A stretch of DNA of 40,982 nt from an uncultured Prevotellaceae bacterium (GTDB lineage Bacteria; Bacteroidota; Bacteroidia; Bacteroidales; Muribaculaceae), in assembly GCA_900318645.1 (NCBI GenBank), contig ONLH01000034.1, positions 1 through 40,982 of the forward strand, read 5' to 3'. The position numbers and the translations under genes were made by a program. Below, piece by piece: positions 1 through 40,982 of the stretch. Under the pieces are notes generated by a model, which was not told the origin of the DNA, made no database searches, and saw only the letters and a list, made by a program, of their open reading frames with translations. Numbering within the stretch: position 1 is the first letter of the stretch; every line of letters begins with the position of its first letter.

Positions 1-660
1 ATTCCCGCTACCAAACAAATAGGTGTCTGATGATGGCAGCACAGCAAAGGACAGCACGGCTTCCAAAGTCGCAGTGTCGTAAGGCAAATCGGTGCCGAAG
101 TTCTGGATGATACCTCGCCCGTCAGTACCATTGAATTGCACGTTGTCGGAATTCTTGGTGTAGCTACCGCTCAACACAAGAGGCTTGTTTGCATTGGCAA
201 GGTTCTTCCATTGGCTGGCAGTTGAACCTTGGTTCTTTCCGTCAAACATCAGCACCAGAGGGCTATTGTCCTCGCCGTAGCCGACGTATGTCATTGACGG
301 CACATTGATGACGACCTCGCCATAGACCTCTGCAATGGTTATTTTACCTGTAGCCGCATCAAACGCGCCATCAACAGGAGAACCGTCCATGGTCACATCC
401 ACGTTATCCTCATCGATGATGTAGAGGTCGTTAGTAATGGCGATTGTCACCTCGAGGCGGTCACCTTCGTTGACATCATCGTCACCACCAGAAGCGGATA
501 GGCCTGTACCGATGGTCTTTTGTACTGAATAGGTAGGCAAAACAGGATCGTCGCCACCTCCGCCATCGCCCCAGTCAAGAGTTGGTTTACCGTTAGGGAA
601 AGCATAGTTGCCTAATCTGCTCAGCAGAATTGTGATGTTCTGCCGTATCTTCTTCCCCAT
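1..660 (-). CDS. Phage tail-like protein with LamG-like segment (partial, 3' end off window)
   Basis: An open frame runs on the minus strand from an ATG at 660 to the left edge, giving 220 residues with no stop. The N-terminus is basic (MGKKIRQNITILLSRLGNYA), followed by FPNGKPTLDW and a Gly/Asp-rich linker (WGDGGGGDDP). Next comes a beta-rich segment with a bacterial-Ig-like rhythm (EGDRLEVTIAITNDLYI). The last 60 residues (FNGTDGRGIIQNFG...ATLEAVLSFAV) resemble the start of a concanavalin/LamG fold, which is common in phage tail and appendage proteins. There is no signal peptide, so it is not a normally exported protein. It lies 30 nt after the stop of the recombinase at 691-1551, in the same frame, so the two are probably co-transcribed. 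The tail role is inferred from architecture and the neighbouring lysis genes; a baseplate or other appendage protein is also possible. Confidence 0.6.
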   Translation of the reverse strand, partial: MGKKIRQNITILLSRLGNYAFPNGKPTLDWGDGGGGDDPVLPTYSVQKTIGTGLSASGGDDDVNEGDRLEVTIAITNDLYIIDEDNVDVTMDGSPVDGAFDAATGKITIAEVYGEVVINVPSMTYVGYGEDNSPLVLMFDGKNQGSTASQWKNLANANKPLVLSGSYTKNSDNVQFNGTDGRGIIQNFGTDLPYDTATLEAVLSFAVLPSSDTYLFGSGN

Positions 661-669
661 TTCCGCGCT

Positions 670-684
670 GAGGGCGTCGCCCTC
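670..684. repeat. Perfect short hairpin between recombinase and tail-like gene
   Basis: GAGGGC-GTC-GCCCTC forms a 6-bp GC-rich stem with a 3-nt loop. It sits exactly between the recombinase stop (691) and the ATG of the tail-like gene (660). No T-run follows on either strand, so it is not a classical terminator. It could attenuate translation or be a recombinase recognition element; neither is shown by the sequence. Confidence 0.5.
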
Positions 685-690
685 TCCACG

Positions 691-1551
691 CTACAATGCA
701 CCTTTGAATTTGACGGTTGCCTGGTGGATGGGGCGGTCACGGCCCTGCAGGTACCTATTCGTGACCGCTATGCTGCTGTGGCGGGCTTGGTCTCGTGCGA
801 TCACGATGCCGGCACTGTTGGCCAGGTCACGGATACCGCTATCCTTGAGACTGTAGAATTGGTATTCCCTGGGAATGCCTAATCGCCGTCGCAATCTTGC
901 CCAGCGGTCTCGGAAGGCTCGGCTGTCGAGCTTCACTGCACCTGGGCGAAGCCTGTTGCTGAAGATGTACCATTCCTTGGGCGCTCGTAGCGTGCCCAGC
1001 TCGCGCATCAAGACGACGATGGCGGCGTTGAGACCGACCATCTCGGCCTTGCCGTTCTTGCTGATACTTGCCCGGACATGGATGGCATGGCGCTTCACGT
1101 CGATATCACCCACCAGCAGCTCTGCCAGCTCCCCTGGACGGATGAACGTGTAGTACTCGAGCATCACCGCCAGCAGGAAGTGTTTGTCTTTGGCGGTAAG
1201 GTGCTCTTTTATTCGCCTGAGCACGGAAGCCGATAGCGGTTGCCTTATCTTCCCTGGTTCCTTCATCGGCTTGATGGCATCCATGGGATTAGGCTCAAGT
1301 CTCAGCCATGAGCAGAACGAGCGGCACCAGGTGCGGTAGTTGTTCCTGGTCCTCGGCGAGACGCACCTTTCATAGAATACCCAGTCCAGGAACTGAAGGA
1401 AATCAATTTCCTCCACACGGGTGATGCCGTGCATGGAACACCATCTCTCGAGCATGGCGAGGCGTTTGGAGTAGTCGGTACGGGTGTTGTGTTTCGGAAG
1501 TCGTGCAAGGTGTTGGCGGTATGTGACCGCGATTTCGTTGATGTCAGCCAT
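691..1551 (-). CDS. Tyrosine recombinase (phage integrase family)
   Basis: This is a 286-residue tyrosine recombinase starting at MADINEIAV. The open frame continues 44 residues upstream, but a promoter-like TACTTTTG at 1560-1567 lies inside that extension, so the 1551 start is preferred. Residues 1 to about 110 are a SAM-like core-binding domain (NTRTDYSKRLAMLERWC). The catalytic domain shows Arg I in FIRPGEL, a lysine in SISKNGKA, RHSS for the third motif, and the nucleophile Tyr in TNRYLQG. The usual HxxR box reads YSLK, with Lys in place of Arg II; as I recall, YSLK is common in Bacteroidales members. There is no arm-binding domain, unlike the second recombinase at 5327. It lies just upstream of a tail-like gene in the same orientation and opposite to the lysis cassette, which fits a DNA invertase or resolvase as well as an integrase. 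Confidence 0.85.
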   Translation of the reverse strand: MADINEIAVTYRQHLARLPKHNTRTDYSKRLAMLERWCSMHGITRVEEIDFLQFLDWVFYERCVSPRTRNNYRTWCRSFCSWLRLEPNPMDAIKPMKEPGKIRQPLSASVLRRIKEHLTAKDKHFLLAVMLEYYTFIRPGELAELLVGDIDVKRHAIHVRASISKNGKAEMVGLNAAIVVLMRELGTLRAPKEWYIFSNRLRPGAVKLDSRAFRDRWARLRRRLGIPREYQFYSLKDSGIRDLANSAGIVIARDQARHSSIAVTNRYLQGRDRPIHQATVKFKGAL

Positions 1552-1559
1552 TTTTGGCG

Positions 1560-1594
1560 CAAAAGTAGTGAGAAAAAATCGCCTTTTCCGCAAA
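1560..1594 (-). promoter_or_regulatory. Bacteroidetes-type promoter of the recombinase
   Basis: Read on the minus strand, TTTG (1591-1594) is followed after 23 nt by TACTTTTG (1560-1567), matching the TAnnTTTG -7 element. The spacing is 2-3 nt longer than usual. The ATG at 1551 lies only 8 nt past the -7 element, so the transcript would be nearly leaderless. Confidence 0.45.
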
Positions 1595-1644
1595 GTGTTA
1601 GAGATAAACCATTTAGAAAGTTTCCCGTTTTGAGATTTCATCTT

Positions 1645-1679
1645 TTTGGAGGAAAGCGAATTATTGCTCGTTAAATTTG
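1645..1679 (+). promoter_or_regulatory. Bacteroidetes-type promoter of the lysis cassette
   Basis: TTTG (1645-1648) and TAAATTTG (1672-1679), 23 nt apart, resemble the -33/-7 pair. They lie about 30 nt before the first lysis-cassette start (1709) and diverge from the recombinase promoter. Confidence 0.4.
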
Positions 1680-1708
1680 CCAATTATCAACCAAATCACA
1701 CTACAGCT

Positions 1709-1978
1709 ATGAAGAAGGACAAGATTACACATTTCTGCGCAGGTGCTATGGTCGCCATCATTGTAGGCGTACCTGCCTATCTCGAGAGCATGAACTTGTT
1801 CAGCGGTCTGTGGCCCGCCATTACGGCTGGCATCCTCGCCGCGGGTATCAAGGAGATGTGCGACGATAACACCGAAGGGAACAACTGGGACTGGCACGAC
1901 TTCGGCGCCACGTTCCTCGGCGTGCTCGTTGTTGTCGTGTTCATCATCCTGCATTACATCTTTAATGTAAAAGTATGA
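1709..1978 (+). CDS. Small phage membrane protein, YfiM/DUF2279-like pattern
   Basis: 89 residues starting at MKKDKITHF; the longer frame from 1646 would overlap the promoter. Two hydrophobic segments are visible, about residues 8-50 (broken by AYLESMN) and 69-85. The spaced residues DK-x2-HF ... AGIKEMCDD ... DFGATFLG recall the DKxxHF / KExxD / D-x2-A-x3-G pattern of YfiM-like small membrane proteins. It is the first gene of an overlapping cassette and shares ATGA with the holin gene at 1975, so translation is probably coupled. A holin accessory or antiholin role is inferred from position only. Family assignment is tentative. Confidence 0.6.
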   Translation: MKKDKITHFCAGAMVAIIVGVPAYLESMNLFSGLWPAITAGILAAGIKEMCDDNTEGNNWDWHDFGATFLGVLVVVVFIILHYIFNVKV

Positions 1979-2523
1979 ACAGCATACCGAAACTGATATT
2001 CGCACTCATCGGAGGGGCAGTCGGCTGGATTGTCGAGGAGTTCCAGCCCACCTTCCCGCTGATCATCGTGACGGTGATATTCATCGTCTACGATGCCTTC
2101 ACCGCATACCAGCTCGACAAGCGCGTGCACGAGAAGTACCCAGACAAGGTGCAGCGCGAAAAGGCCAAGTTCAACTCATTCCAGTTCAGCCACGTCATCT
2201 GCCACACCATCCCCAAGCGTCTCGCGCTCATCTTCCTCGCCTACCTGCTTGAGCACTGGGTGTTCATCCATGTGGAGATACCGCTGTCCTATGTGGCCAC
2301 CGGTGTCATCTGCTTCGAGCAGCTGTGGAGCATCCTCGAGAACGAGAGCAGCTGCCGCAGCGAGGAGGAGGGGAAGTTCTACAAGATTTTGCAGAAAATC
2401 ATGGTTGACAAGACCGAGCGTCACTTCGACGTGAACCTTGCCGACTTCAAGAAGAGACCCAAGAGATACAACAGAAAGGAGGACAACAGTTATGATGACT
2501 TTGAAAAAAGGGAGCCGAGGTGA
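1975..2523 (+). CDS. Phage holin family protein
   Basis: 182 residues. The first 110 or so contain hydrophobic segments at about 5-20 (IPKLIFALIGGAVGWIV), 27-43 (FPLIIVTVIFIVYDAF), 81-93 and 101-114. A conserved-looking LENESSC follows, then a charged C-terminal tail (KKRPKRYNRKEDNSYDDFEKREPR). Multi-pass topology with an ENxxC-like motif and a soluble tail matches the toxin secretion/phage lysis holin superfamily (phage_holin_4-like). Its start overlaps the previous stop by 4 nt and its 3' end overlaps the endolysin gene by 32 nt. Its expected role is to form inner-membrane lesions that release or activate the downstream amidase at the end of the lytic cycle. Confidence 0.75.
   Translation: MNSIPKLIFALIGGAVGWIVEEFQPTFPLIIVTVIFIVYDAFTAYQLDKRVHEKYPDKVQREKAKFNSFQFSHVICHTIPKRLALIFLAYLLEHWVFIHVEIPLSYVATGVICFEQLWSILENESSCRSEEEGKFYKILQKIMVDKTERHFDVNLADFKKRPKRYNRKEDNSYDDFEKREPR
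2474..2482 (+). promoter_or_regulatory. Strong Shine-Dalgarno site for the endolysin
   Basis: AAAGGAGG followed by ACAACAGTT and ATG at 2492 is a near-perfect anti-16S complement. It is embedded in the holin coding region and decides the endolysin start. Other genes in this window lack such a site. Confidence 0.6.
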
Positions 2524-3106
2524 TGACGTGAAGCGTCTCCAGCAGGCTCTGAAGCTGTACCCTGACGGGGTATTCGGTCCTTTGACCGAGGAGGCCGTCA
2601 AGCAGTTCCAGACCAAGTACGGTCTTGTTGCCGACGGAGTAGTCGGTCACCACACCTGGTCGCTCATCGAGGGGAACCCGGTATACAAGAAGTCCAAACG
2701 CGCCATCAACGAAATCATCGTCCACTGCACCGCTTCGTATGAGGGCAACGCCATGACTGTCGAGCAGATCAGGCGCATGCACAAGAAGGAGCGCGGCTGG
2801 AGCGACATCGGCTACCACTATGTCGTTTACCTGGACGGCACCGTCCACAACGGCCGCGACGTGAACATCAGCGGTGCCCACTGCACCGGCCACAACACCC
2901 ACTCCATCGGAGTGGTCTATGTCGGCGGTCTTGCCAAGAACGGCCAGCCCAAGGACACCAGGACTGCCGCGCAGAAGGAAGGGCTGCTAAAGCTGCTGAA
3001 GGAGCTGAAGCGCATGTACCCCAAGGCCACCATCCATGGCCACCGAGAGTATGCCAACAAGGCGTGTCCGTGTTTCGATGCGTGGAAAGAGTACCGTGGC
3101 TTATGA
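2492..3106 (+). CDS. Endolysin: N-acetylmuramoyl-L-alanine amidase with peptidoglycan-binding domain
   Basis: 204 residues. Residues 4-60 are a peptidoglycan-binding type 1 domain (GSRGDDVKRLQQAL...DGVFGPLTEEAVKQFQ...DGVVGHHTW). Residues 73-200 are an Amidase_2/T7-lysozyme-like domain. Zinc ligands are probably His78 (IIVHCTA), His184 (IHGHRE) and Cys192 (NKACPCFDA). Lys190, two before the cysteine, matches the catalytic lysine of T7 lysozyme, and GYHYVV carries the usual Tyr. There is no signal peptide, consistent with holin-dependent release. The start was chosen because a strong AGGAGG lies 11 nt upstream, within the holin gene; such a sequence is unusual in this genome. An alternative in-frame ATG follows immediately at 2495. 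The stop overlaps the next ATG. Confidence 0.93.
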   Translation: MMTLKKGSRGDDVKRLQQALKLYPDGVFGPLTEEAVKQFQTKYGLVADGVVGHHTWSLIEGNPVYKKSKRAINEIIVHCTASYEGNAMTVEQIRRMHKKERGWSDIGYHYVVYLDGTVHNGRDVNISGAHCTGHNTHSIGVVYVGGLAKNGQPKDTRTAAQKEGLLKLLKELKRMYPKATIHGHREYANKACPCFDAWKEYRGL

Positions 3107-3273
3107 GTAGGAAGTTGAGCATCGACGAGAAGATGAACAGGCAGATGCGCAGAGACCGTGCGAGGGTGAACGCGGGTCTTATCATCTTCATCGTGTGTGC
3201 GGGCATTGCTATTCTGGCCATTGCCACAATAATTGTGCATCATCTTTTAACGTCGCAATACAATTCATTTTAA
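3103..3273 (+). CDS. Small single-helix membrane protein of the lysis cassette
   Basis: 56 residues starting at MSRKLSIDE; the ATG overlaps the endolysin stop (ATGA), so the longer frame from 3064 is rejected. A very basic N-terminus (NRQMRRDRARVN, about residues 9-20) precedes one hydrophobic helix (AGLIIFIVCAGIAILAIATIIV) and a short tail. No family is recognised. Size, topology and position directly after the amidase fit a lysis accessory such as an inner-membrane spanin component, an antiholin or a second holin. The function is inferred from context only. Confidence 0.6.
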   Translation: MSRKLSIDEKMNRQMRRDRARVNAGLIIFIVCAGIAILAIATIIVHHLLTSQYNSF

Positions 3274-3277
3274 TGTT

Positions 3278-3928
3278 ATGGCAAACAAGGTAAGCAAGAA
3301 GCATCTCATTTTGATTGCCGTCGGGGCCCTCCTGTGCGTCCTGTGCGGCTTTTTGGTCGGCAAGGGTATGTACGACCGTCCCGTTGATGAAAGCGTCTCA
3401 CGGGACACCGTAATACTCCACGACACCGTTCCCGACATCGCGCCTGAGCCCAAGGACAGCGTGCGCACCAAATGGGTGACCCGCTGGCTGCCTGCGAAGC
3501 CCGACACCGTCTCGCGGAATGGGGAAATTTTCCGTGAATTTCCGCAGATTTCCGCGAATTTTTCCGCGACTGACACCGTGGCTGTGCAGGTTCCCATCAC
3601 GAGCAAGCATTACTCTGGCAAGAACTACGATGCCTATGTCAGCGGCTTCGAACCTAACCTGGACAGCATCTTCGTCTATAATGAGACCAAGTTGGTTACC
3701 GAGACGATAACGAGAATGAAGCCTCCCAATAAGTGGTCGTTGTCTGTCAATGCCGGTGTTGATTACGGAACCACATCCAAGTTTTGGCAGCCCTATGCCA
3801 GTGGCGAGCTGACGATCAACAATGACAAACGTCTGCAGCTGGGCATAGAAGGAGGCGTCAAGAAGTCTGAGGTGACTAACAACTTCGAGCCGTTTATCGG
3901 AGTGAAGGCGAAATGGAAGATATTCTGA
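3278..3928 (+). CDS. Candidate spanin-like protein with N-terminal helix and outer-membrane-like C-terminus
   Basis: 216 residues, 4 nt after the previous stop. Residues 9-29 form one hydrophobic helix (LILIAVGALLCVLCGFLVG). Residues 36-110 are a polar, Thr/Pro-rich linker (SRDTVILHDTVPDIAPEPKD). A conserved-looking core follows (VQVPITSKHYSGKNYDAYVSGFEPNLDSI), which resembles the Bacteroides phage family I know as DUF6808. The last 60 residues alternate in the manner of amphipathic beta strands (WSLSVNAGVDYG, WQPYASGELTI, RLQLGIEGGV, FIGVKAKWKIF) and end in Phe, like the C-terminal signal of outer-membrane barrels. An inner-membrane anchor plus an outer-membrane-seeking end would span the envelope, as spanins do. 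The family match is moderate; the spanin role is inference from architecture and gene order. Confidence 0.75.
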   Translation: MANKVSKKHLILIAVGALLCVLCGFLVGKGMYDRPVDESVSRDTVILHDTVPDIAPEPKDSVRTKWVTRWLPAKPDTVSRNGEIFREFPQISANFSATDTVAVQVPITSKHYSGKNYDAYVSGFEPNLDSIFVYNETKLVTETITRMKPPNKWSLSVNAGVDYGTTSKFWQPYASGELTINNDKRLQLGIEGGVKKSEVTNNFEPFIGVKAKWKIF

Positions 3929-3997
3929 ATGTGATTTGTTTAGTTATTAGTTGACTACAATTTTACCGAACATGGGGTAATAATATGAGTTATGCGG

Positions 3998-4030
3998 GTG
4001 GCTGCGTTGAGAAACGTGGCCACTTTTATT
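3998..4030 (+). terminator. Intrinsic terminator after the lysis cassette
   Basis: GTGGC (3998-4002) pairs with GCCAC (4019-4023), with an inner CGTT/AACG stem, and TTTTATT follows. It lies 70 nt downstream of the spanin-like gene and separates it from the repressor operon. Confidence 0.6.
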
Positions 4031-4160
4031 GAACTTTTTCATTTGTAAATTAGTAATAAGAGCGAGCGTCCTGTGATGATGAGAAGTGATGATGAAGGGC
4101 GCTTGATGAGGTGGGCGCGTCGTGATGATGTGCCCATTTCTTACCGAAAACAATAAAAAA

Positions 4161-4216
4161 TTATCTGATTAGATAAAATTTCTTGAAAAATGTTTGGTCG
4201 TTTATCTAATTAGATA
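4161..4216. promoter_or_regulatory. Pair of palindromic operators
   Basis: Two copies of a palindrome with TTATCT/AGATA arms occur: TTATCTGATTAGATAA (4161-4176) and the stricter TATCTAATTAGATA (4203-4216). Their centres are about 41 bp apart, close to four helical turns. The second lies between the -33 and -7 elements of the promoter at 4193-4224 and the first lies just upstream. This is the expected layout for a dimeric phage repressor. The HTH protein encoded 750 bp downstream (4968-5174) is the natural candidate ligand. Confidence 0.75.
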
Positions 4217-4224
4217 TATCTTTG
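4193..4224 (+). promoter_or_regulatory. Bacteroidetes-type promoter of the small-gene/HTH operon
   Basis: TTTG (4193-4196), 20 nt, TATCTTTG (4217-4224) is an ideal -33/-7 pair. The spacer is occupied by the palindrome TATCTAATTAGATA, so repressor binding would block the polymerase. The first gene starts 41 nt downstream. Confidence 0.8.
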
Positions 4225-4237
4225 CATCGTAATCAAT

Positions 4238-4258
4238 AAGTCAAACCAATTAAACCAA
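4238..4258 (+). repeat. Leader repeat, copy 1
   Basis: A 21-bp sequence beginning AAGTCAAACCAATTAAACC is repeated exactly at 4516-4536. In both places it ends 6 nt before an ATG (4265 and 4543), so it is a duplicated translation leader rather than a random repeat. Confidence 0.8.
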
Positions 4259-4264
4259 AGAATT

Positions 4265-4474
4265 ATGAACGCAATCAAAGTCACAACCACCAGCCAGGAG
4301 TCATTCTTCGAGACCAACGACATGGCACTTGCAAAAGAGGCAGCAATGAACTACTCGGAACGTCACAATGTGCCTACATTTGTATGGCGTAAAAAAGCGA
4401 GGGCTTGCAGCTATTGGACCCACAGTAACGGAGATGGCACTTTTACGATGTATCGTGGTGCTGGAAGAAAATAA
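4265..4474 (+). CDS. Small phage protein of unknown function
   Basis: 69 residues (MNAIKVTTTSQESFFETNDM...). Soluble and mixed in charge, with no signal peptide or membrane segment. A predicted helix (ALAKEAAMNYSERHN) is followed by strand-like TFVWRKKARACSYWTHSNGDGTFTMYRG. No family is recognised. It is the first gene after the operator-controlled promoter and shares its leader repeat with the next gene. By position it may be an early or regulatory phage protein; this is inference only. Confidence 0.6.
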   Translation: MNAIKVTTTSQESFFETNDMALAKEAAMNYSERHNVPTFVWRKKARACSYWTHSNGDGTFTMYRGAGRK

Positions 4475-4515
4475 ATTAACCAAGCTGCGCTATCGGCTAC
4501 ACGGGCACCAAAACA

Positions 4516-4536
4516 AAGTCAAACCAATTAAACCAA
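4516..4536 (+). repeat. Leader repeat, copy 2
   Basis: Exact second copy of the 21-bp leader at 4238-4258, 6 nt before the ATG at 4543. Confidence 0.8.
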
Positions 4537-4542
4537 CCGATT

Positions 4543-4920
4543 ATGTTACAGCATGAATTTGAAGCCCTGACGGGCATGAGTGTAGAAGACACTGAATTTA
4601 ACCAGGTCATCAACCCGATGTACATGTCAACCGACCTCGACAAGCAGGTGTTCTGCAAGGAATGGAAGAAGCACAACCTCGGCAACTCAGAGGTAGCCAA
4701 GGCGATGTCTGACCGAGTGAACGAGCAGCGCATGGCCATCGACGGCCTCAAGAAGCAGCTCGACAGCGTTGTGCGTTTCCTGCTGAGCCGCGGCGAGCCT
4801 GCGTGTGACAAGCAAGCCATCAAGATTGCTGGCCACAAGGAGTGCATCTCCATCAAGATGCAGCAGAACTACGAGCTGAGCGAGGACGACAGAGCCTTCA
4901 TCATCGAGATGTGCCGCTAA
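4543..4920 (+). CDS. Phage/mobile-element hypothetical protein
   Basis: 125 residues, soluble and mostly helical. The middle contains a likely coiled-coil (SEVAKAMSDRVNEQRMAIDGLKKQLDSVV, quoted here only as the stretch at about residues 49-76). Near the C-terminus is CDKQAIKIAGHKECISIK, then an acidic end (LSEDDRAFIIEMCR). I recall similar proteins in Bacteroides mobile elements but cannot name a family. It is preceded by the second leader repeat and followed after 47 nt by the HTH gene, so it belongs to the operator-controlled operon. Function unknown. Confidence 0.6.
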   Translation: MLQHEFEALTGMSVEDTEFNQVINPMYMSTDLDKQVFCKEWKKHNLGNSEVAKAMSDRVNEQRMAIDGLKKQLDSVVRFLLSRGEPACDKQAIKIAGHKECISIKMQQNYELSEDDRAFIIEMCR

Positions 4921-4930
4921 ACATTAACCA

Positions 4931-4951
4931 GGGGCGGTGATGAGCCGCCCC
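4931..4951. repeat. GC-rich hairpin before the HTH gene
   Basis: GGGGCGG (4931-4937) pairs with CCGCCCC (4945-4951) around a 7-nt loop, 16 nt before the HTH start codon. No T-run follows. It could attenuate or stabilise the downstream message. Confidence 0.5.
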
Positions 4952-4967
4952 ACAAACAAGATCAATA

Positions 4968-5174
4968 ATGGAAACAAACACCCACCGCATCCGCATTGGC
5001 CGACGCATCGCCCAGCTGCGTGCCGAGAAGAACATGACACAGGGCGACCTCGCCAAGGCGTCAGGCGTGACACTGGCCAACGTCAGCCGCATGGAGCGGG
5101 GGATGTACTCACCGGGACTGGATGTCCTCTCGAAGATTGCAGACGCCCTGGGAGCGAAGATAGACATCGTGTAA
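4968..5174 (+). CDS. XRE/Cro-C1-type HTH transcriptional regulator
   Basis: 68 residues and little more than one HTH_3 domain: RIGRRIAQLRAEKNMTQGD, then LAKASGVTLANVSRMERG, then MYSPGLDVLSKIADALGA. The helix-turn-helix is about residues 25-50, with the typical TQxxLA...xVSxxERG pattern. There is no dimerisation, peptidase or membrane domain, so it resembles Cro more than CI. It is the last gene of the operon whose promoter carries two palindromic operators, so it probably binds them and autoregulates. Binding is inferred, not shown. It could instead be an antitoxin-like regulator, but no toxin partner is visible. Confidence 0.9.
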   Translation: METNTHRIRIGRRIAQLRAEKNMTQGDLAKASGVTLANVSRMERGMYSPGLDVLSKIADALGAKIDIV

Positions 5175-5190
5175 TACCCGACTATCATCT

Positions 5191-5258
5191 ACGAAGCGAG
5201 CCGCCTCACAAGGGCGGCTCTGCTCGTATTGTTGGCGCGGGGAACCACCCACCGCGCC
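5191..5258. repeat. Tandem GC-rich hairpins after the HTH gene
   Basis: First hairpin: GAGCCGCC (5198-5205) pairs with GGCGGCTC (5213-5220), extended by ACGA/TCGT flanks. Second: GGCGCGG (5234-5240) pairs with CCGCGCC (5252-5258). Neither has a clear T-run. They sit between the HTH gene and the convergent integrase and may end or stabilise both messages. Confidence 0.55.
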
Positions 5259-5260
5259 GT

Positions 5261-5291
5261 AAGTCAAACCAATATTTTACTGAACCAAAGA
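5261..5291 (+). repeat. Degenerate third leader repeat without a gene
   Basis: AAGTCAAACCAAT (5261-5273) matches the first 13 nt of the leader repeat. After a 7-nt interruption, GAACCAAAGAA resembles the rest of copy 1 with its flank. No plus-strand gene follows before the integrase stop (5327). This may be a relic of a third leader whose gene was lost or inverted. Confidence 0.45.
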
Positions 5292-5326
5292 AGTACAGCA
5301 CCATATTGATACCGCAAAGATAGGCA

Positions 5327-6526
5327 TTATTTCGGAACTGCCAAAATTTCACCCATCAAATTATCGCATACGAGCCGCACAGCGTCACTTGCCTGCTTGG
5401 GGGTTACACTGATATAGCTGTAGAGAGAAGTGCTCACCTTGTCCACCCTGTGCCCCAGGATGAAGTCCACGACGCTCTCGCTCACCCCGAGCTGGAAGGC
5501 GTGCTGCGCGAAGGACTTCCTCGCGCTATAATATATAAGGTGCTTGACACCGGCAATCTCGGCGAGCTGCCCCATGTAGCAGTCGAAGACGCAGTGAAGC
5601 CTCGACCTGTTCTTGTGCTCGCTGAAGAACAGGCGGCCGTCATGGCCCTTGTACCTCTCGATGATCGGCTTGGCCTCGTCAGGGATGGTGAACTCGACGT
5701 ACTTGTTCATCTTCGGCCTGTTCCTGGTCTTCGTGCGCTCGTAGCGGATGGTGTTCCTGCACTCGTCGAAGTCCACCGCCAGCAGGTCAACGATGTTGAT
5801 GCCCCCGAGGTAGTAACTCAACATGAAGCAGTCCCGGCAGATCTGCACGTTCTTCCTCTTGCTCTCCGCGTCGCGTATGCGCCTCACGTCATCCACCGTG
5901 AGCCATGACTGCCTGACCTCAGGATGCGGAAGCTCGAAGCCAGAGAACGGGTCGGCGGGCGGCACGGCATAGCCGCAGCGCCTGGCGAAGTTGATGAGCT
6001 GGTTGAGGAACACGAGCCTGTCACGCCTGGTGTTGGCTGAGTAGCCCTTGTCGAGCATGAACCTGTGGAACCCGACAACAGTCAGGTGGTTGACGCGCTC
6101 CAGCATGAAGTTGTCACCGGCATATGCTGCCAGGCACTGGAAGTGGTCGGTGTATGTCGCCCGTGACCCTTGCGAGATGTTGGCCATGTCCATGTACTTG
6201 TTGAACACGTCCGTGATGTTCTTGTGCCTGTCAAGGTCTGAGTTGGTGAGCATATACACCAGTTCCGAGCATGACAGACCGTCAGCGTACTCCAGTTCGT
6301 CGATGGCGTTCTGTATTTTCTGCACCAGCTTGCGCAGTTTGGTGTTGAGGAACGATGCGTCACCCCTGTTTACCACGATGCCGTGCTTGAACTCGCGTGC
6401 GCTGTCTATGATGACATTGGTTGGGATGTAACGTGTCTGCCCGTTATGGGCGACTGAGATGCGGACCTTGTGACGTCCGTCCTTGAGTGCCTTCGTTGGC
6501 ACAATGACAGTTCTTAGTGTAGCCAT
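5327..6526 (-). CDS. Tyrosine recombinase, probable prophage integrase
   Basis: 399 residues starting at MATLRTVIV; 23 upstream in-frame residues would read through iteron-like repeats and are not included. Residues 1-45 resemble an arm-DNA-binding domain (ALKDGRHKVRISVAHNGQTR). Residues 100-190 are a SAM-like core-binding domain (FNKYMDMANISQGSRATYTDHF). The catalytic domain has an ARKSFAQHA box with Arg, ILGHR, and the nucleophile Tyr in STSLYSYI. Arg I appears to be missing: the expected position reads YLGGINIVDLL. I recall a similar IGIN...DL version in many Bacteroidales integrases, so this may be a subfamily trait. It sits at the element boundary, pointing inward, next to core genes, the usual place for an integrase. 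Confidence 0.88.
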   Translation of the reverse strand: MATLRTVIVPTKALKDGRHKVRISVAHNGQTRYIPTNVIIDSAREFKHGIVVNRGDASFLNTKLRKLVQKIQNAIDELEYADGLSCSELVYMLTNSDLDRHKNITDVFNKYMDMANISQGSRATYTDHFQCLAAYAGDNFMLERVNHLTVVGFHRFMLDKGYSANTRRDRLVFLNQLINFARRCGYAVPPADPFSGFELPHPEVRQSWLTVDDVRRIRDAESKRKNVQICRDCFMLSYYLGGINIVDLLAVDFDECRNTIRYERTKTRNRPKMNKYVEFTIPDEAKPIIERYKGHDGRLFFSEHKNRSRLHCVFDCYMGQLAEIAGVKHLIYYSARKSFAQHAFQLGVSESVVDFILGHRVDKVSTSLYSYISVTPKQASDAVRLVCDNLMGEILAVPK

Positions 6527-6529
6527 AAT

Positions 6530-6583
6530 TTTCGACAATAAAATGGTAATGAATAGAGTTATTTCGACAATTTTTCGACAATA
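6530..6583. repeat. Three direct repeats, candidate integrase arm sites
   Basis: TTTCGACAAT occurs at 6530-6539, 6562-6571 and 6573-6582, all in the same direction and just before the integrase start. A weaker relative (TTTCGATTAT) follows at about 6608-6617. Direct repeats of about 10 bp beside the gene of an arm-domain integrase are typical of arm-type binding sites; this function is inferred. Confidence 0.65.
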
Positions 6584-6586
6584 GGA

Positions 6587-6610
6587 ACGGCTCACTGGTG
6601 GGCCGTTTTT
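6587..6610 (+). terminator. Terminator-like hairpin at the element boundary
   Basis: ACGGCTCAC (6587-6595) pairs with GTGGGCCGT (6598-6606), with one G-T pair, followed by TTTTT. On the plus strand it would stop transcription leaving the element before the host gene at 6796. Confidence 0.55.
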
Positions 6611-6723
6611 CGATTATTATTACCACCTAAGTACCGAAAAGTTCAGCATTTTAGCGTTTTAGGGCCAAAAATCGGCCGATAGTAAGGAAATATTTCTATA
6701 ATCAGAATAAAACCGAGAGAAAA

Positions 6724-6755
6724 TTCGCAGAATCGTGCAATTATTGTTACTTTTG
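6724..6755 (+). promoter_or_regulatory. Promoter of the TPR-dnaG operon
   Basis: TTCG (6724-6727), 20 nt, TACTTTTG (6748-6755) matches the -33/-7 pattern with one mismatch at -33. It lies 41 nt before the ATG at 6796, so the element boundary must lie upstream of it if this host promoter is intact. Confidence 0.6.
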
Positions 6756-6795
6756 CATAGTATTTGCCTTATCTGTGTACAAAAACAGACAACCG

Positions 6796-9015
6796 ATGAC
6801 AATTCAAGAGATAGAAAAGACCCACCAGAACGCTAACCACTGCATTGACAATGCCGAGGTGAATGATGCCTTCAAGCATATCAAACTGTTGACCGATGCC
6901 ATGGGACGTGGTGACATGAACGACGAGCTAGAACGCCTGCGCATGTCCTACACGTTCATGCTCAAGTATCTTGCTCAAGGCGTGATAGATCCTCAACGCG
7001 ACGAGATCCTGACGAGCATCCGTCAATCGCTCTACACACTCAATGACCAGTGCTTCATCGGGCTGATGGAGCCCCTCAGCCTCGAGGTGTTCTACGCCCG
7101 CCGTCGCGAGTTGGGCGCTGCATCGCTTGTTGCCATTGTCGAGGAATACCGTGCCGCAATCAAGGAGCTGTCTCTTGTTCAATCGGTACCCCAAGAACAA
7201 GGTGACAATCATGCCATCTTGTCACGTCTGCATCACGCCGAGGCTATCGAAACCAAACTTTTCAACCGCGTGTGGTCCACTTTTCCCATCTCGACCGATG
7301 ACGCTGGTTCTTTGAAACTCTGCATCGGTGGGGACATCCTACCGGTTCACACCCGTTGCCTGATTATAGCTGCCCTGATGCTCGGGCTGATGAAATTCTA
7401 TGACGAGAGCAAGCTGCTCATCTTGCTGGAAGCCTACTCGCTGAGCGATGAGCCCGAAGTGCAACTGCGCGCTTTGACCTGCGCCATGCTGGCCATGCTC
7501 GCCCACAGGAAACGCACATCATCCTCCAAAGGCATACAGATGCGGCTTGCTGCCCTGCTTGACTCGCCAGACTTCGATCGTGACGTGTGGGGAATACAAC
7601 TGCAACTGGCACGTTCCCGTAACACCGAGAACGTGAAACAGCGGGTGCGCAACGACCTCATCCCCAACATCATGAAAATGCGCCCCGATATCATCGATAA
7701 GCTCAAGGATAAGGACTCTCAAGTCATAGACCTGAGCGATATCGAAGCTAACCCGGAATGGCAAGAATGGCTGGACCAGAGCGGCATCACCCGCAAAATC
7801 GAGGAGTTCAACACGATGCAGGTTGAAGGCAGTGACGTGTTCATCGCCACATTTGCCCACTTGAAGACCTTCCCCTTCTTCAAGACCCTGAGCAACTGGT
7901 TCCTTCCTTTCTACCCCGCCCATTCCACCATATTGGAAAACCTGGGAGCCAATAAACTGGGCTTTGCCGATGTAGTGCAACATGCTCCATACCTGTGCAA
8001 TAGCGACAAATACTCCTTCTGCTTGTCACTTGGAGCTTTGCCCGAGTCACAGCGTAGCATGATGTCAGCCCAGCTAGAGGAACAGAATGCCGCCCTCAAC
8101 GAGGCCCGCCAAACCGAATTGCCCGACGAACGGCAGCGCCGCATGGCCATCATCACAGCCTTTGTCCAGGACCTGTACCGCTTCTTCAAACTGTTTTCCC
8201 GCCGGCGCGAATTCATCCCAGTCATGGATGACCCAGGACTGGACATGACCGACTGCCTGCCACTTGTCCAAGTCACTCGTGACGCCCATGTGCTGGAGCT
8301 GTTAGGTGCCTTGTATTTCAAAAATGCGTTCTATGATGACGCCATCAAGTGCTTTATCCGTCTTGAAGGCATGGATGACGCTACCGACGCCCATATCTAT
8401 CAAAAAATCGGTTTCGCCTATCAGAATGCAGGCAACATTGAGAAAGCGCTCACCTACTATAAGAGGTATGAGCTCATCCACGAGAACGATGCCTGGAACA
8501 TGCGTCACATCGCCGCCTGTTACCGTATCCAGGGAAAATATGACCAAGCGCTTGACTACTATCGCCGCGCTGAAGCATTAACCCCCGACAACGTGTCTCT
8601 CACGCTGACCATCGGCCACGTGCTGCTTGAACACAATCACACCAGTGAGGCATTGCAGCAATACTATAAAGCCGACCTGATGGAGGGTGCCAAACATCGA
8701 GCCTGGCGACCCATCGCCTGGTGCTCGTTCCTGTTGAGCGACTATGAACGCGCCATAGATTACTATGACCGCATTACACAATATGACACTCCCACACCTC
8801 AAGACCTGCTCAACCGTGGGCATGTGTTGCTGTGCCAAGGGGACATGCAAGAGGCAATCACAATCTACCGCAAGTCCCTGGAAGGTATGAACGGCGACAC
8901 CGCCAAATTCCGTGCCGCCTTTAAGGGCGACGCGATGGAGTTGAGGTTACATGGCGTGTCGGCTGTTGACCAGGCATTGATACCCGACGCCGTTTGCGGA
9001 CCTTTATCACAGTAA
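6796..9015 (+). CDS. Cytosolic tetratricopeptide repeat protein
   Basis: 739 residues from the ATG at 6796 (MTIQEIEKTHQ). A GTG at 6775 would add seven residues but lies very close to the expected transcription start. The N-terminal two thirds is helical with no recognised domain. From about residue 498 there are at least four TPR-like units (HVLELLGALYFKNAFYDDAI; AHIYQKIGFAYQNAGNIEKA; WNMRHIAACYRIQGKYDQAL; VSLTLTIGHVLLEHNHTSEA). There is no signal peptide or membrane helix, so it is probably a cytosolic scaffold. It ends 7 nt before dnaG and is likely co-transcribed. I recall a similar gene beside dnaG in other Bacteroidales. Its partner is unknown. Confidence 0.85.
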   Translation: MTIQEIEKTHQNANHCIDNAEVNDAFKHIKLLTDAMGRGDMNDELERLRMSYTFMLKYLAQGVIDPQRDEILTSIRQSLYTLNDQCFIGLMEPLSLEVFYARRRELGAASLVAIVEEYRAAIKELSLVQSVPQEQGDNHAILSRLHHAEAIETKLFNRVWSTFPISTDDAGSLKLCIGGDILPVHTRCLIIAALMLGLMKFYDESKLLILLEAYSLSDEPEVQLRALTCAMLAMLAHRKRTSSSKGIQMRLAALLDSPDFDRDVWGIQLQLARSRNTENVKQRVRNDLIPNIMKMRPDIIDKLKDKDSQVIDLSDIEANPEWQEWLDQSGITRKIEEFNTMQVEGSDVFIATFAHLKTFPFFKTLSNWFLPFYPAHSTILENLGANKLGFADVVQHAPYLCNSDKYSFCLSLGALPESQRSMMSAQLEEQNAALNEARQTELPDERQRRMAIITAFVQDLYRFFKLFSRRREFIPVMDDPGLDMTDCLPLVQVTRDAHVLELLGALYFKNAFYDDAIKCFIRLEGMDDATDAHIYQKIGFAYQNAGNIEKALTYYKRYELIHENDAWNMRHIAACYRIQGKYDQALDYYRRAEALTPDNVSLTLTIGHVLLEHNHTSEALQQYYKADLMEGAKHRAWRPIAWCSFLLSDYERAIDYYDRITQYDTPTPQDLLNRGHVLLCQGDMQEAITIYRKSLEGMNGDTAKFRAAFKGDAMELRLHGVSAVDQALIPDAVCGPLSQ

Positions 9016-9022
9016 CTCCGAG

Positions 9023-11275
9023 ATGATAGATCACAATACAGTACAGCAGATTCTTGACACCGCCGACATCGTTGACGTGGTGAGCGACTTCGTTGCCCTC
9101 AAGCGACGTGGTGCCAACTGGATAGGCCTTTGTCCGTTCCACAACGATCGCCGCCCGTCGTTCTACGTGTCCCGTTCAAAGGGTATCTGCAAGTGCTTTG
9201 CCTGTGGCGAGGGAGGCAGTGCGGTCAACTTCATCATGAAACATGAGCAGCTGAGCTATCCCGAGGCACTGCGCTATCTTGCCCGTAAATACCACATCGA
9301 GATCCAGGAAAAGGAACTCACCGATGAAGAGAAACAGGCACAGACCGAGCGCGAGGCCATGCTCATGCTCAACGAGTGGGCGTGCGACTATTTCGAGAAA
9401 CAGCTGCACGATACCCAAATGGGGCAGGAAATCGGTCTCTCCTACTTCCGTGAACGCGGGTTTAATGACAACACCATCAAGGAGTTCCGCTTGGGCTATT
9501 CCAGCGAGGGATATGATGATTTCTACAAGGCAGCTATCGCCCAGGGATTCAACCCCAAACTGCTTTTTGACACAGGACTATGCTTTGCCGATGAGCATAG
9601 CGGAGGGCGCGACCGTTTCCGTGGCCGCGTAATGTTCCCCATCATGAACATAGCCGGCAAAGTGATTGCCTTCGGTGGCAGAACGCTCAAGAAGGACAAG
9701 AATATCGCCAAATATGTCAACTCACCCGAGTCGGTCATCTACTCCAAGCGTAACGTGATCTACGGCCTGTATCAAGCCAAGCGCGAGATCAGCAAGGCGG
9801 ACAAATGCTTTATTGTCGAGGGTTATGCCGACGTCATCTCTATGCATCAGGCCGGGTTCAAGAACGTCATCGCCTCGTCGGGCACCGCATTGACCGAGGG
9901 GCACATCCACGCCATCCGCCGCTTCACAAACAACGTCACCGAGATGTTTGATGGTGATGAGGCCGGCATCAAGGCAGCCATACGAGGTGTAGATATGCTA
10001 CTCAAGGAGGGCCTCAGCATCAAGGTGTTGCCGCTTCCACCAGAGGACGACCCTGATACCTTCGTGCGAGCCCACAGTCATACCGAGGTTGAGGAATATA
10101 TCGCTGCCCATGAAGCAGACTTCATCAACTTCAAGTCGAGCGTTGTGCTCAAAGACGCCCAGAACGACCCCATCAAGCGCACTGCCGCCATTACCGATGT
10201 GGTCAAGTCCATTGCGCTCATCCCTGACGAGATAGCACGCATGGTCTATGCCAAGGAGTGCAGCACATTGTTCGGCTTTGACGAACAGACTATCTTGCGC
10301 CAAATCAAGCAATACCGCGAAAAATACCGTGAGCAATGGCGCAAAGAGCGTGAACAGCAACAGGCTCGTGAACAGCGTATGAAGCAGGCCGCTAGGGATA
10401 ACACGACGACACCACCAGCATTTCCTGATGATGACATACCACCTGCTCCCCTGCCCGATGATCTGCTCCCCGAAATCGGTCCAGCCGAGACAACGCCAAC
10501 ACAGCACCAAACACCAAACCGCAACGAAGCCGTTCTAATTCAGGAACGCGAAGTCATCCGCCTCATCGTCAACTATGGCATGTGCTACTTGACCGACACA
10601 GAATATGACGATGGCACCGTACGTCCCACAACGGTTCTTGAACACATCAACAACGAACTCTTCCTGGAGAACATGAGCTTCATTGATCCGTTGTACAGGC
10701 GTACCTTTGAAGTTGCTTTGCAGTATATTCCTCAGTACTATAAGGACTTAGAGGCCTTTAACATCAAACTTGAGGAGCAGACCAAAGAGTACATCACAAG
10801 TGAGATGGCCAGCTATAGCGAAGAAGAGCCAGACGCACTTGACAGTACGGCACTCATCAATGCCCATGAGCGCAAAGTAAAAGAAGTGAATGCACGAGCC
10901 AGTGTCAAAGCCAAACAAGCTTTGATGGAATTCAACAGCAGCTACCTGGTGAAAGTGCTATGCTCCATTGATGATGATGACATCCGGCAATTGGCATGCG
11001 ACCTTGCGACAGACAATATGCCGCAACTCAGCAAGATACATACACAGTTTGCCGTGATTCTTGAAGAGCGGGACAAACTGCTGAGCCTTGTGCCCGACAG
11101 ATTGTATAACTGGCAGAATGCCTTGATCGTTCAGAAAATCAATGAGATCAAGGATCGCATCGCCCACGCCAAGGCCGATGAATTGCCCCAGCTCATGGAA
11201 CGCTTGCAGAAACTTTACGCCGACAGACATCAGCTCGCCGCCATTATCGGTGACCGCGTGGTTAATCCCAATTGA
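9023..11275 (+). CDS. dnaG: DNA primase DnaG
   Basis: 750 residues. The enzyme synthesises RNA primers for replication and is recruited by the replicative helicase. The N-terminal CHC2 zinc finger is complete (Cys37, His40, Cys58, Cys61; CPFH...CFAC). The catalytic core and TOPRIM domain follow, with IVEGYADV near residue 263 and FDGDEAG near 308 supplying the metal-binding acidic residues. A Pro/Thr/Gln-rich linker of roughly 60 residues (PPAFPDDDIPPAPLPDD, about 470-505) separates it from a long helical C-terminus, the likely helicase-binding region. At 750 residues it is longer than the roughly 600 of E. coli DnaG, mainly through this linker and the C-terminal part. It starts 7 nt after the TPR gene. 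Confidence 0.97.
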   Translation: MIDHNTVQQILDTADIVDVVSDFVALKRRGANWIGLCPFHNDRRPSFYVSRSKGICKCFACGEGGSAVNFIMKHEQLSYPEALRYLARKYHIEIQEKELTDEEKQAQTEREAMLMLNEWACDYFEKQLHDTQMGQEIGLSYFRERGFNDNTIKEFRLGYSSEGYDDFYKAAIAQGFNPKLLFDTGLCFADEHSGGRDRFRGRVMFPIMNIAGKVIAFGGRTLKKDKNIAKYVNSPESVIYSKRNVIYGLYQAKREISKADKCFIVEGYADVISMHQAGFKNVIASSGTALTEGHIHAIRRFTNNVTEMFDGDEAGIKAAIRGVDMLLKEGLSIKVLPLPPEDDPDTFVRAHSHTEVEEYIAAHEADFINFKSSVVLKDAQNDPIKRTAAITDVVKSIALIPDEIARMVYAKECSTLFGFDEQTILRQIKQYREKYREQWRKEREQQQAREQRMKQAARDNTTTPPAFPDDDIPPAPLPDDLLPEIGPAETTPTQHQTPNRNEAVLIQEREVIRLIVNYGMCYLTDTEYDDGTVRPTTVLEHINNELFLENMSFIDPLYRRTFEVALQYIPQYYKDLEAFNIKLEEQTKEYITSEMASYSEEEPDALDSTALINAHERKVKEVNARASVKAKQALMEFNSSYLVKVLCSIDDDDIRQLACDLATDNMPQLSKIHTQFAVILEERDKLLSLVPDRLYNWQNALIVQKINEIKDRIAHAKADELPQLMERLQKLYADRHQLAAIIGDRVVNPN

Positions 11276-11300
11276 CATAAAATGTTTTTTTTAGACCGAG

Positions 11301-11334
11301 TTGCATGCTGTTCGGTCAATAATTAGTATATTTG
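11301..11334 (+). promoter_or_regulatory. Promoter of the LysM/PorT-type operon
   Basis: TATATTTG (11327-11334) matches the -7 element. A TTG at 11301-11303, 23 nt upstream, is a weak -33 candidate. The leader to the ATG (11408) is about 65 nt. Confidence 0.5.
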
Positions 11335-11377
11335 CCGTGTGTTTTGGGCCATAGGAGTCCGAAACCTTAAACCAATA

Positions 11378-11393
11378 CTTTAAGCGCTTAAAG
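11378..11393. repeat. Perfect 16-bp palindrome in the leader of the LysM gene
   Basis: CTTTAAGCGCTTAAAG reads the same on both strands and ends 14 nt before the ATG at 11408. With no loop, it is better suited to binding a dimeric regulator than to forming an RNA hairpin. No known regulator consensus is recognised. Confidence 0.6.
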
Positions 11394-11407
11394 ACAGTTT
11401 ATTGATT

Positions 11408-13426
11408 ATGAACATCAAGCATATTGTTTTATCGGCCTGCTTGGCATTGTCCGCCACCAGTTTACAGGCTCAGTTCAACCTGCCTCAAACCACCGTTGGA
11501 GGTCATCAGTTCTATTATTATGACGTCAATGCCGGCGAAAGCATCTATGACATCGCTGCCAAGATTGGCGTTACCAAGGATGAGATTATCAAGAACAATC
11601 CCGATGCTGCCGACGGTGTCGATAGCGGCATGAGATTGTTTTTCCCTGTCGATAAGCAGAATGCCAGTGCACCTGCTGTGACCTCAGCATCAGAGCAACG
11701 TCACACTGTAGAGCAGGGAGAGACACTCTATGGACTGGCCAAACGCTACGGCACAACCGTTGAAGAGATTATCGCCGCCAATCCAGGTTCTGACACAGGC
11801 ATCAAGACCGGACAAGTGCTTGTCATCCCCACTAAGGGCACGACCGTTAACGCCAACCAACAAGTACAGGACGCATTCAGCCGCAACACGACCATGCAGG
11901 TGGCCGTTCCACAAGGCACCGATCCCGTCTTTCACACCATCACTGACGGTGAGGACATCTGCAGCATCGCCAAGCAGTATAATGCGACCATCGAGGGCAT
12001 CATCAATGCCAATCCAGGGCTGAAACCTGACGAATACACCACTGGAGCCAAGGTAAAGGTCGCTCCCAACACGGCTCTGCCCTTCATCTATGAGCGCACC
12101 GGGCGCCGCAACTACAAGTATGAGGTAAAACGCGGCGAGACATTTGCCTCGATTGCTGCCGACAACGGCATCACCGAGAATGAGCTTAAGGCAGCTAACC
12201 CCGACATGAAAAAAGCCAAGAAAGGCAAAGTGATTACCCTGCCCAAGCCTTTCACCGAGAGAGTGACTGGTGAAATGTCAACGATTCCCATTGATGAACT
12301 GCGTGATTACTATGCTCCACGCATCAATGACCTCTACGACAACCTGGTGAGCAAACGATTGGAAAATGAGGTGAACATCGCACTGGTGCTCCCCTTCCAG
12401 CTCCACAAGAGCGCACCACCCAAACAAGCCTACCTTTATACCGATTTCTACAAGGGCTTCCTGTTGGCTCTTGACAGTGCCACCAAGGTAACTGACAAGC
12501 ATATCAATCTCAAGGTCTATGACACGCAGCACAACCTGAATGTCACCGACAGCCTGCTGTCCCTGCCCGAAATGAAGACAATGAACATGATTATCGCCCC
12601 CAGCGAGCCCCAGCAGCTGTCAAGAATCAATGCCTTCGGCAAAGCCAACGGTGTACCCGTGCTCAATTGCTTCACCACCAAGAACGAAGACTACCTTGAC
12701 AACCCCTACGTCTATCAGGTCAACACGCCCACCAATGAGATGATGCACGACGTGATGCGCTGGTTTGACGAGCAATTCAAGGGTTACAATGTCATCTTCC
12801 TGAGCGCAGCCAGCGAGAGCGATAAGGAGATGTTTGAGCACATGCGCAAACACATCAACCATAAGAAGTATCCGACTACAACCATCAATGTAAACGGAGA
12901 CTTGACCTATAATGACATTTCCAACCAGATGAATCCCGGCTCAAAATATGTGTTCATTCCCTCGTCGGGAGACAAGAATCTGGTCAAGAAGTACATCAAG
13001 GCATTAAAGCAGGTCAAGAGCGACCGCTTCGACTGCGACCTGTCGCTGATCGCCTATCCCGAGTATGTGCTTTACCTCAAGGATTACCAGACCGACTTGC
13101 AGGACGTGGACTCCTGGATGTTTACCCGATTCTTCAACGCTAAGGGTTTCCGCACGCGTGATCTGGAAGCCGCTTACAAGACCAACTTCGGCGGTGAGCC
13201 GTTGCAGGCAGTGCCCAATATGTCCATCTATGGTTTTGACACGGGCCTGTACCTGCTCCACTCCCTGGGCGTGGATGGCATCATCAATGATGAGACACCG
13301 CTCTACAAAGGTATCCAGACGAGTTTCCGCTGGGAACGCGGTGACAACTGGCGCGGCTATACCAACCAAGCCATCGAGGTAGTCCATTTCTCCCCCGACC
13401 ATCAAATCACCGTCAACGTGAAATGA
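11408..13426 (+). CDS. Exported LysM and periplasmic-binding-type protein
   Basis: 672 residues with a signal peptide (MNIKHIVLSACLALSATSLQ, cleavage near AQ). Four LysM-like repeats follow: YYYDVNAGESIYDIAAKIG (about 30-75), HTVEQGETLYGLAKRYG (about 98-142), HTITDGEDICSIAKQYN (about 176-222) and YEVKRGETFASIAADNG (about 239-284). The C-terminal 370 residues (from INIALVLPFQL-like VNIALVLPFQL) resemble type 1 periplasmic-binding proteins, with GFLLALDSATK, IAPSEPQQL and a C-terminal YGFDTGLYLLHSLG. The LysM part should hold it on peptidoglycan in the periplasm; the ligand is unknown. Its stop overlaps the next ATG (ATGA), so it is probably coupled to the barrel protein. The family is widespread in Bacteroidetes. 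Confidence 0.9.
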   Translation: MNIKHIVLSACLALSATSLQAQFNLPQTTVGGHQFYYYDVNAGESIYDIAAKIGVTKDEIIKNNPDAADGVDSGMRLFFPVDKQNASAPAVTSASEQRHTVEQGETLYGLAKRYGTTVEEIIAANPGSDTGIKTGQVLVIPTKGTTVNANQQVQDAFSRNTTMQVAVPQGTDPVFHTITDGEDICSIAKQYNATIEGIINANPGLKPDEYTTGAKVKVAPNTALPFIYERTGRRNYKYEVKRGETFASIAADNGITENELKAANPDMKKAKKGKVITLPKPFTERVTGEMSTIPIDELRDYYAPRINDLYDNLVSKRLENEVNIALVLPFQLHKSAPPKQAYLYTDFYKGFLLALDSATKVTDKHINLKVYDTQHNLNVTDSLLSLPEMKTMNMIIAPSEPQQLSRINAFGKANGVPVLNCFTTKNEDYLDNPYVYQVNTPTNEMMHDVMRWFDEQFKGYNVIFLSAASESDKEMFEHMRKHINHKKYPTTTINVNGDLTYNDISNQMNPGSKYVFIPSSGDKNLVKKYIKALKQVKSDRFDCDLSLIAYPEYVLYLKDYQTDLQDVDSWMFTRFFNAKGFRTRDLEAAYKTNFGGEPLQAVPNMSIYGFDTGLYLLHSLGVDGIINDETPLYKGIQTSFRWERGDNWRGYTNQAIEVVHFSPDHQITVNVK

Positions 13427-14106
13427 TGAATCGACTAGCTGCCATCCTCATCACTGCATTCATGGTGTTGACCGCCACGGCACAGACCCACTATGAAGGG
13501 ACTATTGCCATCGGCGGCAAGGCTGGCGCGTCTTTTTCGCGCCTTAACTTCAACCCCACAGTCCAGCAGACGATGAGTCCAGGCATGACAGCAGGCGTGA
13601 TGTTCCGTTATATTGAGGAAAAGAACTTCGGTCTCATAGCCGAGCTCAATATCACTCAACGCGGCTGGAAAGAAGCGTTTGATGGCATCGACTATAATTA
13701 CAGGCACCAGTTCACCTACTTGGAGCTGCCCATCATGTCACACATCTTCTTCGGCAACCAGCGCGTTAAAGGATTCTTCAACCTGGGTCCTGAGCTGAAC
13801 GTGATGTTGGGGGATGGCATCAAGTCCAATTTCAATTACCAGGAGGCTGGTGGGATGGATTATTTCCTCCAAAATTCCCGGCATGTCGAGCAACTGACGA
13901 TGAAGGTTAACAACCGATTGGATTACGGTATCTGTGCCGGAGCAGGCATGGAAGTCAACCTCAACGCCAAGCACTCACTGCTACTTGAGGGGCGTTTCTA
14001 CTATGGCTTGACCGACGTTTTTCCTAACCACAAGACCGACATATTTGCTGGCTCCAACTCCATGAGCATTACAGTCACCCTGGGTTACTTCTATCGCTTG
14101 AAATAA
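13423..14106 (+). CDS. PorT-family outer-membrane beta-barrel protein
   Basis: 227 residues with a signal peptide (MMNRLAAILITAFMVLTATA, cleavage before QTHYEG). The rest alternates in amphipathic strands typical of the OMP_b-brl_2/PorT family: IAIGGKAGASFSRLNF, GMTAGVMFRYIEEKNFGLIAELNITQRGW, QFTYLELPIMSHIFF, GFFNLGPELNVMLGDG, DYGICAGAGMEVNL, HSLLLEGRFYYGLTDVF. It ends in GYFYRLK rather than an aromatic residue. The YLELPI motif is characteristic of this family. It is translationally coupled to the LysM protein, suggesting an envelope-linked pair. The precise function is unknown. Confidence 0.88.
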   Translation: MMNRLAAILITAFMVLTATAQTHYEGTIAIGGKAGASFSRLNFNPTVQQTMSPGMTAGVMFRYIEEKNFGLIAELNITQRGWKEAFDGIDYNYRHQFTYLELPIMSHIFFGNQRVKGFFNLGPELNVMLGDGIKSNFNYQEAGGMDYFLQNSRHVEQLTMKVNNRLDYGICAGAGMEVNLNAKHSLLLEGRFYYGLTDVFPNHKTDIFAGSNSMSITVTLGYFYRLK

Positions 14107-14193
14107 CAAACCCATCCTTCTCCTTAAAAAAATCGCGAGTTCGACGAAATTCCATTCTAGATTTCAGCGAGTTAGCCACCAAATAACCAGTAA

Positions 14194-14266
14194 AGACGCA
14201 AAATCTTGCGTCTCCCACCGTTAAACAGGACAAAATGCTGGCCTGGAGACACGATTTTTTGCGTCT
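14194..14266. repeat. REP-like palindrome pair
   Basis: Copy 1 (14194-14213) is AGACGCAA-AATC-TTGCGTCT, a perfect 8-bp stem. Copy 2 (14247-14266) is AGACACGA...GCGTCT, about 15 of 20 identical. Two such units about 50 bp apart resemble a REPIN. I recall GAGACGC...GCGTCTC palindromes as dispersed repeats in many Bacteroidetes genomes. Confidence 0.65.
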
Positions 14267-14455
14267 CTTCATAGCGGATGAATTGATTATCAACGCTTTA
14301 TTTTCGTTATTCTCACGTTTAATAGCATTAGAAACCTGCACTTGCAGACAGTTTTTCTAACCAATAAAGTGTGGTAAAAGTCTGTCTTCAATTATTTCTA
14401 TGGGGGTGATTAAACATTTTATCTACATTTCAGTCAAAAAGTGGCGCAAAACGGA

Positions 14456-14485
14456 TTGCCATGTGAGAAATAATGCGTATTTTTG
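14456..14485 (+). promoter_or_regulatory. gyrA promoter
   Basis: TTG (14456-14458), 19 nt, TATTTTTG (14478-14485) matches the -33/-7 pattern. Transcription would start about 90 nt before the gyrA ATG. Confidence 0.6.
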
Positions 14486-14581
14486 TAGGTTAAAGCTAAT
14501 ATCGTGGTATCCGTGCTAGCCTGGGGCTGTGTTTTGCCTGCAGTGCGGTGCCCGTGACAGATTTAAAAAGTAAAAATACAA

Positions 14582-17152
14582 ATGAACAACGATCGAATTC
14601 TAGAGATCAACATTGAGAACGAGATGAAGACCAGTTACATCGACTATTCGATGTCGGTCATCGTTTCGCGTGCGCTACCCGATGTGCGCGACGGCTTCAA
14701 GCCAGTGCACCGCAGGGTACTCTATGGCATGGACAAGTTGCGCAACTACTCCAATGCCCCCTACAAGAAATCAGCACGTATTGTAGGTGATGTGCTTGGT
14801 AAGTATCATCCCCACGGTGATTCATCGGTTTACCTTGCCATGGTTCGTCTGGCTCAGGATTGGGCCATGCGTTACCCGCTTGTTGACGGTCAAGGTAACT
14901 TCGGCTCGGTTGACGGTGACAGCCCCGCTGCCATGCGTTATACCGAGGTGCGTCTTGACAAGATGGGCGAAAGCATGATGGAAGACATGGACAAGGACAC
15001 CGTGGACTTCGTGCCCAACTTTGACAACACCCTTGAAGAGCCATCGGTACTGCCCACCCGAATCCCCAACCTGCTGGTGAATGGCGCCACAGGTATCGCT
15101 GTCGGTATGGCGACCAACATGGCTCCTCACAACCTGGGAGAGTGCATCGACGGTTGCCTGGCCCTGCTTGAGGATCCCGAGATGGAAGTAAGTGACCTGA
15201 TGAACTACATCAAGGCTCCTGACTTCCCCACCGGAGGTATCATCTACGGCTTCCAGGGCGTGAGGGATGCCTTCGAGACCGGTCGCGGACGCATTGTAGT
15301 TCGCGCCAAGGCCGAGATTGAGACCGAGCACAACCACGAACGCATTGTGGTCAACGAGATTCCCTACAACGTCAACAAGAAAGACCTGATCGAGAACATT
15401 GCCCGCCTGGTTGAGGAAAAGAAGATCGAGGGCATTGCCGACATCAACGACGAGAGCGACCGCCACGGTATGCGCATCGTCATCGATGTAAAGAAGGACT
15501 TTAACCCCAACGTACTGCTCAATAAGCTTTACAAGATGACTGAATTGCAGTCATCATTCAGCGTGAACAATGTTTGCCTGGTCAAAGGTCGTCCCATGCT
15601 GCTCAACCTTAAGGAGCTGCTGCATTACTTCCTGGAGCACCGCCACGAGGTGGTCATCCGCCGCACCGAGTTCGACCTCAAGAAGGCGAAGGAGCGTGCC
15701 CACATCCTGGAAGGCCTGATCATCGCCAGCGACAACATCGACGAGGTCATCGCCATCATCAAGAGCAGTGACTCGACCGAGCATGCCATTCAGCGCCTGT
15801 GTGAACGCTTCAACCTCACCGAGGTACAGGCACGCGCCATCGTTGAGATGCGCTTGCGCCAACTCACCGGATTGGAACAGGAGAAGCTGCACAACGAGTT
15901 GGCCGAGGTGCGCAAGACTATCGAGCACCTGCAGGCCATCCTCGACGATCCCGCCGAGTGCCGTAAGGTCATCGAGGAGGAGTTGCTCGAGGTGAAGGAA
16001 AAATTCGGCGACGAGCGCCGCACCCAAATCGTTTATTCCAGTGAGGAGATGAACGCTGAGGACTTCTACAGCGACGATCCCATGATCATCACCATCTCCC
16101 ACCTCGGTTATATCAAGCGCACCCCGCTCAAGGAATACCGTGCCCAGGCACGTGGCGGCGTGGGCGCCAAGGGCAGTGACACACGCGATGAAGACTTCAT
16201 CGAGTATGTCTATGAAGCCACCAACCATAATTATATGTTGTTCTTCACCGCCACGGGTCGCTGCTTCTGGCTACGCGTGTTTGAGATACCCGAAGGCACT
16301 AAGAACAGCAAGGGCCGTGCAATCCAGAACCTGCTCAACCTGGATGCCGAGAACCGCATCATGGCCTTTGTCCGTGCTACGGCACTGACCGATCCCGAGT
16401 ATAACCAGTCACATTATATTGTATTTGCCACCAAGAACGGTATTGTCAAGCGCACAAGGCTGAGTGCCTACTCACGTCCCCGTGCCAATGGCGTTCGTGC
16501 CTTGAACATCGCTGAGGACGACCAGCTCGTGGGCGCTATCTTGACCGAGGGTAACAGCGAGGTGATCCTAGCCAACAGCAAGGGCTACGCCATCCGCTTC
16601 CCCGAGACCAAGGTCCGCGACATGGGCCGCACGGCAACCGGTGTTAAGGGTATGACACTGAGCGCCGACGATGAGGTGATCGGTATGATCTGTATGCGTG
16701 CCGGCACTCGTGATGACGTTCTGGTCGTTTCAGAGCAAGGTATGGGCAAACGCAGTGCCCTCGAGGACTACCGCGTGACCAATCGCGGCGGTAAGGGTGT
16801 TAAAACTATTAACATCACACCGAAGACTGGCAAGCTAATTGCAATTAAGAATGTGAACGACGATAACGACCTTGTTATCATCAACAAGAGCGGCATCGCC
16901 ATCAGGCTACGGGTTAGCTCACTGCGTGTCGTTGGACGCGCTACCCAGGGTGTAAGGCTCATCAACCTCGAGAAGAAGAACGATGAAATAGCAAGCGTTT
17001 GCAAGGTAGATACCGAGCCCGAGAGCACCGACGAGGAGAGCGTACGCGACGCCTTCCAGGAGAGTGTCCCCGAGAACTCAGAGAACTCAGATAATACAGA
17101 GAACACTGATAACGCTGATAACTCACTAAACGAAAACGAACAAACATTATAA
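14582..17152 (+). CDS. gyrA: DNA gyrase subunit A
   Basis: 856 residues. GyrA is the DNA-cleaving and rejoining subunit of gyrase and introduces negative supercoils together with GyrB. The active-site tyrosine is Tyr120 (AAMRYTE). The quinolone-determining region reads [18 protein letters not shown]: Ser81 corresponds to E. coli Ser83, so the classic resistance substitution is absent there, and the residue aligned with Asp87 is Leu. The GyrA box is [10 protein letters not shown], typical of gyrase rather than topoisomerase IV. C-terminal beta-pinwheel repeats follow ([41 protein letters not shown]). The last 40 residues are an acidic Asn/Asp/Ser/Glu-rich tail. It follows an upstream promoter and precedes an exported TPR gene by 21 nt. 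Confidence 0.98.
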
Positions 17153-17173
17153 ACTGCTTTAATTGTTAAGAAA

Positions 17174-18313
17174 ATGAAAAAGTTAATTCTTTTAGGCGCA
17201 GCCGCTATGATGGCGTTTGGCGCATCGGCTCAGATGAGCCTCGTGAAAGACCTGTCCAAGAAGGCCTCATCAGGCAATCCTCAAGAACTCATGGAGGTGC
17301 TTCAGAACATTGTGCCTGCTCTCACCAATCCTGAGAGTGCCAACGACGTGCTGACTTGGTACACCGCCGGTAAGGCCGCCTTTGGTCTCTATGACAAGAT
17401 GTATGAGGCTAAGCTGATGAAACAGCCTGTTGATGACAAAGACATGGCTAACGCACTGACTACAGCCTACGCTTATTACCAGAAGGCACTGCCCCTGGAC
17501 AGCGTCGTTGAGGTGGACAAGAACGGTGCACCCAAGCTCAACAAGGATGGCAGCAAAAAGGTGAAGACCAAATATAGCAAGGAAATCATCGGTTCCCTTA
17601 CCACTCACCTGAATGACATTGCCAACGTGGGTAACATCTTCCTGCAGGCAAATGACTGGGCAAATGCCGCTGCTGCATTTGGCAACTATGCCGACCTGTC
17701 AAGTTCACCCTTTGCTATTGAACAGGGTGTAGCTCCCGCTAATGACATCCTGGCCGAGGTTCGTTTCTATCAGGGCTACTCACAGTACCAGATCCAGGAC
17801 TTTGAGAATGCTTACCACAGCCTCGAGAAGGCCCGCAAGCTGGGTTACACCGACAACAACATCGTTGACTTCCAGACCTCTGCTCTGGCCAATATGATTC
17901 AGGGCATGCTCGACAAGAGCGAGTATGAGAAGGCCAACAGCTTCATCGACAACGCCTTGAAGGATGACCCCATGAACGGCACCCTGCATGACATCAAGGG
18001 CTTCACTACCGAGCTGGTAAGTGGCGTGGATGCTGCTCTTCCCTACTACCGCAAGGCTGCTGAGGTTGCTCCCGATTATGCCAACGCATTCTTTGATGTT
18101 GGTCGCTGCCTCTACCTGCAGGCACAGAAGATTATCGACGATAATCCCAACGCCACCAACAAGGAACTGCTCCCCAAGATCAAGCCCATCTATGACGAGG
18201 CTATCCCGTTCTTGCAGAAGGCCATCGACCTGAACACCAACCCCGATGACAAGAAGGCCAAGAACGTGCTCGACGACATCCTGTACAAGTTTGAAATCAT
18301 GGGCGTGAAGTAA
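17174..18313 (+). CDS. Exported tetratricopeptide repeat protein
   Basis: 379 residues with a signal peptide (MKKLILLGAAAMMAFGASAQ). The mature part is helical with TPR-like units: YAYYQKALPLDSVVEVDK (about 98-115), AAAAFGNYADLSSSPFAIEQ, RFYQGYSQYQIQDFENAYHSLEKA (about 197-220, quoted as two parts: RFYQGYSQYQIQDFENAY and HSLEKARKLG), GTLHDIKGF...AALPYYRKAAEVAPDYANAFFD, and IPFLQKAIDLNTNPDDKKAK. It lies 21 nt downstream of gyrA and may share its transcript. A periplasmic scaffold role is plausible; the function is unknown. It ends at two converging terminators before dnaA. Confidence 0.88.
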   Translation: MKKLILLGAAAMMAFGASAQMSLVKDLSKKASSGNPQELMEVLQNIVPALTNPESANDVLTWYTAGKAAFGLYDKMYEAKLMKQPVDDKDMANALTTAYAYYQKALPLDSVVEVDKNGAPKLNKDGSKKVKTKYSKEIIGSLTTHLNDIANVGNIFLQANDWANAAAAFGNYADLSSSPFAIEQGVAPANDILAEVRFYQGYSQYQIQDFENAYHSLEKARKLGYTDNNIVDFQTSALANMIQGMLDKSEYEKANSFIDNALKDDPMNGTLHDIKGFTTELVSGVDAALPYYRKAAEVAPDYANAFFDVGRCLYLQAQKIIDDNPNATNKELLPKIKPIYDEAIPFLQKAIDLNTNPDDKKAKNVLDDILYKFEIMGVK

Positions 18314-18340
18314 TCAACGCTATTGAATAACAATCAACGC

Positions 18341-18372
18341 GAGCGGTGAGGTTAAACCTCACCACTCGTTTT
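18341..18372 (+). terminator. Terminator of the gyrA/TPR transcript
   Basis: GAGCGGTGAGG (18341-18351), loop TTAAA, CCTCACCACTC (18357-18367) with one mismatch, followed by GTTTTATT. Confidence 0.8.
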
Positions 18373-18400
18373 ATTGTTACCCAGGAATACAGGAGGCACA

Positions 18401-18445
18401 TTACCGATCGAGGGGGTGAACCTGAATGGTTCACCCCCTCGGTAA
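18401..18445. terminator. Long hairpin between convergent genes
   Basis: GAGGGGGTGAACC (18410-18422) pairs perfectly with GGTTCACCCCCTC (18428-18440) around TGAAT. TTACC/GGTAA flanks extend it past a short bulge. It lies 31 nt beyond the dnaA stop and probably ends both converging transcripts, although no long T-run follows. Confidence 0.65.
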
Positions 18446-18471
18446 CAATTCCCTTTATTCACTAAGTTGTG

Positions 18472-19875
18472 CTACTGCATTAGACTTGCAGTAATATCTT
18501 GTACCTCTCGTGAGAAATCCTTCTCGATGTCCATGCGCTGCTTGATCTGGATACAAGCATGCAGCACGGTGGCATGGGTACGGTCCAGCTTTGCTCCGAT
18601 ACTGGGAGAGGACATCTGCGCCTCCTTCTTGGCCAGATACATCACCAGTTGACGGGCATCACTGATTTCACGCTTGCGAGACTTACCGTAAATCAGATCG
18701 GTGGACAGGTTGTAATACTTAGCAACTGTCTCGGCAATCATCTCAAAAGTCAATTGCCGCTGGCTCACCTTCACGGTATTGCCGATGACACTGCGCGCAA
18801 GGTCGATCGTGATTTCTTGCTCCAGCATCGTGGCATGGGCAAGCAAGGCAACCATGACGCCTTCGAGTTCGCGCACGCTTTCGGTTACATTTGAAGCGAT
18901 GAAGTCGAGCACCTCGTCGTCGATGTTCAATCCGTCCTGAACCGACTTCATGGCAAGGAACTTGCGCCTCAACTCATAGTCGGGCTTCTCCAGTTCCACT
19001 GTCATGCCCCACTTGAAGCGGGAGATGAGCCTGGGCACCATGCCGTCGAGGTCACTGGGACGACAGTCACTAGACATAATGAGCTGACGCTGGTGCTGAT
19101 GCAGGTGGTTGAAGATGTGGAAGAAGGTGTTCTGCGTGCCTGGCTTACCGGCAAACTCCTGAATGTCGTCAAGCAAGAGCACGTCAATACTCTGATAAAA
19201 ATTGATGAAGTCGTTGACTTTCTTCTGCAACACAGCTGTCGTGTACTGGTTTTCGAAGACCCTGGCAGTGACATAGAGCACCCTCATGCGCGGGTTGTTC
19301 TCCTTAAGCTTGACACCCACGGCCTGCAGCAGGTGGGTTTTTCCCACACCCGTCGAACCGAAGATAAAGAACGGATTGTAGGTCTTTACCTCGGGATGTG
19401 TCGCGATGGCATTGGCGACACTGACAGCGAGTCTATTACTCATACTGCCGCAGTAGTTCTCAAAAGTATAGCGCGGGTTGAGTTGCGGGTCGATATCGTC
19501 AAGCGTGTCCTGTCGCTCAAAGGGGTTGGCGACGCGGGGATTGCGGATCTTGAGTTCCTGCTTGAGGCGAATGCTGGAGTTGTCCTCCTGCTGCTTGACA
19601 GAGCTGGTCTCATCACCACGCACCACATTATATTTATAAAAAAGCTTGACATTCTCGCCGAACACTTTCTTCAGAGCCAACGAAAGGATATTGAGATAAT
19701 GTCCCTCAATCTTCTCTCTATAGAACTCCGAAGGAACCTTAAGCGTCACGTGGTTGTTTTCCTGGTCATAGTCAACGGCAACAATGGGAGCGAACCAAGC
19801 ATTGAACTGCTCGGCCGGGAGGTTTGCCTTGATGACGTCAAGACAACGGTTCCACTGTTGTGCAACGTTAAACAT
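18472..19875 (-). CDS. dnaA: Chromosomal replication initiator protein DnaA
   Basis: 467 residues. DnaA binds the origin and melts it to load the replicative helicase. Domain I is at about 1-75 (WNRCLDVIKANLPAEQFNAW). A polar linker follows (about 85-130). The AAA+ domain has Walker A IFGSTGVGKT (171-180), Walker B in VLLLDDIQEF, and sensor-like MSSDCRPSDLDGM. The C-terminal HTH carries the DnaA signature at DRTHATVLHACIQI. All expected parts are present and the length is normal. It stands alone on the minus strand, convergent with the gyrA/TPR unit and downstream of a 421-bp AT-rich spacer. No recF or dnaN is beside it, which is usual for Bacteroidetes. Confidence 0.98.
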   Translation of the reverse strand: MFNVAQQWNRCLDVIKANLPAEQFNAWFAPIVAVDYDQENNHVTLKVPSEFYREKIEGHYLNILSLALKKVFGENVKLFYKYNVVRGDETSSVKQQEDNSSIRLKQELKIRNPRVANPFERQDTLDDIDPQLNPRYTFENYCGSMSNRLAVSVANAIATHPEVKTYNPFFIFGSTGVGKTHLLQAVGVKLKENNPRMRVLYVTARVFENQYTTAVLQKKVNDFINFYQSIDVLLLDDIQEFAGKPGTQNTFFHIFNHLHQHQRQLIMSSDCRPSDLDGMVPRLISRFKWGMTVELEKPDYELRRKFLAMKSVQDGLNIDDEVLDFIASNVTESVRELEGVMVALLAHATMLEQEITIDLARSVIGNTVKVSQRQLTFEMIAETVAKYYNLSTDLIYGKSRKREISDARQLVMYLAKKEAQMSSPSIGAKLDRTHATVLHACIQIKQRMDIEKDFSREVQDITASLMQ

Positions 19876-20296
19876 TTTGATATTTTCTTAAGTAATGGTT
19901 AGTTTGTACAGTGCTTTTTAGCAGTACAAATTTCGGTCAATATTTTCTAATAAAAAAATGCCGTAAAAATTTGGAAATCTCGATTTGACTGTAATAACGT
20001 TGAAAAACAAAGGGTTACAATTCCAATCCAAAAAGGCTGTTTTTCTTGTTATGCAATAATTATGACTTGACTGATTATCAACACATTAACAACCGTCGGT
20101 TAATTCCCTATTCGTTTTGGCATGCTTGCAAACTGCTGTTAATTCAAGGGTTTGGAAATGTAAATCCCGAAAACCGTAATTTTTAAAAAAAATCTTATTT
20201 AGACTAAGTCCAAACAAGATTTTTATACAGTCATTTCAGGCCAATTCTCAGTTCTTGGCGACACCGTTTTGCTGGTTGTGAACAGGTTACCATTCG
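19876..20296. other. AT-rich spacer upstream of dnaA (weak origin candidate)
   Basis: 421 bases without a gene. It must hold the dnaA promoter, although no clear TAnnTTTG was found on the minus strand (the nearest is GAAATTTG at about 19926). It contains TTATCAACA near 20075, one base off the DnaA box TTATCCACA, and TTATGCAAT near 20049, also imperfect. Several A/T tracts and the nested hairpin at 20188-20224 are present. Two imperfect boxes are not enough to call an origin. Confidence 0.35.
20183..20224 (-). terminator. Nested AT-rich terminator of the mlaD-like gene
   Basis: AAAAATCTT (20188-20196) pairs with AAGATTTTT (20216-20224). Inside, TTT/AAA and GAC/GTC continue the stem across two A-C mismatches. 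On the minus strand the stem is followed by a run of T residues, so it should end the gene whose stop is at 20297. Confidence 0.75.
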
Positions 20297-21199
20297 TCAG
20301 AATATTTTCACATTAATATAACGCTTGGGATTGGTCTTGATATCGATCAACAATGAGTCAAGACTGGCAATGGCATGGTTAGCGTTATCATAGAGCTCGC
20401 GGTCGTTTATCACCTTGCCCAACGATGAGTTCTTGTCGTTGAGTTGCTGGGACAACGACTCAAGGTTGGCAAGCGTACTGTTCAGCTTCGCCATTGTCTC
20501 ATCTAGAGGAATCTCCTTGAGCGAAGCCGAGAAATCCGTGAGATTACCTGTAGCACCCGATAAGTTATTGGTGATGCCGCTCACATTATTCATCACGCCC
20601 GGCACACTACGATTCAAGTTATTCATCAACACCGTGAGATGCTGTGCGCTGATCTGAAGTTGGCGAGTGATGCCGTCAAGTCGAGAGAGCGCAGCGGCAA
20701 GTGCTGGATCTCCAGTAAGGCCATTGAGGTTACCCATGATAGAATCCACCTTGGGCATGACGCTATTCACCATCGGCATGATATTGTCGGTCACATTATC
20801 CATCAATCCGGCTTCCTTAAAAGTAGGAATCAGGCTACCTGGTTTCATTGCGGGGCCATCACCCAGATTGAGAACAAGTGAAGTACCGCCCAGCAAACCT
20901 GAGACCATGGTCACAGTGCTGCCTTCAGGAACTACCATCTCCTTGTTCATGGCAAGCATGACGGTAATTTTGTTTTTGTTGTAGTCATAGTTGATCTCGC
21001 GCACCTGTCCCACCTGGAAGCCGTTGACGGTTATAGGAGCGGCAGTGAGGAGGCCTTCGGTGCTTTCTACTTCGGTAAAAAATGCATTGGCAGGTGTCAA
21101 CAGGTTTACACCCTTCAGATAGTTAATGCCCCAATACAGCAAAGCAAGTCCCACAAGCACAGTGAGCGCAATCTTGACGTTCTTATTCAAAAACTTCAT
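20297..21199 (-). CDS. MlaD-family (MCE domain) lipid transport protein
   Basis: 300 residues. One N-terminal membrane helix (VKIALTVLVGLALLYWGINYL, residues 8-28) anchors it in the inner membrane with the rest in the periplasm. Residues 38-115 are an MCE domain (FFTEVESTEGLLTAAPITVNGFQVGQV, given here as two pieces: FFTEVESTEGLLTAAPIT and VNGFQVGQVREI), ending in SGLLGGTSLVLNLG. The C-terminal half is helical and rich in Asn, Leu and Ser (LNGLTGDP, MNNLNRSVPGVMNNVSG, LSQQLNDKNSSLG), as in MCE proteins that form hexamers. The family moves phospholipids between inner and outer membranes. No ATPase or permease gene is adjacent, so the rest of the system must lie elsewhere. Confidence 0.9.
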   Translation of the reverse strand: MKFLNKNVKIALTVLVGLALLYWGINYLKGVNLLTPANAFFTEVESTEGLLTAAPITVNGFQVGQVREINYDYNKNKITVMLAMNKEMVVPEGSTVTMVSGLLGGTSLVLNLGDGPAMKPGSLIPTFKEAGLMDNVTDNIMPMVNSVMPKVDSIMGNLNGLTGDPALAAALSRLDGITRQLQISAQHLTVLMNNLNRSVPGVMNNVSGITNNLSGATGNLTDFSASLKEIPLDETMAKLNSTLANLESLSQQLNDKNSSLGKVINDRELYDNANHAIASLDSLLIDIKTNPKRYINVKIF

Positions 21200-21236
21200 C
21201 TTCAGTATAGATTCTATTTTAACTCTATTTAAACGA

Positions 21237-21400
21237 CAAAATTACAAATTTGTTCTATATAAAGGAGGTATTTTTCGGCTTTTTTCAATTTATTTAAGAC
21301 TGGAGCGCGCCAAAAAGGTGCTTTTTGACAAAAAATAGGGCGCAAAGAACAAAAAATCCACTAATATCGGTGATAATTACAAGATTTGTGACTAATTTTG
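21237..21400. promoter_or_regulatory. Divergent promoter region of mlaD-like gene and aroE
   Basis: On the minus strand TAATTTTG (21237-21244) lies 38 nt before the mlaD-like start. On the plus strand TAATTTTG (21393-21400) lies 45 nt before aroE. Both fit TAnnTTTG; neither has a good -33 partner. Confidence 0.5.
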
Positions 21401-21444
21401 CATGTTCTGCTTTTAGGCTAAAAGGTTTAAACTGACAACAGACT

Positions 21445-22224
21445 ATGAAATCTCCACTTGACTGTAAATATCTGTATGGCCTGATCGGCTACCCGTTGGT
21501 TCATTCCTTCTCGATGGACTTTTTTAACCAGAAGTTCCTCGCCGAGGAGATTGATGCCCAATATTTCAACTTTGAGATTGAAGACCTGGGATTGTTGTGG
21601 GAAATTATCGCCGAACACTCCAATCTGAATGGTCTCAACGTAACAGCGCCCTTCAAGGAAGCCATCATTCCCTACATGGACGAGATGGATGATGACGCGC
21701 GCGAAGTGGGCGCTGTGAACGTAGTGCGGTTCATGCGTGACAAGCAGAGCGGCAGGCTCATCGGGCTTAAGGGTTACAACAGCGATGTTGGGGGTTTTGA
21801 AAGAACGCTGGGTGACGTGCTCATTCCAGGACGTGACCACGCGATGGTACTCGGGACTGGCGGAGCCTCCAAGGCAGTATCGGCCGCGTTACGCCGTCAC
21901 GGTGTGGAGGTTCAGCTCGTGTCACGCCGCAAGTCGGAACACACGTTAGTGTATGAGGAAATCACACGCGCCATGGTAGCACAGTACACGCTCATCGTCA
22001 ATGCCACTCCCCTGGGCAAATATCCCGATGACAACCTGTGTCCGGACTTTCCTTACCGTTTCCTTACCAAGGATCACCTGTGCTACGACCTGATTTATAA
22101 TCCCGAGGAGACGCTTTTCATGAAAAATTCGGCTCGCTATGGGGCCTCGACCAAAAATGGCATCGAGATGCTGTTGTTGCAGGCATTTGATTCTTACGAG
22201 ATCTGGACTCAGGACGATGAATGA
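21445..22224 (+). CDS. aroE: Shikimate dehydrogenase
   Basis: 259 residues. The enzyme reduces 3-dehydroshikimate to shikimate with NADPH in aromatic amino acid synthesis. The N-terminal substrate domain shows GYPLVHSFSMDFFNQKF and LNGLNVTAPFKEAIIPYMDE, which contains the catalytic Lys; the more usual text is NVTIPYK. The second Asp is in GYNSDVGGFE. The nucleotide-binding loop is LGTGGASKAVSAALRRHG, then VSRRKSE. The C-terminus has NATPLGKYPDD, YDLIYNPEETLFM and GIEMLLLQAFDSYEIW. It is a short form without extra domains. comEC begins 46 nt downstream. Confidence 0.95.
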   Translation: MKSPLDCKYLYGLIGYPLVHSFSMDFFNQKFLAEEIDAQYFNFEIEDLGLLWEIIAEHSNLNGLNVTAPFKEAIIPYMDEMDDDAREVGAVNVVRFMRDKQSGRLIGLKGYNSDVGGFERTLGDVLIPGRDHAMVLGTGGASKAVSAALRRHGVEVQLVSRRKSEHTLVYEEITRAMVAQYTLIVNATPLGKYPDDNLCPDFPYRFLTKDHLCYDLIYNPEETLFMKNSARYGASTKNGIEMLLLQAFDSYEIWTQDDE

Positions 22225-22270
22225 CGAGGCACGATAAAGAGCATCGAAGCCCCAAATCACCGACTCACAG

Positions 22271-24331
22271 ATGTCCACAACATCAGCATTTTCACGGATT
22301 CCAGTTTTACGTATTCTTGTGCCCTTTGTTCTGGGCATTCTTTGCCATCGCTTGTGGCACAGCATCTGGGCACCTTCTATACTGTTCCTTCTGGCCCTAG
22401 GAGGGTTGCTGTGGCTTAACGCCAAGAGCAAATCTCCCCATGGGCGCCTACGTTGGCGGCCATATTTTATCATGCCCATCGCCACTTGTGCAATAGCATT
22501 AGGATGGCTTTGTGCCATTGTCCATTGCCCGGCACACTTGACTGATAGTCAGCGCAAAGACAGAGTCCTTACAGGCCGTGTAGTCAATCTGGAATTTACC
22601 GATTTCTCAATGCGCATGACCATCGATGTGCTCAATATCGACTTGCCGCAGTGCCGTGTATTGATTTCAACACGCGGCTGCGACTACACGATGCAAGCGG
22701 GAGACATTGTCGCATGGCAAGCGGCGCTCGACGAGGTCGGCCACATGGGCAACCCCGAAGAAATGGACTATGCCAGTTTCCTGCTTGACAGTGAGGGAAT
22801 CCGCTATCAACAGCACTTGCCAGTGGGACAAGTCAGACATATCGGGCACTCCCCCACCCTCATTACACGCATGGCCAACGTCAGGCGCAACCTGCAACTG
22901 TCGGTTTTCAACTCGCGGTTATCACCCGCGACCCAACAGTTCATCTCGGCACTGCTATTGGGCAATAAAGGCATCATCGACAAATCGACCCGCCAGGAAT
23001 TCTCGTCCGCCGGTGTTGCCCATGTGTTGGCGTTGAGCGGGTTGCATGTAGGCTTTATCGCCCTCATTATCTGGTGGCTGCTGTTTCCACTGAATTATCT
23101 GCACATGAAGAAACTGCGTCTTGCCATCACGCTTGCTGCTATCATCTTTTTTGCGGTATTCACTGGACTGTCACCCAGTGTTGTACGCGCCACAGTGATG
23201 ATCGGCGTGGTGTTCTCATCCCTCATTTTCTACAGGCGTTCGGTTTCACTCAACTCATTGTTTCTGGCAGCACTTATCATTCTTACATTTTCCCCATCGG
23301 CGTTGTACAGTGTTGGCTTTCAACTGAGTTTCATCACCGTGGGAGCAGTATTGGTGTTTGCCCGTCTGCCCGAAGCGATTACAAGCCGATACAGCTGGGT
23401 CAACTATATCACTTCCACTGCCATCACCGCATCAGTGGCTATGCTGGCTACAGTGGCGTTGAGTGCCCACTATTTCCATACCGTCTCACTAATGTCGGTT
23501 ATTTCGAACTTACTCATCTTACCCGTGCTGCCCGTGTTCATGGTGCTGGGTGCCATCTTCTTGCTGGTCACAGCGGCAGGTATACAATGCATTGTGCTTG
23601 ACAATATTCTTGACGGCATCTACCACTACATCCATTGGGTAACAAGAACGATCAACGCCACTCCAGGATCACACCTGGGGAATGTGTATGTGAGCACCTT
23701 TGGCGTAGTCGCTTACTTCGTCATGCTGGCACTCCTTATCCTATGGTTCTATCGCCGTGATTTCCGCATCCTGCTCGCTGCCGGATGTGCAATCATCATC
23801 ATGCTGGCGCACTCCTTGTGGATTGACTGCAGGACTCCCCGCCAGGGACTTGTGATATTCAACTCGTTCTCATCGACCCCAATCCTGTATTTTGACAACG
23901 GCACGGGATACGTCTGGACGCCCGACGAAGAGGAACCTGACTCATCAGCATTCGCCCGTTACTATGCCGGTTTTCTCTCTCGCCATAGCATTGATAAGCT
24001 ACAGTTCATTGCCGATGGCGACTCCCTGAATCTTGACGGCAACATGATACGTCCTCCCTATGCCCTGCTGATGGGCAAGCGCATGCTGGCCATCGGTGGC
24101 GGCAAGTGGAAACAGGCCACAACCAATCACAGGCTCACACTTGACGACATTATCATCACCAAACGTTATCATGGAACAGTGGCCAAACTCAAGGAGTTAT
24201 ACCGTTTTGACCGCCTCATCCTCTCAGGTGCCATTCATGACAAGGAGCGCCTGAAGGTTGAGAGCGACAGCTTGGGATGTGTGATGCATGACCTTTCGGC
24301 ACAAGGAGCAATCACAATTTCCACCGATTGA
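22271..24331 (+). CDS. comEC: ComEC/Rec2-family DNA uptake channel
   Basis: 686 residues. ComEC forms the inner-membrane channel for single-stranded DNA uptake in transformable bacteria. Two N-terminal helices are followed by a DUF4131-like soluble segment (RKDRVLTGRVVNLEF...WQAALDEVGHMGNPEEMDYASFL, about 97-180, only excerpts given). The Competence domain contains ALLLGNKGIIDKSTRQEF and VLALSGLHVGFIALI (about 245-270), FTGLSPSVVRATVM and many membrane helices to about residue 515. The C-terminal 170 residues lack the HxHxDH metal motif of a beta-lactamase-like nuclease, although the terminal strands (DDIIITKRYHG, RLILSGA) look like a degenerate remnant. As I recall, short ComEC forms are common in Bacteroidetes. 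Confidence 0.9.
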   Translation: MSTTSAFSRIPVLRILVPFVLGILCHRLWHSIWAPSILFLLALGGLLWLNAKSKSPHGRLRWRPYFIMPIATCAIALGWLCAIVHCPAHLTDSQRKDRVLTGRVVNLEFTDFSMRMTIDVLNIDLPQCRVLISTRGCDYTMQAGDIVAWQAALDEVGHMGNPEEMDYASFLLDSEGIRYQQHLPVGQVRHIGHSPTLITRMANVRRNLQLSVFNSRLSPATQQFISALLLGNKGIIDKSTRQEFSSAGVAHVLALSGLHVGFIALIIWWLLFPLNYLHMKKLRLAITLAAIIFFAVFTGLSPSVVRATVMIGVVFSSLIFYRRSVSLNSLFLAALIILTFSPSALYSVGFQLSFITVGAVLVFARLPEAITSRYSWVNYITSTAITASVAMLATVALSAHYFHTVSLMSVISNLLILPVLPVFMVLGAIFLLVTAAGIQCIVLDNILDGIYHYIHWVTRTINATPGSHLGNVYVSTFGVVAYFVMLALLILWFYRRDFRILLAAGCAIIIMLAHSLWIDCRTPRQGLVIFNSFSSTPILYFDNGTGYVWTPDEEEPDSSAFARYYAGFLSRHSIDKLQFIADGDSLNLDGNMIRPPYALLMGKRMLAIGGGKWKQATTNHRLTLDDIIITKRYHGTVAKLKELYRFDRLILSGAIHDKERLKVESDSLGCVMHDLSAQGAITISTD

Positions 24332-24391
24332 CAGGGTGTCTATGTGACAGAAGGACAAAAAAGCACAAAAAATGTTAGAGCTACAGTTAAT

Positions 24392-24424
24392 TTTGGCTGA
24401 AACGGGAAAAAATGAGTAAGTTTG
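24392..24424 (+). promoter_or_regulatory. Promoter of the WG-repeat lipoprotein
   Basis: TTTG (24392-24395), 21 nt, TAAGTTTG (24417-24424). It lies 27 nt before the ATG at 24452 and inside the longer frame starting at 24422, which supports the later start. Confidence 0.7.
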
Positions 24425-24451
24425 CACCCTCAAAACAACGTATTATCACTC

Positions 24452-25969
24452 ATGAAGATTATTTCACGAATTGTTCTTGCCGCATTTGCGGCATTGTTGA
24501 TGATTGCTTGTGGAAAAAGCAGTACAACCTATCAGTATAAAACCCAATACCTGCCCGTGCAACTTGTGGGCAGCGAACGATGGAGCTTGCTTGATGTCAC
24601 GAACGGCGAAGTGCTGGCCAAGGACGCCTTTGTCAACGCACCGTCGCCTGTTGTTGCAGGCATGTTCTATGTGATGAACGAAGAAGGCACCTACGACTAC
24701 TATGACGTGAGCAACCCGACCAAACCTGTTGCAGGACACTTTGGCAGCGCGACTGCCTTCAGCGACGACGGTGTGGCTGTATGCAGCCGTATCGGTGCTC
24801 CGCTGTGCGTAATTGACCGCAAGGGAAGTGTCATTAGGGAATTGCCCAAAGAAGTTTCCCAATGCTCAATGTTCGCCCGCGGTATGGCCGTTTTCCAGAC
24901 AGATAACGGTTTGTGGGGCTATATCAACGCCAGCGGCGATACCATCACACCCGCCATCTACAACAGTGCCAATCTGTTCCTGTATGACGACTATGCCATG
25001 GTCATCGACGCAAACCAGTCGCAGAATGACAGTGTCGTATCCTTCTCGGTCATTGACCACGACGGCAAGATCATGTTTACTTCCAATTCCAGTGAATACC
25101 AGCCAGTTCAGCCCTACTACATCAACGGCGTGCTGCTCGTGATGAAAGGTGACACTATCGTCTGCCTTGACAAGAACGGCAAGGAAGTTCCCAATCCCAT
25201 CGCCGACCAAGAGAAAGTCGAAAAAGGTGGTTATGCCGATTACTCTCGTACCCCATCGGGTGACTATATCGTCATCAAGGACAAGAAAACCGGCATGGTT
25301 GACAAGAGCAATAAGGTGTTGGTCCCCATCGAGCATGATAACCTCATTGACATCAATGGTGAACGGCTGATCGCCATTGACGGTGACACTTATCACATCA
25401 TTGACCGCAATGGTAAGCCCGTGGGCAACGTCAAGTTTGCCAATGCTCACATGAGCGAGGACAACCCCTACGCCACTCGCGGCTATCTCGATACCGACCT
25501 TGCTGCAGTATCGCTCATGACGATGTTTGACGAGACCAGCGCCTGTGGTGCCAACGCGTCAACGACATTAATGGACATGAACAACATGGTGGGCACCGAC
25601 GCCCGCATGTATGTCGGCAACAACACGCTCATCTTGCCACAAGGACCTTACTTCATCCAATACGTGTTTGATCGTGAGGTCGCATCGGCCAGTGCCGACA
25701 GTACAGCTGCAAGCTTCAACTATGATGCCCGCGTGAAATGCGTCATCATCTCGATGAACGTCAACCATTGTCCCCCCACGACCGAGGATGCCATCGTTAA
25801 GAAAGTTGAGAATCGCCTGGGTACCAAAGGCTTCGTGTATGCCAGGGACGGTATCTTCTGCAGCGACTACCTGACTGCATTGACGATGGGCTATGACAAG
25901 GGCATCATTGATCTGATTTACTACATGCACTTCAACGAATCGGTTCCTCAAGAAAAGAAGAAGCGTTAA
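24452..25969 (+). CDS. WG-repeat-containing lipoprotein
   Basis: 505 residues from MKIISRIV; the 24422 start would overlap the promoter. The signal peptide ends in LLMIAC, a near-standard lipobox, then GKSS, so it is a probable lipoprotein. The body contains repeats of the WG type: SERWSLLDVTNGEVLAKDAF (about 42-61), LCVIDRKGSVIREL, NGLWGYINASGDTITPAIYN (about 158-177), FSVIDHDGKIMF, IVCLDKNGKEV, KTGMVDKSNKVLVPIEHDNL (about 283-302) and TYHIIDRNGKPVG. The C-terminal 150 residues lack repeats and may form a separate domain. It probably faces the periplasm or the cell surface. No ligand is known. Confidence 0.88.
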   Translation: MKIISRIVLAAFAALLMIACGKSSTTYQYKTQYLPVQLVGSERWSLLDVTNGEVLAKDAFVNAPSPVVAGMFYVMNEEGTYDYYDVSNPTKPVAGHFGSATAFSDDGVAVCSRIGAPLCVIDRKGSVIRELPKEVSQCSMFARGMAVFQTDNGLWGYINASGDTITPAIYNSANLFLYDDYAMVIDANQSQNDSVVSFSVIDHDGKIMFTSNSSEYQPVQPYYINGVLLVMKGDTIVCLDKNGKEVPNPIADQEKVEKGGYADYSRTPSGDYIVIKDKKTGMVDKSNKVLVPIEHDNLIDINGERLIAIDGDTYHIIDRNGKPVGNVKFANAHMSEDNPYATRGYLDTDLAAVSLMTMFDETSACGANASTTLMDMNNMVGTDARMYVGNNTLILPQGPYFIQYVFDREVASASADSTAASFNYDARVKCVIISMNVNHCPPTTEDAIVKKVENRLGTKGFVYARDGIFCSDYLTALTMGYDKGIIDLIYYMHFNESVPQEKKKR

Positions 25970-26061
25970 GCGAATCATTGCGGAACATATCATGTTGAAA
26001 TATACAGCATTAGTGTTTTACCAGCAACTTAAAGATAATTATTTCACAACATACTATAACG

Positions 26062-26418
26062 ATGTATTACGTACAAAAGACACTTGAAATCTCATCGGCC
26101 CACATGCTGTATCTCGACCACAACAGCAAGTGTGAGAACCTGCATGGCCACAACTGGATTGTGAACGTGTATTGTAAGGCCAAGGAACTTGACGATAACG
26201 GTATGGTAACAGACTTCACCATCATTAAGGAGATGGTGCACGGCAAACTTGACCATCGCAACCTGAACGAGGTCCTTGACTTCAACCCCACTGCCGAGAA
26301 CATCGCTCACTGGATCGTTGATACTGTGCCCAACTGCTACCGCGCTGATGTGCGTGAAAGCGCCAACAATCTGGCCATCTACATCAAGGACGAAGAGGAG
26401 TTAGAAGTTAGGAGTTAG
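26062..26418 (+). CDS. queD: 6-carboxy-5,6,7,8-tetrahydropterin synthase
   Basis: 118 residues. QueD makes 6-carboxytetrahydropterin from dihydroneopterin triphosphate, the second step to queuosine. Zinc ligands His14 (SSAHML), His28 and His30 (NLHGHNW) are present, along with catalytic Cys24 (SKCENLHGH), MVTDFTIIK, LDHRNLNE, NPTAENIA and the C-terminal RESANNLAIY. The last residues (EELEVRS) and the stop are written by the first units of a heptamer repeat that continues past the gene. queE follows 93 nt downstream, so the two probably act in one pathway and perhaps one transcript. Confidence 0.93.
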   Translation: MYYVQKTLEISSAHMLYLDHNSKCENLHGHNWIVNVYCKAKELDDNGMVTDFTIIKEMVHGKLDHRNLNEVLDFNPTAENIAHWIVDTVPNCYRADVRESANNLAIYIKDEEELEVRS

Positions 26419-26453
26419 GAGTTAGGAGTTAGAAGTTAGGAGTTAGAAGTTGG
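26398..26453. repeat. Heptanucleotide tandem repeat at the 3' end of queD
   Basis: Eight consecutive 7-bp units, GAGTTAG or AAGTTAG (the last is AAGTTGG), cover 26398-26453. The array encodes the final residues and stop codon of queD and runs into the queD-queE spacer. Unit length is not a multiple of three, but TAG recurs within the array, so length changes would only slightly alter the QueD tail. Confidence 0.85.
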
Positions 26454-26511
26454 CATCCGCTGACAACGGACAACGGATAACAAACAGCTAGCGTTTAGAG
26501 TTTCTGCTCTA

Positions 26512-27102
26512 ATGTACAAAATAAACGAAATCTTCTATTCACTGCAGGGTGAGGGATACTTCACCGGCACCGCTAGTGTGTTCATCAGGTTTAGCGGCTG
26601 TAACCTGCATTGTTCCTTCTGTGATACACGCCATGAGGAAGGGACGATCATGTCACTGCAAGATATCGTTACCGAGGTGATGCGATTCCCCAGTGCCCCG
26701 CTCATCGTGCTCACGGGTGGAGAGCCATCACTATGGATTGATGAAGAGTTCGTCACCAGGCTCAAAGCCATGACAGGCAAGCAGATTGCCATTGAAACCA
26801 ATGGCACACGTCCCCTGCCCCACAGTATCGACTGGGTGACCTTATCCCCCAAGACAGGCATCGGTGACAGTGGCGATGTGCCAGTAGCAATCACTCGTTG
26901 CGACGAATTAAAAGTGGTTTACCTTGGCCAAGACCTGTCACAGTATGACTCTATTCAGACAACACGCCGCTATCTGCAACCCTGCTGGACAGACGATGAG
27001 ACTCAATGCCGCCACAACATGCAGGCTACCGTCCAGGCCGTGCTGGATCATCCCCAGTGGCGCTTGTCCCTGCAGACCCACCGCATCATCGGAATCAAAT
27101 AA
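26512..27102 (+). CDS. queE: 7-carboxy-7-deazaguanine synthase (radical SAM)
   Basis: 196 residues. QueE converts 6-carboxytetrahydropterin to 7-carboxy-7-deazaguanine using a [4Fe-4S] cluster and S-adenosylmethionine. The cluster cysteines are Cys30, Cys34 and Cys37 (GCNLHCSFCDT, the CX3CX2C spacing). Other QueE features are the N-terminal EIFYSLQGEG and FIRFSGC, VLTGGEPSL and IAIETNGT. The C-terminus has WRLSLQTHRIIGI, matching the usual LQ-H/T-K ending. It lies after queD and the heptamer repeats and ends at a hairpin shared with the convergent rplS. Confidence 0.95.
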   Translation: MYKINEIFYSLQGEGYFTGTASVFIRFSGCNLHCSFCDTRHEEGTIMSLQDIVTEVMRFPSAPLIVLTGGEPSLWIDEEFVTRLKAMTGKQIAIETNGTRPLPHSIDWVTLSPKTGIGDSGDVPVAITRCDELKVVYLGQDLSQYDSIQTTRRYLQPCWTDDETQCRHNMQATVQAVLDHPQWRLSLQTHRIIGIK

Positions 27103-27149
27103 TGTGGTGTCATCATTGAAACTTCGCAGCAGGATTTAATAGGACAAAA

Positions 27150-27187
27150 AATTAAGGACCGGGGCACATTTGCCTCGGTCCTTAATT
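27150..27187. terminator. Bidirectional terminator between queE and rplS
   Basis: AATTAAGGACC (27150-27160) pairs with GGTCCTTAATT (27177-27187), and GGCA/TGCC extends the stem inside. A/T-rich ends on both sides allow termination in both directions. It lies 20 nt past the rplS stop. Confidence 0.8.
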
Positions 27188-27207
27188 GTATCTCAAAGGG
27201 CGGATTA

Positions 27208-27573
27208 TTATGCCTCGTCCTTCTTGATGATGCGACGCTCCTTGATGCGAGCCTTCTTACCGGTGAGACCACGCAGGTAATACAGCTTAGCGCGACGCAC
27301 CTTACCATGCTTGTTGATGGTGATGCTGTCGATAAACGGAGACTCGAGCGGGAAAATACGCTCAACGCCGATGTTGTCACTGATCTTGCGTACGGTGAAA
27401 CGCTTCTTCTCACCCTCGCCAGTGATCTTAATCACCACACCACGGTACTGCTGGATACGCTCCTTGTTACCCTCCTTGATGCGGTATGCTACCGTGATCG
27501 TGTCACCCGGGAAAAACTGCGGGTGCTGCTTGTTTGTAGCAAATGCTTGTTCAGCAACTTTAATTAAGTCCAT
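27208..27573 (-). CDS. rplS: 50S ribosomal protein L19
   Basis: 121 residues starting at MDLIKVAEQ; the longer frame to 27624 adds residues not found in L19. L19 lies at the interface of the 30S and 50S subunits. Typical parts are [22 protein letters not shown] (about 20-41, quoted in pieces: [21 protein letters not shown]), [33 protein letters not shown] (about 56-75) and [20 protein letters not shown]. The C-terminus ([11 protein letters not shown]) is basic then acidic. It appears to be a single-gene transcript with its own promoter. Confidence 0.97.
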
Positions 27574-27657
27574 TGTTATGTCATTTAATCTGTTAATAAT
27601 CACTCCGCAATATACACAAGCCACTCTATTTCTTGCCAGAGATTACGAAAAGCGGGG

Positions 27658-27687
27658 CAAAGGTACTACAAATTTCTGAACTGACAA
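27658..27687 (-). promoter_or_regulatory. rplS promoter
   Basis: On the minus strand TTG (27685-27687), 19 nt, TACCTTTG (27658-27665), giving a leader of about 80 nt before the rplS start. Confidence 0.65.
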
Positions 27688-27722
27688 GGGTTTTTTATGA
27701 TTTTTTTAGAGTGTTTCCCCTA

Positions 27723-29483
27723 TCATGAACTCAAGAGGAGGTTGATAAGCGAAGTGACATCGCTAATGTTAACCAGATTATCGGCATCCACATCAGCATT
27801 TATGTCATTGAAGTCATCAGTCGGGGCACCAGCCAAGAGGTAGTTTATCAGTGCTGTGATGTCATCGATACCCACCTTGCCATCATCATTTACATCGCCA
27901 CGCCTGCAGGCAAAGGTGTGGGTGTCAAGATAGGCAATGCGGCGCCGCAGCCAGTCACACAGGTATTCCAACTCGGCAGGAAAATCCAGGGTCCGGTAGT
28001 CAATCTCATCGGTACCAGACCATCGCTGAGACTCACGGTCCAAAGCCCCACAAGCATCAAGACGGCGGTAGATGGCCTGATAGCGTTCTACAAGGCTATC
28101 GGGATCCAACACGTTCTCTCGCAACTGCCAATACCTGTTCACAACCATCCTGTAGAACTGAGGTATAGCCTTCAAGCGGTTGAACAGTTTATTGGATTTG
28201 AACATGCACATGTTGTTGGGCACATCTTCCAATTCATTTTCAGGCTGAATCTCATCGGCATGGTAATAGCCATCAATATCGAGATAGTGCTGCCCCACCG
28301 TAGCGTCAAGGTCCCACACGGCAAAGGTGATCTTCTTGTCAACTGCCTGGTCGTAACATGCCAGTACCATATTGTTATCGGCATTATCGATACCGAACAC
28401 CACATGGAGAAACATTAAGTAATCGGCTACCACAGGCAAGTCAAAGTAGTCGCCAACCTGTCTGTTGAAATTATAGTCGTTGCTTCTTGCCACAAATTTC
28501 ACAGCATTGTACAACACACTGTAGTCTGTTGGGAACACATCATCGAGTTCAGGATATTCCAATTCATAGCCACACCATCTTTCCTTGGTATTATCAGGTA
28601 CATTTCCTGACAACATGAAAAGGGTCTGAGGTGTGCAGTCGGCGCCCTTCCACATCATGCCGTGAAATTGAACTGACGACTGTTCTGGATTGTCCTCGTC
28701 GATGACTTCCTCGTATTTCTTGAGTTTCATCTGTTTGCGGTCAAGAAACTCGTGGAAGTTGTAGAAGCCGTGATATGCTCCATTCATAAAGACCTCAACA
28801 TGGGAGCCACGGACATAGGAAAGCGCCTTGGACTGCTTGTCGGCATAGTAAGATTTGGTGCCAAAATCGGCCCAAAGGCCATTGGCGGCATAGTTGCGAA
28901 AACGTATCATATCACGCGTTCCCGCATCAAGGCGCCAGTGATTATCGTTGCGAAGCCCGAAGAAAGAAACGTCCATCTTCTCGTCGTTATCATCTATGAA
29001 CTTCACATGGTAGTTGCGCTTATAAATCCACTGTAGGTTGGTAGATGTACCAGCCTGCTTGATGCGCGCCCTGTAGCTCTGCACGCCCTGCCCATCAGGG
29101 AATGTGATTTCGACGGGAGCGACGACATAGCTGTTACTGAACGTGCCCGTTATGCACATGATGGGCAAATAAGTAAAGTGGATGGTAGATTGCGTCAACC
29201 TGCTGTCCTTCTTGAAGACGAAGGTGTAACTCGTGTCGGCCACGACAAGGGGAAAAGTCACCTGACTGGTTACTTCATGTCCGTCGATCTTTACCGATGT
29301 TACACCACTATCAATAACCACAGGGGCTTGGTAAGCGCCACCGAACACTGTCTCGGGGACAGTCAGCATATAGGTCTTGGTGCGACTGTCATAGATGGGT
29401 CGTGTTCCACCGATTGTCAACTGAGCCATGGCTGACAAGGAGATGCAGAGTAACCCAAAAGCAGATAAGTATCTCCATTTCAT
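27723..29483 (-). CDS. Secreted CotH-kinase-like protein with C-terminal dockerin repeats
   Basis: 586 residues with a signal peptide (MKWRYLSAFGLLCISLSAMA). A beta-rich N-terminal part (about 25-120) precedes a CotH-type domain (about 120-490), with RARIKQAGTSTNLQWIYKRN, RLDAGTRDMIRFRNYAANGL, GAYHGFYNFHEFLDRKQMKL, FLHVVFGIDNADNNMVLAC and FAVWDLDATVG. CotH domains are atypical kinases in spore-coat and surface proteins. Residues 525-586 carry two dockerin-like calcium-binding repeats (GDVNDDGKVGIDDITALINY; NADVDADNLVNISDVTSLIN). Activity is not proven, as catalytic residues were not checked against a structure. It overlaps the upstream DUF3109 gene by 4 nt and is probably coupled to it. Confidence 0.85.
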   Translation of the reverse strand: MKWRYLSAFGLLCISLSAMAQLTIGGTRPIYDSRTKTYMLTVPETVFGGAYQAPVVIDSGVTSVKIDGHEVTSQVTFPLVVADTSYTFVFKKDSRLTQSTIHFTYLPIMCITGTFSNSYVVAPVEITFPDGQGVQSYRARIKQAGTSTNLQWIYKRNYHVKFIDDNDEKMDVSFFGLRNDNHWRLDAGTRDMIRFRNYAANGLWADFGTKSYYADKQSKALSYVRGSHVEVFMNGAYHGFYNFHEFLDRKQMKLKKYEEVIDEDNPEQSSVQFHGMMWKGADCTPQTLFMLSGNVPDNTKERWCGYELEYPELDDVFPTDYSVLYNAVKFVARSNDYNFNRQVGDYFDLPVVADYLMFLHVVFGIDNADNNMVLACYDQAVDKKITFAVWDLDATVGQHYLDIDGYYHADEIQPENELEDVPNNMCMFKSNKLFNRLKAIPQFYRMVVNRYWQLRENVLDPDSLVERYQAIYRRLDACGALDRESQRWSGTDEIDYRTLDFPAELEYLCDWLRRRIAYLDTHTFACRRGDVNDDGKVGIDDITALINYLLAGAPTDDFNDINADVDADNLVNISDVTSLINLLLSS

Positions 29484-30061
29484 GACAAATATTCTTTTAT
29501 ATAAAGTTCACAATTCGCCACAAGTGTGTCATACCACTGCTGTCCATAACGCTCAATCAGCGGCTCTTTCAGGAATTGATAAAGGCGGATGTTCTCTCGA
29601 CGACCCAGTACCTCGGCACATTTACAGATTTTCCAGCGGTCAAAGTTCACGGCCTCATATCCGGGATAACGCTTAATGCGCACGGGATATAGGTAGCACG
29701 AGATCGGTTTGCGCCACTTGATGCGTCCCTCTCTATAGGCTTTCTCAATAGCACACAGGCACATACCCCCACGCTCATAGGTGGTGAAGACACAATTGGC
29801 ACCGCCGACAAGTTGCGTTACCAGTTCGCCTTCAACATCCACATAGGCCACGCCATGTTCCTTGATTTGCTCCTGGGCTTGAGGCAACAAGTCATTCCAG
29901 ACCTCGGGCAGAATCTCTTTCAGTTGCTGATACTCTTCCTCGGTCAAGGGTGCACCAGAATCGCCCTCAATACAGCAAGCACCGAGGCATGTATCCAAAT
30001 CGCAGCAGAAGAAGCGTTCCACCAGGTCCAGACTCACCAATGTTCCATCTATGTCAAACAT
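29480..30061 (-). CDS. DUF3109 family cysteine-rich protein
   Basis: 193 residues, cytosolic (no signal peptide). Cysteine clusters are FFCCDLDTCLGACCIEG (about 18-34), GGMCLCAIEKAYREGRI (about 97-113), ISCYLYPVRI and ICKCAEVLG, with the segment GDSGAPLTEEEYQQLKEILP. This matches the DUF3109 pattern, a relative of YkgJ-type iron-sulfur or zinc-binding proteins. The cysteines probably bind a metal or cluster; the reaction is unknown. Its stop overlaps the start of the CotH gene, which is odd for a cytosolic protein paired with a secreted one. Confidence 0.88.
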   Translation of the reverse strand: MFDIDGTLVSLDLVERFFCCDLDTCLGACCIEGDSGAPLTEEEYQQLKEILPEVWNDLLPQAQEQIKEHGVAYVDVEGELVTQLVGGANCVFTTYERGGMCLCAIEKAYREGRIKWRKPISCYLYPVRIKRYPGYEAVNFDRWKICKCAEVLGRRENIRLYQFLKEPLIERYGQQWYDTLVANCELYIKEYLS

Positions 30062-30091
30062 TAGTCTTCAGTTGTTAGAGTTGTCAGTTAG

Positions 30092-30886
30092 TTAATCGTT
30101 CTCGACGAGTGCCGAGAGAGCGTGCTCCAAATCGGTGCTTGACAAGTTCAGGTGCAGCTCGCCCTTGTGAGCGTATGATATACGACCTGTTTCCTCGCTC
30201 ACAACGATGGCAATGGCATCGGTAGCCTGAGAAATACCCTTGGCTGATCGATGACGCAGACCCAAGTAACGGGGGATATTGGTATCATGCGACACAGGAA
30301 GGATGCAACCTGCACTCATGATTTTCGCGCCGTTGATGATGAGGGCGCCATCGTGCAATGGACTGTTCTTGAAGAAGATATTTTCAATCAGGCGCGAATT
30401 GATATCGGCGTTAATCATATCGCCCGTGCGCTCATAGTCAGTCAACGGAATAGTCTGTTGCACCACAATGAGTGCGCCCGTCCTGGATTTGGACATGTTC
30501 ATGCAGGAATAGACCACTGGTAAAATCCATTTCTTGGCATCGGCCACCTCGGTCTTGCTCCTGAAAAGTTTTTCAAAAATCTTAAGTCCCCTCCTGGAAC
30601 CTAACTCGGTCAAGAAGCGTTTGATTTCATCCTGGAAGAGAATTACCAAAATGAAAAGACCGATGTCAATGAACTTGTCCATGATCGTGCCGATGAGGCG
30701 CATGTCCAAGATTTTGTACATCACTACCCAAGCCACGACAAATGCCAGCACACCGACGAAAATGTCGAGCGAACCTGAGTCCTTCATCGTGCGGTAGAGA
30801 TAAAACAGCATGGTAGCTACCAACAAGATGTCGAGCAGGTCCTTGATGCTGAATAGCGCAAATATAGAGCTAGCTAAAAGTATCAT
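30092..30886 (-). CDS. cdaA: Diadenylate cyclase CdaA
   Basis: 264 residues. The enzyme makes cyclic di-AMP from two ATP, a signal that controls potassium/osmotic balance and cell-wall stress. Three N-terminal membrane helices are visible (about 15-32, 40-58, 66-84). The DisA_N catalytic domain follows, with DGA at 179-181 (PLHDGALIING) and RHRSA at 211-215 (LGLRHRSAKG), both required motifs. It begins 9 nt after folP and is probably co-transcribed, a pairing I recall in other Bacteroidetes. No cdaR or glmM lies beside it. Confidence 0.95.
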   Translation of the reverse strand: MILLASSIFALFSIKDLLDILLVATMLFYLYRTMKDSGSLDIFVGVLAFVVAWVVMYKILDMRLIGTIMDKFIDIGLFILVILFQDEIKRFLTELGSRRGLKIFEKLFRSKTEVADAKKWILPVVYSCMNMSKSRTGALIVVQQTIPLTDYERTGDMINADINSRLIENIFFKNSPLHDGALIINGAKIMSAGCILPVSHDTNIPRYLGLRHRSAKGISQATDAIAIVVSEETGRISYAHKGELHLNLSSTDLEHALSALVEND

Positions 30887-30895
30887 ATATCTATT

Positions 30896-31780
30896 TTAGA
30901 ATTTCTGGATTGTTGGATGTAAATTAATCGGGCCATTGTCCATGACCATCGTGGTTAGTTTCACCGCTTCGACAGCTGCACGCACATCATGTACCCGCAG
31001 GATATGGGCACCTTGAAGCAGGGCTAAGGTATTGATGACCGTCGTGCCATTCAATGCGTCATCGGCACTGCAGCCGAGAGGTGTATAAATCATGCGCTTG
31101 CGGGAAACGCCCACCAGCAATGGAGCGTCAAGTGCACTGAAGGCATTGAGGCGTGCCAGCAGCTCGTAATTCTGTTCCAGCGTCTTAGCGAAGCCGAAAC
31201 CGGGATCGGCGATGACATCGGCCACCCCCAACTGCCTCAACTCATCAATGCGACGTGCCATCCATTCAAGCACCTCGGCAGTGACATCATCATAGTCGGT
31301 CAAGGACGACATCGTCTCGGGGGTACCACGCATGTGCATGAGCACATACGGGACATGCAAACGAGCCACGGTGTCAAACATCCGATCGTCAATCATACCA
31401 CCCGAGATGTCGTTGATCATGTCTGCTCCCCATTCCTCGACACATCGTTGTGCCACCTCGGCACGGAAGGTGTCTATCGAGAGGATGACATCTGGAGCCA
31501 CACGACGGATGGCGGTCAGCGCCCATTCGAGGCGCTCCATCTCACCACGGGCATCAACCGATGCACTGCCGGGACGCGTGGAGCAGGCGCCCACGTCAAT
31601 CACATCGGCGCCATCAGCAATCATCGTCTGCACCCGATTGATAAGCGTCTGCTCATCAACGACGCGGCTACCACTATAAAAAGAGTCGGGTGTGACGTTG
31701 ATGATGCCCATCACCCACGGACGGCGAATGGTCACAAGGCGTCCCTTCAGATTCAGGCTGTATGTCTTGAACGGCTCCAT
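30896..31780 (-). CDS. folP: Dihydropteroate synthase
   Basis: 294 residues from MEPFKTYSL; several ATGs cluster at 31780-31795, so the start may be up to 5 residues longer. The enzyme joins p-aminobenzoate to the pterin in folate synthesis and is the sulfonamide target. Both signatures are present: WVMGIINVTPDSFYSGS, and VIDVGACSTRPGSASVDA. Also seen are ILSIDTF, MINDISGG, YVLMHMRGTPETM, VIADPGFGFAKTLEQN and LVGVSRKRMI. The C-terminus has ILRVHDV. It is divergent from murI and precedes cdaA by 9 nt. Confidence 0.95.
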   Translation of the reverse strand: MEPFKTYSLNLKGRLVTIRRPWVMGIINVTPDSFYSGSRVVDEQTLINRVQTMIADGADVIDVGACSTRPGSASVDARGEMERLEWALTAIRRVAPDVILSIDTFRAEVAQRCVEEWGADMINDISGGMIDDRMFDTVARLHVPYVLMHMRGTPETMSSLTDYDDVTAEVLEWMARRIDELRQLGVADVIADPGFGFAKTLEQNYELLARLNAFSALDAPLLVGVSRKRMIYTPLGCSADDALNGTTVINTLALLQGAHILRVHDVRAAVEAVKLTTMVMDNGPINLHPTIQKF

Positions 31781-31806
31781 CATTATAGTCATCACATTTT
31801 AACTTG

Positions 31807-31844
31807 CAAATTTACAAAAAAATCGCAAAAAAGGCCTATCTTTG
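31807..31844. promoter_or_regulatory. Divergent promoters of folP and murI
   Basis: Minus strand: TAAATTTG (31807-31814), 26 nt before the folP start. Plus strand: TATCTTTG (31837-31844), before murI. The two -7 elements are only about 22 bp apart, so the promoters must overlap and may compete. Confidence 0.55.
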
Positions 31845-31871
31845 CACAAGAATTTAATGTACATGGCAATG

Positions 31872-32708
31872 ATGACAAAAGATGGCATGGAAAAGGCACC
31901 TATCGGCGTGTTTGACTCTGGTTTCGGCGGACTGACCATCCTGCGGGATATCAGGCGGGTGCTGCCGCAATATGACTACCTGTTTGTGGGCGATAATGCA
32001 CGGGCGCCATACGGCACGCGCTCCCGCGAACTGGTCTATGAGTTCACTCTTCAAGCCGTAAAACATCTTTTCAAACAAGGGTGCCACCTGATCATCCTGG
32101 CGTGCAACACGGCTTCGGCCGAAGCATTGCGAACCATTCAGCAGAACGACCTCCCCACTCTTGCTCCCGACCGCCGTGTCCTGGGTGTCGTGCGTCCTAC
32201 TGTGGAAAAAGTAGGTGAACTGACTCGCACTGGACACATCGGTGTGTTCGGCACACCAGGCACCATAGCGAGCCGCAGCTACAACATTGAGATTGAAGGG
32301 ATGTATCCTGACTTCAAGGTTCATGGGCACGCCTGCCCCATGTGGGTACCACTCGTCGAGAACCGCGAGAGTGATGGTGACGGCGCCGACTACTTCGTGA
32401 AGAAGGACATCGACCAGCTCATGTCGCAGTGTCCCGATATCGACACAATTATTCTGGGCTGCACCCACTATCCCTTGCTCATCAACAAGATCAACAAGTA
32501 CAGACCTGAAGGTGTAAGCATCATCCAACAAGGCCCCATTGTTGCCGACAGTCTTGCCGACTACCTGCAACGCCACCCTGAGATCGAGCGCCATTGCAGC
32601 CAGGGCGGTACCTGCCACTACTATACCACCGAGGATCCCGACCACTTCTCCCCGCTGGCCAGCGTGTTCGTCAACGAGCCCGTCAACGCTCATCGCGTGA
32701 TCCTCTGA
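31872..32708 (+). CDS. murI: Glutamate racemase
   Basis: 278 residues from MTKDGMEKA. The 31842 frame start lies inside the promoter; ATGs at 31857, 31863, 31869 and 31887 are alternatives. The enzyme supplies D-glutamate for peptidoglycan. The N-terminal IGVFDSGFGGLTI and DNARAPYG, and both catalytic cysteines (LACNTASAEALR and ILGCTHYPLL), are present. FGTPGTIASRSY, HACPMWVPLVE and the Asp/His-rich C-terminus are also consistent. It ends before paired terminators. Confidence 0.95.
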   Translation: MTKDGMEKAPIGVFDSGFGGLTILRDIRRVLPQYDYLFVGDNARAPYGTRSRELVYEFTLQAVKHLFKQGCHLIILACNTASAEALRTIQQNDLPTLAPDRRVLGVVRPTVEKVGELTRTGHIGVFGTPGTIASRSYNIEIEGMYPDFKVHGHACPMWVPLVENRESDGDGADYFVKKDIDQLMSQCPDIDTIILGCTHYPLLINKINKYRPEGVSIIQQGPIVADSLADYLQRHPEIERHCSQGGTCHYYTTEDPDHFSPLASVFVNEPVNAHRVIL

Positions 32709-32726
32709 CCAGTAATAAACAAAAAA

Positions 32727-32776
32727 GCCGCGGCAGAGCCACGGCACAGATAGACCTTGACGGGTCTATTTTTTTA
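32727..32776. terminator. Back-to-back terminators of murI and the glycine-zipper gene
   Basis: For the plus strand: ATAGACC (32750-32756), loop, GGTCTAT (32763-32769), then a run of T. For the minus strand: GCCGCGGC/GCCACGGC (32727-32746) is followed by TTTTTTG. Each strand has its own hairpin and T-run. Confidence 0.8.
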
Positions 32777-33427
32777 GTGCTTGTTAGTGCGGAGCTGGAA
32801 GGAGCGCAGGGTGTAGAGTTTATCGCCGTCTGAGAGTCCGATAGAGAAATCGGCAGTGCCGTTCTTCAACTTCTTGGTGGCGACGATTTCACTCTGATAG
32901 CGCACGGCCTTTCCTGGTCCCAATTCCTTGACGATGGCCGTGGGGGAAAGGTATATTTCCTTGGTACCTGACACGGTAATTACGGGAGCGATATCATAGA
33001 CATAGTCCCTGCCCGTATTACGGATGATGAACACCAGCCTGGCGTGCTCGTTGGCATCCAGAGCACGGTTATTATTCTCGTCAACAAAACGCATATCCGC
33101 TATCTCGATGTTGTAATAGGGGCTATAGGCATTGTTTTGACGGTAATCATCCATGCCGTATTCATAGTAGTAGTCCGACGAGCGGTAGTTGCCGTCATCG
33201 GTCTTAGGCGCAGTGGCTGCAGCACCAATGATGCCGCCGACTGCCATACCCACCACAGTACCCAAGTCGCTGCCTCGACGACCGTCGGAAATGCCACCGA
33301 TGGCCGAGCCAAACATACCGCCGATAGATGCTCCCGTGGCTGCGCCATAGAACTGATTCATTGATTGGCAACTCGACAGCATCAAGACCGAAACCATCAG
33401 GCAAGCAAAAACAGTTTTCTTATTCAT
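32774..33427 (-). CDS. Glycine-zipper lipoprotein
   Basis: 217 residues. The signal peptide ends in the lipobox LSSC (MNKKTVFACLMVSVLMLSSC). Residues 27-75 are Gly/Ala-rich helices (YGAATGASIGGMFGSAIGGI; LGTVVGMAVGGIIGAAAT), a glycine-zipper membrane-insertion motif. A Tyr-rich linker (SSDYYYEYGMDDYRQNN) leads to a soluble beta-rich C-terminal domain (IEIADMRFVDENNNRALD; LVFIIRNTGRDYVYDIAP). The domain order suggests anchoring or insertion in a membrane with a periplasmic domain. The function is unknown. Its minus-strand terminator overlaps that of murI. Confidence 0.82.
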   Translation of the reverse strand: MNKKTVFACLMVSVLMLSSCQSMNQFYGAATGASIGGMFGSAIGGISDGRRGSDLGTVVGMAVGGIIGAAATAPKTDDGNYRSSDYYYEYGMDDYRQNNAYSPYYNIEIADMRFVDENNNRALDANEHARLVFIIRNTGRDYVYDIAPVITVSGTKEIYLSPTAIVKELGPGKAVRYQSEIVATKKLKNGTADFSIGLSDGDKLYTLRSFQLRTNKH

Positions 33428-33553
33428 CTTACTTATCTCAACTATTTTTAGTTATACAATTCACGGGATAAAGACCGCTGAATTAGATGTTTGCAAGAAT
33501 TGTGCCAAACGCTTTACTGAGGTTTGGGACGCGGCAAATAGGGTGAAAAAAGC

Positions 33554-33970
33554 TTATTTCTTCTTGAAATCTGACGGCTTCAATAGAATCCGGGCACTTG
33601 TATCACTGCCTTTGGGCTTGAAAGAGAGTCTCATGGGGCGATCTTCTTTCACAAGCCTGGCGACAAAGTCCTCCCAAATCTCGCCAAATACCTCCATCTC
33701 TCTTACCCAAAGACGCCTCACATTGTCGGTATTATCAGTCAGCACCGACATGAACGGGCCTAGCGAAGCAGGTATCTGAAGTTCAACCACAACGATGTCT
33801 CCGGCCTCAGCAAACGACAGCAAAGTCCAATGCTCTCCTGACTGGATAGGGCACTCGGCATTGAGCCTGGCAACATAGGTTTCAAAATCCTCATCCTCCA
33901 CTTCCTGGGCATAGCCACACAACGGAATTGACAAGGCGAGGACAATGAGTAGCAGGCCTAACTTTTTCAT
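33554..33970 (-). CDS. Secreted hypothetical protein
   Basis: 138 residues from MKKLGLLLI; an ATG at 33973 is equally possible. The signal peptide is MKKLGLLLIVLALSIPLCGY, with cleavage near AQ. The mature part is acidic at first (EVEDEDFETY), then beta/alpha mixed (WTLLSFAEAGDIVVVELQIP; FMSVLTDNTDNVRRLWVREM), and ends in a basic KPSDFKKK. No family is recognised. It follows the TerB-like gene by about 10 nt on the same strand, so they probably form an operon. Confidence 0.7.
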   Translation of the reverse strand: MKKLGLLLIVLALSIPLCGYAQEVEDEDFETYVARLNAECPIQSGEHWTLLSFAEAGDIVVVELQIPASLGPFMSVLTDNTDNVRRLWVREMEVFGEIWEDFVARLVKEDRPMRLSFKPKGSDTSARILLKPSDFKKK

Positions 33971-33979
33971 CATGTCCAA

Positions 33980-34372
33980 TCAACAAGACGAAGCCTCGGC
34001 ATCAAGGCTGTCAATCACACCGGCAATCATGCCGTCAACGATACTGCCACGATAGCCCAATGCCATCGCATAGAGCTTGCAGATGGCGAGTTCCTGCTCA
34101 TCGAGTTCGCCGTCAACCATCATCATGGCTACCATGTCACGCAGGTAGGCAAGCTTGGTTTCTTCATCCTCAGGCAGGGTGATATTCACACTGTCGGGAT
34201 TCTCAATGACGTTGTTAAACTCTTCAGGAGTAATGTTTTCACGCGATGCTACGGCAAGCAGCACAGCGAGTTCCGAGTCGGTGAAACGTTCATCGGCAGT
34301 AGCGAGCATCACCAGGTTCTTGAGTTGCCCCAGTCGCTGCTGATCGTTGATGTTTTCTTTCTTTGAGTCCAT
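33980..34372 (-). CDS. TerB-like helical protein
   Basis: 130 residues, cytosolic. Two half-repeats typical of the TerB fold each have an acidic loop: LKNLVMLATADERFTDSELA (about 17-36) and LRDMVAMMMVDGELDEQELA (about 77-96). The D-G-E-L-D-E loop resembles the metal-binding site of TerB-family proteins. It is the first gene before a small secreted protein. Tellurite resistance should not be inferred, because TerB-like domains occur in many contexts. Confidence 0.78.
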   Translation of the reverse strand: MDSKKENINDQQRLGQLKNLVMLATADERFTDSELAVLLAVASRENITPEEFNNVIENPDSVNITLPEDEETKLAYLRDMVAMMMVDGELDEQELAICKLYAMALGYRGSIVDGMIAGVIDSLDAEASSC

Positions 34373-34394
34373 ATTAACTGAAATTTATTTTGGG

Positions 34395-34432
34395 CAAAGA
34401 TAGTGTTTTTTCACGAAGAAGGTGTAATTTTG
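34395..34432. promoter_or_regulatory. Divergent promoters of TerB-like and small TPR genes
   Basis: Minus strand: TATCTTTG (34395-34402), 22 nt before the TerB-like start. Plus strand: TAATTTTG (34425-34432), 22 nt before the small TPR start. Confidence 0.55.
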
Positions 34433-34454
34433 CCACCATAAACAACAAAATAAT

Positions 34455-34739
34455 ATGAAAACCATACAAGAGATCAAAGATATGCTCTCCCGCAGTGAGG
34501 GAGACGCAGCGCTTGAGGCTGCAAACGAGATTGTTGAGAACAAGAGTGTCAGCCGTGAGATGCTGGCCAATGCCTATTACCTGCGCGGCAACGCCTATCG
34601 CCAGAACGGCAATATCCGCATGGCCCTCAACAGCTACCTAGAAGCCATGGAAATCGATCCCGATGGTCCCGCCGCCGAGGCCTACCGCCACCTGCAGGAG
34701 CTTCTTGATTTCTATAACAAGGATTACTACAACCCATAG
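34455..34739 (+). CDS. Small tetratricopeptide repeat protein
   Basis: 94 residues, cytosolic. Residues 12-66 form about two TPR-like helical hairpins (GDAALEAANEIVENKSVSRE; NAYYLRGNAYRQNGNIRMAL; NSYLEAMEIDPDGPAAEAYR). It ends in LLDFYNKDYYNP. The ATG at 34455 follows its promoter by 22 nt. It stands alone, convergent with a lipoprotein gene. Likely a small binding adaptor; its partner is unknown. Confidence 0.85.
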   Translation: MKTIQEIKDMLSRSEGDAALEAANEIVENKSVSREMLANAYYLRGNAYRQNGNIRMALNSYLEAMEIDPDGPAAEAYRHLQELLDFYNKDYYNP

Positions 34740-34744
34740 GTCGC

Positions 34745-35224
34745 CTAATGCTTCATGTGCTTGAGCACCTCGGCTTTATCAACAACGACCCATACGGTAT
34801 CTACCACGCGTCCTTGACGGCTACCCATCTGACGTAAGGGATTGGCGAAATCTTTGTCTAGTACCTCAACGTCATCGATAAAATAATCCGTCTCACCACG
34901 GTTATTGAAAACGTTCTTGAAGCCCCACACAGCGTGGTACTTGAGTTTAACTTTCCATCCCTCGACTTGCGCCTGATAGAGCACCTGCACGAGCGAGTCC
35001 TGATCGTTGCGGTCATTGTCAAACGAGAACTGGAAAGGTTCACCGCTCGTATTCATACCCGTTTGGGTCAAGTTCATCCGGCCTTCCCATGAATCCCAGA
35101 AGACGCCTTTCTTGGTAAACTCAATCAAGTTGCCCACTTTCTCACCCACTGAGTAATTCTCCTTACATCCCGTGAAGGCTACCATCAACACGCCAAAGAT
35201 TGCTACATACAATAATCGTTTCAT
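34745..35224 (-). CDS. Hypothetical lipoprotein
   Basis: 159 residues from MKRLLYVAI; the frame opens at 35245. The signal peptide ends in the lipobox FTGC (VLMVAFTGC), then KENYS. The mature part has GEKVGNLIEFTKKGVFWDSW and EGRMNLTQTG, then a polar region ending in a basic tail (KAEVLKHMKH). I recall conserved Bacteroidales lipoproteins with the GxRxGxLxxFTKKGxxxKSWEG pattern, but the function is unknown. It is probably attached to a membrane facing the periplasm. Confidence 0.75.
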   Translation of the reverse strand: MKRLLYVAIFGVLMVAFTGCKENYSVGEKVGNLIEFTKKGVFWDSWEGRMNLTQTGMNTSGEPFQFSFDNDRNDQDSLVQVLYQAQVEGWKVKLKYHAVWGFKNVFNNRGETDYFIDDVEVLDKDFANPLRQMGSRQGRVVDTVWVVVDKAEVLKHMKH

Positions 35225-35315
35225 CATCACTTGGTTAAAGGTCACTTTATCATGAGTTTAACTGCAAAAGTCATGCCATCATGAGCAAGCGGCTTATCGC
35301 ATGATAGCTCATCAA

Positions 35316-35879
35316 TTATTTACGGCAATTCTTCTGGTGAGTCTTGAGGAGTTTAACAGCTTGGCCATAGGGACTGGTGGTGACGCTAACAAAATAAGCG
35401 GCCATCGTAGTGGTGTAGGTGTTCTTGTAGTAACCTTTCTTAAAAAGTTCCTCATCGGTAAAGCTGTCGGCAAGACGCAGCATTTCTTCTTGTGTCTGCT
35501 GCAGCCGGCTTTGGGCTTCCTCAAGCGTTGTGCCCTGGTGTTTCTCGACCAGCATCTTGTCCATCTCATGGTAGTTGCGGCGATATTCATCGGGCAGATA
35601 GTCCCTGGGGTGGCCGTCACGGATGTTCTGCACAAACTCGCGCATAAGCACTTGCCACTCGTGCAGGTGAATGAGCAGGTCACGCAGGCAACGGTCATAT
35701 TGCCAGCGCACGCCGCACTTCTTGGGATCGGCTGTAAAATCAAATGTAGCAGCCTTTTCTTCATCGCTCATCTTAGCGATCTGGTCACACAATTTGGCAT
35801 ATCCATCGGCAATGGATGCCAACAATTCTTGTTTATTAGTCGGGTTAGCCAAAACTATCAGGATTAAATGATTAAACAA
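35316..35879 (-). CDS. ClbS/DfsB family four-helix bundle protein
   Basis: 187 residues as drawn from the ATG at 35879. The family normally begins near PTNKQELL, and an in-frame TTG at 35850-35852 would give (M)ANPTNKQELLASI, removing nine residues. The protein shows the DUF1706 pattern: RDLLIHLHEWQVLMREF (about 67-83) and PDEYRRNYHEMDKML (about 96-110). ClbS protects E. coli from colibactin, but most relatives are uncharacterised and the resistance function should not be transferred. Confidence 0.82.
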   Translation of the reverse strand: MFNHLILIVLANPTNKQELLASIADGYAKLCDQIAKMSDEEKAATFDFTADPKKCGVRWQYDRCLRDLLIHLHEWQVLMREFVQNIRDGHPRDYLPDEYRRNYHEMDKMLVEKHQGTTLEEAQSRLQQTQEEMLRLADSFTDEELFKKGYYKNTYTTTMAAYFVSVTTSPYGQAVKLLKTHQKNCRK

Positions 35880-35961
35880 TATTCTACAAACTTCGGCAAA
35901 TATATAAAGAATAGTTTAACAAAATGATTCTAGAACTCATCCTTCTTACCTTTTTCATCAA

Positions 35962-36005
35962 AAAAACTGCCGCTTGCCGGTCCTCACAGGGAACCGACAA
36001 GCGGC
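35962..36005 (-). terminator. Terminator of the dockerin/FISUMP gene
   Basis: GCCGCTTG (35969-35976) pairs with CAAGCGGC (35998-36005), with an inner CGGT/ACCG stem. On the minus strand the stem is followed by seven T residues, 37 nt past the stop at 36043. Confidence 0.8.
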
Positions 36006-36042
36006 AAAATACGTTATTTCTCAGTTTGAAAAGAGAGATTGA

Positions 36043-37530
36043 TTACTCAACAACACGCACGGCGCGCACGGTACACCCCATAAAGCGGCTGCTGCCATTC
36101 AATTTTGCCAAATCTGAAGCAAAATAAAGGTTGTTGGCGTTCGTCGGGAAGTAATTGTCCGGCTCAAGGAAACCCATAGAGCTTGACCAATAGTAGCCTT
36201 TCACTCCGATGCTATACTTTGCACTTTCTCCAGCTGCGGGCAAGAAAATTGAGTTACCGTTAGGACCAGTGACCTGATAACCGTTCACGCCATTCAGCTG
36301 AGTCCACTCCCAAGTGCAGTTTTCAACCAATTCTGTGATTTCATCCCTGGTCGGCATACGCCACTCCGGACCCATGTTGACAGTAGCGGCATCATCTTCA
36401 GGATCCAACTCGGTCTTGTTGTCAACCGCACCGTTAGTGCTATTGGTGTTGTACTTGATGTAATACATCTTTCCATCCTCAGTGTATGCCCACTTGTAAG
36501 TGCCGCCCGTATAGTCATCCTTGGGTTCAGTCTCGCCCCAAGCGAAGTAGCCACCGTAGCCTTCAGGCTGATTGGCGCCTACGTTGCACCTTGCCCACAG
36601 CGTGCCGTTGGGCAAGCCCAAGTCAATGTACTCCTCAGCGGGTGTGGGGTCGGGCCATTCATTACTCAACAGATAGTTAATCAGAGCCGTCACGTCCTTG
36701 ATGGTCACAGAGCCGTCAAAGTTGCAGTCGCCAGGCTCATAATCACTGGTCGGCTCCTCCCCTGGAACATACACTGGACGCACTGGATAACCGTAATTGC
36801 GGGAGGCATTGCCCTTTTGCTTAATTCCCGAACTAAAATATAACCTGAAAGCATTCATCGGCCTGTAGTTGTTCGCACTAGCGTAATAGAGTTCGCGCGT
36901 CCAATAGATGCCGTTCGTACCCACACTGCTGATATTAGCTCCACTACGTTGGCCGGCGGCGGGCAAGAACAATGTGTTCCCGTTGGGGCCGGTGAGCAGT
37001 CGACCTTTCACGCCGTTCAGTTCAGTCCACTGCCAAGTGCATTGATTAAGCAACTCATCTATCTGTGCAACAGAGGGTATACGCCAGTTGGATCCCCAGT
37101 TGACATATGCGGCATCATCTTCAGGATCCAGCTCGGTCTTGTTGTCAATTTCGCCATATTGGCTGTCGGTGTTGTACTTGCTGAAACGCAATGAACCATT
37201 CTCATAGTACACAAACGCGGTGGTTGCCCACGAATAGGTTTCCTTGTTGGGCACTGTCTCGCCCCAAGCGAAGTAGTCACCATAGTCCTCGGGGTTAATG
37301 GCTCCCAAGTTGTGCGTCGCCCACAGTGTACCGCTACCCAAGCCCAAATCAACGTATTCATCAACTTGTGTGGCGGGCCATTCATGAGTCAGCAGATAGT
37401 TAATCAGTGTAGTCACGTCGGCGATGGACACTTTGCCGTCACCATTCACATCTCCAGTCTGTGTTGCTGCTTTAGCACCGAAGGGAAATGCCATAGCCAG
37501 CAAAAGCATTAAAATAGATAATTTTTTCAT
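36043..37530 (-). CDS. Secreted protein with duplicated dockerin + FISUMP-like units
   Basis: 495 residues from MKKLSILML, with a signal peptide (LMLLLAMAFPFGAKA). The protein is a tandem duplication. Unit 1 (about 25-260) has a dockerin-like segment, GDVNGDGKVSIADVTTLINY, then EYVDLGLGSGTLWATHNLGA...YFAWGET...WRIPSVAQIDELL...LFLPAAGQR...GYPVRPVY. Unit 2 (about 270-495) repeats the order: GDCNFDGSVTIKDVTALINY, YIDLGLPNGTLWARCNVGA, YFAWGETEP, WRMPTRDEITELV, IFLPAAGES. The WRxP and FLPAAG motifs resemble the FISUMP/DUF1566 domains of secreted proteins. No sorting domain was seen. It is probably cell-surface or secreted. Confidence 0.82.
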   Translation of the reverse strand: MKKLSILMLLLAMAFPFGAKAATQTGDVNGDGKVSIADVTTLINYLLTHEWPATQVDEYVDLGLGSGTLWATHNLGAINPEDYGDYFAWGETVPNKETYSWATTAFVYYENGSLRFSKYNTDSQYGEIDNKTELDPEDDAAYVNWGSNWRIPSVAQIDELLNQCTWQWTELNGVKGRLLTGPNGNTLFLPAAGQRSGANISSVGTNGIYWTRELYYASANNYRPMNAFRLYFSSGIKQKGNASRNYGYPVRPVYVPGEEPTSDYEPGDCNFDGSVTIKDVTALINYLLSNEWPDPTPAEEYIDLGLPNGTLWARCNVGANQPEGYGGYFAWGETEPKDDYTGGTYKWAYTEDGKMYYIKYNTNSTNGAVDNKTELDPEDDAATVNMGPEWRMPTRDEITELVENCTWEWTQLNGVNGYQVTGPNGNSIFLPAAGESAKYSIGVKGYYWSSSMGFLEPDNYFPTNANNLYFASDLAKLNGSSRFMGCTVRAVRVVE

Positions 37531-37611
37531 TTCGGTTATGACGGGTTCTAAAATCATTTCACAGCCATCCAGAGGACAGAACCCTTTTATCACTCTGGAA
37601 TGACCATCTTA

Positions 37612-38859
37612 TTAATTATTCTCTTCTTCTAGGTCTTCGTAGGTCTGGAACAGGAAGTCGTTGTAGGGGAAGCGGGCGGTATGGACAGCCTTGGCTTTGT
37701 TGTACAACAACTTCTTGAGGGCGTCAATGTTCTGCTGCTTCTTGGCGCTGATGAAGACACAATTCTCACCCATGCGTGCCATCCAGGTCTCCTGGAGCTC
37801 CTCGAGAGGGATGTTCTCGCGCAGTCGGGGCGTGAGGTCGTCCTCGTCCTTGGGCACATGGGTGAACTGGTCAATCTTGTTGAAGACCATAATCATCTCC
37901 TTATCGCCGGCGTCGCACACCTCTTGGAGGGTGCGGTTCACGACTTCGATCTGCTCCTCGAACTGGGGATGCGAGATGTCCACGACATGCACTAGTACGT
38001 CGCTGTCACGCACTTCATCGAGGGTGCTCTTGAAGGATTCCACGAGGTGGGTCGGCAACTTGCGGATGAAGCCGACAGTATCCGTCAACAGGAAAGGCAA
38101 ATTGCCAATTACGACCTTGCGGACTGTGGTATCAAGGGTAGCAAACAGCTTATTCTCGGCAAACACTTCGCTCTTGCTCAGCACGTTCATCAGCGTGGAC
38201 TTGCCCACGTTAGTATAACCCACGAGGGCGATGCGGGTGAGCTTGCCACGGTTTTTGCGCTGGGTAATCTTCTGCTTGTCGAGCTGTGCCAGTTTCTCCT
38301 TGAGCAGGGAGATCTTGGTCTTGACGATACGGCGGTCGGTCTCAATCTGGGTCTCACCAGGGCCACGCATACCGATACCGCCTCGCTGACGTTCAAGGTG
38401 GGTCCACATACCCGTCAGTCGCGGCAGCAGATACTGGTACTGTGCCAACTCGACCTGCATCTTGGCGCTGGCAGTCTGGGCGCGCTTGGCGAATATGTCA
38501 AGAATGAGGCTCGTGCGGTCGAGCGTTTTGACCTTGACAGCCTTCTCGATAAAGGCGATCTGCTTGGGCGTGAGGTCATCGTCAAAGATGACCAAGCTGA
38601 TGTCGTTCTCCTCAACATAGGCGACAATCTCCTCCAGTTTACCCTTGCCAACGTAGGACGTGCTGTTGGGGCCGTCACATCGCTGCAGGAAAGTATGTAC
38701 AGTGACAGCACCAGCTGTCTCGGCAAGGAATTCTAGCTCATCGAGGTATTCCTTGGTCTTGGTCTCGCCTTGTTGGGGTGTAATCAGTCCCACGAGGATG
38801 GCGCGCTCCTCTTGTATGTCTATTTCGTTGATACGTTTGCTATCGTCTATAAGTCCCAT
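37612..38859 (-). CDS. hflX: GTPase HflX
   Basis: 415 residues. HflX binds the 50S subunit and helps split stalled or stressed ribosomes. The N-terminal domain (about 1-190) has LAETAGAVTVHTFLQR and SYVGKGKLEEI, then the linker GMWTHLERQRGGIGMRGPGE, a hallmark of the family. The GTPase part has G1 GYTNVGKST, G3 DTVGFIRKLP and G4 NKID, with ISAK near the C-terminus. It stands alone on the minus strand with its own promoter, divergent from the GH92 gene. Confidence 0.97.
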   Translation of the reverse strand: MGLIDDSKRINEIDIQEERAILVGLITPQQGETKTKEYLDELEFLAETAGAVTVHTFLQRCDGPNSTSYVGKGKLEEIVAYVEENDISLVIFDDDLTPKQIAFIEKAVKVKTLDRTSLILDIFAKRAQTASAKMQVELAQYQYLLPRLTGMWTHLERQRGGIGMRGPGETQIETDRRIVKTKISLLKEKLAQLDKQKITQRKNRGKLTRIALVGYTNVGKSTLMNVLSKSEVFAENKLFATLDTTVRKVVIGNLPFLLTDTVGFIRKLPTHLVESFKSTLDEVRDSDVLVHVVDISHPQFEEQIEVVNRTLQEVCDAGDKEMIMVFNKIDQFTHVPKDEDDLTPRLRENIPLEELQETWMARMGENCVFISAKKQQNIDALKKLLYNKAKAVHTARFPYNDFLFQTYEDLEEENN

Positions 38860-38884
38860 AGAGTCACATTTTTATTATTTGGGG

Positions 38885-38922
38885 CAAAATTACTAAAAAG
38901 TTGCGGTTTTTTTTTAATTTTG
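38885..38922. promoter_or_regulatory. Divergent promoters of hflX and the GH92 gene
   Basis: Minus strand: TAATTTTG (38885-38892), 25 nt before hflX. Plus strand: TAATTTTG (38915-38922), 108 nt before the GH92 start. No convincing -33 element was seen for either. Confidence 0.5.
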
Positions 38923-38930
38923 TCACCACA

Positions 38931-38992
38931 AAATTTGTGCAAGCCGAACGCAATGAGAGTGCACTCTCAATTGCTGTGGCACAGCCAAATTT
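38931..38992. repeat. Complex inverted repeat in the GH92 leader
   Basis: The centre is a perfect 16-bp palindrome, TGAGAGTGCACTCTCA (38954-38969), extended to GCAAT/ATTGC with one bulged A. GTGC (38937-38940) pairs with GCAC (38979-38982), and AAATTT lies at both outer ends. It directly follows the plus-strand -7 element. I recall related palindromic leaders scattered before genes in Bacteroidales genomes. Confidence 0.65.
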
Positions 38993-39030
38993 ATCCAAAT
39001 GTGAGAAACTAACTGCTACGCTATCAATTT

Positions 39031-40982
39031 ATGAAACAGACGATCTTACTCTTAGCTCTGTGGAGCTCATTGCTGCTCCAAGCCACCACAACCGATTACA
39101 CCCAATATGTCAATCCGTTTATCGGCACGCAGACCGATTCCACCGGCGCCTTGAGCGGCAGCACATTCCCCGGAGCCACGATGCCACAGGGAATGGTGCA
39201 GGTGAGTCCCGACACCGAACAGATGGTGACCTGGGATCCCTGCTCTGGCTATGACTACAACCGTGACAGCATCTACGCCATCTCCCACACCCACTTGAGC
39301 GGCACGGGCTGTACTGACCTGTTTGACATCTCGCTCATGCCAGTGACCTGGAATGTGACTCGCCCAGGATACTATTGGGTTGTACTTCAGGAAAGCGGAG
39401 TAAAAGCCGAGCTCAGCGCTACTACCCGTACTGGCATCCACCGCTATACTTTCCCTCAAGGGAAGCCGCAACAGATCATTCTTGACCTCGACCATTCCAC
39501 CTTTCGCGGCCAGGCCTATTATAGCGGACGCCGCAGTTATGACATCATCCAAGCCCAGCTCCGCCTTGTCGATGACCAAACGGTGGAAGGCTACCGCGTC
39601 ATCACCGGCTGGGCCAAGCTGCGCAAAGTCTATTTCCGCGCCGAATTTTCCCGTCCCATTACCGGGCACCTGCTCATGGACGGCACGCGCACAGTGGGCG
39701 ATGCTACGGTCATCAACGGGCGCACGCTGCGCTGCGCCCTGTCGTTTGACACTGCAGGTGATAGTCAATTGACGGTCAAGGTCGCCCTCTCGGCGGTCGA
39801 TATCGACGGAGCACGTCGAAACCTCGCCGCCGAAGCCCAAGGCTGGGATTTTGACCAATATGTCCGTCAAGCCCACGACGAGTGGCAGCGTCAGCTGTCA
39901 TGCATCGATATTGACGGCACTGAGGAACAAAAGCAAATCTTCTACACCGGACTCTACCATGTGTTGTTGCAGCCCAACACCATGAGCGATGTCGATGGCC
40001 GATACATGGACACCAACTACGAGATACACCAGATGCCCAAAGGCCAGAGTTACCACTCCACATTCTCGCTGTGGGACACCTTCCGCGCCGCGCATCCGCT
40101 TTACCTCTTGCTCAAACCCGACCTGGCGGCACAGTTTGTGAACGACATGTTGCGCCATCACGACACCTATGGCTACCTGCCCATCTGGGACCTGTGGGGA
40201 CAAGAGAACTACTGCATGATAGGCAACCATGCCATCCCGGTCATCGCCGATGCCATACTCGCCGACCTGCCTGGCATCGATGTTGAGAAAGCCTATCGAG
40301 CAATGGTCGAGAGCAGCACAAGGCCACACACCAACTCGCCGTTTGACCTGTGGGAAAAACTGGGCTACATGCCCTGCAACAGGCAAGGATCTTCGGTTTC
40401 CATCACACTGGAGCAGGCATTTGATGACTGGTGCGTCGCTGCCGTTGCCAAGCACCTGGGGCACAAAGACGACTATCATCACTTTGCCCAGAGGGCGACT
40501 TACTATAAAAACCTGTTTGATGAAAAAACAGGGTTCTTCAGAGCACGTGACGACAAGGGGCAATGGGCAGAGCCATTTGATCCGCTCAGCTATGAGGACA
40601 ACAGCTTCATTGAGGGGAACGCCTGGCAATACCTGTGGTTTGTGCCTCATGCACCCGAGCAATTCATCGAGCTTATGGGTGGCAAGAAAACATTTCTGAA
40701 AAAATTAGATGAGAATTTCAGCCTCACTACCGTCAACCGTGAGACTAACGGCAATGCCTCGGCGTTTATCGGCCAGTATGCCCACGGTAACGAACCCAGC
40801 CACCACACCGTCTATTTCTACAACTACGCCGGTCGCCCTTGGCGCACTCAAGAACTGGTCAACCAAGTGCGCTCCGAATTCTATAATGCCACTCCAGCAG
40901 GCTATGCCGGCAACGATGACTGCGGACAGATGTCGGCGTGGTACATTTTCTCGGCATTAGGCTTCTATCCCTTCAATGCGGG
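39031..40982 (+). CDS. GH92 family alpha-mannosidase (partial, 3' end off window)
   Basis: 650 residues are visible, from MKQTILLLALWSSLLLQATT (signal peptide) to the right edge. GH92 enzymes are calcium-dependent exo-alpha-mannosidases that trim host or yeast mannans; full members are about 740 residues, so roughly 90 are missing. Diagnostic text includes YVNPFIGTQ, STFPGATMPQGMVQVSPDT, ISHTHLSGTGC and SYHSTFSLWDTFRAAHPLY (residues about 340-358). Near the catalytic centre are LPIWDLWGQENYCMIGNHAI and PVIADAIL, with the probable acid Glu in QEN. The probable base region GNDDCGQMSAWYIFSALGFY is at about residues 627-646. Its promoter and palindromic leader lie upstream. Linkage specificity cannot be read from the sequence. 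Confidence 0.95.
   Translation, partial: MKQTILLLALWSSLLLQATTTDYTQYVNPFIGTQTDSTGALSGSTFPGATMPQGMVQVSPDTEQMVTWDPCSGYDYNRDSIYAISHTHLSGTGCTDLFDISLMPVTWNVTRPGYYWVVLQESGVKAELSATTRTGIHRYTFPQGKPQQIILDLDHSTFRGQAYYSGRRSYDIIQAQLRLVDDQTVEGYRVITGWAKLRKVYFRAEFSRPITGHLLMDGTRTVGDATVINGRTLRCALSFDTAGDSQLTVKVALSAVDIDGARRNLAAEAQGWDFDQYVRQAHDEWQRQLSCIDIDGTEEQKQIFYTGLYHVLLQPNTMSDVDGRYMDTNYEIHQMPKGQSYHSTFSLWDTFRAAHPLYLLLKPDLAAQFVNDMLRHHDTYGYLPIWDLWGQENYCMIGNHAIPVIADAILADLPGIDVEKAYRAMVESSTRPHTNSPFDLWEKLGYMPCNRQGSSVSITLEQAFDDWCVAAVAKHLGHKDDYHHFAQRATYYKNLFDEKTGFFRARDDKGQWAEPFDPLSYEDNSFIEGNAWQYLWFVPHAPEQFIELMGGKKTFLKKLDENFSLTTVNRETNGNASAFIGQYAHGNEPSHHTVYFYNYAGRPWRTQELVNQVRSEFYNATPAGYAGNDDCGQMSAWYIFSALGFYPFNA

Follow-up and report, generated by a model that had tools for sequence, protein, structure and literature searches.

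A DUF6808 protein at the end of a prophage-like lysis cassette from Bacteroidota is a candidate envelope-spanning lysis protein with outer-membrane-like strands

The window, meaning the whole 40,982-nucleotide stretch of DNA analysed here, is one contig (C66) of a source genome of 3.6 Mb in 75 contigs. Near its left end, positions 1709-3928 hold five + strand genes whose successive borders are −4, −32, −4 and +4 nt. The last of these, 3278..3928, starts 4 nt past the stop of the preceding gene and is the final gene of a compact cassette of holin-like and amidase type, with a phage integrase nearby, in agreement with an earlier sequence-only reading that had called it the last gene of a lysis cassette. 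The features of the locus are as follows.

691..1551, − strand: another tyrosine recombinase, on the upstream side of the cassette (Phage_integrase 6.7e-16)
1709..1978, + strand: small YfiM-like membrane protein (phrog_26616 E 5.5e-6; NF008028 E 6e-6, below cut-off)
1975..2523, + strand: holin-like membrane protein (Phage_holin_4_1 E 0.047, below cut-off)
2492..3106, + strand: endolysin with Amidase_2 and PG_binding_1 (Pfam 1.9e-15 and 1.3e-14; phrog_822 lysis amidase 4.3e-58)
3103..3273, + strand: 56-aa protein with a single hydrophobic stretch (within ORF 3064..3273, in frame)
3278..3928, + strand: DUF6808 protein of 216 aa, candidate envelope-spanning lysis protein (ORF from ATG to TGA; Pfam, PHROG)
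3296..3373, + strand: N-terminal apolar helix of that protein, residues 7-32, probable inner-membrane anchor with N-in orientation (AlphaFold2, apolar run, charge)
3374..3727, + strand: predicted periplasmic stalk and conserved DUF6808 core, residues 33-150 (AlphaFold2 strands, invariant residues)
3734..3916, + strand: four amphipathic, outer-membrane-like strands, residues 153-213, followed by KIF (AlphaFold2, alternation test)
5327..6595, − strand: tyrosine integrase on the downstream side of the cassette (Phage_integrase slightly under cut-off, Arm-DNA-bind_5 above it)

The 56-aa protein had no match above curated cut-off in the profile libraries searched. Corresponding genes are present on a 64 kb viral contig (L003), where a reverse transcriptase precedes them and an integrase (phrog_1, 9.1e-23) follows. 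Given these flanks, the window cassette most likely represents the end of a prophage, as judged from gene content. A second, related DUF6808 copy, 76% identical, lies on contig C70 of the same genome. Promoter and terminator scans of the window gave background level. A 30-nt repeat (90%) occurs at 4238-4267 and 4516-4545, with ATG at its end and just 5′ of two small genes, and is maybe a shared leader or ribosome-binding region.

The PF20647 (DUF6808) profile matches the window protein at E 8.8e-24 and 83.8 bits, exceeding the curated cut-off of 24.4, and phrog_26448 matches it at E 6.2e-30. Neither entry gives a function, and no mention of DUF6808 was found in the literature searched. With an alignment of 58 sequences as input, AlphaFold2 predicted a single helix of 26 residues (7-32), as expected from the one N-terminal helix of the sequence-only reading, and middle strands at 37-53, 60-72, 100-113, 118-123 and 133-147. 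Four C-terminal strands of 11 residues each follow at 153-163, 170-180, 186-196 and 203-213. Block pLDDT is 84-90 from residue 151 on and mean pLDDT is 82.5, with a pTM of only 0.42. A typical two-strand relative was modelled with a hairpin at 131-142/145-156 (block pLDDT 84-92). In both models the periplasmic part is predicted to be beta-rich, and in neither is the C-terminal region predicted to adopt a globular soluble fold, the type of fold that the earlier reading had set against its own proposal. The model of the window protein contains no second helix able to form a coiled coil. Residues 1-32 carry a net charge of +4, and A119, S122, G123, D129 and S130, within the DUF6808 core, are invariant across the 58 sequences. 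The Pro/Thr-rich linker described earlier stands as to composition (Pro+Thr make up 19.7% of residues 33-98), but strands are predicted there and it is not a plain flexible linker. Unimolecular spanins of the T1 gp11 type lack periplasmic Cys; cysteine is absent beyond residue 32 of the window protein, but 36/67 relatives carry one past residue 40.

Fold searches gave little to add to these models. A search of solved structures with the single protein sequence returned nothing better than weak matches to proteins that bind sugars or betaine (lowest E 0.038), and with the family profile there was no match at E up to 10. Foldseek and VIA yielded weak matches and no decisive fold; for the two-strand model no outer-membrane fold was among their matches, which is an absence only. 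The best two matches in BFVD were other DUF6808 proteins, two further matches at E < 0.001 were to unnamed or uncharacterised proteins, and a Cellulophaga phage 'structural protein' matched at E 0.027. After DUF6808 itself, the Pfam family matched by most members was OMP_b-brl, weakly (5/58, best E 0.009). A weak structural match (E 1.1) was to I7J3Y1 of Yersinia phage phiR1-RT, a protein described with a YadA-like membrane anchor. YadA and AtaA act as adhesins on the cell surface; they have a signal peptide but lack an anchor in the inner membrane. Unlike such trimeric autotransporter anchors, most aligned DUF6808 proteins are two-stranded, and the match was tied with unrelated rows.

Relatives of the window protein were collected at 118 loci, 117 of them with a DUF6808-type ORF, in 76 clusters at 70% identity; sequence scans of viral and genome collections accounted for gains of 4, 56 and 23 loci. 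DUF6808 was found in 30/149 whole genomes of the window's family and in 5/395 of the phylum, the window's own genome being in both counts. Among the five phylum genomes one match is a porin-like false positive (L009), and three others besides the window's are remote. The phages with DUF6808 include BF1-TP2, BKO1-TP3, BS-TP1 and BS-TP4, all of Bacteroides, and the gut phage csAssE-Sib, and four more records match. Left out of the C-terminus counts were L009, L007, L008 and L010 (the last three remote, DUF6549-type or unclear), L101, L104, L114, L116 and L117 (contig-end cuts or odd C-termini) and L070 (open end), and the cluster set went from 76 to 70 to 69. Of these excluded rows L117 ends in Q and L101 and L104 end in F; L101 would have favoured our reading.

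Strand alternation was scored on our own hydropathy values, with aromatics treated as apolar. For the four C-terminal strands of the window protein, 1 in 20,000 composition-preserving shuffles scored as high, which bears out the earlier observation that about 60 C-terminal residues (153-213 in the model) alternate like beta strands. In the clusters, none of 2,000 shuffles reached the value of the last strand (69 proteins) or of the first hairpin strand (67 proteins), versus 341/2,000 for control 11-mers of the same proteins. The window protein ends in KWKIF, which had been likened to the end of outer-membrane barrels, and this likeness is seen in most of the family: the C-terminal residue is F, W or Y in 56/69 cluster proteins versus 24/405 other genes. 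The last hairpin is opened by W or F in 62/69 clusters, its strand having been located in 67. Amphipathic strands and a C-terminal aromatic residue, as in outer-membrane barrel proteins, are present by AlphaFold2 and by the alternation test. The four-strand C-terminus is a minority form, seen in 6/33 aligned proteins (the window protein and L002-L006), with the extra stretch absent in 27/33; what the family conserves is a C-terminus of two strands. In either form the strand number is even, so that linker and C-terminus would both lie in the periplasm, as in outer-membrane barrels. A barrel cannot be closed by two strands or by four, and would therefore take several subunits. As analogies, beta-pore toxins contribute two strands per subunit, and TolC and trimeric autotransporters four.

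At the other end of the protein, an N-terminal apolar helix is predicted in 67/70 clusters. The apolar run has a median of 17 in 69 clusters; L003, a close relative, has a run of 19. The segment before the helix carries more net positive charge than the one after it in 43/70, as much in 15 and less in 12. This helix could be a cleaved signal peptide, in which case the mature protein would be an outer-membrane oligomeric pore or destabiliser with no tether to the inner membrane. Some members do have runs of merely 15-16 (csAssE-Sib 15, BF1-TP2 16), and the Croceibacter phage P2559S encodes a signal-peptide protein with outer-membrane-like strands. That P2559S protein, however, has an apolar run of 11 against the median of 17, a Q-rule-like cleavage site (the rule applied as set out in PMC10367356) occurs in just 2/69 clusters, and the AlphaFold2 helix of the window protein is 26 residues long, so we consider cleavage improbable. 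Behind the helix, the linker has a median length of 120 aa and a minimum of 94 (67 proteins) and, if extended, would be long enough for crossing the periplasm. Its length and conservation bear on another reading, in which the hairpin imitates the signal that outer-membrane proteins carry at their C-terminus, jams BamA and weakens the outer membrane ahead of lysis, with no stable barrel being formed. For such BAM poisoning a long conserved stalk and an inner-membrane helix would be needless, and we hold it to be very improbable.

We then turn to the genomic neighbours, which provide independent evidence because the loci were found by protein sequence alone. Context was counted in 48 clusters with at least 2.5 kb upstream, before the exclusions given above (L070, L104, L114 and L117 are included), and the upstream neighbour, selected manually, was the nearest same-strand gene encoding 90 aa or more. 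A peptidoglycan hydrolase is the nearest upstream gene in 41/48 loci (36/48 without the uncharacterised DUF5675), so that the association with endolysins anticipated for a family search was found, and homologs lie mostly in lysis cassettes. These 41 hydrolases comprise Amidase_3 (20), Amidase_2 (6), DUF5675 (5), GH108 (4), M15_3 (4) and phage lysozyme (2), and BLAST single-linkage clustering sorts them into the same disjoint groups. Among control genes further upstream there were 0/51 hydrolases and 11/51 Phage_holin_4_1 matches, and among downstream genes 0/39 hydrolases. The window is one of the loci in which small ORFs stand between the hydrolase and the DUF6808 gene. The endolysin immediately precedes the DUF6808 gene in two of the five annotated phages, stands one gene further off in two others and immediately follows it in the fifth; exceptions to the hydrolase-upstream pattern are 7/48 loci, the Maribacter phage Molly and L008. 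That the DUF6808 gene has kept its place behind six families of wall-cutting enzymes is best explained by its being a lysis partner. The same persistence through swaps of enzyme family makes it scarcely credible that this is an outer-membrane protein of lysogenic conversion (a moron, for instance one for superinfection exclusion) whose gene merely adjoins the endolysin. The moron reading can point to lambda bor, located just past Rz/Rz1, and to the integrases adjoining the window cassette; against it stands also a relative of the C-terminal hairpin in Molly, for which PMC8776804 lists 0 integrases. The sole lysis gene given there for Molly is an amidase.

A spanin of the known kinds would bring a lipid anchor. 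Our lipobox scan detected its positive control, lambda Rz1, as well as a lipoprotein in L123, and flagged 0/48 DUF6808 ORFs; a looser motif was seen in 5/70 clusters, at scattered positions. Small lipoprotein-like ORFs near DUF6808 genes (4/48) were at background, given 2/45 in control stretches. Neither a lipoprotein-like ORF nor a lipobox was found in window positions 1200-5500, and the separate or embedded small lipoprotein gene characteristic of two-component spanins is absent from that interval.

Phage proteins of DUF6549 (PF20186), a family for which no mention was found in the literature searched either, offer a further comparison. Like DUF6808 proteins they have an N-terminal helix, and their genes adjoin the endolysin (L124, B40-8, B124-14); unlike them they have a longer body, with a coiled coil by eye, and the proteins of L124, B40-8 and B124-14 are without a hairpin. 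B40-8 and L124 score over the family cut-off, the B124-14 protein is 78% identical to that of B40-8, and crAss001, also without a hairpin, matches weakly. About 1 kb beyond the DUF6549-type gene, B40-8 and B124-14 have a lipoprotein ORF (L133:15801-16406 and 17380-17796; equivalent in L131), and a spanin pair about 1 kb apart was proposed for B40-8 in the 2018 spanin survey (PMC6139136). No lipoprotein-like ORF was found in crAss001 within the 6 kb scanned. In L124, the DUF6549 protein (1414-2055) follows an M15-like peptidase (by eye) and has a second hydrophobic stretch at its end. These helix-and-stalk proteins of B40-8, B124-14 and, weakly, crAss001, two of them with a lipoprotein ORF further on, suggest that a DUF6808 protein could likewise be the i-spanin-like half of a pair, an inner-membrane-anchored periplasmic protein whose hairpin binds a host outer-membrane protein or a phage partner; that a single hairpin cannot close a barrel is in keeping with this. 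Yet lipoproteins near DUF6808 genes are at background, and a C-terminal aromatic residue with two-face alternation is typical of inserted strands. We regard such a half-pair as unlikely, if worth bearing in mind.

Compared with known systems, the window protein most resembles a unimolecular spanin. The sequence-only reading had called a single protein, anchored inside and with strands in the outer membrane, a different design from known spanins; this needs correction as regards the single protein. Unimolecular spanins are on record that unite a lipoprotein signal at the N-terminus with a TM helix at the C-terminus, and in some the periplasmic domain is rich in beta structure (PMC6139136). Both the T1 gp11-type protein and the DUF6808 protein are single, with a beta-rich periplasmic part, come from a lysis cassette and are proposed to join both membranes, but in architecture the DUF6808 order is reversed, with the inner-membrane helix N-terminal, no lipobox and strands at the C-terminus. 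With lambda Rz/Rz1 it shares gene order, R then Rz corresponding to endolysin then DUF6808, and an N-terminal helix as in i-spanins; it differs in being one gene, with no lipoprotein nearby above background and no coiled-coil helix in AlphaFold2. Location in a holin/endolysin cassette, as in the window, is a general spanin trait. Our best reading is that the window protein works like a unimolecular spanin. It is not a spanin by the present definition, as the lipobox that this calls for was looked for and is lacking. What would be new is anchoring in the outer membrane by strands, together with the reversed order, the single-protein design being already known. No description of a strand-anchored spanin was found in the titles and abstracts of the spanin literature searched. 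PMC12596118 says that Bacteroidetes phages use unimolecular spanins only, on the basis of a filter that demanded a lipid box, and PMC8776804 reports unimolecular spanins in two Cellulophaga phages.

Taking together the computed cassette position, family, sequence anatomy, conservation and lack of a nearby lipoprotein above background, we somewhat favour the view that the DUF6808 protein is a phage lysis protein filling the role of a spanin, with beta strands rather than a lipid as its anchor in the outer membrane. Topology, outer-membrane insertion, oligomerisation, order of events and lysis function are what we infer from those data. The N-terminal helix would stay in the inner membrane and the beta-rich part would span the periplasm. 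The strands at the C-terminal end (four in the window protein, two in most of the aligned relatives) would enter the outer membrane as part of a multi-subunit barrel, probably with the help of the host's BAM machinery, and the chain would end in the periplasm again. After removal by the endolysin of the peptidoglycan separating the membranes, the tether could collapse and the outer membrane would be fused or ruptured. The envelope-spanning interpretation is supported by the sequence- and model-based tests made here, and neither outcome that the earlier reading had named as refuting it was seen. If true, this would be a protein held in both membranes, by a helix near its N-terminus and by barrel strands near its C-terminus, and isolated phages would offer a named gene family for outer-membrane breaching that is directly testable.

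Similar designs appear in other phages of Bacteroidota, a dominant group of gut and sea. A DUF6808-like C-terminal hairpin is carried on longer bodies in L007/L127, L010, Elizabethkingia phage TCUEAP3 and Molly. The hairpin protein follows a glucosaminidase (Pfam 3.3e-28) in L007/L127 and an amidase-like gene (by eye) in L010, where the DUF6808 score is just under cut-off, and it lies two genes past an annotated amidase in TCUEAP3. Matches to DUF6549 are weak and all below cut-off in L007, L010 and Molly, and there is none in TCUEAP3. The 2018 survey (PMC6139136) finds no spanin in B124-14, a Bacteroides phage, or in P2559S and P2559Y of Croceibacter, and it names an outer-membrane protein acting as o-spanin as an option that it did not consider. 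In P2559Y (L134:22998-23621) a protein with a helix and four strand-like segments (by eye) directly follows the amidase; it has no Pfam similarity to DUF6808, and its N-terminus was flagged by the lipobox scan (C25, with Lys at −2, outside the published consensus). In P2559S (L132:27300-28065) two overlapping ORFs in different frames follow the amidase, an arrangement conserved in L141 and L142. The first is a helix-coil ORF. The second opens with a signal peptide (end LALS|Q), continues with a coil and finishes, by eye, in strand-like segments with W as the last residue; GenBank annotates the last part of it only (27826-28065). Lipoprotein-like ORFs also occur in this phage, one about 1 kb downstream (29131-29478) and one of 48 aa upstream. 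The P2559S pair is possibly a two-component spanin in which an outer-membrane protein replaces the lipoprotein. The B124-14 protein after the endolysin has no strands, and of the three 'spanin-less' phages two therefore fit a strand anchor, with the lipoprotein caveats given for P2559Y and P2559S, and B124-14 does not.

From these cases we put forward, tentatively and with somewhat less than even confidence, a class of outer-membrane breakers peculiar to Bacteroidota phages, existing in two forms and acting as a homo-oligomeric barrel, in which a hairpin or four-strand unit, inserted by BAM, would stand in for the spanin lipid anchor; the lipoprotein-like sequences of the two Croceibacter phages count slightly against it. 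Two or four strands per subunit would assemble into such a barrel tied to the inner membrane. The one-protein form would comprise DUF6808, the hairpin-bearing DUF6549-like proteins and perhaps the P2559Y protein; the pair form may consist of an inner-membrane coil and an overlapping signal-peptide/coil/outer-membrane-strand protein, as in P2559S and its relatives. If true, this class would account for part of the 'spanin-less' phages and would correspond to the outer-membrane-protein option raised in the survey.

Two further observations concern the wider loci. Metagenome bins labelled Bacillota, Clostridia and Pseudoflavonifractor (L045, L049, L051) carry the Bacteroidota-type cassette, and the taxonomic label of L051 is probably wrong. 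In several loci (L073, L081, L068, L087, L050, L048) and in BS-TP4 (L130:3414-4940), DUF6808 is followed by three genes encoding about 150, 172 and 180 aa. The middle gene had no Pfam match in the member examined, and many of these loci share it at an identity of about one half.
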